Positions 1-64,000 of a DNA stretch of 64,000 nt are shown piece after piece. The stretch spans positions 1 through 64,000 of the forward strand of contig JAQFWX010000030.1 in the NCBI GenBank assembly GCA_027605045.1. Direction: 5' to 3'. Origin of the DNA: Phallus indusiatus. Taxonomy: Eukaryota > Basidiomycota > Agaricomycetes > Phallales > Phallaceae. Made by a program: the position numbers and the translations under genes. The notes beneath the pieces are model-generated. The model did not search any database. It was not told the origin of the DNA and saw nothing but the letters and a program-made list of their open reading frames with translations. Numbering within the stretch: the first letter of the stretch is position 1; every line of letters starts with the position of its first letter.

Positions 1-1015
1 GCAAGATAAGGAAAAGGCGGAGAAACGAAGATTGGGCCGGGACAAATGCCCAAACGTTCAAGTGGGTTCAAAGTGCCAATAATTTGATTTTCCTGTTGGA
101 GTCAACGACATGGTCACTCTAGATTGGATAGTTAAATTACATAACGGACTGTACAGCAGAACCTGAAGACGTTCTTCAGACAGCATTTCCATGTGGCGTG
201 GTGTCAGACATTTAATTATGAATGAAAAAAATAATAATTTGTAATATAATATAACCCAATATAGACCTAGCCTATCAATGGACCTGTGTTACGAGGTGTT
301 GCGCGGTGGCTTCTAGTCACTGCGCCCAAATCTCTTTCTTTTCCTTCTTGGTCTCTGGCACGTGTTTACCTTGTTTTGGTTGCAGCCCTAATCTAAAAAC
401 ATAATCAAACCGATACATACTTTAATGTATTTTCAATGAAGCATAAAGTGAGTTCATATAATTACAGGTAACATGATGTTGAATGGATTCTGCCACGGGT
501 GATGTTACCTCGGCTACATCCTTCAGAACATCTTTCACTCTACGCAAAAGCATCACATATAAGAGAAGAGCGCTCTGTAAAATTGACATCAGCATCATTG
601 TTCATGGATTAGGTAAAGAACCGTATACTGTCAGCGTCTTGGGCAGAATTCCTATATAGTCTAACGTGTGCCAAATTGAATTGGAAGTCGTACAGTCTTG
701 ACAGGTCAATGAAACTCACCGAGGAAAGTACCTTCAAGGTGCGCCAATCAAACTAGTAATCGCTATCTAAAGGCTCTTGACAGGTGAACGAATCGTGAGC
801 TGAGATAAGTCTTCAATCGCATAATCGAAATAAAGATAGGAATAGGCGATGTTTCGAGAAACTCCATCACGGACGGCCATATAAATATACTTTGCGAGGC
901 GTGAAAAGTAACCCCAAATCTTCCTTCTTTTGCATTAAGTTGTCTTCCATGCCTGCTTCTTATAAACCTAAACCTTCGAACATTCATCTCAGTCATACGC
1001 TCTATCCTACCCAGG
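1..1015. other. Intergenic, no supported gene
   Basis: I see no convincing coding region here. The first ~85 bases could encode the Lys/Arg/Glu-rich 3' end of a gene lying left of the window on the + strand, with an in-frame stop near position 84, but nothing confirms this. The rest is AT-rich and holds the presumed promoter of the terpene synthase copy that starts at 1016. Confidence 0.5.
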
Positions 1016-2746
1016 ATGGCAGACTCGCCTCACCAGCCCACCACCATCATATTCGACTTAGGTGATGTTCTATTCACTTGGTCCCCTTCAGTACACCCAT
1101 CACCAGTCTCCCCTGAGACTTTCAAAGCTATCCTTCGTTCTGCCTCATGGCTAAAATATGAGCAGGGTAAACTATCTCGAGGGGAAACGTATTCGCTGGT
1201 CTCGAAGCAGTTCGAAGTGTCTCCCTCTGACTTGGATAGTGCTTTTCGCGTCGCGCGCCAGTCTTTGACAGTTTGTTCCGAGTTACTGTCACAGATTCGC
1301 GAGTTCAGAGCTATGGGTCTCAAGATATACGCTATGAGTAATATTGCTGACCAGAATGGGAGATTTTGAAGACGAGCTTAAGCCCGTCCGACTGGTCGCT
1401 TTTTGATCAAGTTTTCATTTCGTAGGCCGTTTCTAAATCTTACAAGAAAAACACGACCTTACACTTTGTCTTTGTGTAGAAGTCAAGTTGGAGAACGAAA
1501 ACCAAACCTGGGCTTCTATTATCACGTTCTCTCCGAAATCAACGAAGATCCCACTCGAATCATCTTTGTAGATGATAAACTCGAAAACGTGTTTTCCGCT
1601 CGCTCGCTCGGAATGTACGGGATTGTTTTCGATAATGCAACTAACGTCATTAGACAGTTGCAAAATCTCGTTCATGATCCTCTAAGGCGAGCCAAACAGT
1701 ACCTCGAACAAAACAAGAAACAACTGTTATCCTATACATCAACTGGCGTTATTTTAGATGAGGTCATTATTAGATTTATTCTGAGTGGTAAATGTGCTCG
1801 ATTACAACTGACCTTTGTCTTTTTGAACAGAATTGCGCCCAACTCGTCATCCTGGAGGTTACCGGCGACCAATCTTTGGTGAATTACATCCGATATGAGA
1901 GGGAGTGGAATTATTTCCAAGGTACATATACGAAAAGTTTGTTGCTCAAAATTTGTCTGAACGTTATGACTCTCTTAGGAAAAGGAAAATTGACGACTGA
2001 AGATTTTCCGTACGTGTTACCACCTTTCGAAGATTTAAGGAATTTTACTCAACTTGTTTACAGGCCAGATCTCGATAGCACATCGCTCGCGTTTACAATC
2101 TTGCCTGATATCCCGGATAGTCTTAAGCACGAGATTATGGATCAAATGCTGGAACAACGCACTGCAGACGGTATCACTGAGGTATATTTCGGTCAGTCCC
2201 GTCCACGAATTGGTGAGTTCCATTTTCGCGCATTTTTATTACATCGAAATTTACAGTAACTCAGATCCTGTCACCTGTCTCAATACACTAACTCTCTTTT
2301 ATCGTCATGGTCGAGGTGACCAGCTTAAGGAAACATTCGAGTGGGTCAAAAACATTCTCATTCGTCGAGCTTATCTTGGCGGCACCTACTATTACCTTAC
2401 GGCGGACTGTTTCCTGTACTTTTTTTCAAGGTTTCTTGTGAACGTACCAGAAGTCTATAGCTGGCTCAATAAGGAGTTACGGCAAGCAATATCGGAGAGA
2501 TTTGGGGCTCCAGGAGATGCGTTAGCTCTGGCAATGCGTATAATAGCGGCGAGCAATATGGGGATGGTGAACACTGTGGATTTACCTGCTTTACTCTCAC
2601 TTCAGCAAGAAGATGGAAGATTTACAGGGTATTTTTATCGGTACCCTTCTACTGGTATTCTGATTGGAAATGATGGTGCTGCGACAGCTTTGGCCATTGA
2701 AGCTATTAAGCTTCTTCAGTTACCTCGAAACCGCAGTAAACTATAG
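1016..2746 (+). pseudogene. Drimane-type sesquiterpene synthase copy 1 (HAD-like plus class II cyclase-like domain), frameshifted
   Basis: Seen: exons 1016-1421, 1480-1762, 1831-1921, 1979-2009, 2064-2212 and 2265-2746. The N-terminal half is HAD-like (FDLGDVLFTW, later VDDKLEN). The C-terminal half carries DLDST, the class II DxDTT motif, and a conserved QEDGRFTG region. Known: fungal AstC/AncC-type enzymes with this architecture make drimane alcohols from farnesyl diphosphate. Odd: compared with the intact paralogue at 20851-22650, one base is missing between about 1344 and 1359. The frame after MSNIAD runs to TGA at 1367-1369, whereas the shifted frame continues as PEWEILKTSLSPSDW. The summed exon length is 1442 nt, one short of a multiple of three. 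All splice sites and the rest of the frame are intact. It is therefore either a very young pseudogene or a sequencing indel. The N-terminus also starts at an ATG that is out of register with the paralogue's leader. Confidence 0.85.
1344..1359 (+). other. 1-nt deletion site in terpene synthase copy 1
   Basis: The intact paralogue has 12 bases coding GPDW after the SNVS residues. Here only 11 bases separate the equivalent GCT codon from the codon after TGG. This shifts the frame and produces a stop at 1367-1369. No intron could remove the shift without also deleting a conserved segment. Confidence 0.75.
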
Positions 2747-3171
2747 CTAACAAACCCACCGAGTTTCCCTTAGATTTTTTCCCTCTCAAATTTGATGTAT
2801 CTTAAGTATTCAAAAATTATAATCAACATACTCATTGAAACACGATGTTTTCCTGTTTGCTTCTCCGTTAAAGATGACGGTGGTATGATGTGCGTTGACA
2901 GTTGAAGGCAGGTCTGAGGTATTGATACGGGCAAGGAAACGGTCAGTCCGTAAGGACACTATTTATTCAGACTTCGATGCTCCTTTTACTCAAAGAAACT
3001 TACAAGTGGCAAGAAAGGAAGACGCGTAACGTAACCGTGTCGTCACATTACATGCAATAAAGGTTGGAATCAATCCTTTCACGCGGTATAAACAAAGAAC
3101 ATATTCCTTAGACAATGAAATATAAGTCGGTATGCTTTATTCTATATTAATAACTACTCACTGTTTGTCTG
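2747..3171. other. Short convergent intergenic gap
   Basis: This lies between the 3' ends of the terpene synthase copy and the MFS transporter. No coding signal is seen. It presumably holds both 3' untranslated regions. Confidence 0.5.
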
Positions 3172-5834
3172 TTAGGTCAAAAAATGCATGTTTCTTTCTT
3201 TCTCAATGTCTTCGTCTGTCCATCCTCTGCGAGCCTTTTCTTCTTCCAGAACGCGACGTTTCTTGCGATTAAGGTGTATGTTCACCAATCTCAATAACAA
3301 CGATATAAATATCTGAACGGACATCAATACCAATATAGCGACCTTTCCAGGAATGTAATTGGGGGCATCTTTGGGCGGGAAAATTTCGGTACCTGAAATA
3401 ACACCAGTCCGAAAATGTTTAAAGGATTATTGATAATGTGAAATTTTTACCAGTAATATTTCCTAGGGCAAAAGCCACGAAAGTCAAAGCGTTAATAGTT
3501 ACTTTTTGTGTAGCCCATTAGTGACCACTCTCAATCTTCCATTTGCGAAAACCTTACCTTTCTTTGTATGGCCACTAGTATTGCTAGCATTCCATGCATA
3601 CACACTAGATAAACAAGAGCCGAATGTCCCAATGAGGTAATCACCAAACAATAAGACACCTAAACCATTTCAATGATTTCGCATTCTTACGTCGGTGCCA
3701 ACTCCGCATATTTACCTTTCGCATGACTGTCATTCAAGCCAACCAGCAGCGCAGAACCAATGATGGTGGGAACCTAAACCATCGAAGCATCAGCTAGCCT
3801 ATTCTCGTCACGGAAGCGGTTTCTTACTATAGCAAGGATAACTGGAACCATCCTTTCGTTCTGCCGACATATGATAATTGTTTTTCTAATGCTCCCTTGA
3901 AACAAAAAGAAAGAGTTACCTTCTCGTCCGAGTACCATCCACAGAGAAGAGTGGTGATTGCTCCCAGTACCGCAGAAGGAAGGGAGAGAATTAATGTTTG
4001 GCGCGCCGTGTAACCGAAGTGCTAAATGATAGTAATTGAGTCATTTACGATTTGTATAAGCGGTTCACAAGTCTCTCACCTCAATGATTATATTACTAAA
4101 ACTGTTCAAACCCCCATTCGGAATACTGACTGCGAGAAATGGTCATGATTACACCAAAAATGCAAAGTAGCTGACATGAAAACGTACTTGTTATTGTTGT
4201 GACAACGATGAGCCAGGTTCGAATGTCAGTTAGAGCTTCCCAGACCTTGAAGAGTCATGGTACATTCAATTTCAATGTCGATGATACTGCATATGAGTGT
4301 GATCTTTACCTGCTCTTTCTTGAAATGCTTATTTCCTGTACCGCCTTGGTCATCTCGTACCCGTTCCAGAGCTGCAATCCTCTCTTCCTTGGTAAGGAAA
4401 CGTGCGTGTACAGGAGAATCCGGTAGCCAAATTAAAACACACAATCCTACCAAAATTGCTAACCCTCCTAATAAAATGTACAAAATTTTATATGGTGGAA
4501 GAGTTGGTGAGTCGGAGAAAGACTCAAGAGATTTATTATAAGAACAATAGACGACTAATCGATTTTTCAAAAAAAAAAAACTCACTATGCCATATGCTGC
4601 AAAGCTTCCAAAAATTTGCGATAGTGAAATCTTCCATGATCGAATTCACTGTAAACGAGAAAAGTCTTTCATTCATATGAGCAACACTCACCATCACATA
4701 GAACCAGGAAATACGACGAGCCTACAGTAAAGATATCAATTCATCCATTGTCAACTCATGAAACTAAACTCGTTCACCCGCTCTGACTGTTTGTAGAACA
4801 TTGAAATCAGCAAAATAAGAGTGGGTGAAACACAGCTTTCACACATCCCTATGAAACATGGTATGAGTTAGACAATAGGGCAACGATTAGCTATATACCC
4901 AAAAGAAAGCGCATGCAAAAAAGGGCCGAAAGACGGTGCAGCAGCGTGTAGCATAAGTAGAATACCCCAGAGAACAATATTTACACCTGAAAATAAGTTG
5001 AACTATATCTTTGTTTAAAAATGTAGCAAATAAAAAATCGCACCCAAGTATTTAGCAATCCTCGTTTTTTGCGAAATATACACAGTAGGAAATTCCCAAA
5101 AGAGGAAACCTTGCGGTCATTACATAAAAAAATTTATCGAGGTAAAAGATGGCGATGTATGCATTACCAGCAAAAAAGGCTAGGAGACGAGATTGTAATC
5201 TTGACCAGTGATAGGCAATCCCATGATACTAGACAATATTAACGTTCTTTTGCCTTAAAACGTAATAGACATCAGAAGTTTACCCAGCGTAATTAAGTGA
5301 ACTCTTGTCCAAAAATTGCGTAAAGTAGACAGCCGCACAAATCGGAATAATCAGTAGATCCTGCCGTTTGTATCAGTCGTTTTCTGGAGCATGGTCATTT
5401 TCTACCCTATATACCAGTTTGCGTCTTAGTTTCGAATTGTATTCCTCGCTAAAATGTGCCGATCGTAGAGTACCCACGAGCTCAAGAGCCTCGTCACCGT
5501 CTTCAATATCGTAGCTCAATTCTGAAACTAGGCCCTTTTCATCGACGTAAGCTTGAATATCTTCCTTCTTTTCGGTATTTGCTAGTTGACATTTTTTAAT
5601 GGTTCCCTGAAGGGGATGAAGGAGAGAAAGGTGAACGAACCTTCGCAGAATCAGACTCGTGGAGATATAAACTTATCACGCGTGGGTGATAGATAGGCAA
5701 GATTGCACTATACCTTCCTGAGATATGGCCTTGGGAAAAAATGTATATTTACGCACGGTAGACAGTTTAGTAGACAATGCAGGAAGTTCTGCCGAAACTT
5801 GGCTGAATAAGCCAAAGAATTTTGAAATTATCAT
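3172..5834 (-). pseudogene. Allantoate/Dal5-type MFS transporter with an apparent 1-nt deletion
   Basis: Seen: many short exons give a continuous major facilitator sequence, including DLLIIPICAAVYFTQF, LDKSSLNYAG, IMGLPITGQDYNLVS, GFLFWEFPTVYISQKTR, SQIFGSFAAYGIS, VWEALTDIRTWL, ISIPNGGLNSFSNIIIE and a C-terminal cytosolic tail ending in MHFLT. Known: this pattern is the anion:cation symporter (allantoate permease) family of 12-span plasma-membrane carriers for organic anions. Odd: after QDYNLVS the frame reads TAG, while one extra base would give LAFFAG joined to the next exon, as expected for the family. I therefore infer a 1-nt deletion near 5179-5186, beside a T6 run. The start is uncertain: the proposed ATG at 5832-5834 needs one very short intron, and the N-terminal ~110 residues are not typical of the family. 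Neighbour of a frameshifted terpene synthase, so both could be decaying or both affected by indel errors. Confidence 0.72.
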
Positions 5835-8355
5835 CTAAAAAAAGTCATCAACCGAATCTATAACGTTCGAGCTTACACCAACAGTCCTGATTTTGAAGCG
5901 CATGACTTTTACCTCGAACTTTCCGATAAACCAATAGGATGTCTCAATGACAAGGGGCTGCTATGGAAAACGTCACTGGCAGCTCACAGATGGTCCCGTG
6001 ATCGGTTGGATTTTACCCGTCAAACGTTAATCCTATCATAAGTGGTCCAATTTTTAACATAACGCAATAATTAGAGCATATGTCTCCTTGATCTTGAAAA
6101 GGGAAATATCGGAAGTGTTAAGTCTAGTGTCGGTAGCAAACCAAGTGTGCCGGGAGCGATTGGTAAATCAATTGGAACCAAAAAACATCGGCAGATGTGA
6201 TAAACACATGATTAATATTTACCCAATGCGCATAGGAATGAGATAGTAAAGTACTTACAATAATCCCAGCAAGCGGTTCAGCACCCAATTTAGCTGCTTT
6301 AAAAGCCAACACCAGTATATTTCCATCCTTTTGGAAACTTGGTTTAAGAGTTGGAACGTTGCCATTTATTTGACGACAACGGTATGCTTTTGCTTTTGAT
6401 AGTCACTCTAGCAATTAAGCAACAAAAGTTTGAGATTTCCAAGCACACTCGGCGCGACGATATGATCCAACAACATGTACACGTGTGTCTTGAATCTCGC
6501 GAGTCGTGTTCTATTTCTTCTTAGCACTCCGCAAACACCCATGTGAACATAGACGTAAACGTCCTGGAGGACATCACTGAAAAGATTAAGTTTGAACATG
6601 ACCACATGTGACGGTACTTGGAGTAATGAGGAAACCTGAGAAAGCAGAGGGAATCAATGGTATATTCATTAAAGATGGATAATGGAGTAACGAGGTTCGC
6701 GTCCAAGGACGGTAGGGTGAGGATTTTGTTGATGGATTGGACGGGACAGATTACAGCGGTGCTGGAACGAGAATCTAAAAGATTGGAATGACATTGAGGC
6801 AAATGGTCAAACATGGCTTAGCAAAGACGGAAAAATTTCAAACGTACTGATGTTGACGCTAGGTAATCAATTAATCAATATTCAGACCCAACGTATATAA
6901 ATAGTATCATCGACAATTTCAAGTCGTCCGTTCCAATGCGTCTGCCATTCGTTGTTGCAATGCGCGCGTGATCAACGTCAGCGCTGATAGCTGTTATTTC
7001 CAACCTGAGGCATAGTAGCGAAAACGTCAATGACTCATATCACCACAGCAGCATCTGATGAATACATACCTTCCGCTGGCACTCCTGCGCCAAGTATCAG
7101 CATTTTCAAAAGGACCAGCGACGAAATATGGACTAATTGGCTACCGGAACAGTGTCGATGAGTCGGAGTCATGACAAGCGCTCAAATTCAGAGCTGACGA
7201 AGCCCACTTCAAGTCACGTCTTGCCCACTTGGTCACCTCACTGAGGCTCACTCCGAATGCAAAAAAAAACTGTAATGATTTCTCCATAAAGACGGTGTGT
7301 TCTAGTCTCTCAACAAGCTTTGTCCTCCAACCTGATCTGTAGAATAATCATAACGATCTCCGCGGTTGACATTCTGGCGATAAACAAAACGCCGATACGG
7401 CTAATTTTCAAAGTACCACGCGACGGTATGCTTATCCCAATATAAAATTCAGCCCAGTCTTTCTCAAGTCACTGCTGGCTCCACTAATCACACCGCCTCA
7501 AACTTTGCAAACCGTTGGGTTTTTTTTTTCACTGCGATAGCTCCCATCAAGGCAAAAATGAGAAAAGGAAAAGAATGGAAGTCCTACACCAATATTAGAG
7601 TTCAGTGTACGTATTTTTTAGTCAAATGGAACCAAATCTTAATCATGTTCAAAGGGTAACTATGAAAGAAGCGAAAAATCAACCCAATATCAATCAAATC
7701 TCTATCAAAGGCCCGTACGCTCACCGATACGCTCCCATACGCTCCCATACGCCGGAGAGTGGAGTTGAACACGGCATTGTGATCCGATGGATTTGGTACA
7801 TGCACCACTCCCATCAAACGAGAATCAGCGCTGCTCAGGGTTGGGTGCAGAGCACAGCCTGTGCTCCATTCCTTCCAAAACACATGGTTTATTTCTGAAT
7901 GTACATATCGTTTCTATTAACAAAGGATGAGGCCTAATTCTATCTTCGATATTGTCATCATGTAGTATGTGTAGCATGAAGCACTCAATCTTGCGCGCTC
8001 TTATTTATACTAAATACAGCATGTCTTCACACTTTTCCTCGTCGTTGCACGGCAAATCGCAATTCATGAATCCCTTAGGTCTCATATTGGGTCTCTGCCC
8101 GAGAAATTGAATAGAGGTTCGGATGCGCAGCCCCGCAGAAAAACAATAAACCATTCAATACTTGCAGAGGTTTCATCAAATCATTGAATTGATTATGCTT
8201 CTCGACACCGAATAACGATTACTTTGCGCCGATGCTATGTATTCTCAAAAGATATTTAGACCACTCTCAAACAGCCTATCTCAATCAGACAATTCTTGTC
8301 GTTGAAGCCTTATCAGCCTCGCTTGTTCATTTTTCCTCAAATTCCGAAATCCGAA
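5835..8355. other. Long gap with possible eroded minus-strand coding remnants
   Basis: On the minus strand, 7115-6050 shows short coding-like pieces. One begins MLILGAGVPAEG near 7115, another reads EITAISADVDHA near 6985, and a third reads LVLAFKAAKLGAEPLAGII near 6300-6240. I could not join them into one open frame with acceptable splice sites or assign a family. From 7130 to 8355 nothing is seen except a short direct repeat of a gctcccatac-like unit near 7730-7755. Confidence 0.3.
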
Positions 8356-8825
8356 ATGCAATTGACTAGCTCTGCGTTTTTTGCCTTTGTTATCTCAGCT
8401 GTTGTGGTCTCAGCTGTCCCCTTTCCTGGTGTGTTCTCAATTTCATGATGTCTTTTCGTCAATTTTGCTGAATGACTTGTTTTCAGTGCCCAACGGTAGA
8501 TATTTTAAAGTTTGCCTCTTAACCTTAGATCTAATATAAGTTTCCAATTTATTCAATTCTATGATGGCGATAGAAAATGGTACGTGAAACCTATTATGTG
8601 CATGAATGTGTGATTGCTGACGATGATATTTGATGTTCAGCTTTGAGTTCTTCCCCGGCAGTTACAACCAGTGCTCCAACTTCAACTGCTGACGCAATTT
8701 CTCTACCTCCATTGTCAAGCTTGTTGCCCAGTTTGCCCGTCTCTTTGCCGGCACTCCCAAGTGTGTTGCCTAGCTTGCCAGTTTCCTTGCCTAGTCTTGG
8801 ATTAAAAGAAGAGAATTCGGTATGA
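8356..8825 (+). CDS. Small secreted Leu/Pro/Ser-rich repeat protein
   Basis: Exon 1 (8356-8428) encodes a clear signal peptide, MQLTSSAFFAFVISAVVVSA followed by VPFP. Two microexons seem to follow (8487-8495, 9 nt; 8574-8579, 6 nt). A longer exon starting at 8641 encodes a Ser/Thr-rich stretch and repeats of the type LPSLPVSLPALPSV, ending LGLKEENSV before TGA. The product is a secreted low-complexity peptide of roughly 85 residues with no cysteines; I recognise no family. Downstream tandem copies of the 3' part (to about 9510) could add exons, but joining unit 1 to unit 2 does not keep the frame. I therefore end the model at the first stop, with an alternative in which splicing at 8820 continues into the repeats. 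Confidence 0.5.
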
Positions 8826-8883
8826 TTACACAAATCATCATATATATTATAAATCACTGACTTCGATGTTTATCGATCCTCAG

Positions 8884-9227
8884 TTGAGGAACCTGGTAAG
8901 TGCTTTGATTTTTTTTTAAGCCAACACGACGCTGAATAACGATTGTTATTCAATCATCCCCTTCTCCCTCTACTTTATTACGGTCACTTCGACTATCGTG
9001 CACCATCCGTTGTACCAGTTCTCCCGTTCTCCCCGTTACGCCGACTTCATCTACTGGTGGCTTGCCTATTTCCTTGCCGGCACTCCCAAGTGTGTTGCCT
9101 AGCTTGCCCGTTTCCTTGCCTGTATCATTACCTGCCTTGCCAACCCTTCAATTAAGAAACGAACTCGGTATGATTTTACAAATTATCATATTATAAATCA
9201 GTGAACTCAATGCTTATTCATACTCAG
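8884..9227 (+). repeat. Tandem duplication unit A (344 bp) of the Leu/Pro repeat gene
   Basis: The segment beginning TTGAGGAACCTGGTAAGTGC recurs 344 bp downstream almost unchanged, including an intron-like stretch (gccaacacgacgctgaataacg) and the Leu/Pro/Ser-coding stretch. This unit carries an 8-base insertion relative to unit B in its exon start, near 9022-9034. That disturbs the frame. Confidence 0.85.
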
Positions 9228-9510
9228 TTGAGAAACCTGGTAAGTGCTTTGATTTTTTAAAGCCAACACGACGCTGAATAACGATTGTTATTCAATTATC
9301 CCCTACTCCCTCAATCGTTACGGTCACTGCGACTATCGTGCACCATCTATTGTACCAGTTCTCCCCGTTATGCCGACTTCATCTACTGGTGGCTTGCCCA
9401 TCTCTTTGCCGGCACTCCCAAGTGTTTTGCCCAGCTTGCCCGTTTCCTTGCCCAGCTTGCCCGCTTCCTTGCCAGTATCATTGCCTCCCTTGCCAACCCT
9501 TTAAGAAGTG
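9228..9510 (+). repeat. Tandem duplication unit B of the Leu/Pro repeat gene
   Basis: Second near-copy of the 344-bp unit. From unit A into unit B an open splice path exists: exon ending ...RNEL, a microexon coding VEKP, then VLPVMPTSSTGGLP and Leu/Pro repeats to a stop after LPTL near 9500. The repeat therefore preserves both a microexon and a repeat-coding exon. Confidence 0.75.
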
Positions 9511-10306
9511 AAATCGGTATGGTCAATTCGTTCATCTCACTCTGTCTCTAATTCCGCCATTTTCCAGCCTCGTGGGTGATTTTGGTGATCTTTCATGACA
9601 ACGTTCATCCAGTCATGTTGAGCAATACTTTTGATGACCTCCATTCACTCAATTCCTCAATCTACAAGTCACGATTCGTTTTTTTAGAGAAAGACTAAAG
9701 TCTTTTTATGTATATTCACGTTTCTGCACGTGATTCCTTGTTATTGAATATTTATTATTGATATTGTTATCATATTACGTTGCTCTTGAATGAGTAGACG
9801 TGAAACTGAAAGCTCTGGTGAACGAATTACATGCTAGTGGAGTGATAAATCGTTTACACGTGCATCGACAAGAGGTCCTATTCAAAAAACATCGGCTACG
9901 GAAGATACCGAAATAATCAAATCCATGCTCACTAGCACTGACGACTTGAAACGACTTCATTACATTCAAATCAGCTTTCCGTCATGCACTGTTTTGATAT
10001 TATTGCATGCATTAATTAATATCCCAAAAGTGTCAGAGTTCATTGCGTCACAACATGCAACATGAAAGAGATTTCGACGTCCAGTTTAAAAAATGAGGAG
10101 TGGGTTCATGAATTTCTATTAATTTGGTTTCTATTGGGGTACTGACATGGGAGTTGAATGCATGGAATGATGCCGGATGAAAATAAAAATGTAGAAATGT
10201 TCGATAAGGAAGAAGACGGAGTTGGGATCAAATGGGTAGGACAACTTCTTGTCAGAAAAGACTGAGCGCACGCACAAAGAGAATTCAGTGGTAACTCGTT
10301 ATTATT
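9511..10306. other. Intergenic, no supported gene
   Basis: AT-rich sequence with no coding structure that I can support. Confidence 0.5.
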
Positions 10307-10842
10307 TCATCCTCTGCCAGCTTCTTTCTTCCTCGTGCCCCAAAACACGAAATACTCCATCCCATAAACGAACATGGTAGCAGCCGTAGCCGTGTTCAAT
10401 GTCAAAACGAGCGGCGGTGGAAGTCCATTTCTAAAATTTTTGAATAAACTGTTAAGTGTAACTTGTTGTCCTCTTCCGACCAATATGTTGGACGAAACGG
10501 GCATGTTATATTAAGCCATATCTGAGTCAGAGGAGGCCTTGTTGGAGGTGACGCGGACGGTGGTGGCATTGTGCGGAGTTTTTTGAATTCCTTGCGGATG
10601 CCGTTAACAAGGAAATAACTTCCTGTCCACGCTAGCATTTTCTGTGTCAAGAAGAACATGGAAATTAGGTAAACTGATAATGAGTACTTACACGTAGTAA
10701 TACCGCATCCATTCTCGTAGTCACCCGTCGAAAGGATATATCCCGCTCCACCAAAAATGAGCCCGAACGTGAATCTTAGAGTTAGAGGTGGAATGGCACG
10801 ATTAGCGACGCCAAAGGGAGTGGTTCCTATGACTGTGTACAT
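10307..10842 (-). CDS. Aim19-like mitochondrial inner-membrane protein
   Basis: Exons 10692-10842, 10499-10631 and 10307-10430 join in frame to 135 residues, starting MYTVIGTTPFGVANRAIPP. Seen: the sequence GAGYILSTGDYENGCGITT then SWTGSYFLVNGIRKEFKKLR and PLVLTLNTATAATMFVYGMEYF. These line up well with my recollection of the budding yeast Aim19 pattern (a D-ENG-G motif followed by W-SLYLI-GGKKSF and a C-terminal Y.R/ME.F segment). Known: Aim19 (altered inheritance of mitochondria 19) is a small mitochondrial membrane protein of unclear function. Three or four hydrophobic segments are visible. The second exon includes a Pro-rich stretch longer than in yeast, so its 3' splice choice is the weakest part of the model. 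Confidence 0.75.
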
Positions 10843-11255
10843 GCACTCTGTTAGTATCTAACATAGCAAGGAGCTATAGATAAATGACGTAACAAAGTGC
10901 AGAGAGCGACCAAACTGGCCAACTGTTTCGATTTTGTGTGAGGTCATATTTTGGATGAAATGATTCAACAACATACGGAGAATGTGAATATAGACATAGA
11001 TTTGATAGCTTTGAAGTTAGAACTGAAGTAGTTGGATTATTCACATGAGGCTCAGACATGAAAAAAAGAGCAAATTCAAGCTCCGACTCGGTTATCTCGA
11101 TTCTCAATTTACTAACTGTAACGGTGTCATCATCATATTGCTAACATGTTACTCATGCAACGTTCGTCGTCGTAGTCCGAAAAACGAAGTATAATCCTAG
11201 ATACATAGATGTTCCAAAAATGCACTACACCCAATCAATCGCCCTCGTTTCATCA
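10843..11255. other. Intergenic gap
   Basis: Between two minus-strand genes. It should contain the promoter of the Aim19-like gene and the 3' end of the upstream gene. No further feature is seen. Confidence 0.5.
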
Positions 11256-14200
11256 TCACCTCCTCAAGCAAGCAGCGAAAGCGGCAAGGATGCCAGCCAG
11301 TGCAATCCAAACAGCGAGTACGACCCAGCCAGTAACTCGTCCGAATCCTGTCGTGTCGTTGTTTGCGCTTCCTCCGATAGCATACGCAAGTACGCCAGCT
11401 ACAAATGCGCATAATGAGTAGGTGAGAAGGACTAAAGGAACAGAAAGAATGATGGAATTCTAGGTAGCGCGGAATTTGTGTAGTTTCGAAAACATGATGA
11501 AGTTTTGGTTCAAAAAATTGAATTAGAATAAGTTAAACCTGATGAAGGAATTGTAGGTTTTCAACGCACGTTGACGGTTTGTGTGCTGGTGGTGGTGTAA
11601 TTCATGTGCTCGGGCTCGTGATCATGGTTTATGCACGAATTTGAATCTCGTTTTTGTTGGGAAGATCGACCATACAATGAAATACCGTAAGAAGCCATAC
11701 TCGTAATTGCGAACAGCGCGGATATCATAGCCGATACTCGCGTTGCTTGGTTCAAATTTGGGAACGTCAGCATCGTCACTGATCCGCTCAACACAAGCGC
11801 GGCCTGGTAGAAAAAAAAAACAATCAGTCTTTTCGCCCCGAAGAAAGTAATATGATAATTTACCATAATAGGCTGACTTGCGTCAATGCTCACATTAACC
11901 TTCGGAGTCTTATCAACGCCTCGTTCACCCTGCTCTTCTTCGTTCGTAGAACAGCTAGAATTTCCGTTTCTCTCAAAAAAATAAGGTATGCCCAGGCATA
12001 AAATAGACTTGACGAATTTTTCAAGCGATCTCTTGAACGGAATGGCCTGTTCCACCTCAGCGGGAGCGCTGCGTGCCGAGATGGTGCTGGTACTGTTGAT
12101 GCTATTGTTGTTACTTGGTAGAACGACGGGGACTGATTTTGTAATGTATTTTTGCCTCCATTCCGCTGGAAAATAAAATTAAAATGTTATGCGAGAAAAG
12201 GACGAAAACTAAACATACTGTAACGTAGGAGAATTTGAGCTATCAAACGCGTTCGGATTGTCTGAGAAGCAGGAGATGCTGCAGAACCTAGAATCAATAG
12301 CACGTTTAAGATAAAAATGAAGAGATAAGAAATGAGTGCCGACTTGAAATATTCCGTATTAACTCCAGTAACGCTGTGCATTCTTTGAAAGTGAACGGAG
12401 GTGGGAAAGGAACGAGTGGAGGGGGAGAGTCTGCGCGTAACACGCTATCTAGAGAGAGAAAAACTCAGATTTTGATACGGTATCAAGGACAAAAGGTACC
12501 TGTGTAACACCACGTCAAGACCTCTAATGCTTCATCATACGCTGATTGAGGGACTGAGACGTGCGCTGGATGTGTGCACATGTACTGCCAGTATTTGAAC
12601 TCTAAGCTTAGACCTAGAATAAAAGCGTGAATCACATAAGAAGCATCTAATACAAGTTCGGGGACTTGCGTTCAGCATCAGACAAATCCTCAGGTGCAGG
12701 ATCTTTATCCGAAGGAGGGTCATAAGATACGGCCCTCGTAGCATGCATTACCCAATTCGTCAACGGCATAAACGACCATTCTGTTCCAGCACCGCTGTTA
12801 TTGGAAGCGCCACTTGCGTTCGCATCCCGAATCCAAATATCAATCCCTTCTTCCGCCAAAAACTCGGGTTCGGTTCTCAACGTTCTGATAGTATTTGTAT
12901 CACGTCCACTAGTTCCATTTAACCCATTCAAGTTTTGGTCGACTTGAATATCGACGTCCGATGTGGCACTAGCAAGTTTCAAATTCGAACCTGAACTTGT
13001 ATTCGGAGATCGCTTGGCTTCCAAATAATGTGTTAGTGCATCCAGCTTTTTGTTATCTCTCAAGTCGAGATCTGTCACCGTTCGAGTGGCAGCATGTGAG
13101 TAATAGTAGGCAGACGAGGGTAGGACGTGCTCTGTCCATCCTAAAGTTGGGAACGTTTGAGGAGGTAAAGGCCATACAGTACTAGACCTTGAAAAGTCAG
13201 TTGATTTTGTGAGGTTGGATGTGTAATAAGGAAAGGGAGGGACGTGCTCTAAAATATGGTCTATTTCGGAGGTTTGAAAGGAGGGATCCAGCAGGGGTTT
13301 TGATTCACTTGAGACGTTGTCTAGGAGTCAGCGAATGAACTGTAGGAAAAGATGTGACGTACTCGTTCGGATTGTATGGAGAGAGATGGTCGGGTTGGAT
13401 TTGAATTGGTGAATCTGTGCGTTGTGACTGAAGTTGGTATTTTCTGGAAAAGAAACAATTAATCAATAAACTAGTATAATCGAAAATTGGAACGAACTCG
13501 TTTAGCAGAATTTCGTGCAATGGAGGTACGATGGACATAGATTGTGTTGGCGGTGTGATTTCGTTAAAAGCCGATTCCGTCGGTTCAGGTTGATCCAGCA
13601 ACGACTGGTGTCTTTCAGGTTCGCTTTAACACGAGTAAATAGTATTAAGCGCATTTTCAAGATGTAGCATAGGGATAACAACATACGTTGGAAAATAACT
13701 TAAATTGACGTTAACAGGGGAAGATTCAATCTTCGGTTCATTATTTTGGTCCGCTGTTGTCGCTGTCGCAGCTGCTGCCGACACTGCTACCGTCACCGGG
13801 GTCGTCTCAGGTTGTACTTGAGCTGGAGTCGACCCGGGGGTGGGAGGATCACTGTCAAAATCCTGGATGTGATACTAGGTGAAGCGAAAACGGAAGCTGA
13901 TGAAGCGCGAGGCACCGACTTCTTCCTTTTCTTTGGTGTACTACGTCTACTATCATCCGTGATTGCAATGGGTTCACCTTGGTCTTCGTTGTAGGTGTCT
14001 TCTTCACGTCGTTGCTGTTGATCCTGACCTTGATACGGTTGAAAGTGATGTACGCTTTCTTCGGTAGGTATTTCGCGAGTGACAATTGCATCTTTAGTGA
14101 CAGTATTGCGCCTCGTCTTGTTCAGAATTGAATTTATAATTGGCGTGTCCGGACGTAAAGGTGAAGATAAGTCAGCAAATGGGTCAGAGTCTAAGTGAAA

Positions 14201-14512
14201 CTCAGGTATGTAAGGGCCAGCCATCTGCGATTGGATAAGTCGTTCCGAGTCCGGGGTTAGTGACCTTGAGGATTGTACGGCGGGTGGTGGCGGCGGTGGC
14301 GGTATTGCTATGAAAGTGTTGACTAGAGGGTCTTGAGTTAGTTGTTGTTCTGTGGATGTCGGAGGTGGAAGGATAGGTGGTACTGATGTCGCGGCTGATA
14401 TTGGTACTGATGTCGTCGGCGATTCAACGTCTTGCAGGAGGTCATTCAAGGGTCGGGTGTTGGTACGTTTGGTGTTGAAGGCGGACTTGACACGGGTGCG
14501 GACGGTTTTCAT
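11256..14512 (-). CDS. WW-like, C-terminal multi-span membrane protein (888 aa), uncharacterised agaricomycete type
   Basis: Eleven exons close in frame: 13916-14512, 13687-13874, 13498-13623, 13363-13443, 12654-13307, 12500-12606, 12344-12448, 12219-12287, 11864-12165, 11570-11803 and 11256-11459. The first ~330 residues are disordered and Pro/Ser/Thr-rich, with a basic KKRKK run. A WW-like segment follows (LGWTEHVLPSSAYYYSH, then RTVTDLDLRD). Next come a conserved soluble part (LEFKYWQYMCTHPAHVS, EALEVLTWCYTD, FTFKECTALLELIR) and about four or five membrane spans at the C-terminus, ending AFAACLRR. I recall this order from uncharacterised mushroom proteins; no function is known to me. Two acceptors are AAG rather than CAG/TAG. 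A reading that starts a separate small membrane protein at 12381 is rejected because the splice at 12343 links both halves in frame. Confidence 0.75.
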
Positions 14513-15468
14513 GGTCGTTTAGATATTGATGGAGACGTTAACTTGTGATGGATGGGCGATGCTGGATGCTGGACTGACGTTGGCAACACAGTTGATGACG
14601 TTGAACAGATTCCGCTAAAGGAAGAAAAGAATAGAAAGAGCTGGAAGAAAGAAAACAAAGGGGAAATGTTAACGTAAAAGTATTTGTTTTTTGATCTAGA
14701 AAAGGAAAAATCGAAAAAGTCATGGAAAAGGACACAGAACAACGTGGCTGTATCAAGGGACTCCGGGGAGGGGAATACGAAGAACAGCACATCGCTCATG
14801 GAAGGCGTTGTTTATCGCCCTTTAGGCGAGCCGTTTCGGAAGCTCATGTTATACATGTTGGACGTAGAATATGGAACATGGGGTCCCTATCGCGTTTGAG
14901 TCATTTGCGGCCGTTCGCCTTTCGCCTCGTGTTTCGGGGATGGCATCAATGTGATGTGATTTCTCACATGTTGGATTAAAAATCGCGAATGAGAGTTTTG
15001 ATGTCTCAAGAACCGTACAAGGGACTTTTCTACATGAGATTATTAACTCTGAAAAAATCCGGTTGAGGGATGGGAAGTGCCAGAGAGCTTGAGTGATAAG
15101 CTTACTTCCAGACTGCGTTGAGACCATTAGTTTGGTATAACGAGATATCATATGAAAATTGATCTCTGCGACTGACGGTGACGTGAAGGTTGCGTGAAGG
15201 CTTGAGAGTCGTGACGTCGACGAAGTCGTTTGCCAAACATGTTGTGAATCTGATGCCGTCTTCAGCCTGTTCATTGCTGTCACAAATCACAATCACAACA
15301 TCTGCTCGCTGAATTTTTCAAGACTTTGATAATAAGTGGTAAGTGGTAATAGTATAGTGAATTTGAATTTGAGTTGGCTGGCAAGCACTGGCAACTTGAA
15401 GTCCTGGTGAGTGGTGACGACACGAACCAAAACGTTCCGTGTCTATCTTACGTAAGCCACGTGCTCTC
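14513..15468. other. Divergent intergenic region
   Basis: Shared upstream region of the WW-like membrane protein (-) and the YCII-domain gene (+). Several open frames exist but none has codon or family support. Presumed to hold both promoters. Confidence 0.5.
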
Positions 15469-15994
15469 ATGTTCCGTTTCTACAATCATTTTCACCGGCA
15501 ATCCTCTACAAATCTTCGTCTTCGTCTCCTTGCGCAGGCGCAATATAGGTCGATAACGTCGAGCTCAAAGCCACAGTTTGTGCTTTATGCACCCGATTAC
15601 ACTGACGAAGGTGCTCTCCAACGCAGATTGAAAGTGCGAGGCCAGCATTTTGAGGATGCGCGTGAGTTGCGTTCAAAAGGCGTTTACGGTGTGTCTCTAT
15701 AACTAGCTTTGGAACAAAATATTGAACATGTTTCTCATTTCATCAGGTATAGCCGGTGGATTGCTTAGTCCCGACGGAGTGGGTGCTGTTAACCCAGCCC
15801 AGAAGCTAGTAGGATCTATGATTATTATCTATGCGGAAAGTCTGGAGGAGGCGAGGAAGATTGCCGAAAACGATGTATACTGGACTGGGAATGTTGTGCG
15901 TTGCTCTCAATGTCGACTGGTTCTCATTTTCATTGTTTTCTAGTGGGATAAAGAGAGAACGACGATCGTTCCTTTCTTATTGGCAAATATCTGA
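15469..15994 (+). CDS. YCII-related domain protein, probable mitochondrial targeting
   Basis: Exons 15469-15688, 15747-15895 and 15944-15994 join to 139 residues. The N-terminal ~30 residues are rich in Arg, Ser and Phe with no acidic residue, which suits a mitochondrial presequence. The rest is a complete YCII/YciI-like ferredoxin-fold domain: KPQFVLYAPDYTDEGALQRR, AGGLLSPDG, GSMIIIYAESLEEARKIAENDVYWTGNVWD. Known: fungal members are small dimeric proteins annotated as YCII-domain or dehydrogenase-like. Their physiological reaction is not established. The start at 15469 is the first ATG in frame. Confidence 0.85.
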
Positions 15995-17168
15995 CTGAAT
16001 AATGTACCAATGCTATCAATTGTTCTTAAATTCCCAGCTCGGTTTGATACCCTTGTGGCTATAGCAAATCCATACATTCCATACATTACAAAGGACGCCC
16101 TCAATCAGAACATACAAAATGGGCCATATCAAACAAAAAGTAAGCATATGCACAGAATCCTAACTCAACTGGAACTCTCTTTTCCTAGTTGAAATGTATC
16201 CGTCAGAAACTCCCAGCTCTGATATCACTCCTACCGAGCCGTAGCCTTCTTTCAGGTTCGCTATGACCACCTTCTAACCTTTTCTATCTCAATACAACTT
16301 ATCTTAGCACGAAAAGTTAGGTACTTTCGGGCTTACATCTGCAGAAACATATTGCGCAGACAACTTGCGTTGACGAGGTTGCTCAGCTTTGAAGCTCCAT
16401 AAATCACCAATACCGTCTCCCGACTCAGTCTTCCTTATCATTTCATTTACTTCCACAATTTCTATCCGACATTTTCCACCAAAAACTGAAACCATATATT
16501 TTGTTGTATAGAAAGTTTTAATGATCCGAGGGGCATGAGATCAATCACCAGTTGGCATGTGGACTAAAGGCATGAGCGTATTCACTCGTCTTTCGCATTT
16601 TGATTCCGCCGGTGCACCGAATCAGAGGTTTCTATCAAATGCGTAGCGTAATAAGATTACAGATTGCGGCACATGAGATGGCGTCGCAACACCTTAGGGC
16701 ACCAAAAAATGCCTTCACACCTAAACGCTGTGCTTAACTGTCAACTCGCCTGAACTTCGGTATGTCTATGATGAATGTCACTACATTGATACGTTGTTGC
16801 TATTTGGTCAAAATATCAGGCTGTGCGACCTGTGACTCGTCTTTCCGCTACTACGTGAAATGGAAAAAAATAGATGCATTGCATAATGAAGAGGCAGGAA
16901 GAAAAAACCAGAGCATAGCCCGGCTCCCATAAGCGAAGTGACTTCTTTGCACGTTCGTGTCCGCGCTCTCAGATGATTAGCTCATAGCAAAGGATCTCAG
17001 GCTGCAAACATCGCTTGATATTTGCATCCAAAACTACCATCATTACTGACTTGCATTCTTCATTTTTATTTATTTATTTTTCGCTGTATAAAGGTCTGGA
17101 GTTCTATCAACAAACACTGCGTCTCTCTTTCCTCTCCTCACAAGTCGTTCTGTTCACCCATTTCGTGC
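15995..17168. other. Intergenic, phosphate-transporter promoter side
   Basis: A coding-like tail (DTLVAIANPYIPYITKDALNQ, near 16045-16110) is visible but has no start or partner exon I can support. The 3' part is the upstream region of the phosphate transporter. Confidence 0.4.
17087..17092 (+). promoter_or_regulatory. TATA box candidate for the phosphate transporter
   Basis: TATAAA lies 77 bases before the start codon at 17169. A CACGTT at about 16950-16955 resembles a Pho4-type E-box half match, but one such hexamer is weak evidence. Confidence 0.4.
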
Positions 17169-19370
17169 ATGGATACGTCGGACTCACTGAAACTCTCATC
17201 TCACAAGGATGAAATGCCTTACTCGCTTTCCCGCAAGCGTCAGGCAGCGCTGGCTGAACTCGACAATGCCCCCTTCAGGTAGGCGCCCTCTCCCACCGGC
17301 CCTCTATGAATCTTTTGAATTGTCTTTCTGTTTCTGTTTCCTAATTTAGCCGTTTCCATTTGAAAATCATGATGGTTGCGGGTGTTGGGTTCTTTACCGA
17401 CGCTTATGGTAAATTATTCAACCCCACGCTCGTAACGTCGACGTCAACGCAAAGACTAAATAACAACTCCAGACCTGTTCGCCATTAACATTGCCAGTAC
17501 CATGATCGGGAATGTTTATGGCCCATTGGAACGTCCCGGCACAGTAGTCCCTAACTCGACTAGCCCACCAGGCGCCCTTCTAACCAGTAACCAAGAGCTT
17601 GGTCTGAAGGTCGCTTCCCCAGTGGGTACTTTGATAGGTCAACTACTGTTTGGATGGCTCGCAGACATTGTCGGTCGTAAACGGATGTGTAAGTTGGTTT
17701 ATACGTTTTTGACAAAATTTGATTGTATTCCCCCCTCTCACAGATGGTGTCGAACTCATCCTCGTCATCTTTGCTACTTTCTCCCAGACTCTAGCTGGTC
17801 GTGCTGATGCTATCTCTATTATCGCCACTCTCATTCTTTGGAGGGGCATCGCTGGTATCGGAATTGGTGGAGACTATCCCCTTTCCGCCATTATCGCCTC
17901 GTAAGCTGAGCTCTTATTCCTAGAGTCACTCTTGAAGATACTGAATGCTAAATGCGCATACATCACATAGAGAGTATGCATCTATCAATACGAGAGGTAG
18001 ATTGATGAGCGGCGTTTTTGCTGCTCAAGGTTGGGGTCAACTTGCAGCCGCCATTGTGGGCTTGTGCACGGTTGTTGCCTCAAAAAATCACATCAAACAC
18101 TGCGACCCCGCGGATCCCAAAGTTCTCGACACCACCTGGCGTATAATCATTGGAGTCGGTGCTATACCGGCTTGTGTTGCTTTATACTTTCGTCTCACCG
18201 TTTCCGAGACCCCTCGTTTCACCATGGATATCGAAAGAAACATTCGCCAAGCCACTCAAGATGTTGACACTTTCCTCACCACCGGAACTTTCATCGTTGA
18301 TCCAGACGCGATTGTTCAACGTGCTAAAGCTCCCGTGGCATCCCGTCGCGATTTTATCGCTTAGTTAGTAGCATTCAGTCTTGTGCCTCCCGTTTCCCAA
18401 TCGTCTAACCTCTGCCTCTCATAGCTTCAGTCAATGGTCGAATTTGAAAGTCCTCATCGGAACATCTTATTCATGGTTTGCGTTGGACATTGCGTTTTTT
18501 GGGTCTGGTTTAAACAACACTACTATCTTGCAAGCGATTCATTTTGGTGATACATCCGGTCAAACAGGAGGTCCCGCCATCTACCAAAACTTGTTGAACA
18601 GTTGTATCGGAAACATGATGTATGTTTATTTTCTCCCATACATATATATAGCTACCTGACATTTATTGTTTCTCTCTCTGACGCAAGCATATCCGCTGCT
18701 GGTTTGATTCCCGGTTATTACGCCACCATGCTGCTGATCGACACCGTGAGTTCTTTTCTTTTCCATTAGAAAAAAAAAAATTCCAACGAGAAATTTCATG
18801 GGTTATTAGTGGGGTCGTAAACCAATTCAGCTCATGGGATTCGTCATACTTACAATCTTATTCGCCATTCTTGGATTTGCTTATGATGCACTAACCCTCC
18901 ACGGCACTAGTGCTCGCCGTGCATTCGTCTTCTTATACTGCCTTGCCAATTTCTTCTTTAACTTTGGCCCAAACGCTACTACGTTCATCATCCCTGGGGA
19001 GGCTTTTCCTACTCGTTACCGCTCAACTGCACACGGTATCTCTGCCGCCACTGGTAAACTGGGCGCTATCATCTCCCAAGTTGGTTTCTCCAGCTTGAAG
19101 GACCATGGCGGAGCCCCCGGTTCCAACGCCGTGAGTGCAGAAAAAGTTTAAACCAATTAATATAGTTTTTTTTTAATTGTTTAATCACAGTTCGTCAAAC
19201 ATCTTTTGGAAATTTTTGCCTTTTTCACGCTTACTGGTGTTTTCTCGACCTTGTTGATTCCTGAGACCAAAGGACGTAGTCTTGAAGATCTCTCCAATGA
19301 AAACCAAGACAATTTCATCAGTGGTGTCGTCCGCGAGGTAGATATTACTGAAGAGACAAAGACGATTTGA
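17169..19370 (+). CDS. Pho84-type inorganic phosphate:H+ symporter (MFS)
   Basis: Nine exons (17169-17278, 17350-17408, 17473-17688, 17744-17900, 17971-18363, 18425-18619, 18688-18745, 18810-19130, 19191-19370) close in frame to 562 residues. Hallmarks in order: MMVAGVGFFTDAYDLFAIN (span 1), GQLLFGWLADIVGRKRMYG (MFS loop 2-3 motif), RGIAGIGIGGDYPLSAIIASE (phosphate:H+ symporter signature), ETPRFTMD before the central loop, SWFALDIAFFGSGLN, and IPGEAFPTRYRSTAHGISAA. Length and order match yeast Pho84 and its basidiomycete relatives: 12 spans in the plasma membrane, taking up phosphate with protons. Exon 5 ends ...GCT TA before gttagt, which hides an apparent stop. Nothing points to a defect. 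Confidence 0.93.
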
Positions 19371-20850
19371 TTCAAAATGACATTTTTTATATTTAAGTAT
19401 GGGATTTGTAATTTTGCATATGAATCGCATGTCACCCCCTTCACTCCATTGACTGCATGTATCAGGTTTCGTTGGACTCTTTTGTATTGTACTTTTTTTA
19501 TGATGTTGGGATGCAGTGGGTTGGTGATAATGATCTAAACGGACTTTTTTCCACATGAAGGTAGACGGGCTTTTTAGGGATTCCGTCGTCATGTTTTACT
19601 TGCCGTACTTCAGAATATGGCACCGTTTCTGTGATGTTGAATGCAAACTGAAATGACGGTGTAGTTTTCCGATTTCGAACTAAACTCGGCTGTGACTTTG
19701 TTCCGGCATTGAAGCATTATTTTTTTAAAAAAAAATATCATCATAAGACCCTTTCACTTTGAGACAAATACAACGGGGATCCTCTTCTAAGTTTTTGTTA
19801 CGCGAGGAATGATGTTTTTAGTACCGGTTACCTCGCAATGTTTGTGAAGTAGGGCCGCAGTTTCACCGTGACAAAGCATAGGCTGACGACGTGGTCATTG
19901 CGCGTTGTGGGGGGTTGTTGTAATTTGTGGGTGTCGCTGGTTATAAGCGTTGAAGCTGAGGCTGAAAGCATCAAGATCACACTCCACATTTCCTCCACAT
20001 GGCGAGCCTGAGTGTCAACATAACCTGGTCAGTCAAGCCGGTCAAAGTTTTATCAAACATTCCTTGACGTTTTATTCAGCAGGTTAATCATTGAGCTTGA
20101 AGTTGATCATGAAATCTATCTTGAGTACGCTGGTGTCACCTGTCGACGAACACAGTCCACGGACAATCTTTACTTCTAAAGCTGCCGGCAAATTACCATC
20201 GCCTCGAGATTCATATTGGAAATTAACAACCTCTTGAGTTCACCATTTTTTTCAATCTTACTGGTGAGTTTCCTCTCATTGATTTTTCTATTTTTCAAAT
20301 TATTTGTAAAAAAAATGTTCAATTTAGAACTCTGCAGCTTTATCCCTCTACGCTTTGACAAATTCATTGAAGATCTAGTTGCATCTCTCCACTCCGTCGT
20401 CCACCGAAGAGGCTGTCCGTTTTTACGGGAAGCGCTCAACTTGGTCAAAAAACGACCAATTAGATATTGGCGAATAAAGCCCGTTTCCTTGGGTCCGAGT
20501 CCATACGGGTCTTCGTGAGATGAACCAACGGTTCGGGATCAATTCATGGGCACCTCGAGTTGCCAAACTGGTGCCGACACGACTCCATGTCTAAATTCTG
20601 GGCACAGTACAATACATATTTCCTTGAAAAGCGAATTCCGGTGGCTTCGGAATTCTGTAGAAATTTAGATAATTCTTTCACTGACTAGAGAACATAGAGA
20701 GAAGTGCTTGATCCGTGAGTGCCTTCTGAATCCGTATTCCTTGTCCCATAGGGATAATTTTCATACAAGTAGAGGCCATTATTATCCATTATACGGTCTT
20801 CAAACAGCACCTCCCATTTCTCTCGAAATTCCACCCTTTGCATTTATTCT
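19371..20850. other. Intergenic, no supported gene
   Basis: A short coding-like piece near 20095-20175 (LEVDHEIYLEYAGVTCRRTQ) has no start or splice partner. The rest shows no coding structure. Its 3' part is upstream of terpene synthase copy 2. Confidence 0.4.
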
Positions 20851-22650
20851 ATGGATAATTCTTCGAGTCAGACGTTTGCAAAAGCTCATACCGAGCACAA
20901 TCTCTACTCCACGCAAGACGGAAGACTTCCTTCATCTCAGCCCACTACCATTATCTTCGATCTGGGAGATGTATTGTTTACATGGTCCCCATCTCGTTCC
21001 TCACCTGTCCCTTCCAAAGTTCTAAAAAATGCCCTTCGATCCGTTGCGTGGTTTGAATACGAATGCGGCAAGCTGTCCCAAGAAGAGACGTATAGGCAAA
21101 TCTCGGAAGAATTCGGAGTATCCACATCTGACTTGGAGCTTACTCTTAATCTCGCTAAAGATTCTTTACGAGCTTCTTCGAACCTGTTAACTGTAATACG
21201 AGAGTTCAAAGACATGGGTGTTCGCATTTATGCGATGAGCAACGTTTCTGGTCCAGATTGGCAAGTTTTGAAAGCTTCTTTAAACCCCGCAGACTGGGCG
21301 CTTTTCGATGGGATATTCACTTCGTATGTCCATGATTTTCACATCGCATCATCTTATCGCTTTAGTTGATTTACGAAACAAAAAGATGCGATGCGGGCGA
21401 ACGTAAACCTAATTTGGGCTTTTATCATCACGTTCTATCCCAAATCAACGAAGATCCCACTCGTGTTATCTTTGTGGATGACAAACTAGAAAACGTCTTT
21501 TCTGCTCGTTCATTGGGCATGTATGGAATTGTCTTCGATGACGCCACCAATGCCATTCGACAGATGAGGAATTTCGTTCAAAATCCTGTACAGCGTGCCG
21601 ACCGTTATCTTAAGCAAAACGCCAGGCGATTACTGTCCTATACTTCTACCGGCATTATGCTCGAAGAGGTCAATATTCTTATGCATCTTTTCCGAAAACA
21701 TATATTCAATTGGTTTTTAGAATTTTGCCCAGCTTATCATTTTAGAGGCCATCAACGATCCGAATTTAGTGGAATACAAAAGATATGAAAAGGAATGGAA
21801 TTATTTTCGAGGTATGGTTGTTTTTCACTGACCAAACATCATATTTTATGATTTTTTCATTAGGAAAGGCGCAATTGATGACGACCGAGGATTTCCCGTA
21901 TGTGTCTGCCATTGATGGCCTGAATTTCGCACTCCGGCTAATGAAAGTATTGTAGTGCAGATATCGACACGACTTGCGTGGCCCTCACTCTCCTTCAGGA
22001 TATTCCTGATTCAACAAAGCACGACATAATGGATAAAATATTTGAAGGACGGACCGCTGATGGTATAACACAAGTCTATTTTAGTCCAACCCGTCCTCGC
22101 ATTGGTAAAAGAATATATAATCTCAGTGTCTGTAGCATCCATTGACCTCAAACACTATATAATTTTAGATCCGATCCCCTGTCTCAATGCGTTAACGCTT
22201 TTCTATTGTAATGAACGAGGTCACCAATTAAAAGAGACCCTTGAATGGGTGAAAGACGTTCTCATTCGTCGAGCCTATCTCGGCGGTACCTATTACTATC
22301 TCACCGCCGACTCCTTCCTCTACTTTTTCTCGAGATTCTTGCTTAAAGTACCGGGTGTTTTCCCCGATCTCGAATACAATCTGCGTGTTGCCATTTTAGA
22401 GAGATTCGGAGCTCCAGGGGATGCCTTAGCTTTGGCTATGCGGATCATCGCTGCCGAGAGTGTCGGCGTAATTGATTCAATAGATTTCCCAACCCTCTTA
22501 TCTCTCCAACGAGAGGATGGAAGATTCACGGGTTATTTCTTCCGGTTCCCTTCTTTAGGTATTCTTGTCGGTAACGATGGGGTCGCGACGGCTTTAGCTA
22601 TCCAAGCTATTAAGATAATGCAATCATCGAAGGCTTATAATGATTTATAA
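20851..22650 (+). CDS. Drimane-type sesquiterpene synthase copy 2 (HAD-like plus class II cyclase-like), intact
   Basis: Exons 20851-21323, 21386-21668, 21721-21811, 21864-21897, 21956-22104 and 22169-22650 join to 503 residues. The HAD-like half has FDLGDVLFTW at residues 36-45. The usual second Asp of the hydrolase motif is Gly, as in other members of this class. VDDKLEN lies at 188-194 and carries the DDxxE-like element. The C-terminal half has the protonating class II motif DIDTT at 296-300, then QREDGRFTGYFF near the end. Known: AstC (Aspergillus, astellolides) and AncC-like (Antrodia) enzymes with this fusion cyclise farnesyl diphosphate to drimane phosphates or alcohols. The closest relative seen is copy 1 at 1016-2746, with the same six exons. 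No P450 or dehydrogenase partner is adjacent, so the final product cannot be inferred. Confidence 0.9.
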
Positions 22651-23367
22651 TGGAGTGTCTAATTAAAACTAGTATAATAACATGGCCAAAGTAGTAATAT
22701 TGTTTTTAGTGTATACCTAGATTTAATCAAATGTTTTTCAAATCAATACGTTACCTACCACCAGATGAATCCAGCGTGCCGCGTGTCGTGTCAAGACAAA
22801 AGCGGATCATTGCCCTATAGGCGCAGAAAAAAGAGTTCTGGTTTTGTTTTCGGATGATCTGCAATCGAATCTTTACTTATGTGCATAATGAAATGTTTTT
22901 TCAAGATTCTTTCAATTAGTCGCTGTGAGCTTGAGCTTCAGGCACTGAGGGCCGAAGTCACACGTCCGACGCGTCCGTGGCACGTCTTTTTACGCGTTTA
23001 AATTATCCTTGCTTTCAATACTAGAACGTGAAGTAATCAAAGTGAGTTATATGGTCGTTGTCTTGCCATGAAGATCAATAAATTTTACCGGGAAATATAC
23101 TTAGTTGTCCATTGAAGGTGAAAGACAGAAGGAAATTAGTAAATACACTATTTATATCGATGTGAACTTTCGTTCAGTGACCGCAGCACCAGCCGCCACC
23201 TCCGCGCCGGAACTGGATCCGGATGTTCCAACGTCCATTGTTCTGCTTCTCCAAGTTTTTGGTTCATCGATGAAATTGTGTGACTATTACCAGTCACATC
23301 GCTGATCAGTAAATCCTTCTACCAAGTTCAACTTCAAGAGTCGACTATCCAAAGTACTACTGCAACC
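22651..23367. other. Intergenic, no supported gene
   Basis: No coding structure seen. The 3' part serves the intronless gene that follows. Confidence 0.5.
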
Positions 23368-24753
23368 ATGATTACTCCCGTGGGTCAAATCGCCGACGTA
23401 GACACCTCCAATTCAGACGACCAAAATGACTTGTCTAATCCTCTTCCGAAAACAAGAAGAGAGCTGCCTTCCAAATATGTATTCAGAAACCCTTTTGCGT
23501 CACGCATCCGTCGAATCACAAACCTCGATGAAACCTTGTCCCTATTGCACCAGATCAACGAATCTCAACGTTCTGACAAACGGTTACCAACAGAGATTTT
23601 ACTCCGCATCAGCGATGAGGTACCCCAAAATGTGACTTTTGAAAAAATCAGGACGGCTTGGAGCGCATTTCCAGGGATATATCCGAGGCGGGGGCCTTTC
23701 CATCTAGGTTTTTTCGAATACAGAGACTCCCCATTACGGGTTCAACTTGACCTGAGCGCGAGAAAGTATCTTCCATTACAGCATATGGAGCCTCTCCATC
23801 CAGACCTTCCCTTCATGCCGAAATTTTTCCCTTATCATCCCGGCACTTCCATCGAAGAGTTGTATTGTCAGGTATCATCTGCTGATATTCTGTATCGTCT
23901 GCGATGCTATTTCCCAGAGATTACCATTGACTCAGACCTGGACCGCTACAAATGCGTATGGAAGGTTTATATCAGACATAACCAAACCGGGATGCTTCTG
24001 TTGTTTTTGGACAACAAAGCCGCAGCGGAGGTTCATGTTCACTATGATGAAGAGAGCAAATATCAAGGAGGACTCGACGACGACACAAAAAAGGAAATAG
24101 AAGAAGCTTTTTTGGCTGACGGTATCGAATTTCTGAACTCACTTTTCGGAACGCGGGATGGGAGTAGACGGATGTTGTTTTACCATCCATCCGCAGACGC
24201 AGACTTTCCTACTGACGACGAACGTTACACTGCTGTCCCTATTGATTATACGCTGCCCCGATGTAATGAAAGGATCAGCTCAGATGTGGAGGACCCTGAA
24301 GCCGAAGCCCCTGGATTCAGGTTTGACGTTTACGAACCTTGGCGTACCACAAACGTTTCCGATTCCGACCTCTCATCTTTCCGTTCTATTCTCCAAGCCT
24401 TGAAGTATGACATTTCCTCTAGAAAAATCAACCGCTTAAACGGTACCTCCGATTTAACTACTATCATTTCCTCTCCACTCCTTTTCTACCGTCTCATATG
24501 CAAATTCATGCTCGGGCGAACGCATGCTAACATCAACCAAACACCCCCGATAACCAGTGTTTGGCAAATCCAGCTTGTCCATAGAGCCAAAGGTGCTTCA
24601 ATTATCTTTATGGATAACTATGGAGTGTTCGATATCCGAGCCGATGAAAAAGCGAAGGAAGTGATGAGTGATATAGTAGGTTTAGTGGAAGGACTTTGTA
24701 GTGACAGTTGCACGCATCCATATGACTATGTCCTGGCGGGGTGTGTAGCATGA
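23368..24753 (+). CDS. Intronless 461-aa hypothetical protein with internal duplication
   Basis: A single open frame. No signal peptide or membrane span. I do not recognise the family. Two segments resemble each other: near residues 168-218 (SSADILYRLRCYF, then VWKVYIRHNQTGMLLLFLDN) and near 372-430 (SSPLLFYRLICKF, then VWQIQLVHRAKGASIIFMDN). In both, a YRLxCxF helix is followed ~25 residues later by a VW-(I/V)-(Y/Q)-(I/L) strand and a hydrophobic strand ending in DN. This argues for a two-lobed protein made of a duplicated alpha/beta unit. The lack of introns is unusual for this window and could mean retroposition or simply a fungal-specific single-exon family. Confidence 0.75.
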   Translation: MITPVGQIADVDTSNSDDQNDLSNPLPKTRRELPSKYVFRNPFASRIRRITNLDETLSLLHQINESQRSDKRLPTEILLRISDEVPQNVTFEKIRTAWSAFPGIYPRRGPFHLGFFEYRDSPLRVQLDLSARKYLPLQHMEPLHPDLPFMPKFFPYHPGTSIEELYCQVSSADILYRLRCYFPEITIDSDLDRYKCVWKVYIRHNQTGMLLLFLDNKAAAEVHVHYDEESKYQGGLDDDTKKEIEEAFLADGIEFLNSLFGTRDGSRRMLFYHPSADADFPTDDERYTAVPIDYTLPRCNERISSDVEDPEAEAPGFRFDVYEPWRTTNVSDSDLSSFRSILQALKYDISSRKINRLNGTSDLTTIISSPLLFYRLICKFMLGRTHANINQTPPITSVWQIQLVHRAKGASIIFMDNYGVFDIRADEKAKEVMSDIVGLVEGLCSDSCTHPYDYVLAGCVA

Positions 24754-25624
24754 CGTGGGTGAACAGTTTCAAAATACTGCTACATGTGTATAAGACCAAA
24801 CATAATTGATGTATTTTCGGGTCGTTTGTATTTTAGTATATCGTATCGAGTATTGGCTCTACTAGTATTAGTTGATCAGGAGTGTGTCGGAAAGCGCCCG
24901 AATGAGTCTTCCGGTACTGAGAAAAAACGTCCAACACTGAAAACACATCTGGCCAAATTCTATCAATAACCTCAAAGCGGGTTGTATTTACGCGTAAACC
25001 CCGTTATAAACATTGCGTGCAGATTTCAGCGTTCGCGATGTAGCCCAAGAGTCCCGCATTCGTTAATGAAGTGACCGGTCCAGCACACTTACGGGGGAAC
25101 CCTGGAACCATGAGTCAAATTACATGATCATTATGCCGACACTTACTAGTACTTTAATCCGCATCTCGCTTGGACGATAATCAACGGTCTGAGAGGAAAC
25201 GTCGTTCGTTGAGCAAACTCTTCATTATATTTAGATCATGATGGCTCCTGAGGCCGGAGTCCTTGATTTGTCAACGAGAAAAGATCCAATAATTATTGCA
25301 CATTTTCGAATCGGGACACTGACACAATGGACTGCTAGCCGTCCATCTGAGGGTTACTCACAAGATCAGGATTGGAGTCTCGAAGGTAATTGCTTATTTG
25401 ATTAATGTCCACCTCTAAGGCGGTGTCCATAATACAGAGCGCGCCATTAATATAGTGAGAGTTCCACCATCTATCCACTGAATCAAAAGACTGTCAATAA
25501 TCACCGAGTAGGAATTGACCCTCGCTTGCACAATATAAGTTATCGCTGTTAGCACTTCGGTGTTAGCCGGTAGAAACACTTTATCGCTAATTAGAATCAC
25601 CTGTGTCATGTGTACACATACAAC
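24754..25624. other. Intergenic, no supported gene
   Basis: Between convergent genes. No coding structure, RNA gene or repeat that I can support. Confidence 0.5.
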
Positions 25625-27704
25625 TTATTTTGTTATAACGTCTCTCAACTGAGTCCTAGGTATAGCCTCAGGATACGCTTTCCTCGCTAGTCTGGTATGA
25701 GTTGCTTGTTCGAAGGCGAATGCGAGACGTATAAGATTAAACTCGTCGAATGCTGTCCCGATAAAAGAAAGCCCTAATGGCACATTAGGAGCCGGGTAAA
25801 TCGTTAACGGCCCTGCTGAACGAATGGTGACTTCCTCGGGATAAAAGCCCATGGGGACAGTAGTCATCGGGTAGCCTGCGACAGCAGCAGGAATAGTTGA
25901 AAACCCGGGTGCGGGGAGGACGAGGGCATCTAGTTTGAATTTTTGGAGCGCTGCATCAATGCCTTGGGTACGCCCGTGCTCGTGATTTTTAGCTATGGAT
26001 TCGTAGTATTTTGCATCTCGTCCGGTTGTTGATTCTGCCGCGATCAGACTATAGTAAGCGCAAATCAGCTTATCTAGGAGGAGTAGAAAATTTATGAGGG
26101 GCTATACAGCGATTGGTCTTCGAAACCTGGTGGCTTTTCTTCAGCCGGGTGAGCATTGTTGAAAGCTATAATTTCCTGTGATGTTTTACACTTATCACAA
26201 GCTTAATCCCATCATAAATAGGCCGCTCGCCTCTAATGATTGCACACCACTTGGATTCTTTATCAATCCGGCCAAATATTCATTGATTTGGATCTTCGTG
26301 ATAAAGATTCAGCAGAAAGTGTTGGCGTGGAAGAATGAAGAAAATACTTTAAAGTCGACATCAGCAACACGTGTTTCGCTAGCCGTATATCCAAATGCAA
26401 ACTCTTCTGCGCTTGGAAGATCGGCCGGATCAATGATTGTCGCACCCAGAGATCGAATAACATCGAGGGCTTTCTCGAATATTATGTTGACACTGGGGTC
26501 GTTTCCCGTTATACTGTCGTTTAAAAAGACACGTCGGGGTACGCCGATGCGTTTTCCCTAAAGCAGCTCAATAAACCTGCTCAAATACAACGATTGATCT
26601 CATTATACTTGTAAACCATGCTTGTCTAGTGCCCTTGTATAGTCAGGTATCACATGCGGTTGGGCGAGAGTGAAATTATCAGCGGGATCACGACCAGCTA
26701 TAACACCCAAAACTATGGCCGCACTCGCTACGGATTGTGTTATTGGCCCAACTGTGTCTAGATTTCTAGAAATGGGTACGACTGATATAATAAAGTGAGT
26801 TCAAGAAGAGGGATCATCGAATATGTGCCTTTTACCACCAGATCGTGAGGTCAAGCCCACAGTAGGCTTGATGCCAACCACATTATTATGACTGGCTGGG
26901 CATATGATACTTCCATCCGTTTCGCCTCCAAGGGTTACGGTAGCTAAACCGATAGCAGCAGCGACGCCTGATCCAGAGCTACTCCCACAGGGGTCTGCAT
27001 TTGGGAAGTAGGGGTTGGTTGTCTGGCCACCTCGGCCTGACCATCCAGAAGCTAAAATTCCCCGGTTGTGTCCCCATTCGCACGGGTTAGTTTTGCCTGC
27101 GAAAGGAAAAAGATACGTTGTAAATGTATCTAGCAGAACCTTCAATATATATATGTATATATATAATTACCTAGTATGATAGCGCCTGCTTTCAGAAGCT
27201 GTGATACAACAAATGCATCTCCCGGGACAACTGAGTCAAGCAATGCAAATGATCCAGCCGTAGTATTCATACCCCTTGAAGCCACTGTTGCAATGGTGTC
27301 TTTAACGAGAACGGGAATACCATGCAGCGCTCCTCTCGGTCCTCTCGTCTCGCGCTCAAGATCAAGCTTAGCAGCTTCTTCTAGCGCAGAAGGATTGGTT
27401 TCTAAAACGGCACGAAGTGAAGCACCTTGTGTATTGACTTCATCGATACGTGCAAGGTACGCCTAAACAACAAGGTGTGTCAAATGAGTTGGATTCAAGG
27501 GTTTCACCAATTACGTACCTTCACAAGGTCAACGCTGGTGAATAAACCTTCTTCCAATCCATTTTGTATCTCCAGAATACCGGCCTCGTATAAATCCGGG
27601 AGCGTCAAGTTTCCAGGGGAATGGCTATCGAGTTTGCAAAACGGACTGAAAAGATTGGATAAAGTTTGAAACCAGTATAGAACCACCCATGCTCCAACTC
27701 GCAT
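25625..27704 (-). CDS. Amidase signature family hydrolase
   Basis: Eight exons close in frame to 558 residues: 27519-27704, 27171-27462, 26836-27096, 26609-26781, 26348-26557, 26231-26293, 26108-26175 and 25625-26048. The Ser-cisSer-Lys triad is visible: Lys116 in VLVKDTI, Ser198 in the GSSSGSG loop, and Ser222 in GGETDGSI (the nucleophile position). Typical flanks are ALHGIPVLVKD, KTNPCEWG and VGIKPTVGLTSRSG, then DTVGPIT. The C-terminus has the usual PNVPLGLSFIGTAFDE. Known: the family hydrolyses amides of very diverse substrates. The N-terminus begins with a hydrophobic stretch (VGAWVVLYWFQTL) that may be a signal or anchor. Between the exons ending at 26231 and starting at 26175 only a GC..AG intron keeps the frame. 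Neighbour of two UstYa-like genes. Confidence 0.88.
26176..26230 (-). other. Probable GC-AG intron in the amidase gene
   Basis: On the minus strand the exon ends GAG and the intron starts gcgagc, ending cacag before GAAATTATAGC. This joins ...SLE to EIIAFNNAH as the family requires. No GT donor nearby keeps the frame. GC-AG introns are a known minor class in fungi. Confidence 0.6.
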
Positions 27705-27885
27705 TCGGAATGGCTGAAGTACTCAAGATCAATTGATCCAAATTTATCTATAGTTATTAATTGTGCTCGAATGAGCAAGCAAGCACGATCCTTTGACTGA
27801 AGACCAGACAACCCAAAGGTGGCAAAGAGACTTGTGACAAATACGTGACGGCGTGACTAACGCTTACTTTGAGTCGACCCTGACG

Positions 27886-28633
27886 ATGGCCCAGCACTCA
27901 CCGTCAACGTTCACCTATGAAAGATACATACTTATTTTTTTCTTATCATTGATCTTTATCGCACTTCCCATACTAGGGTATTACGACTTTCATCGAGATG
28001 ATAATCCGAATTTCTCCAAAGGTGCGCATCTCAATCTTGATGACCTTGTTTACTAGGCACACCCCGGCGGGCTGACTGTTATTTTTTTCTTCTCATTATT
28101 CGACATCTATATAGTACGCACAGTAAAATCTGGTCTAGCACCACAGTGGCGTCTTCCAGAATCTCAATACGTCAAAATGCTCATCCAGGACTCGGTGCAT
28201 TACAACACTACCATGCCACAGAGCGCTGAAGAGTTCAAACGTTTGCTTCCTTCGGGAGGTCACCAAGTTCACATTGAGGACAGCGAGCTAGGACACGAGG
28301 GACCCTACACTGTGGCGCTGTTTCATCAGCTGAAGTGTCTTGATATTATCAGTCAAGCATATCGCACGCAAAGCTATCCTGGCGAACTGGAGCGACACTG
28401 TCTAAATTATTTACGACAGTCTGTTTTGTGTATTGCGGATAATAGGCTAGAAAGCGTCAGGTCGCCTGTTGGGCCTAGGTACGTGATTTATTTATTCTCA
28501 AGAGCAGAGAGCTTACTCAAGTGTTGTTGATAGGATTGTAAGCTTTTCTTCGGATTATATTTGTAAAGATTGGTCCGTTATTTATGATGCTGCTGAAACT
28601 AATCATAAAGCATACAAAGATGTGGGTATGTGA
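27886..28633 (+). CDS. UstYa-like (DUF3328) oxidase homologue with altered motifs
   Basis: Exons 27886-28021, 28115-28478 and 28534-28633 join to 199 residues. One N-terminal membrane anchor (ILIFFLSLIFIALPILGYY) is followed by the DUF3328 fold: FHQLKCLD, then ERHCLNYLRQSVLCIAD and DWSVIYD near the end. Known: UstYa-family proteins act on fungal peptides and other natural products. They carry two HxxHC motifs thought to bind metal. Here motif 1 is HQLKC (Lys for the second His) and motif 2 is LERHC (Leu for the first His), so the protein may be inactive or act as a partner. It is convergent with a canonical paralogue at 28776-29490, the two 3' ends being 142 bp apart. Confidence 0.85.
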
Positions 28634-28775
28634 TACTGCAATCGTGTATTTATTACTTAAACATAAATATATTATTTTACACTAATATTGGGGTTGAAAA
28701 CTTTTGCTACATGTCACCGCTGATCATCTCATAGGTCTTCATCGTCAAGCTATATGAAAATGTGTCAGTCTCAGG

Positions 28776-29490
28776 TTACTGCTTACATTTTACGGCATCT
28801 CCTACCTTTGAGTTATAATCTTCAGCAAATGCCGCCCACTCAGCAGCTTTATCATCCATACCCTTGTACAAGACACTCCAATCGCGACATTGCCTCACAA
28901 AACGAGACGGTCCTTGAAGCGTATAGTTCACCGCCATGAAATCGTACGGCTCAAGCGTTGTGTCAGCGGCACATAGGAATAACTGACGAAGATAATGTAG
29001 GCAATGCAAAATATGATGTTCGTTTGCGTCGGCGTCGTGTGGTCTGATGAGCGCCTTGCGGAAGGTGTTAACGCAATGTAGTTCGTGGAACATATCGACT
29101 GCCATAAGACGATGTTCCGGGCCTAGACGGATATAACCCTGGTAGTTTCTGGAACGCATGGAGTTCCATTGTCGTTCGCCCAGTTCGCCATCTAAAGGGT
29201 AGTTGACTGTTTCACCGAATTCCATTTCGACGGGTGACCAGTCCACATCCCACCACGTTGGAAAATCGTTTCCGATCCATGCTGAAAACATATTTTAGAT
29301 CAATGAGAACATGGCAAAATTAACAACGCTCACTATAGTCCTGCAGTTGCCTGTTGGCGCGATTATTTCGGTTGTGGAGCCATTGCTTCGCCCAAAGGTA
29401 AGTACAAAACCCATTCATTGATAACATTATGCATAATAGAGTGATGAAAATGGCCTCTTTCTGAGACTTGGGGGCGTATGTGAACGCCAT
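28776..29490 (-). CDS. UstYa-like (DUF3328) oxidase, canonical motifs
   Basis: Exons 29334-29490 and 28776-29281 join to 220 residues. The N-terminus has one membrane span (EAIFITLLCIMLSMNGFCTYLW). The body has both HxxHC motifs intact: FHELHCVNTFRKAL and HILHCLHYLRQLFLC, followed by CRDWSVLYKG. Known: members oxidise or cyclise substrates in ustiloxin, dikaritin and related pathways. In basidiomycetes, pairs of such genes are common. The partner on the opposite strand (27886-28633) is divergent in its motifs. The amidase next door is the only other enzyme nearby. Confidence 0.88.
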
Positions 29491-31550
29491 AACTACGTTA
29501 CTACTGTTGAGGCGAATGGAAAGTCCTCTTTACTGACGAGGCTCTGGCGCTGAGAACCGCCCACTTTACCACGCTAGTCTACCCCGCTTACTTCCAACCA
29601 TCATGCATCTATCTCTATATATCGTTACATTTATACTAGACTTACCGAAACCATTCAGCCTCAAATCATTATGAATATGTGAGGTGTGCGATCGCCCTTT
29701 TTGCTCTAGCTGCTCGTATACATGTCGTTACAGTTACTGTGTGGCGCGACGTCGGTACGCAAGTAATCATGATAATCATTGGTTGATAGAGATTGCTGTG
29801 CCAGTGTTGTTTGAAAAAAAAAGGAAGTTCGGATAATCAACAGTGCTGATAGATTTTTTTCATTTCATCTGTTCATCAACAACGCAGTTTTGACCGTTTC
29901 ACGTGTATCAAATATATACAAACCATCTTTGCTCGCTGAATTTGAAATTTGGCCACTTGATTACAGGCGAAGAACTATCAATAGAATTTCGTAGGAATAT
30001 AAATTTCAATATCGCGTAGGCAGTTGTGATATCAAGTATTCAAAATTGTAATTGAGTAGTAATACACATATCTGAATTAGAACCATATGTGCATGGGTAT
30101 CGGTAATTCTAGGTGACTGGAGGCTGGCAGCTTGCGACTTCAATCCGTCCGCCAACCTAACATTGATGCTATTTTGATAATACGCACTAGGATCAAGGAG
30201 CTCAAATTTACAAGATCAATGTTCCAAAATTTACGATTACTATCTAATCTTTATTATGAACGTAGAAAAACATATATTGAGTGATCGATCACAGATAGAC
30301 AAAGCACAACGCAGTCGGTTTAAAAATTGAACAGTCGATGTTCTTGGACATTCGGTACCTTTGTCGCCGCGGACGGCCTTTAGAGAGTTTATAATCAGTG
30401 TGCAGTACGGCGCATGTTTTCTCCGGTGTTTTAAGTTCATAATTCTTTTCAGAAGATCTTCTTGACTTCTTGTACCTATCTAATCGTAAACATCAGCTTC
30501 TACTTATGTTCCCACTTCCTTATCCAGAAGTTTTCTGTGAGCTTCATGTGAGATTCTCAGCAGCTAAGTCGTAGCTTTCAAACTTTAGTTCGTGACAGGC
30601 TTTAGATAATAAAACTGTCTGGTTTAAATGATTGTGATTTTTTCTGTAGTGCTACTTTTATTAGTAGATTCTCAGGCATCGGGACAAGTTGGGGATGTAT
30701 ACGATGCCAGCAGGTACCACATTGAATCACATCCAAATGTAATTAATGCTAGAAATGTTCTTATCGCCTTCACATGTCAACATGTCATCCTTTGGCTGAT
30801 TATGATCGACCGCTCAATTTAGATACGTTTGTGAGAAGGAATGTGGAAAATATGGATCAAAGAAGTGTCGCAAAATTTATTTTTTCTTCAACGGTGTTCG
30901 ACGGGTCAGCAGCTCACGAGTCAGAACTGATTACTACTTTTAGTGAAATCTGGTTTTCGGGTCAAGCTCAGGATCTTTTTTAAAAAAAAGGTCCCAGGGG
31001 AAAAAGAACATTGACATCATGAGTTCAAATTACTCCGTCAGGGCCTCTCAACTTCTTATCTAAAAAAAGATTGAAATTTTCGTTTCCGTGAGCAATTTCT
31101 GGTGTCAGTTTCAAGTGGGGATCAGCATGAAAAATGTTCATTTATTACCCGGAATGGAATGATCCATAGCTTCTCTCCTTTCAGATTCTCCCCGAACATC
31201 ATCAATTCTGGAGTTTTCTTTTCTCTTCTGTTTTTCAGGCACCCAGTTGGAAGCTGGGCACATAGAGAACCATCACCCGTCAACTCGAAATTCAATTCTT
31301 CCTTCGTTGCTGATTGAAGCTCAAAAATTGTATATGTATCTGAAATTTTATATGATCGAGATGTTACTTGGGATTGGATTGCCACGACTTCGTTTCTTGA
31401 GTTTTTGTTTCTATTATTGAAATTGTTACGTTGCGGTGATTAAGGATAATATGCAGAACGAGGAATTTGAATATTCTTCTCTGTTCAAACTTTGGTAAAT
31501 ATTATCATTACAACAGGTTCTATCTTTTTCGGACAACTACGAAAGAAAGG
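29491..31550. other. Intergenic, mostly featureless
   Basis: A 64-codon frame at 30628-30822 (+) begins with a signal-like MIVIFSVVLLLLVDSQASGQ but has no family match or partner exon. I do not call it a gene. The rest shows no coding structure. Confidence 0.45.
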
Positions 31551-32581
31551 TCACAATTGCTTCTGCAAAACCCACATGGGGAAGTCTGTCCCAGGGACAC
31601 TACCCTCGAAATCGGTCTTGGCCTTGATAACATATCCCAACTTTTCATACTTGGAAACCTTTTTTACACAGAAATTAGGACCGTTGCCAGTGAGAGACGA
31701 ATTATAATGTCCTATACATACGTTTTCGGTACTTTCAGTCTCTAAGACAAAAAGTTTTCCTGAAACTTCGGACTGGTTATCAAGTCAGCCCAATGATAAA
31801 AAAGTTCATGCGAGTGAAATTGTTCCAACCTTGCTTTCTACCGCTTGACATAGAGCTCTTGCAACGCCTTTTCCCTGAAATTCCGGCAATACCCCTATTT
31901 GTTGTAAGTGCCATGCACCAGATTTGACTCCTTCACCCAGCCCTTCTGTCGTGAATGTTTCATACTTCGGAAGGAACTATTTTGATCGGTCATTAATTTT
32001 GGTGGAAGAAAATAGATGCGAAGATAGATCTCACGTAGTTTACCCACCAATTCATCAAAGATTCAGGGAAGGATCCAAGTAATGCGTTAAAACCGGCTTC
32101 GCCTTGTGCGGGTCTGTTTTGTGCCCATGAATGTCCTTGAAATAGAAGAAAAATGTGTCAAAGCTCGTACGTACGTGTGCATTAAACCCGTGTCGGGTCC
32201 GAACCAAACAGCAACCCCAACAATGTCCTGATCATCAAATTTGGCAACATAAACTTCTCCGCCACCAACGAGCGCAGCTGAAATGAGCGAGTGTTGGAAC
32301 GCGTACATGAAGGCGTAATCGCCCCCTATACATGCTTTCTCGAAAGTATCTAATAAAAGTGGGTCTTTTCCAATAAAGGCTGCAAGGATTCCTTGAAGGT
32401 ACGAACCAATATGGAAAGCTTTTTCCAATGTCTTTGCTGCAGCATCGATTTCTTCAGCTATTGTTCGGTAGCGCGAATTATGTTAATTTACGAGGGAAGT
32501 TGAGGACGAGTAAGTCGACAAGTGGCATTGGGACGACGTACGAGGTGGGTTTATGAGTTGTCTAACTTCTATCTTTGCCAT
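31551..32581 (-). CDS. GNAT-family N-acetyltransferase, copy 1
   Basis: Starts MAKIEVRQLINPP (exon 32542-32581). It continues with an exon ending near 32176 (GEVYVAKFDDQDIVGVAVWFGPDTGLMHT) and exons coding RPAQGEAGFNALLGSFPESLMNWW, then WHLQQIGVLPEFQGKGVARALCQAVES, then SGKLFVLETES. The last exon codes KYEKLGYVIKAKTDFEGSVPG and ends QKQL. The acetyl-CoA binding motif A is the Q-GKGVA element. Known: GNATs transfer acetyl from acetyl-CoA to amines; this fungal subgroup has no known substrate. It lies tandem with a paralogue at 33220-34358 that shares exon order, so the pair arose by local duplication. Exact internal splice sites are partly inferred. Confidence 0.82.
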
Positions 32582-33219
32582 TTCTATTAGAGATCGAGAA
32601 TTACCAGTGAACTTGTAGTCCGGGTAAAAGGTCCTTGTGCCAAATCCTCAGAACGACTGCTGAAGAATGTTAACGCTTCAACTGGTTTCAAAGCACGTGC
32701 GTTTAGGATTTTTCATAGGATAAACACACATACGTAATACGGAATTTGAACTATATCTGCTCTCGAAAAACTCAAAAGTTGACATGTGAAGCTTTTTGAA
32801 TTCATGTTTTGAGTGAGATATATGATAGATACAAAACCTGGAATCATAGGCTGTATTGATCAAGATTGGCCATTAGCCGATGTTGGTTCGGGATATAGAT
32901 ATTGATTGATCGTTGGCCAATTGCAAGTGACATGTTTTATTTTAGCTCCCCAAAGGTGAGAGAGCAGATTTAGTGCATGCGATAACAGCTGATTGGAGGA
33001 GAATCGTCCTATGATTCGTAAATACTCGCAGCTTTTGCCATGTGATAGTCCTTCCTCGGGGAAATCGGAGGTAAAAACCGTGTGCTTCTTTTGCAAAATG
33101 GAATGCGGGAAGGTGGCGATAATGTGATATTGTTAGCTGTGGTTTCTCATTACCAAGATATTTTCAGATTTCAGTTGAAAGGGGGAAAGTAAAAGTAATA
33201 AACAATATTCGTCATAAAT
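32582..33219. other. Intergenic gap between tandem GNAT genes
   Basis: No coding structure. It should hold the promoter of GNAT copy 1 and the 3' end of copy 2. Confidence 0.5.
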
Positions 33220-34358
33220 TTACAGCTGTTTGCGCAGGACCCACATAGAAAAGTCGGTTCCAGGAACACTACCCTTGAAATCAGTCTTATCACCAACGAC
33301 AGAATATCCTAATTTCTCGTATAAAGGAAGCTAAATAAAAGAATTTATTTAAGAGAAATAGGAGGAAAGTATAATTAGGTTTCACTTTTTCAGATTCTTC
33401 AACTTCAAGGACGAAAAGCTTTCCGGAGGACTCAGGCTAATGAAAAAAAAGGGTGAGATTCAGTGCATATATCGAAGGGCAGAAGAAATGCTAATTACCC
33501 TTCTCTCGACGGCTTGAATGAGAGCTCTGGCGATGCCCTTTTTTTGATGTTCAGACAGTACGGCTATTTCTTGCAAGTGCCATGCGTCAAGTTTAACGCC
33601 TTCGCCCAACCGCTCCGTCGTGAGTTTCTCGTATCCGGGAAGGAACTAGGTAATTAATGTACACAGTCAGCTACTTTTTTTTCCGTTTCGCGTTCGTTTT
33701 ATTCGAAAACACGTACATAGGTTGTCCACCAATTCACTAATTCTTCCGGGTATGAGCCAAGTAAGGCATTAAAACCAGCCTCGCCTTGTTCAGGTCTGCA
33801 ACAACGTGAGCAATGTCTGAGAAAATGACCCGTAAATTTGAGGGAAACATGTACGTGTGCATTAGACCCGTCCCAGGTCCGAACCACGCCGCAGCGCCGA
33901 CTATTTCACCTTTCTCATCCGTGGCAACCCATACTTCACCTTTGCCAACCAACGCGGCGGACAAAGTCGCGTGATGAAATGCATGCCAATAGTCAAAATT
34001 ACCACCTATAAGTGACCTGTCGAAAATAACTGTTTTACGTGAGAAATACCACTTCAAGTTTGAAGACAAGACAGTTCAAAGGGTAGTAAATTCAACTTCT
34101 ATTAGAAAATCTCATCGATTCCCTTTCCCCCCCCAATTCACTGTGATAATTTGAAATCGAGAATGACTAAATTACCATCGACAAATGCTTTCTTCCAAAC
34201 TTCCACCGCAGCATTTACTTCTTCAGCTGTGATAATTATTAATTCAGACTTTTTAGAAATCGAAGAAGTCTCCCACGTGCGAATTGATGGGAACTCGCCT
34301 AAAACTGAAAGCACTTACACGTAGGATTGATGAGTTGTCTAATCTTTACGTTCTCCAT
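33220..34358 (-). CDS. GNAT-family N-acetyltransferase, copy 2
   Basis: Starts MENVKIRQLINPTS (exon 34319-34358, donor gtaagt), then EEVNAAVEVWKKAFVDG. Later exons code GGNFDYWHAFHHATLSAAL, GEVWVATDEKGEIVGAAAWFGPGTGLMH, PEQGEAGFNALLGSYPEELVNWWTTY, WHLQEIAVLSEHQKKGIARALIQAVE, then GKLFVLEVEESEK and LYEKLGYSVVGDKTDFKGSVPG, ending RKQL. Motif A reads Q-KKGIA. The layout mirrors copy 1 throughout. The splice path between about 34170 and 34020 is uncertain: a reading KTVIFDRSLIGGNF suggests a longer exon there. Substrate unknown. Confidence 0.8.
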
Positions 34359-36577
34359 TTGGAATCTTCTTGTGAAGGGGGGATATTCTTATTGGATGCT
34401 GTTGAAGTGAATTTGACACTGGGAGTGAGCTGGATCGATGAGAGCGGAGGGATTAGCCGTGTATTACGGATTATTCCGGAGCCATGGTTCAAGCTCAGCC
34501 TGAACGGCGAGCCCGTCTCGTTCAATTCTGCCAACGTCGCATGACAAGAAGGAGCATGTGTCGGTTTTGTCTTCTCTGACTTGTGTGATAACCCGAGTCT
34601 CTATAAGAATGTACTACCTCCAGGTCCGTTTCGGCTCTCACCTCAAGAAACTACTATTGCGTTCATTATACATACTAACCAAAGGTATTTATCGGAGAAT
34701 GACGAAACCAGTTTCGACTGTTGGCGCAAGCATTCATGTTTTTGTTATCCGTGATTGAGCGGATGGTCAGTTCAATTTTGTTTTACCTTTCAGCCTTCCA
34801 AGAACGTCTAACAAAATACATAAGGAACATTCTAAAGATAGTAGCAACTTTTCCATTCGTAACGTTGATGTTCCTTTATGCTTTATAACGTTCCTTATGC
34901 TTCATCTGGCTTATGTTTGGGGTAGACTCTGGATGGGAATACGTAAGTCAAATTTGCCCATGGGCTCGAGAGACTCTGAAATGCCGTTGGTTCGCCTTGG
35001 TGATAGCACCTCAATGTAACCTAAGACAACAGGTCCGACCAAAATCTCTCTTCTGTGTATATTTTACATCAGACGTGAGAGTCATAACAGTCGCCAATGA
35101 GACTGATGCTGATCAATGCGTAGCCGGCGGGGGTAGACTCGAAAAGTAACGAGATTGCAAGTGACAAGATAAGCGACTACTGCTCCCCTGTTTGTTCAAT
35201 TCCGAATCAAGCTGCAATTTCAAATCTTATTTGACTCGGCAAATTATGCTTCAGCTCATCAATTAGGCTGACGCAACAGATATGGGTGGCGTGCTCCGAT
35301 ATGTACTTCGGATGTAACGACAGTCGCTGCGTTTGTTTGCACGATATAGATCTAGATTAATCCAGGACGCATCTATCGCTGTGGTTTCACATGAAACACG
35401 CAAGAAAAAACTACCAACATATTGAAACGAAGAGCAGCCGTGCTATTTAATGTGACAGTTGTCCTCGGAAGACGTTGGCATTATTCGTTTCATGAACTTT
35501 CGAACCTGGGTGAATTGTCTGTTCTTTACTCTTCTTGTATTAGTACCGTCAAAGCCTATTGGAGCTGGGAAGATGATGTTTTCGGCAAGCAGGATACGAT
35601 AAGCCTGAATTGAGATACCTTGAACGGAAACATCCGGAAAAAGTGACCTATTACATAATGTCACGAGTGTATCCACTAGGCTCTGGTTCCGCCGTGTCCA
35701 TCTACGTAGGGATGCCGGCTTTACCGTCTGGTTCATATCAAATCACGTCTATCATGCATAATCTATCCATATTCGTAATTGCGCCCTCATATAACAGCTT
35801 GATATCTTTTCATGCCAATCCGTTATAAATTGGTTGAGTGGAGGTGCAGAAGCTGAGTAGAAATGGTTCTCTCCGGGAAGAATAATGATATCCTTCTTTG
35901 ATCTCCTTACTACGAGGCAAGTTCTTGAATCTCCGAGATACGACGGGGCCCGATTTAGGGTTGTCTGCGACCTCGCTCATTGATTTCGAAGGGGAAATTC
36001 TTTCTGAACCTATCCTCATCCAATTTTAACTTCACTTCACATGCTTATCGCTAAGTACTACAAAACCAGACGTTTGAAGAAAGCAGCAGACGGTTGGTTC
36101 CTCGACCTTGATCGACGTCAGCCACATCGTTCGCTATTCCTCCCTGGTGTCCTACTTACTCGGAACAGATGGGATGAATATGATATATGATACAATGTCT
36201 ACTGTATCATCTCTTTCCATATACAAATATCCACATGTCAAGCTGGCGAGCCCCGCAGAGCGATATGCAGAACCTGTGTTTTAAGCGGTATGCCAGATCC
36301 CTAAGCGAACAGAGTTGGTACCTTTGTTGTCGCCAATGGCATAATGGCTTCTTTGACTTCTCCCTTTCCCACCTTATGACTACGCCGGTTCAGGTTTAAC
36401 ACCACCCGCGGAAAGACGCCCATTTGTGAAGCTGAAGTGTCAGCTGTATTTCTGGGGGGATGCTATTATAAAAGTGTTCCCCAATTAAGATAGAGAGCCA
36501 TCGCTCCATCTCGTTCCTTTTTTTCCCTACCCTCTCACTCTCCTCCGCACCGCAAGAGTTCGCTTCACCCGCTCCCC
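34359..36577. other. Long intergenic region, no supported gene
   Basis: Open frames here are short and lack family or splice support. The last ~100 bases hold a pyrimidine-rich leader before the seven-span gene, a common promoter feature in fungi. Confidence 0.5.
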
Positions 36578-37859
36578 ATGACTACTTTCAGAGTTTCACA
36601 GTGGGCGCCCGCGAACGAGACCGAGTCAGATTTAATTGCTGAAAGGTTAAATCTTAACGGCAATATTCTCGGAGGCGTTGGCTATGGTAAGTTGACATAA
36701 CTCTTATTCCGTAGAAGAAAAAGAAAAACCGACGACTTTTTTTTTTAATAAAGGTGTTCACGCTACCCTCTACTTCATCTGTCTCAATTTGTTACTTGCC
36801 CAGCGACGAAAGCACCCACGGGTTTCATGGACGATGATTACATACATCACACTCAACTTCATCTTGGGGTCTATTGGAAATGCCGCCAATATCAAGTTCA
36901 ACGAGATGGTCTTTATCGATGATCGCGATTTCCCTGGTGGACCTAACGCGTATTTCATGGACATGAACAGTGTTACGATTAACGTTCTTGCGTATGCCGT
37001 ATATATCGTCAATACTTGGACACAAGATGGCCTTTTGGTGAGTGGTTCTTCAAGTTTGTTTTCTTATAGAGGTGACATCTCATTCTGCCCTACCACTTCA
37101 GCTTTACCGCTTTTTCGTCATCTTTGAATGCAACTACTGGCTGTTAATTATACCATTCTGTCTATACATCGTGTCTATCAGTAAGAGCGCTCAACCACTA
37201 TCAGAAAAGCACAGGACTTGGCACTAATCGGCATTTATACCATTACAGTCATGTCTTGCTTGTTACTGGCGCAGATAGAAAATCCGACAGTTGGCTTCTT
37301 CGCATCCACCAGTGTCAATTTTGCGCTGACCTATTGGTCTATCTCCATCGCAACGACTCTTTTGCTCACTATACTTATCGTTGGCCGTCTCCTTGTCATG
37401 CGATATAAACTCCGGAAGGTATTAAGTGCCGACGATAGAAACAGTCCTTATACGTCACTCTCCGCAATGCTCATCGAATCGGCCTTTTTGTATGCTGTTA
37501 CCGCGCTAATCTTCATTATCACGTTTGCGAAAAATAATCCTGTGCAAAATCTAGTTTTACCGGTCTTGGGTCAAGTCCAGGTATGATTCTCCTCCACTTG
37601 TGCAGTGTTTTCCTTCCTAACGTATGACTAGTCAATCTCGCCTTTGTTGATAACACTGAGAATTGCGCAAGGGCGTGCTTGGACCAAAGATACGTTCAAA
37701 GGAACTGTCGGAGATTCCACGATGATTATTCAAAGCACGGTCCTCACTGATGACTCAAGGCTGAACACTCTTGCCAAGCTTCCGAACAGTCGGACTTATG
37801 TTGGCTCAACGGGGTCTAATGTTGAATTGAAAGAATACAAGGACACCAGCAGTGTCTGA
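36578..37859 (+). CDS. Seven-span fungal membrane protein of unknown function
   Basis: Exons 36578-36686, 36754-37037, 37102-37180, 37249-37580 and 37632-37859 close in frame to 343 residues. Seven hydrophobic segments are visible (HATLYFICLNLLLA, WTMITYITLNFILGSIG, MNSVTINVLAYAVYIV, YWLLIIPFCLYIVS, YWSISIATTLLLTILIV, AFLYAVTALIFIITF, and a last one around QSISPLLITLRIAQGRAW), followed by a ~60-residue polar tail. The layout resembles a receptor, with an N-terminal outside stretch and a Ser/Thr-rich cytosolic tail. Such proteins are abundant in Agaricomycetes and lack an assigned ligand. Confidence 0.8.
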
Positions 37860-39124
37860 TAGATGTTCTTTTCAAATTTATTCACACGCCTCGTGTTCAC
37901 ATAAATCTTATTGGCTATGGTTATTATAGTGCTCTGCAGGGAGAGGGTATATTAGTCGCGGTATATCACAAAAGGAGAAATAATGACAAGAAGAAGCGGA
38001 TCTATTGGTTCACATGGAAGTACAGAATTTAGTCTCGTGCAATTGTGGTCGTTGCATGAATGGAAGTAGATATTATACCATAGTACATTTTCCTTCCTTT
38101 GGACATTTGCAATGGATATTTTGTTTTTTTGTACGCAATATAGTTCTGTGAATTCTGTGATGACTGAGAAAAAAAGCGTTTCCATGCGACACTTGGTTAA
38201 AATTTAATATCTCTCCAAGGCATCGCGATCAATATACTGAGGAGGAAAAAATACTAAAGTTTGCTCCTAAGAAGTAACCACGTGTATAATATCCAATCGT
38301 TTGCCTGTCTTGCGTCCCTCACCGCATATCACAATTCACCGGAACGCTTCGCACTGCTCCCACGTTACGTTATACCACTTACTCTACACTCCAAAGCTCC
38401 CGGCATGTGCGACATGGAAGCGACGTTTTAATTCTTTGATGGACGTCGCAGGTCCAATCTTTTTTAAAATTTGTGTGCGTGTGGGTGTTTTATTTGTGCT
38501 CCCCCCCAAGATGAAAATGTCATCCGATTATATCGGCCGAGCAGCCCAGTGAGAAGCTTCCTTCGGAATCCTTCCTTCCTTCTTGGCTTCTTCTGGCTCG
38601 CGGCCAATTTTGGTGCAGTGGGATTACATGGATTACATATATCCTGAGGATCATGTTTAAGTTTGTTCATTTCCCATTCCCTAATCTAGCATGACTGGTA
38701 CATATGTATTGACAAAACATGTAGCAAAAGAATTGATGGACCTGAGCGTGTCGGGAGTCTGCCAGTGCTTTCAAAGAACGTTGACGTTGACGTAGACGTT
38801 GACAAGCTTCTTCTGTCCCGCGTCCTGGCTCGGATAGAAAAACACTGACTTTCATCTAGACTATAATGATTTCCAATCACATCCAATTGTATAGAGATAT
38901 TGGCGCAATCCAATTCATTCGTTGTTTGTTTTTTCGTGGGAAGTTGGCTTCAACTTCACTGGCAAACTAAACGTGTGACTCACTTGGTATGCGGAGGCAC
39001 CGTTGCCACTGCTATCCCCCGACCTGCACCTAGAACGTGTCTTCAAACCTTGTAAAATATCTTTATTGTTTCATCATTTGAACTTTTCTCTTGGTTTACT
39101 CGTAAAGCGCCCTATATTATCCGA
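37860..39124. other. Intergenic, no supported gene
   Basis: No coding structure seen. A short poly-C run lies near 38501-38510. Confidence 0.5.
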
Positions 39125-40106
39125 ATGAAACCCTTCCCTAATGTCGATTATGCGCCGCTCTTGACCAACTCCAACGAAGATGACAAGGAGGAATACTTAG
39201 CCAATGATCAAAGTAATTTGTTTCTATCCGGGCCGAAAAATGTCTTTCTTACACTGAGTTTTATGTTTAGTCAAAGTTCCTCAAGAACCTCCTCCATCAG
39301 GGTCTCTCGCCCAGTGGTTCTTACTGGGATGCGCGGCATGCACGCTAACCAGTCTACTCCTCGCGGGTTTCGCTTTACCAGTTGCAAAACAATCGACCAG
39401 CATCCCTTCAGGAAACGCAAATCTGCCTAGACCGAATCAATACATCGGTCTCGATGTCGTCGATTACAGTACATTTAAATTTGATCCAATAGTCAACTTC
39501 CCGCCCATTCTTACGCAGGTCTGCAGCGACCATCCCAACTATGTTTTTCCGGATGACTCGCATCGTTATCTTTCTCAAATTGGAGGCATCTCCCCTGATG
39601 ATCGACACTTTTTTATCAATTCAACAGTAACGTTCTGCTCTTCAAAATGATGCACACCTCTCTAATTCAAAGAAATGTTGTTTCAGGTAAACTCAATCGC
39701 ACAATTTCGGGTGCTTGATTACAAGATGGAAAACTGTCAAGTTGCCATAAACATTCCTTCTCCTGACGAAATGCTCAAAGTTCCTAAACCAATGGTCGGA
39801 GCGCCTGGAAATAAGAGCGATTTCAGTGTTAGTCCATCCGATGTTAGAGTTCAAGTATGGAAGCTCTCAGCCGAGGACGATCTGCAACTGAATACGCTGT
39901 CGTGGAAAACCCGTCCACCGAGGGAAAAACTCATCGACACTCTCACCGTCTCCCACAGTCGTTTGGCTATGACATCGTCCTTTCCATGTCCCCAAGACTC
40001 TTTGCAGACTATTGAATTAGCTTGTGACACTGGAAGTGATTGTCTTATTGATTTATGGCAAGACAAAAAAGAACCCATGTTAGGTCCGTACCACTATAGC
40101 CAATAA
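39125..40106 (+). CDS. But2 C-terminal-domain-like type II membrane protein
   Basis: Exons 39125-39212, 39271-39626 and 39687-40106 join to 287 residues. A short cytosolic N-terminus (MKPFPNVDYAPLLTNSNEDD) precedes one membrane span (QWFLLGCAACTLTSLLLAGF). A luminal or extracellular domain follows with NQYIGLDVVDYSTFKFDPIVNFPP, then QFRVLDYKMENCQVAINIPSPD. This order matches the large basidiomycete group labelled ubiquitin 3-binding protein But2 C-terminal domain. Its function in mushrooms is unknown. Family assignment is from memory of the pattern, not from a search. Confidence 0.72.
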
Positions 40107-40804
40107 GCACCTTCATCAATGCTCACGATATTGCTTTCTAGCTATGTATCTCCTTCAGAGTTCTACACATTCGTGATTTGTAATTTTAATGTATTTATTA
40201 CTCAAGATGTTTCACTTCCCCAGTCTATTTAATACAGCGCGTAACTTGAAAAGACAAGCCAAATCTGATTGATCGTTTCTCCGTCACTTGACTCCTTGTT
40301 GATGTGTTCATGCGAGGGGCCGAGGAACACGTCCTTCATCAGCGATGTCCTGCTGAAAAAGAATGAAGGATACATGATGTGTGTGATAAAAATCAGTGAT
40401 GGTTTATTGATCGGTCCCTCGGGACATCACGGATGCTTGTGGTATATTTACTGGCACACACACACACATCCGCCGCAAACCGAAATTGGTTTGACGGCTA
40501 ACCATGACAGCAATATTCGTAAAGGTTCACAAAAAAAATGTACGTGGTACGTCCATTAGAATAATCCCACTCGTATGGGGAATGGCGGCCCCGGGGCTGC
40601 AAATATTGTTGAATTGGGAAACCTTTAGTTTGCTGTACGTGAACATGAAAAGCAATCGGCACCTCTTTACAGTTATCGATGAATCATGCTTTCGACGGCT
40701 TGTTTGTGAATTAGGGGTGAATGTATTAAGCAATGATGCTACGCAATTAGGTACAAATTAGGTACAAAGTTCTGTGGAAGATCAATGAACCGAGTTATCT
40801 TTAC
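40107..40804. other. Convergent intergenic region
   Basis: Holds both 3' ends. Apart from a short CA repeat near 40454-40469, nothing stands out. Confidence 0.5.
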
Positions 40805-43800
40805 TCAGAATTCATTCTTCTCCACATTTCTTCCATGCAATAGTTTCCATATGTGGGTCATGGAGTATCCCTGCCCCTTGCATCTCCAAGAAAACAAATC
40901 TCGCAAGAAAAGAACTGGATCACCGGTAAATTTGCAATCAGTCATACCCAGGTGGCGTCGCAGATCCAGGTCTCTAACAAAGCCAGTAACCTCGATGTTT
41001 CCCTTCTTTCTTTCCTCCAAATCCGACGGAACATCGCCAAAGTGTATTCCGAGTATTCGACAAACTAATTTGTACGCGTCTTGATTTTTGAAAAATAGTT
41101 GCCCCGAAAATATATTCAACTCTTGAATCATCATTGGCGTCCAGTAAATGCCAGCGGTCACGCCGTTTCGTTCCGATTTAGAGAGTAAGAATCTGTCCAG
41201 GCTCTCCGTTGACTGGCCTTGACGAGAGATGCGAGCTGTATAGCAGTGCAATCGCATGAAATTGGAATTCCGAACTTTTGGAAGTAGCTCGTTGGCTTCG
41301 TATGGACTTATGACGCAAAGGAAATTCGGGGCTCGAGTTGAAGTCATGATCCACTGAACAGGTCGTAAGAAATCGTCCATCACTCCTCGTTCGGGTCGTG
41401 GTGACAGCTGGATAGTCACTATGAAATCTTTCGTACACCGAATTTCAGAGGATTGGAAAAACGAGACCGTCACTTCTTTCAAATTTGAAACGCTTGACGT
41501 ATGTCCAAGAGCGTCAATTAAGGTCTTGAATCCGCGGATATTTGGTTGCCCCGTGTTGAGGAAGTCTCTCAAGACAGGATCCACAGCATGTTTCGCAGCT
41601 TCGACTTTCAGAGCTCGCTCTACCTCCCGTGTTTCCTCTTTTTCCTGAGACAACTCCCGTTCTTGTTCTTCGGCTATATTGTTGTTGGCTGAGAGGCTTA
41701 CTCCGTATTCCTGTGACCGCTGCACAATTTTACAGAAATAGGGATCATCCAATTTATCGACTGCAGAATCCCGATCAAAGCCATACAGCTCTTCAAGAGT
41801 TTTGGCTTCTTTCTCCTTGATAGCTGCTGATAATTCTTCGACAGAGCCGAACGCTGAGAACTTGCGCCATGCTTCATGGCGTCCGCTATAATTCAAGCCC
41901 TGGATACCCCAATGCTGGATATCGTATTTGAGGTGAAGGAACGTCTCGTGCAAAGACCATAGAAGTACATGTCTCGAGTCTAGTTGTCCTGGATCAACGT
42001 CGGGACTCAACGCGTTGATTTTCCGAATAATTTCATCAGATGCGAAAAACATGATGGAATGGCCTCGACCCAACTGGCGCATTCGCATACATGCTATTAA
42101 ATGATGAGGATCGCTTGACAAACGAAAACAGCCAAAGTAGTAACGTACCCTGCATCAATTTGTCCTTGACTAACTTGGGACCCAACGTAACTACAGCGAC
42201 GGAATTCATAGGAAATTTGAAATCGGTTCCCCGCGTGCGAGCTTCATCTAGATAGACAAGAGTTTTTTCCAGCTGCGTTTTGTAAGGAGAGTTCTGTAGA
42301 GTTTCAATCCTGCCCGTCCTCGAAATTACTTTGAAGACTTCGTCCTTAGGATCACAATAAATGGCTGCTTCAACGTTCTTCCTCTTCTCCAGATCAAGCC
42401 ACTGTCTTGCAACTTCCGAATTACCCAGCTCCAAAACTTGGGCGCCGGCATCAATCAAAATTTGAGACTTGTGCTGCACAACGAGTTGAAGTAAGGTAGT
42501 AGCGCTTGGAACATTTCCGGTCCCGATTACCCGTCGGTTTTCAGGACGAAGGATGTACCCCAGAACCAAAGCATTGGTATGCTTTTGATCCGGAGAATCA
42601 TGTTGTTTGATGGACAAAGGCAGGAGATATCGGTGATCGTTTGTTCCGCTGAAACCAGTGGTTACGCGTGGCTTCTCCATAGCCAAGTCCCACGAATTCG
42701 TGACCAACTTATGGGGAAACTCTTTTGCTTCACGAGGAAAAACCTCATGACTGAGGTAGAAATCGATAACTGATTTTATGTAGCGGAGCTTTGGGAATAT
42801 AATAGTTTGCTGTTGTTTCGCATCCTCCAGGTTCAAACCTCTCAAAGCTCGAAGATGACCCGGGATTTCGTCTACTTGCTCTTTGATCCAGTCTTGATAG
42901 TATAGATCGGGATTATCCAGCTGCAGCAGAATTTCGAAAACTCTTTTCAATTCTTCGTCTCGCAAGCCTCCGTAGTAATAGGAAAGACATGTGAGAGCGA
43001 TGATCACCTCGGGATGCCCGAACTCGGCGCGTAAGGAAGGGTAATCCTTGGCTCGGTAGGGCACTGCAACTAGACAGCGACTGAGATCCAAGCCGTAATC
43101 AACCCGCCATCTCTTCTCTTTAAGAACATTGACTAATATTCCCAGCGCCAGTAGTCCACGGAGTAGCAGTAGGTGGGGGAAATTATGCGGAAAGGCACAC
43201 CTCACTTTATCGTATTGGGTTTTGTCGACAGCAGGGTTTGTGATGAAATCGACAGCGTCTTCGCGATGCTGTAAATCGTAGTTGCGAAGTAGTAACCATG
43301 GAAGACGTTCTTTGTAAATAATTTCGTATGCCAGTTGCGTTACCAGGCGTTGGGCGCATTCGTTAGTCAAGAGCCGTATACGCCGGAATCGACCCACTTC
43401 ACTTGTATCGGAAACTTCCAATCCACTTTCGTATTCAGCTTGTTGATTGACCAAAATATCATGAGTTAGAGAGAAAATCCGTTGGGTGATCTCCCAGCGA
43501 TGAGGCCGTCCATCGAGTGGCAGCGGGGTCCCAATGGTGTAAATGAGTTGGTACCGTGTACTCAGCAATTCATCACTTTCGTCCAGAATGTCTCGTGAAT
43601 TTTGATCTAACCAGTGCTGAGTATGTAAGAGAGTCTCGTATTTTTTGAAGCTGCATAGCCTCTCCAGACCAATGAGCCGAAAGGATAATACATGCTCTGG
43701 CTGGCAGAGAAGAATACCTGCATTTTCCGCGCAGTTTCGGAATAGACTGAAGATTCTCTCTGCCTTGGTCGCGTCCAACTGTACGTTACGATGAAATGGA

Positions 43801-46800
43801 AGGAAATACAGGCGTCTATTGGCTAACCCGGATACGCGTTGTCTGAGCAAAGCAAACATTTGTGCAGATAATGGCTTCAGAACCATAACGCGAATCAATT
43901 GTTCTCCGTTGGCTAAAGTCATTGACACCATCGGTATTATGACCTGCTGAATGGTCAATATTGTGCTGAAGGAAACCGTTCATAAAATACTGACTGAGGA
44001 TTTTCCTTCGCCCATATTCAACTGCATAACGGTATTGGTGCCTCCAGCCGGGGACATCATTTGTTTGGCGATGTTCACCTGAACTTGTCGAATGGAGATA
44101 TCGGCTTCAAGTTCAAGTAGCAGCCAATCAAGGTATTCCAAACTTTCCCATTCTTGATTTTTATGCGATTCGCCAGCGATATTTCGTGAATTATCCCGAA
44201 ACTGCTCCTGTCGATCCTTATTCTGGCGTCGTCGTAAACCTTCTCCAAACTCCGATAGGATCGTTAACCAATTATGTTCTACAGTTTTCCGAGATGGGTA
44301 AGTGAGCTGTCTCAGCAGAGACGTTGGATGTATGACCGGCCATTGACCTGCATAAGATAGTAACTCCGCTGAGGGGGACTGTTCCGGACCTAGAATGCGT
44401 TGGATCACATCTAAAGAGGCTTCGCGACGTGATTTATTGGCCTCCAACGCATCAATACATTTAACCAGGTCATCGCTATACACTTGCAACAGGCGCTCTG
44501 GTGCCGCCAGACTGCGTAACGTTTCAACCAAATCGCGCGGTGTCGAAATGTCTGATATTTGATTGGTTTTCTCCAAGTGCTTGTCCAGATAGATGGGCTC
44601 TCGATCCTTCATGAGCGATAGTAGAGTGGGCAGACCAAAACGCGGAAGCTTGGAAACATTCTGCGCGGACCGTTCAGGAAGCCACAAATTGTCGCTTCCA
44701 ACCGGAGCTGGCAACGTAATCTGTCGGAATAGCTCATCCATCTTTGAGCAATAGTCGTAAAGAAGTTTGTTTCGTGCCCAAGTCCTAAACTTCTCTTCGA
44801 TTTTTTTCCTGGAGCTCGAGTGATCTATCAAATTGGAATAGGCGATCTCCAGTGGAGGAAAAGACGGGAAAGAAAGTGTGCTGCGTGAGATTACAAAATC
44901 GACGAACTGTCTTTTCTGCCTCGTGCAGGTATCGTGATAGTCTGCGCGGCACCGATCCGAATAATCCCTCTCGCTCTCAGCTGACTGGCGCATCAGTCGA
45001 CCAGCCTGGAATTCGCAAAATGTCACCAATGCTAGTAGTTGGTCTTCGCGAATCCCATAACCTTCTGAGTTCGGCGTAAAATAATCAGAATGTGGTAATT
45101 CTGCTAACTGAGAAATTCGACGAAACTCCGGTCCATGTGTTTCTGCATGCAAGGCTATGGTCAGGAGAAGGTATAAAATATCCATGTTTTGTCCAGAACG
45201 ATACGCCATGACACCAAATGTGAAAATGAGATCATAATTGTGTCCTTGATCCCGACAGCATTGATGGAACAGCATAAACCAGACGTCATTGGGCGATATA
45301 AACTCCGTGAATAGGACATCGACTTCAGAAAAGCTCAAAGCCTTCGCGCTAGCATTGAATGGTCCAAGTTCATAAAATATCGACCAAAGTTTTGGTAAAG
45401 TCTTTAAAGAAGGTGCTCGGCGATTAATGCTAGTAACCATCTGGATCAATCGTTTTTGGTTGGGTTCGAGTTCTGGACTTCTTAATGGCACTTCGTATAT
45501 CTCGTCCTTTTCTGATGGATATTGGTACGTCTTTTATTTTCAAAATTAAATTATAAGAGCTAACCTTGAATATAGAACTCGGGAGTTGTAATTCGCGAAG
45601 TGCGCGCTTGGGATCTTCGTCGTAAACATAAACTGTCCGAAGAGCCAAGTTTTGAAGGCTCATGATCGTCCAAAAACATTTTGAGATCTTTATTGTGCTC
45701 CATGATAGCATCTACGAGTGAAACGAAAATGTCGCTTTGAGCTAAAATTGGAAGATCCGTCCGCCAGATTGTTGTTTCCATCGACTTCAGATGTTTAGGG
45801 TAATAGGCACGTTTAGGCACGATGCCAAGCAACTTCTCCTTCAGAATATTCCACTCGACATCTTTCAAAGGCTCCATGAACGCGAAGGATGTATTTGATT
45901 TTAACATCCATACCGCTTGCTCCGTTCCCCCTCGACCAGTCAAAGGATCCGGCATATGATAAGACGTCATAGCGTGGAGGTAGACCAAATAATAAAAGCT
46001 TGCCAAAGTCTCCGTCGAAGTTAAACGTTGTATAACGTGATCCAGCTCATAAACGAATAAACGAATATGATTATCATTGACAGTTGGACGAATGGAACAA
46101 CGTGTTTGTCCTTTATCTCGTTGACAGTTTACATCCCCATACGGGATGAGCACCTTTTTGTTTACTGAATACCGTGCGTCCTCCAAGATCAACTGATTTT
46201 GTAGACCAATAAGCGTGCCGACGGATTGAGTGCCTGCTACTATCATATTTGGCATCTCTTTGCATTCGAGTTGTTGGGAAGAGTTTAGGAAAAATGTCAG
46301 CAGGTATCGAGGTAGAGTAATGAGGATGCGGGAAGTTGAACAGCGGGGGCGACAGGCACCATTGAATTCCCATAGAACACATAATTCCACTGAGGAGCAT
46401 TCGAGTCGATTAAAAATGGAGAATAGATCTTGAACCAATTTTGAACGAGGGCTCAATATGACCTGTCTCTTCGAAGAATCTCGAGTGTGATATGACGGAG
46501 ACGTAAGCTTGGGTGATGGGCTTTGGAGCAACGGATCTCCTGAAAACTTCATCTCCCACAGCGGGTTGTTTTCTGCTCCCCAGTCTGCGGATAACTTTTC
46601 GAAGAAAACGAGGGAATTCTCAGTCACGTCACGATACAATATTATGGTATCATGAAGGACTTTGTTAGGAAAGTCTCCGTGCAACTTGTTATTATCGACG
46701 AATTCGGAGATCGCCCCGTTGTTTTTGCTCTCGCGGACACGAATTATCACCTCACCCCCGTTTTCTTCAAAATGCACCTAAAATAAGGTTAAAGTATTTG

Positions 46801-49800
46801 TTTAAACACATGATACGGACACGTACTTCGAAAGTGCCGTCCACATTATGAGCCAATTGGTACGACATACCCTTCAGTGTTGACGGGACAATCTCTACCA
46901 CAGGCTACACCCGTATTAGTAAAAGTCATCCAGACGCTTAAGATTAACTTACTCGATTGGGGAAAATCCACTTATAAAGAGGACTTCGTAGGATGGATTT
47001 TGGTAGTCCGCCGAGCTTTTTGCCATCGATAAGGAGCTGACCATCAAGAACATTATAGTACATCCATCTTGACTGGTCGAAGTTCTCATTGGCGACCGCA
47101 GTTCGGCAGCAAAGCCAACAGCCCTGTAGAATACGCCATGAATCAGGTTTGGACAAGAAGCTCTCCCAGTAGACCCTGATAGCGTTTTCGAATCCCGAGA
47201 AGTCCGGTTCGGAGTCTTTTGTCTGAATCCTTTCAAGTTTGGACATGAGATATACGAATACCTCGGCCGCTTGGACAAGATCTTTCTGGATGATATATTG
47301 AAGTGTAGAAGGAAGATTGCTAAACGATCCAGGTAAAAAGTCTTGGATGGCGATGGACGATATTACAAATATCTTAACCGCATCGGGGTCTCCCGTAAAC
47401 AAAGCGTCAAGCTCTTCTTGTTCTAGGCCATACGTCGATCGACAGCAGATGGCAATTTGGAGAAGGCGAAAAAGTAAATCTTGTTTGTTCGTAACTGAAT
47501 TTTCTCGCAAGTAAGAATTCCGTACGTCACCCAACCAAGAGGCACATGTTTTCCGGAGACGGCACAACAGTTTTAAAGTCTTTTGTCGTACGTCCGCATC
47601 GTTGTTAAGAGAATGAATACGGCATGTCAACATGGCCAAAGACATGGCTGTCCAGCCTTCTTGCCAATTTTCGCGAATGGAATCAAAATGTCTCGAAAGA
47701 ACTTCTACAGCCTCCATCGCAAAAGACTTGTCGGTAAGGTCTATGTGAAAATCTCGATATTCGTTGCTTCCTTGACGTTCAACTTGCCATGCTGCTTGAC
47801 GTAATAAAATAAACCACGCGGGATCCTTAAAAGTCCCAACACCTTTTAGGAACTCTATTAGGATATTGCGCCACTGTAGTCGTCCACCCGCACGAAGATG
47901 ACCGAAGCTTGCCCATTCATGATACGTAAGCGAGCGAGGGCAATCTGACTGCTTGGCAATCACCTCATTGGATGTGTGTGTGGTTGAACGGACAAGCCAA
48001 GAGAGGTTGGAATAGACACCTGAAGGTAGAGTAGGTGTGCAGACACTACGGAGAGAAATCTTATGGAAAGATGTGATCCATATTTGACGCTTGGGGTCAT
48101 ACAATTTATATCGCAGAGGATGCCGTTTTATAACGTCGGCTTCAAGATATGCTTGTCCTACTTTATTTTCCGAGTAATGTGTCTTATACCATGGCTTGGC
48201 ATCATAAGCGGCGATGGTAATTTTATTAGGACCAGCACTTGAATATTGGGTCAGGGGGGTATAGTTGTTGAGTATAACAGTCGGTCCGTTCTCGTCAGCT
48301 TGTGCGTCGCTTTGTATCCTCGAAATGTCGTAAGTAACGGTTCGCCATACCGTGAACCATTTGGGCGGGGATAGTTCGAATACAACAACGCGCTCAAGTA
48401 TGCGATCCTCCGGTAGGGGCCATTCGTATACTTCAATAGACAGATATGAAGCTCTGTCTTTAAGTGTGCATTTCTCACACCATCCCGGATGCCTGACGAA
48501 GCCACGCCAATCTGTGTCATAATCATGAGACAGACTGTTTGATTGGGAAATAAGGTTGTGAAATTCCTGTCGAAGCGTCTTCCATTTCTGCACTTTGAGG
48601 TCCTTTTCAGCACTCGCGCTTTCTCGGATTTTGTCACGTAAGTTTTGCAGATTTTCATCCATCAGGTAGTACTGAGAGGCAAAACACGTCTCCTCGCTAT
48701 TGAGATTGAATATGGAAGCACTATGTCGAACCCGAGCATGCCGGTTTTGAACGTACTGTTCTACCCGATGTAACCGTTTCATTTGAGACAGTTGGGGGAG
48801 TAGGAGAGGCTCGAAGGATTCAATCTCTATCTCGGGAGAATAGTTTTGAAGAAGGGGGGATATTTGAATAACGAGTTTGTCCAAAGCTACCCATAACTCC
48901 ATCACTACAAGGTATAAACGCGAAAAAAGCTCTGGATTTGTGACTGAATTCGTTAACTCGATGAATGTTTCAAGATAGCCGTTGAGGGTTTCGATTCGTT
49001 TTCCAGGTTCGATATCGATATCTTCCTGCCACTGTTGCATTTTATCGATTACCCAACGCTCAAACTCGATGAATGCAAGCCAAAATTCGAAGCTTTCGAG
49101 CGATCCCTTGAGAGGAGTTAAGTCAGGTAGAGCGTTTCCATCGTTACGAGTTAGATTGGGACGAAGGTCTTTCTCGAAATATGCCGGATTAAATTTGGCG
49201 TCAACGTTCAACGTCGACTGTCGATGATACAGTTTTGACAAGTAATCGCCGCAATAAGGAAAGGTAAATCGGCAGGCATTCTCAATATCGTCTACAGATG
49301 GTGGTGAAAATTGCAAAGGCGACCTTTCTTTGTCCAAAATTTCATTCCATCTTTCCTGGAGAATACACTGGCACCGCTTGACCTGCTTGTAAATAACGTC
49401 GAATACGGGTCCGTTGGTAACGGTATCGCGAAGCTTCCACATTCGGCCCGCAATTTTGACCTTCATGACATGCAGCAAGTCATGATTGATCCCAAACGAG
49501 CAAGCCTCGCGCAAGACAGTTGTGAGTAGATACGTTATAAATGATTTATAGCCGAATTGTGAGTTGATGTCAATGCCAGATACTTCGAGAGATGTTTGTA
49601 AAGCGACGCGAAGGATTAACCATTCGGGCATCCGACGCCACGGAAGTTCCGCGTTTGACCATAAGACATGGTCATTTATTCGTTTCGTAACGTAAACAGT
49701 GGCGTTTTGGGTGTTGTCCAGGTCAGAAGTCGTTCCCGTTGCGAGGATACCACCAAGCATTTGAGATACATAGTGAATATCTGCGACCTCTCGAGATTCG

Positions 49801-50425
49801 TTTACTTCACTTCCCGCCTTCCAAGTTTTGGCCAATGCATCGTCAAATTCAGTGCGGTCGAGCCACGCGAGAACCCGGCAGAACGGCGTAATGCATTGCT
49901 CGTTCTTTGGGAAGGATAGACGTGGCATGGATGGAAACGTCATGATAAGCTTCCCAATGGTGCTTGTAACCTTCGCTGCAGGTGGTGAGGCTTGGAATAT
50001 TTCGACCAATATGGTATTCCCATCATCGGAACATCTTAAGATGACGCCTGCGTTTTGAGCGACAATGTGGAGACATAAAACATCTGTCAATAGAAATCTC
50101 CGCTAAGCATATGGAATTTTTAAGAATTGTATGTCTTTGTCGCACCTTTGGGCTGCATGGCATCTATGGCTTCTTTTAAAGCGTGTTCGTCCAAAGCCGG
50201 TTCTGTGCGTGTGTCCGCCATGTGTTGAACCATTCGATCCAACGCCTTCCAGACGGAAAGAATATTGACGTCCGTGATGTGGTTTCTAAAACTTTGCATG
50301 CTTTTTAGAACAAGTCGAGTGATTTCGGTATATCTGCTCCGAGTCCAGTCATTTTCTTGAGGTAATTGCGGAGGAAGAAAAAGGTGATGAATCAAATAGT
50401 CTAAGCATTGAGAGTCGGTTGCCAT
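40805..50425 (-). CDS. Giant DUF6606/DUF3638/DUF3645 protein with P-loop (3,100 aa)
   Basis: Seven exons (50146-50425, 46953-50083, 46827-46904, 45565-46777, 43995-45511, 42149-43943, 40805-42093) close exactly in frame to 3,100 residues. The N-terminus (YLIHHLFLPPQLPQE) matches DUF6606. The DUF3638 part ends in a Walker A-like MGEGKSSV near residue 2070, continuing VIIPMVSMTLANGEQLIRVMVLKPLSAQMF. The short DUF3645 element (RAEFGHPEVIIALTCLSYYYGGL) lies near residue 2380. Known: such proteins are widespread in fungi and some other eukaryotes and are often auto-labelled ubiquitinyl hydrolase. The SecA/helicase-like P-loop suggests an ATP-driven machine, but no activity is established. The intron at 45512-45564 must use the CAG acceptor for the frame to hold. 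No lesion is seen, so the gene appears functional. Confidence 0.9.
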
Positions 50426-51810
50426 GATATACTAGAAATGTGATGCTCTGTTAAGAAATTCGACTTTAGACGATGTAAATTGACGTACTAAGCAGGTTGG
50501 ATTCAGAGCAAATGGAAGTTCAACTGATGGGTCAGGTTTAAGGGCAAGAATATATGGGCTGTGCACTGCGCGCAGAATGTTTCTATTTTTAAAGTTCATG
50601 TTCACTCATAGACTGTGAATTTTAAAAAGAAAGAGGGAAACGAAGTCATTTCGTCAGCACGTGTTTGTTTCATAGGCAGCACTCGTTCAGAGTTTTGGAG
50701 CCGCGTATCGCCACGCCTCGTTCTTGGGTAATCCATCTCCGCCCTCAGAATTTGTGAGGATCGAAATATGGTAGAAGAAAATAGAACATTGATGCGTGGG
50801 CCGCTGGCGGGATCCTTCAACTTGGCGGCCACTGGTAGTTATGATAGAACTCAGAGCAGCTGGTCACATATGGGCGGAGCGCCCATAGCCTGGCCATTGA
50901 TTAATTGATGCATTGATGGTTGTTAGTAAACAGTAAACTCGGTTCGTTGACAAATGCTCTCTTTTACAGTACTACATACATATATGGATACCTCGTACAA
51001 CTACAGTTTCAAAATTTCGATTTATATACCCAAACACCTAAATGGCAGATAAACGACCACGTGAGTAATTCATTTTAAATATTATTACAATGAAAAACAT
51101 GAGCGGAGCAACTACCTCAGATGAGCTTTCACAAACGATTCAGACCGACTCGGTCTTAGATCTAATTACACCCTGGAAACCTGGCTGCTTAATATTTAAT
51201 TATAAATTCATCTCCACTGATTGAAGTGAAACAGATAAGTTGTTGGGATATTATAGGTACCAATATCGTTGTCGGAATAAAACCAACTACCGTAGATATT
51301 GACTTGATGATCTTTGGGTGTGCCAGCAGCCATATATACATAGTAATTATTATCGAATATCTCTAATTAGTGATATGTATTCTCCATTCACGATGCTTCA
51401 GTAGCTTCAGTACTCAGCTTCAGTCGTCTAATGTACAAGGTGCCTAGCAAATACATTACGCCTGAGGTGTTTGTAAAATGTAAAAAAGTAGAATGGATAG
51501 AATCTTAGTCTCGGGGAGAAAACGACGAACGGCAACGGCCGAGTTGCCGCCGTAACCGTCACTCTGGGCGGCAATGCGTTGAATGTTGCGAGCACAAACC
51601 ATGACCTCCTGATCCTCTTGTCAATTTGGTGGATAACAAAAAGCACGAAATCTAAACAAGTAAAGAAGGCTTTGTACAGAATGTCGGTTCCCCAACTCGT
51701 TTATGTTTTGTCCGATTTCCAAAATGGGTTGGACAACAGACGACTTGTGCACATCAACACTCAAATAAATCTGGTTTGTTTATCCTATCTTTGTAAGGTA
51801 TCATTTCAAC
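50426..51810. other. Intergenic, no supported gene
   Basis: Upstream region of the giant gene. No other coding structure. Confidence 0.5.
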
Positions 51811-52319
51811 ATGCCTCATCATCTATTCAAAATTGCAGAGCTCTTTGAAATATGTTCATACATGACGTTGAATGATCTATCTGTCGTGTCTCGCGATTGG
51901 TTTTGGGCTGCAATTCCTTGCTTATTATATCGGAACGTTACTATACAACGGCAATTATCACCTCTGAGAAGAATTGTATATCGGTTTGATCTTGATCGTT
52001 TTTTTAGTATTTAACACACACAATGGTTATCCTGCGACCGCCATTATTTAGTCTAATTTTTCTTTTTAGTTTTTCTAATAAAAAATGGGAGCCTTTTTAT
52101 ATTTACGCTACCCACGTTCGGATCTCAAATGTGGGCGTGGATTATGATCGGGCCATTTCGGAGGCGGTATCGCGAAGCCGGACCAAAAGCGTTCGACATC
52201 TCTTTCCCAACATTCGGTTTTTGGAATGGAGAACGCTTGCCTTCATTAGAAGAACAGAACGTTCTGTTCTCCAGATCCTGTTGATGTTTGTAACTGTCTC
52301 ATATCACCCGTCGACACCG
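51811..52319 (+). pseudogene. F-box protein remnant
   Basis: A first piece, IAELFEICSYMTLNDLSVVSRDWFWAAIPCLLYRNVTI, is a recognisable F-box (helix 1, L-LSVVSRxW, then IPCLLYRNVTI). After a probable intron, KWEPFYIYATHVRISNV matches the segment that follows the F-box in mushroom F-box proteins (WE-F--YA--VR-L). Later, FPNIRFLEWR resembles a leucine-rich repeat strand. The usual ~450-residue leucine-rich part is missing, and downstream frames are interrupted. I read it as a truncated or decaying F-box gene, a highly expanded family in Agaricomycetes. Confidence 0.5.
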
Positions 52320-54357
52320 AGATAAATCCATAGATCTCATGATACCATGACAGATGTTCTCGTCAATCCCGCAGAATACACAGGCTTTTTCTGCAGTGTA
52401 CGCACAAGCTATCGTGTTGGAAGCTTTAATCGTCGCAAGCAACCCTTCTGATTTGGTGCATCCCCGGATCAATCGATAGTAGTTGCAAGTTCAGCACGTT
52501 ACAACTCAACCTCGGAGCGTATGGATGGCGATCAGGGCAAGTCGTAGATGAACTGAGGTCGGTCCAGAATAGAAATAGGTGTAAATTTTTTTGTGCTGAT
52601 GTTCAATCATTTGCCATTATAACATACCCGGTGAATGGATGAAGATACCGGTACCTTCTGTCCATATGTACTAGTATGGGGTTCTCGAAGTTCTCAAATA
52701 TTCTCACCACACACATACGTCGAACGATTCCGTTGACCCAATTTGTTCAAGAAACACGCTGCAGTATACTGTCTATAGAGTCTGAGTGTCCGACGCTACA
52801 AATACCAACAGAGAAGATATAATGGTTCACGAGGTGAGTCCCTGATTCGTTGAGGAGTATGTTAACAAAGTGCACGAAACCTGATTGAATATCTGGGGAT
52901 AACCAAAGTAAGGATGGGGTATGTTGAGTATTTTGACGATTTATCCGCATAGCTGCAATATTTATTACTTGTTTTCGGAATACAAATACATATATCTTCG
53001 AACCATTATTTATTAAATTCAATTCCGGACGATCCAGTGTTGATACAGTGTTGACTATTCTCTAGCATATCGATGTCGCAAGTTCTTTGTTTAACTTTGT
53101 ATACTGGACAATAGATCGCAAGTCATCGATGAAAGAGTTTGTTTTTCACACGCGGGAGTTTTAGTTTGACCCTTGAACCTTAATCACGCATATCTCCGCG
53201 CATGACTACGAAGAGTCGAACCTGCATTAAAGCGACATTGCCTCGAGGCAATGTATAGCACGCGGTGGTTCTGAGTGGAACGAAATGTGGTGAGCGCCGG
53301 TGTCAAACAATAAATGTCCACCCTTTTCGTCACGTATGTTATTCAAAGGAGAGCTGTTTTTCAACGAGCCAATTCAAAACTCATCGAATTTTAAGAGTGT
53401 ACCAACTTCAAGTGATTCCGACGTTCCACCAAAAGATTTACCTTACTTCTAGGATCGTGCCTTGATGTCATGCATAGATCTTTCTATAAATAAAAAACCA
53501 TATTCTAAAATCTACAGCACGTTGTCGTGAGATCTGAGTATATATCCTCGGCTGATAGTGGGACGACACGAGGCGCGACGTTGCTCGGCACTTGCAATGT
53601 AGTATGTAGACTGTATTCTCCCTCGCACGTTATATGCACACATAACATCTAATATTCTTTGTATTTGTGCATATTAAGTATAGATCACGGTTTTTTACTT
53701 AGAGAAAAATTCAAAAGAAAGACAAGGTGGTTGGATGAGCGCTAGTGTGGTTTTGCTTGGCTATCGGTTGTCGGAGTTCTGATTAGCCGTCTTTCTCATC
53801 TTTCAAGTTTGATTTGCAAGTCAAACTTGGTGTGTATTCTTGCGTAGAAACCATGTGCAATTACAGTCATGAAGTTGAAAATACAAGATAATCCGTCGAG
53901 TTGGATACAAGCTCAGGTTTTGCAATTATGCTCTCTGTTGATCTTCCGTTCATTATCGCTGTCTTTGACGTTTCTTAAGCGGTGGTTTTGTTTACATAAG
54001 AATCACGGTGTGGAATAGCCGCAAGCGTAAATACAGGAAAGCCCAATCGTATCATTCACCACACGAGAGAGAACCACCACATCCAGGCAAGAAAGAAAGG
54101 TGATTCTTCTAGAGAATAACGCGTAAAACGTCGCTCAATATTCAACACTGTGTTCTAGGTTTCCACATTCTTAGAGCTTTGTTTTCCCAAGTCCATCAAA
54201 AGCAAAATCTTGCCTGTGGAAGCCTCGACAAACCGCATTTCTCGGCTCCGTGCATCAACGTTCCACCCGTCTTTATACTTGATCCTTCTCAACATTCTAT
54301 CTTGTTACTCTTCTTCTACTTCTTAAACCGCTTGCTTGGGCTGCACCTCTTCCCGAA
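52320..54357. other. Long intergenic region with a perfect palindrome
   Basis: No supported gene. The last part should hold the leader of the HMG-box gene. A perfect 20-bp inverted repeat lies at 53235-53254. Confidence 0.5.
53235..53254. repeat. Perfect 20-bp palindrome
   Basis: ACATTGCCTCGAGGCAATGT equals its own reverse complement over all 20 bases. It lies in non-coding sequence about 1.1 kb upstream of the HMG-box gene. It could be a dimeric regulator site or the trace of a mobile element end. Confidence 0.85.
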
Positions 54358-56948
54358 ATGTTAACCGTTAATCCCAGGTTGAATTCCCTTCCTGGTTGGG
54401 AGCTGGGTATGTTTTCTCGGGATTGATCATTGCACTTATTAGGGTCTTCTTTTCGCGTCCTCTCCTGATGCAATCCTTTCCTAGATTCGTATGGATATGG
54501 AGGAAATCATGCATTCCCGACTGATCAGATCGATACGCAAAATCCGTTCATTTCTCCCATCCTTCCCCCGTCTACGAAGACCTTTGCTTGTACACCTCCA
54601 GCCAACCCGTTTTCGCCATCTTTCGATGAAACTACAGTTGGAGTTGATATAACTTCCTCTGCTCAGCCCGTCCAGGTGTCTCCCAATGCATCTGCGCCTT
54701 CACCTGCGACAACCTCAACCCCAATGACATCGGCCGGATCTCCATCTCAATCTCCCCCTCCTCCTTCTCCAAAACCCAAGCCCAAAAGCGCGCCCAAAAA
54801 CCACGACCGTAAACGTTCGCCAAACCATATAAAGAGACCTTCAAATGCCTTTCTGATTTACCGTACCCACTTGGTGAAAAGTGAAGAGGGTGAAAAAATC
54901 AAAAAGGTCGAAAAAAATCAACAGATTCTTTCCAAATTTGTTGGTGAGAAATGGAGACGTCTTTCGGAAGAGGACAAAGCGAAATGGGTAGCTAAAGCCA
55001 AGGAGGCTCAGGAACAGCACGCTTTGAAACACCCGAACTACTCTTACCAACCTGCGAAACGCGAACAGATCAAGAGGAGACGTCAACGAAAAACGGCGGA
55101 GCAAAAAGAGGAGGACAAGGTTAACTTGTTGAACCGGTTTTCACCTGAGACGATGAAACAACCTATCGTCGAATCTACCGCTCCCAGAAAGCGGAAATCT
55201 CGCGCGAAGAAGAAGACGGTGGAGCCACAGCAGCAGGAACAACAAGAACAAGAACCGGCGGTTTTGTTAACTTCTTCCACGTCTTTGAAAGCACCAGTTC
55301 AAGGGGATTCTCAGCCAGTAATCAGCAAGCCTATTACTGCTAACGACATCCTAGCATCAGCTGCACCTGTGGTAAGCGAGTCCACTGCTGCGAACGAGCT
55401 GCAAGCAAGATTCAGCCGCGACAAAGCAGCTGGAATGCCAACTACGGTAAGAACATGATACTATATACACTCCGAAAAACTTGTGAACTCAATCCATTTT
55501 TTTCTTCTTCTCTGGAATAGACCGACATGTACAACGCTCAATACACGTATACGTCGTTCTTTGCTGCTCCTCAACAATCCCAATTTCTTCCGTCTTCGCA
55601 AGTTCAAGTCGAGTATCATGGGTCTTCAATCGTTCCGAACGATTTATTCAAAGGAGACGTTTTTCAAAGTCTCTTGCTTCCTCCTGGTGCTGCTGGGTCT
55701 TCAGCACAAAACTGGGGCGCTGAAGGATCTGCAGTGTCCGCCGGGTCTGGAAGTGATTTCGTCAACATCTGTCATATGTCGAGCAAACCCATAGACTTTC
55801 CGATTCAGATGTATTCTCAGCCGGAAAACCAGCATTCCGATATGCGTCTTGCAGAACCTAAATTCGTCTCCTCTGCTGATCTTTCTCAGATCAATCTCAA
55901 CCTCGACGGGTTCGATTTCTCGTTTTTTTACGGTTCTGAAGGTGCTACTGCTGGTGGTACTCAAGCTGTAACGCCTGCCGATATCATTCAGTTTGCTAGT
56001 AACGAAGGTCTTTCCGGGATTTACGGTTTCACCAACACCAACGGCGGCGAGAATTTGGATGCTGGTGTGCAGCCCGTGGGTTCGGTTATGAGTCAAAGTC
56101 AGGAAGCTGGCACTGGCACTTTGGTTCATGGCAACTCTAATGTCGTCGGCGCCCACATGAATGCCAATCATGCTAATCTCGGCATCACGGTTGGCTCTGA
56201 AGCAGAGAAGAAGAAGCATGATGACGCGACTTCGGGTGTCTCATCTCAGTACTTCGGAACCGTTAATCCCTCTGAAATCAGCATCAGTCAGAGCGGTCTG
56301 GGTATATACCCATATCAACAACTGGACGGTAACGCGACTGTGCAAGCGGAATCCGGCGTCATTATCAAGGAGCCTAGGTTTTTCGATTTCAGTAAAGGTA
56401 ATTTGGAGGTGGCTAGTACCACGCACGTCGATCCGGCAACTTTGACTCAGGAGAATGGATACGGTTCCAAAGGCATCGTTTACACGAACCAGCCAACTTA
56501 TTATCCGGCGGCGGTTGTCGTTCAGCCCGAAAACCAGCATCCAGACATGTATACCAATTTTATGGTTGACGATTACGGAGCTTTGAATGACAATGATATC
56601 AACAACGTTCTCGTCAGCCACACGAACGTACATCCCTCCGCGACTGCGGGACACCCGATTATCGTTCAGGCGGAAGACCACCACCACCAAGCTATCATTA
56701 TGAATCATCTCGCAGATCCACAAATACAGTCTTATTCTGCACCGCCGAGTCATTCTTATCTTGAGATGAGTGATGGGTATGGAATGATGCATTGCAGCGA
56801 TCCAACTTTGGCTGGCGTTTTTGTGCCAGACAAACCACCACCATATTTGTACCTGAGGGCACTGGACGTTCCTACGAACGCGATTGCAAACGGAAACGGA
56901 TACAAACACGGACATGGACACGGACACGGACATGGATACGGTTATTGA
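54358..56948 (+). CDS. HMG-box transcription factor (MATA-HMG type), 812 aa
   Basis: Exons 54358-54406, 54485-55446 and 55521-56948 close in frame to 812 residues. An HMG box lies near residues 132-205: KRPSNAFLIYRTHLV, then NQQILSKFVGEKWRRLSEEDKAKW and HPNYSYQP. It is flanked by a Pro/Lys-rich linker and a strongly basic stretch (KREQIKRRRQRK) that would serve as nuclear signal. A Gln/Glu run and a low-complexity C-terminal region follow, ending in alternating Gly-His repeats (GHGHGHGHGYGY). Known: MATA-HMG box proteins regulate mating, fruiting and other development in basidiomycetes. The box binds DNA minor grooves. No pheromone receptor or homeodomain gene is nearby, so it is probably not the mating locus itself. 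Confidence 0.88.
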
Positions 56949-58145
56949 ATTATTGAAACCTGGATGATATCGAGTGAGCGACGATTCTCGTCCTCTTCAA
57001 AAACTATCAAAACTTACCATATGATTAAGATTTCCCATGATAACATTGGTACGGTAGTAGTATATAGACAACCGAATTAAGTCCCATTTTCTGATTTACG
57101 AGCAATTTTTTCCCTTTTTTTCCTTCCTTATGCTTATATCCTTTCTATATCAGATCTCTCCCCTATTTCCATCTTCCAACTCTCGATATATAAACAAAAT
57201 TCAAAATCTGAGGAATCTCTGCTAGGGAGATATACCTGCTTTTACCCTTTCGTTCTTCGCTCCTCCCTCTTCTTTTCTTTTGTACGGATTGTAACACCCC
57301 TATGCTTCTTATTCAGATCTCAACATATGTATTCATCTCTTGATAAATCAACACGGCCTTATTATCTATTTCAATATACTCTATATGGGTTAGTCAGAGT
57401 TGGCATAATATAAAGTGCCTTCATGTCACCCGTTCAAAACACGCAGTTGAAGATATTTATATAATGCTGTTACGTTGAAATTTTTCTCTAGGAACGCCGT
57501 GATATGCGCATACATACACATACAGATCTGAGATTCTGAAGGAAACTTGAGAGACTTCATCGTGGACGGTGAGGCCGGTTAGGCCTCAGGCGAATCGCGA
57601 TGACGATAATACGAATCACGAGGTCATTTAAATCACGTGTATGCTTACTTATGGCCTCGAAACGGACAAAAACAAAGGAACTGTAGACCCCGACAGTACG
57701 GCGCAACGGAGGTGGCATGTCCGCGCATGATGTCCGTTTTGATCCTTTGTTCTTCTGCCGTTTTTTCTTTGTTCTGACTTTAAATTATTTTTTCTTCGGC
57801 TTGCTTATCTTGATCTTTATCTTGTTTTTATCAAGTCGTATTTGTAAGTAAGAACGGAACATGCCGCATCATCGGTTCATCGCTCATCTTTCGTTTGCCT
57901 GAAGGAACAACTGAGATATAGTAATAAACAAGAACGAAACAAAAAAAGAACTGGCTAATACCCCTACTAATACCTCCCTCAGGTAGAGTCCGGATGTTTT
58001 TTTTGAACAGGAATTGAATATTTTTACTCTGTTGCTGTCTTCGTTGGCACATTCTTGGGAAATTTTTGAACGAATGCCGATTTTATTTTTTTGGCACTTT
58101 TTCAGAGAATCCAGTATGTGGCCGGTTTTTTACTTTGAGCATCAG
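56949..58145. other. Intergenic, no supported gene
   Basis: AT-rich, pyrimidine-rich stretches, no coding structure. Confidence 0.5.
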
Positions 58146-58238
58146 CGGAAACATGCCCTATCTGCAAGAAGGGTGGTTTGAAGACGCCCTCAGGAATTAA
58201 ACGTCATGTAAAAATACATGACATTCCTACGCTGACAG
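58146..58238 (+). other. Orphan exon coding a C2H2-like zinc finger
   Basis: Between a CAG acceptor and a gtaaaa donor the frame reads TCPICKKGGLKTPSGIKRHV followed by KIH. The spacing is C-x2-C-x13-H-x3-H, close to the classic C2H2 finger (x12). No start codon, upstream exon or downstream exon could be joined. It may be one exon of a small zinc-finger gene or the remnant of one. Confidence 0.45.
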
Positions 58239-59297
58239 GTAAAAAGCATCTGCGACGCATTGGTGTGTGCGGAAGAGAGGTTTGAGCTCATCATTTCGAA
58301 TCCCGGGCTTAATTTTGGCAAACATTATATGGCCGTAAGCTGGAAAATTCCTCGGAAATCCTCAATTTGTTCACTCAAAACACCCCAAAAACGACCCTAG
58401 GAAAGTCCGCCCCTATACGCATTGGTAGGTGTCCTGGCATACTCCTCCATTCCAAGTATAAACACCCGCCTCCTTTTTTGACATCACACGTCAATGGACT
58501 CAAGGGCTTGATGTGTCTAAAAGTGGCTGAGCCTTCAAACTTGTTGGCGACTCAGAGTTCGGACGCGATATGTTTGGGTATACACTAAGGTGGTTCAACG
58601 GGGACGTCAATTATATATCGATATACGTACATTTCACTGCCTTCCATGTCAATCGATCTTATACAGATTGAAAGCATCGCCATTATCAGTATTCGGTTAG
58701 CAAACACTTGTGCTGCAATAAAAAGCTTAATCCGTAAGAACAAGATCAGGTTATGACGCTAACAGGGGCAGCAAGGAGACACCGCTCTCCTGAGGCTTGA
58801 GATCTCCTCGGAATCCAATATCTTAAAGCTTATCCTGAATTCTAGACGTCAAGTCCGTGTACCTGCGTAATCTCTCCCCATTGGAATTATGTACCCCTTC
58901 TCTCTAGATCTCGATTCAATGCATTTGATAAACGCGATATCCGCCAACCTGAATAAATAAGAAAAGTGTCTAGAAAAGTTTTTTCTTGGTGTCTAAACAG
59001 TGCGGTCCGGATAATTATTCGTGAAGTGTATGCACTATGATAGCAGCCGTACAACATTATACTTTTTCTGTTTTCCTCGATATGTATCTCACCTCTAATG
59101 AAAGCTCTACCTCAAACACGTATAATTTCATTATTTATATACCTTGATATTAACAATATTAACAACAGATCCGAGTACATAATACGGCAAAACGGGGAAA
59201 TTCAAACCCTTCAGGGGTTATCACACTGGCTTAGCCTGTACGAACGATGATATAATGATATGCCAAGAATTATCTTGAGTTGGCACTACCCATTCCC

Positions 59298-59327
59298 TAA
59301 TTAGCAAAGTACTAATTAGCAAAGTAC
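59298..59327. repeat. Two exact 15-bp tandem repeats upstream of the peptide gene
   Basis: The unit TAATTAGCAAAGTAC occurs twice back to back, ending 138 bp before the peptide gene's start codon and 45 bp before its TATA box. The position would suit a duplicated regulator site. Confidence 0.7.
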
Positions 59328-59372
59328 TTACAGTACCTGGACTCATTAAACCTGAGTGAGGCATTTGTCTCG

Positions 59373-59381
59373 TATATAAAA
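59373..59381 (+). promoter_or_regulatory. TATA box of the single-core peptide gene
   Basis: TATATAAAA lies 85-93 bases before the start codon at 59466, a normal distance for a fungal core promoter. Confidence 0.5.
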
Positions 59382-59465
59382 CGGAAGATGTTTCAGAGTC
59401 ATTCAGCACGTTTCAATTGCTCATTTCTCAACCAAATCAAATATTTGAGTCCTTTAGTCCTCAAC

Positions 59466-59734
59466 ATGCGTTTTAACTATCTTCAAATCCTCATTGTGTT
59501 CCTCACTCTGGGCGTTACCTATAATGTAGCCCTCACTACTAGTAGCACTGTTGATGATCCTATCGATTGTAAGCAATATTTGCGCGAATAACTAGTGAAT
59601 TATACTCAACGTTCATGATATGTAGCGGCCATTCCTGTGAGTTTTGAAACAGACGTTGAGCCAATGCGTTTACTAATTCAAACATAAAGAGCCCCGATGG
59701 CTGTGGAAACCTGGGAGGTCGGTCATGCAATTAG
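59466..59734 (+). CDS. Small secreted peptide precursor, one CGN-GGRSC core
   Basis: Exons 59466-59568, 59626-59636 (an 11-nt microexon) and 59690-59734 join in frame to 52 residues. The first ~22 residues are a signal peptide (MRFNYLQILIVFLTLGVTYN). A Ser/Thr/Asp-rich spacer follows, then SPDGCGNLGGRSCN directly before the stop. The two cysteines, nine residues from first to last inclusive, could form a disulfide ring. The last exon is 45 nt, exactly as in the oppositely oriented gene at 60149-60550, which carries two copies of the related core EGCGNRGGRSCN. I recognise no described family. No Lys-Arg Kex2 site precedes the core. The last acceptor is AAG. An unspliced reading would stop soon after the first exon. 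Confidence 0.7.
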
Positions 59735-60148
59735 GTTTTAACCAGTACCGAACTTTATTTTCCGGTGAATCATGTTATGAGTTACTCTTACTCTTCATAA
59801 ATTTATTAGACTGGTTCGATTATTGCCTTAAGGTAGTATTTACTTTTTCGCGGTAGCATATATAGTCCTACTTTGTGTAACTGATGTACTCGCTCATGAT
59901 ACACTCAATTAAAATTAGTGTGGGAGTGAAACAAATTCGTTCTTTCGACTTCCGTGTTAACACCTTCGATATTTAGCAACCTTTCGAGTCAAGATGCCAA
60001 CGGTCCGATGAAAAGACAATACAGTAATTTTTATCCACTAAGATATAGAATTACATGACTTTCAGTATCACAGATACATTAAATGTATATCCTTTAACGT
60101 ATATCTTTTTTAAAAAAGAAAGATTTGAGGAGTTAGAATCCAGCTTGT
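59735..60148. other. Convergent gap between the two peptide genes
   Basis: Holds both 3' ends. No other feature is seen. Confidence 0.5.
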
Positions 60149-60550
60149 TCAGTTGCAGGATCTACCGCCACGGTTACCACATCCCTCGGGAGTCTACAAA
60201 AAAAGGGTCAACATCTGTATAATTACACTAACATGCACCATACGGGTTCTGGACGAAAATTCTAGGCAAGCTGTAACTTTTATTGGAAGATGAAGATTAC
60301 GTACCAACAAGCTCGACGACGGGGGAAACATTGCAAGATCTACCTCCCCTGTTTCCACAGCCCTCGGTCGACTAGAGGGGATTAATATCCAGGATAATCA
60401 ATACGCCATAAACTCACATCAGCTAAACAATTGAGATGATTTAGATATATTTCATGTGAAAAGCAGTATCTAATACTTACTACTTTGGGGAACCGGTGAT
60501 GCAGCCACGAAGGCGGCAACGAAGAGAACGATTAAAGTTTGGAAGCGCAT
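60149..60550 (-). CDS. Small secreted peptide precursor, two CGNRGGRSC cores
   Basis: Exons 60481-60550, 60418-60422 (5 nt), 60305-60371, 60244-60248 (5 nt) and 60149-60193 close in frame to 63 residues. The signal peptide is MRFQTLIVLFVAAFVAASPV. Core 1 is STEGCGNRGGRSCN, followed by a VSPVVELV spacer. Core 2 is TPEGCGNRGGRSCN, ending at the stop. In the 12 shared codons EGCGNRGGRSCN the two copies differ at seven bases, all synonymous. That fixes the reading frame and indicates purifying selection on the peptide. Each core exon is preceded by a 5-nt microexon, so the repeat unit is microexon-intron-core exon. An alternative last splice (donor gtaatc after GGTAC) would give a different C-terminus, LPRDVVTVAVDPATEQAGF. 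The synonymous pattern argues against it. Confidence 0.7.
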
Positions 60551-60650
60551 TTTTTACACAGAAAAGAGTAGGGAGCGTAGTACCTGCAAGTGTGGCGAAA
60601 ATGGGATACGAGACTAGTCTCTGCAGAGTTCAAGTGGTCGAAAAATTGTC

Positions 60651-60658
60651 CTTTTATC
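60651..60658 (-). promoter_or_regulatory. TATA-like element of the two-core peptide gene
   Basis: GATAAAAG on the minus strand about 100 bases before the start codon at 60550. Weaker than the element of the partner gene. Confidence 0.3.
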
Positions 60659-61539
60659 GTCAAAACTTTCGATAGGATTTGTAAATCTCCATGTGGCTGA
60701 TCAAGTCATGAGAGTAAAAATAAAAATAACATGTAAATCGATTTCTAGGGTCGAAGTATTTACTATCACGCTTATAGGAATATTTTCAGAGGGTGGCGCA
60801 GCACTTGCACGGCGGCCCAAACCGACTCGGGCCTTCAACTTCACAAAGTTTTCATGCTCCAACGAACAACGAATCGATCAGGTACCTCCATATCTTCCAC
60901 TTCGATTTTGTGAGGTCTGTTCGTCGAAGACGAATTTACAGTTTGCTATTTTATTGAAAAAAAAAACAGTTGACAAGTGATGCCTGACTGAATTTGTTAC
61001 AGAACAATATTTCACCGAATTATGTACCCAACGTTTAGCAGTGTCCGCTATATATATATATATTTCTGTCTTAAAATTGGATTCACGTCGAGCCCGAAGA
61101 CATCGGGCCTGGTTATTTTTAAGTGGCAACTATACTTGCGTGTTTCCTTAGTTTCTATGTCTAAATCAAGCACAGCAAGTTTTGAGTTAAAGTAGTCCTG
61201 CTTCGTCTTGCTCTCTCTCTCTGGAACTGGCAGCCGTATGAGGTTGGGGAACGAGCGGAGCTCGGTACGCAGGACAGACGACCGCCGGGTGGGCGGGCTC
61301 CTTGTCCTACGATTCGGTTGCCTACCAGAGGGACGCAATAACGCTTGAGAATGTATATTAGCCAGCTGTAGACTACTGATAGAGATATGAAACTGAATAA
61401 ACTATGTGCACTGGGATGGGAAGGGTGGGAAAGCAAAAAGATGGATGGATGTCTAATGCGAGTGAATGTGAACTATCTAGTGTGATGATGGTGGTCTGGA
61501 AGAAACCGTGAGTGCCTCTAGCGCTCTCTGCGCTCTGCA

Positions 61540-61567
61540 GGACGGTGGTGCCGTCTCGGCACCGTCC
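61540..61567. repeat. GC-rich inverted repeat
   Basis: GGACGGTG at 61540-61547 is exactly complementary to CACCGTCC at 61560-61567. An inner GGTGCC/GGCACC pairing competes with it. No T-run follows, so it is not an obvious terminator. Confidence 0.6.
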
Positions 61568-61980
61568 CTACTGCATGAGAAGAAAAAAGCAAATTAGTAT
61601 ATAGACTACTCGGCAAAAAGTTGGGGCTGAATGGATTCAAAGGGGCGTGAAACAAGCGAAATCGCGGAAAAGACTGAGAGATTCGGCATCTGTACCCTGA
61701 CAACCGTTCTATCAGTTTCTATCAGCGTCAAAGTTTATTTTACAGTGTTGGATGGTCTAGACATTTGAGCTTAATTGTTAAGCGATTAAGCGCTCGAGCT
61801 TCCGTTCTACGGTGTCCCTAACGCGCCAGCTTCAATTCTTGATATTTGATATTTGATCCGCGATGCCCGATGCCGCCCGTGTATTTTTAGTTGGCTGAGC
61901 GTGGTTATAGTGTCTCTACTATCGGTAATAATTACCGAATTGTCATTATATTTCTGAGTATATTGTTAGTGATAAGTGAT

Positions 61981-62061
61981 GCGGTAGGCCAGTGGTCTGA
62001 GAGTCTGAGCTTTGAGTGTTTTCGATGTCGGGGTTCGACTCCCCTTGGATGCGTTTTTTTT
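61981..62061 (+). ncRNA. tRNA-derived Pol III unit or SINE fragment
   Basis: An A-box-like GGCCAGTGGTCTGAG (near 61988-62002) resembles the D-arm of Leu/Ser tRNAs. A perfect B box GGTTCGACTCC lies at 62032-62042, and a run of eight T at 62054-62061 fits a Pol III terminator. The acceptor ends do not pair and no sensible anticodon arm forms, so it is not a functional tRNA. A tRNA-derived SINE or decayed tRNA gene fits best. Confidence 0.5.
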
Positions 62062-62249
62062 ACATCGGTCGCTTTAGTCCTTACAGCTTTGTATAAGAGC
62101 CTTGTAATTATTAGCGTAAACTTGAATTTATAAATTCATAAACCTAAATAAAGAATTTGTCATTGGAATTTCGTACAGATGTGTTTCGAAATACAAGTCT
62201 TCGTCAACACAAAAATTTCGGTTGTTGTATCAGCTTAAGAAAAAACTAG

Positions 62250-63793
62250 CTACAGTGTATTCTCGAATAAATCTATCATTCGACGCCAGACTGCCCATGC
62301 GTTTTTAAGGGAAAGTCTGGGGCTTCCAACGTTAGTGAATAACGCTTCAAATAATGCATTTGAGGTTTCATCGCCAAAACGAAGATGTTCGTCGGCTGCG
62401 AACTCCTGGATCAAATCATCAATAGTTGACATATCTGGTACCTTTATCAGCACGTTCGTGCCATGAAATTTCCTCGGATTGTGATAAAATTCGTGAGGGG
62501 TTCCTCCACTGGGAAGAAGGATCCTTCTCTGTATTCTGATACGGTGTAATATCTGGCGTTCTCGCGCTCGATCCAACCGAGCTTGAACGACCTTTGCCCA
62601 CAGCCAAGTTCCTAGCTCTCTGCCAAATAAATTTATAATTTCAAATAAACAAAAATAGACGTACTTGTGCAAGCGATTTCCGTCTCGGTAATCAACCTGA
62701 ACTTGCCCCATTGTCCATGCGTCTAGAATATTTTTCAAATCCTTCTCCCATAATGGTCGCCATCCCCTCTCCCGCGTAATATTACGCACACTTCGTACAT
62801 ATCGTACTGGTGGGATGATTTCAATGGAGAGTGAAGGAATAAAATTGGTTCTGGTAGTTTATTAATTCATTAATTTCATTCCGATTCGAAGTGTAACGCA
62901 CCGAAGAACAGTTTGCATTATACCTACTTTACCATTCTCAGATCCTTTATCTCCGGTCAGTTGTAGTGGAACGCCTAATATAACAGGATCAAAATTAAAT
63001 GGATTAGCGTAAATTATATACTATTACCTTTCAATTCCTTCACCAAACGAAGGAATAATGCTACAGGAACCTCAGAGAGACGAGCATTTGGGACGGCCCA
63101 CAGTCCAAGCTCATAGCGCGAAAATTTGTCGCAAATACCCCAAACGTCAATCCCCATGGCGTCACGAAGCTTTTCGTGCCCGTCCATGCACCATTCCTCA
63201 TTTGGACCAGCGCTGAACAATGCCTTGCGTACAATTTTTTTGTGGCCATTTCGACGACGTCTGGCTTCTTCGGGGTCTCGAGCTCGTTGAAGAGCCTGAA
63301 TCAAAGGCCTATATGCACTTTAGAAAAATAGGTAGACAGTAATATATTGTAATACCTTGGTATATGGATCGATTCCAACTTAAGTTCCTCCTGAATTCGA
63401 CGAATTCCCCATTCGTTCAAAGGATCTTCGGTAGTAATCCTGAGAACTGCTTCAACCATTTGATTGATAGAAAGACGTGGACGATGTGCGTTTCGAATTT
63501 CGAATTTTTGCATCATCCTTTGGATACTACGCGTGCTTTAAAAATGTAAGCATTAAGTAAAGCCACTGGCAGAATGATACGCACCTTATGGCAATATGAT
63601 GCTCTTGGAATATTTTGGATGATAAGTCCTTCACTTTCACGTTCTGATCAAGGTAACGTTGAATGATCGGAACCCAGTGAGCAGCATTAGAAACTTATAG
63701 TTTGTTCAATGAATAAAAGAAAACCCGCGGAAGGATGGAATACTTACGGACAGCAGAGTGTTGATTAACACCGGTAGGATTGTGAGGAGGCAT
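62250..63793 (-). CDS. Spliced DDE-integrase-like protein (392 aa)
   Basis: Seven exons (63748-63793, 63585-63693, 63356-63535, 63028-63308, 62924-62974, 62665-62806, 62250-62619) close in frame. The N-terminal part is helical, with an HTH-like region (VKVKDLSSKIFQEHHIAIR, then STRSIQRMMQKFEIR). The core resembles the integrase fold: EEWCMDGHEKLRDAMGIDVWG (first Asp), VPLQLTGDKGSENGK (second Asp) and VRNITRERGW (candidate Glu). The C-terminal domain ends FHGTNVLIKVPDMSTIDDL and ...LFENTL. Such integrase-core proteins are scattered through Agaricomycete genomes. No terminal repeats or flanking reverse transcriptase are seen, and the open frame is intact across six introns. This could be a domesticated or still intact transposase-derived gene. 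Confidence 0.78.
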
Positions 63794-64000
63794 TGGGAGA
63801 GAGTACGAACGAATTTTCCAACGAACGCTCACACTTCAGAAATGCAGTAATAAACGTAACATTCTCGAAAATTATCTAAAGATAAGGGAGATAAGGCGGA
63901 TGATCCAATATTAGCTCAAAAAATTCACGCGTACAGCGGACACGAGGCAGTAAACCCATCCACGCGAGCTATGATAATGACTCAGTTACAACTTCCGTGT

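Follow-up and report, generated by a model that had tools for sequence, protein, structure and literature searches.

An apparently undescribed gene family of predicted secreted peptides with a conserved eleven-residue core in the stinkhorn Phallus indusiatus

The minus strand of the window (the whole 64,000-nt stretch of DNA analysed here, C130:1-64000) holds a short gene whose predicted product carries the same cysteine-paired core twice. The questions raised by this locus are whether the repeat belongs to a genuine gene, whether that gene has relatives, which part of it is held constant and what the constant part could do. The initial annotation had placed two cores in one minus-strand gene, A, and that observation is right and was understated. 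The parts of the gene are the following:

60149..60550 (60550-60149), minus strand: gene A from start to stop codon, a predicted 63-aa precursor with two cores (splice parsing)
60481..60550, minus strand: exon 1, with the signal-like N-terminus MRFQTLIVLFVAAFVAASPVPQS (splice parsing; signal peptide judged by eye)
60418..60422, minus strand: 5-nt microexon CTGAT, phase 1 to phase 0, predicted by the model in gene A
60305..60371, minus strand: core exon 1, with the core GCGNRGGRSCN at 60362-60330 and the linker VSPVVELV (pattern search and splice parsing)
60244..60248, minus strand: 5-nt microexon AACCC, from the model
60149..60193, minus strand: core exon 2, TPEGCGNRGGRSCN and stop, with the core at 60184-60152 (pattern search and splice parsing)

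With both cores and the ...SCN end required, the parser returned one protein only, MRFQTLIVLFVAAFVAASPVPQSTDSTEGCGNRGGRSCNVSPVVELVEPTPEGCGNRGGRSCN, encoded by five exons, two of which are 5 nt long; the allele on C140 gives an identical protein. The weakest donor of the gene is the GTATGG of the AACCC microexon. A degenerate-core search of the window, allowing up to three mismatches, found three matches, against a mean of 0.03 expected from 100 shuffles, none of which reached three. Two of these are the cores of gene A, which differ, as had been reported, at seven bases over 12 codons, all synonymous on codon comparison. Pattern search thus confirms the cores, and the signal peptide claimed with them is a prediction from reading the sequence by eye.

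The third match lies in a neighbouring gene, A2, that converges on gene A across 414 bases:

59373..59379, plus strand: TATATAA box, 93 bases ahead of the ATG of A2
59466..59734, plus strand: gene A2, a predicted 52-aa precursor, the only protein returned by the parser
59466-59568, 59626-59636 (11 nt) and 59690-59734, plus strand: the exons of A2 (splice parsing)
59699-59731, plus strand: GCGN..SCN of the A2 core

The predicted product of these three exons, the middle one of 11 nt, is MRFNYLQILIVFLTLGVTYNVALTTSSTVDDPIDSAIPSPDGCGNLGGRSCN, with a single C-terminal core, GCGNLGGRSCN, that the initial annotation's own pattern [ED]GCGN[RL]GGRSCN already matches. By-eye reading of the A2 allele on C140 (L030 from 7377) found nine linker bases missing, in frame, and the core unchanged.

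Protein and pattern searches of the genome (67,222,576 bases in 206 contigs), followed up from the best-scoring candidates, gathered at least six genes. The four beyond A and A2 lie 10 kb away (E) or on contig C162 (B, C and D):

C130:70589-70059, minus strand: gene E, two cores (genome search)
C162:1707747-1708344, plus strand: gene B, two cores (genome search)
C162:1744481-1743909, minus strand: gene D, two cores (genome search)
C162:1749614-1748707, minus strand: gene C, three cores (genome search)

With two cores in A and one in A2, this makes 12 cores in six genes, one to three in each; the initial annotation had named many precursors with 1-n cores as support. An 18-base core pattern, blind to cores with GGG codons (E1, B2 and C2), matched the genome 14 times and its reversed control not once; 13 of the 14 matches are family cores, and the remaining one, at C140:1722915, lies outside the family. 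Gene A is a member of a real gene family and not a product of chance: the window has three cores where 0.03 are expected, and the genome 14 matches to none. Chance as the source of the core repeats is ruled out by these shuffled-window and reversed-pattern controls. All six genes end in ...SCN and a stop codon. TATA boxes stand 93-112 bases upstream of the ATG in five of them (A2, B, C, D and E), and the same pattern finds none within 300 bases upstream of gene A.

A, A2 and E each recur on contig C140, from which we infer that both nuclei were assembled. Between its two alleles, gene A has 1 difference in 192 coding bases and 9 in 210 intron bases; for gene E the counts are 2 in 243 and 3 in 288, and both pairs encode identical proteins. 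No second haplotype of the C162 genes was present among the best 40 of 53 and the best 40 of 945 candidates. What C8 (117,861 bases) has in common with the sequence between the C162 genes is limited to fragments of about 1 kb and 0.5 kb: two blocks of C162:1721038-1722884, between genes B and D, are alike in C8:64961-67478 (100% and 98%), and a 397-base dispersed repeat splits them on C162.

What has been kept constant can be read from the substitutions. Over the 66 pairs formed by the 12 cores, codon 5 left out, synonymous differences average 4.79 in 7.06 sites (pS 0.68), and there are 0 nonsynonymous differences in 22.9 sites (pN 0.00 at 10 of the 11 codons). Codon 5, which encodes R, L or P, is the sole variable position. 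As a control, 10 pairs of signal exons from A-E, compared over their opening 12 codons, gave pN values of 0.15-0.48. The young pair C/D shows the same within two genes: pS and pN are 0.15 and 0.14 in the signal exon, 0.19 and 0.12 in the 12-codon linker exon, but 0.29 and 0.00 in the cores. Because the flanking exons drift and silent sites are near saturation, the identity of the cores is not due to a low mutation rate or to gene conversion; conversion would even out silent sites too, and it is ruled out as the cause. Selection on the peptide product, initially proposed from two copies, now has behind it 12 cores in which 10 of 11 codons never change their amino acid while silent sites are near saturation. 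Judged by these comparisons, the unit under selection is the 11-residue core, without the precursor around it.

Most core exons follow a modelled 5-nt microexon. Our chosen models, on which this count rests, include 15 five-nt exons (two in A, three in B, five in C, three in D and two in E), two of them supported by the open reading frame P0001 described below, in addition to the one 11-nt exon of A2. Donor and acceptor thresholds were relaxed for A2, B and E. At the third microexon of gene B, the 5-nt version used scores 9.6 and a 17-nt alternative leads with 9.7; the acceptor of the gene E core exon is ambiguous by six bases (EPTQSD or EPSD). Every modelled microexon is entered in phase 1 and left in phase 0, and the core or linker exons that follow are mostly 3n+1 nt long, the 39-nt linker exon of E being an exception, so that a microexon and its next exon form a frame-neutral, duplicable cassette. 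We propose that a 5-nt microexon plus a core exon of 3n+1 nt would be the unit by which these genes duplicate their cores. When computed on the models, skipping of the first microexon removes every core in each of A, B, C, D and E.

A full-length profile run against about 5.8 billion proteins yielded 4316 candidates, of which a single one, P0001 (146 aa, E 1.2e-14), matched at E 1 or below; its source is given as 'lgn', which we take to be the Logan assemblies. It corresponds to gene B with introns 1-3 removed, both of the intervening 5-nt exons kept and intron 4 retained, and agrees at 146 of 146 residues with TGA read as Trp; four alternative gene B splicings all diverge from it, after 104, 128, 104 and 127 residues. 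Since the genome has gene B only unspliced, the P0001 contig must come from RNA. Its reading frame extends about 240 bases upstream of the gene B ATG, beyond the TATA box, and it may be a read-through message. The microexon splicing and frame that had been predicted are therefore upheld for two 5-nt exons of paralogue B, the only gene with transcript support, and those of gene A are predicted by the model. A 2024 report describes functional microexons as new for filamentous fungi (PMC11121469), and the present family is a clear example of frame-neutral cassettes repeated together with their 5-nt exons.

Outside this genome, a profile of the mature region gave one match up to E 10 among 1214 candidates, P0002, at a non-significant E of 3.7. 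This 77-aa protein (BU17DRAFT_81395) belongs to Hysterangium stoloniferum, which is in the same subclass as the stinkhorn, Phallomycetidae, but in another order. It ends in ...EDGCGGRGGRSCN, with the core GCGGRGGRSCN and the SCN terminus of the six stinkhorn genes; its N-terminus is hydrophobic, its SPIP recalls the SPVP/SPLP of A and B, and KK stands six residues before the GCG core. By average composition, about 2e-4 such C-termini would be expected in the whole database, an order-of-magnitude figure calculated post hoc. On these grounds we accept P0002 as a probable relative, so the homologues that the initial annotation had called for are probably represented by a C-terminal core in another order of Phallomycetidae, at a score that is not significant. 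No Clathrus, Sphaerobolus or Ramaria protein matched, though their proteins are in the protein database; either missed microexon gene models or true absence would explain this. Transcripts that skip the core exons or read them in another frame, and a lack of any homologue, had been named as grounds for abandoning the proposal, and neither result appeared.

For the family members, no Pfam or NCBIfam model scored above cut-off, and the PDB profile search returned no chain up to E 10. Viral contigs gave 33 pattern matches and no relatives, and scans of the window for tRNA and Rfam families found none. The strings GCGNRGGRSC, GCGGRGGRSC and NRGGRSCN occur in none of 5.39 million open-licence papers, a set without subscription papers and supplements. 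We conclude that the family is real, constrained and apparently undescribed. The proposal of a new secreted peptide family holds, with six genes, 12 cores, a spliced frame for gene B and a similar core in Hysterangium; secretion is predicted from the N-termini.

The systems nearest in design are the KEX2-processed repeat proteins (KEPs) and the alpha-type pheromone precursors of ascomycetes (PMC6339444, PMC7329392, PMC9769878). KEPs are characterised there by a signal peptide and short identical repeats, and are widespread in Basidiomycota (PMC6339444, PMC7329392). The stinkhorn precursors are KEP-like in their near-identical repeats, with two or three cores in five of the six genes and one in A2; the N-terminus looks signal-like by eye in A, B, C, D and E and less typical in A2. 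They differ in having one to three copies, microexon cassettes and no KEX2 site: none of the six precursors has a dibasic pair beyond its cores, none contains lysine, and the linkers have no K and one R. KEP membership is ruled out by the missing dibasic sites. A putative KEP peptide of Trichosporon oleaginosus, QSWGGCGGRGTPCW (PMC6339444), resembles the Hysterangium core GCGGRGGRSCN in a short glycine-rich stretch, sharing GCGGRG and two cysteines, but has six residues between the cysteines instead of seven, ends in W and carries KEX2 and STE13 signatures.

Alpha-type pheromone precursors share with the family repeats of a short peptide with one cysteine pair and a glycine turn, for example RFCHLPGQGCSK (PMC6339444), and, on the N-termini predicted here, a signal peptide. 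The family differs from them in lacking KEX2/STE13 sites and a W-C frame; X-P/X-A pairs do stand before some cores, with no endoprotease site in front. In alpha-type precursors, as in this family, the last copy lies at or near the C-terminus. We rejected membership in this class for the missing KEX2/STE13 sites and kept it as an analogy. An STE2 (PF02116) profile search of the genome found no match, and the control genomes gave none either. STE3-type receptors are present, with 24 exon matches on C61, C120 and C153; a spliced STE3 from this genome is closest to that of Clathrus columnatus (Phallales), at 70% identity over 99%, among the best 120 of 208 matches at E up to 1e-20. Basidiomycete a-type (lipopeptide) pheromones are alike in being small fungal precursors, and the genome has several STE3 receptors. 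The present family, however, has a signal-like N-terminus and lies on C130, C140 and C162, not on the STE3 contigs. A CaaX box is absent from all six precursors, which end in ...RSCN, and a lipopeptide mating pheromone is rejected on that account.

We hypothesize, at about an even chance, that these genes encode a new family of small secreted proteins, shared by stinkhorns and their relatives, in which the active part is the 11-residue core GCGN[R/L/P]GGRSCN, acting as an endogenous ligand. The core would probably be closed by a Cys2-Cys10 disulfide, most likely with Gly and Arg at the turn of the loop, and would probably have a free C-terminal Asn. One to three such cores are carried on linkers rich in Thr, Ala, Val, Pro and Ser (139 of 182 linker residues), a composition resembling that of O-glycosylated stalks. 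Since lysine and dibasic pairs outside the core are missing, KEX2 would not be the releasing enzyme, perhaps except in Hysterangium with its KK. Because all six genes stop right after the last Asn of the core, a free Asn end is suggested to matter, and if so, inner copies must be cut after Asn too; in all 13 copies, counting that of Hysterangium, the core is preceded by D, E, N or Q. Release by a route other than KEX2 is the course we slightly favour, and intact display on a mucin-like chain a less probable one that we take seriously. The core is predicted to be a hormone- or pheromone-like signal or another binder of a conserved target. A ligand frozen across several paralogues, with a single position free to vary, is more in keeping with an endogenous signal than with a weapon. 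A narrower version, in which the disulfide-looped GCG[N/G]xGGRSCN ligand, with its microexon cassettes and precursors free of KEX2 sites, would represent a hitherto unseen class of endogenous peptide hormone in mushroom-forming fungi, we advance only tentatively; its kinship with alpha-type pheromones would be one of design and perhaps of ancestry. For such a putative hormone, specificity would lie in residue 5 (R, L or P; R with N4G in Hysterangium), and inclusion of the first microexon could, on the gene models, act as an on/off switch.

Several observations challenge the endogenous ligand. An invariant core fits an enzyme inhibitor or a structural role as well, the classical hormone release route is missing without a dibasic site outside the cores, and the database gave only P0001 at E below 1, plus the non-significant P0002. 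Intact multivalent display, in which the mature mucin-like chain would bind cell wall, glycans or another surface through its loops, draws on the same linkers, rich in T/A/V/P/S and free of lysine and dibasic pairs, on the lack of a processing site and on a copy number of only one to three. It is made rather unlikely, though still worth weighing, by the single C-terminal core of A2, by linker lengths that vary freely and by the stop exactly after the core Asn in all genes, which display does not require. That the sequences are chance repeats or pseudogenes, a view to which the weak last donor of gene A and transcript support confined to its paralogue B lend something, we consider extremely improbable given 14 pattern matches (13 of them family cores) to none in the control, gene A alleles that differ mainly in their introns and encode one protein, and the spliced frame of gene B.

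An antimicrobial or defence peptide, basic, closed by a disulfide and repeated so that more of it is made, would suit a cationic core with two cysteines. Gene A also matches Big defensin (PF14862) over residues 5-36 with E 7.4e-4, sharing a hydrophobic N-terminus and a CGNRG-like stretch. That match (20 bits against a gathering cut-off of 25) falls mostly on the signal exon and occurs in one of the six members, and the family has two cysteines per core; Big defensin was rejected as its identity. Defence peptides, moreover, usually diversify, whereas this core is frozen at 10 of 11 codons, and its net charge is only about +2, which leaves this reading improbable. We think even less of the chance that the core is cut out and modified as a ribosomal peptide natural product (RiPP), for instance by head-to-tail closure joining Gly1 to Asn11. 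A predicted signal peptide, a repeated core running from Gly to Asn, the D/E/N/Q before every one of the 13 cores and a weak NCBIfam lanthipeptide match (one of six members, E 0.068) are consistent with it. However, no DUF3328/UstYa, other RiPP enzyme or peptidase was found among 20 neighbouring ORFs scanned with Pfam, a set that leaves out L025-L027, L029, L031 and L032 and some exons, and after the last core there is no residue that a transpeptidase could split off. Peptides cyclised by asparaginyl endopeptidase (cyclotide or SFTI type) presumably use a legumain-type ligase. The genome has a single peptidase C13 gene, on two contigs, of the legumain type or the GPI-anchor enzyme, and cyclisation by an Asn-endopeptidase of a core that starts with Gly and ends with Asn is not supported.

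Few secreted peptide signals are known in fungi outside mating, and the candidates in published surveys come from predicted proteins with KEX2 sites. Where such sites are a requirement, a survey would miss the stinkhorn precursors of this family, and ordinary gene prediction is likely to miss the 5-base exons that carry much of its coding sequence. If the core is a hormone, such surveys overlook a class of fungal signals. It is small enough to be synthesised and tested directly on an edible, cultivated mushroom.

Among the 20 ORFs scanned, taken from the surroundings of the genes and from other parts of the window, HMG box, DUF6606, DUF3638, F-box-like, Methyltransf_25 and alpha-kinase models matched above the Pfam cut-off. 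Beside the peptide genes, open frames with an HMG box (54469-56948, plus strand; PF00505, E 7.6e-11) may belong to an Agaricomycete HMG-type transcription factor, and a very large gene has DUF6606 and DUF3638 in long open frames (40805-50431, minus strand). Fragments of an alpha-kinase family gene lie between genes A and E (L033 2232-3462; C130 at about 66.2-67.5 kb). On C162, a repeat of about 280 bases just 3′ of gene B (L024 at about 8520-8810) recurs at some 20 genomic sites with 92-97% likeness and resembles a short mobile element. Between D and C (C162:1742500-1750000, L028) lies a repeat roughly 2.3 kb long with methyltransferase-like open frames; six further copies elsewhere are 85-87% alike.
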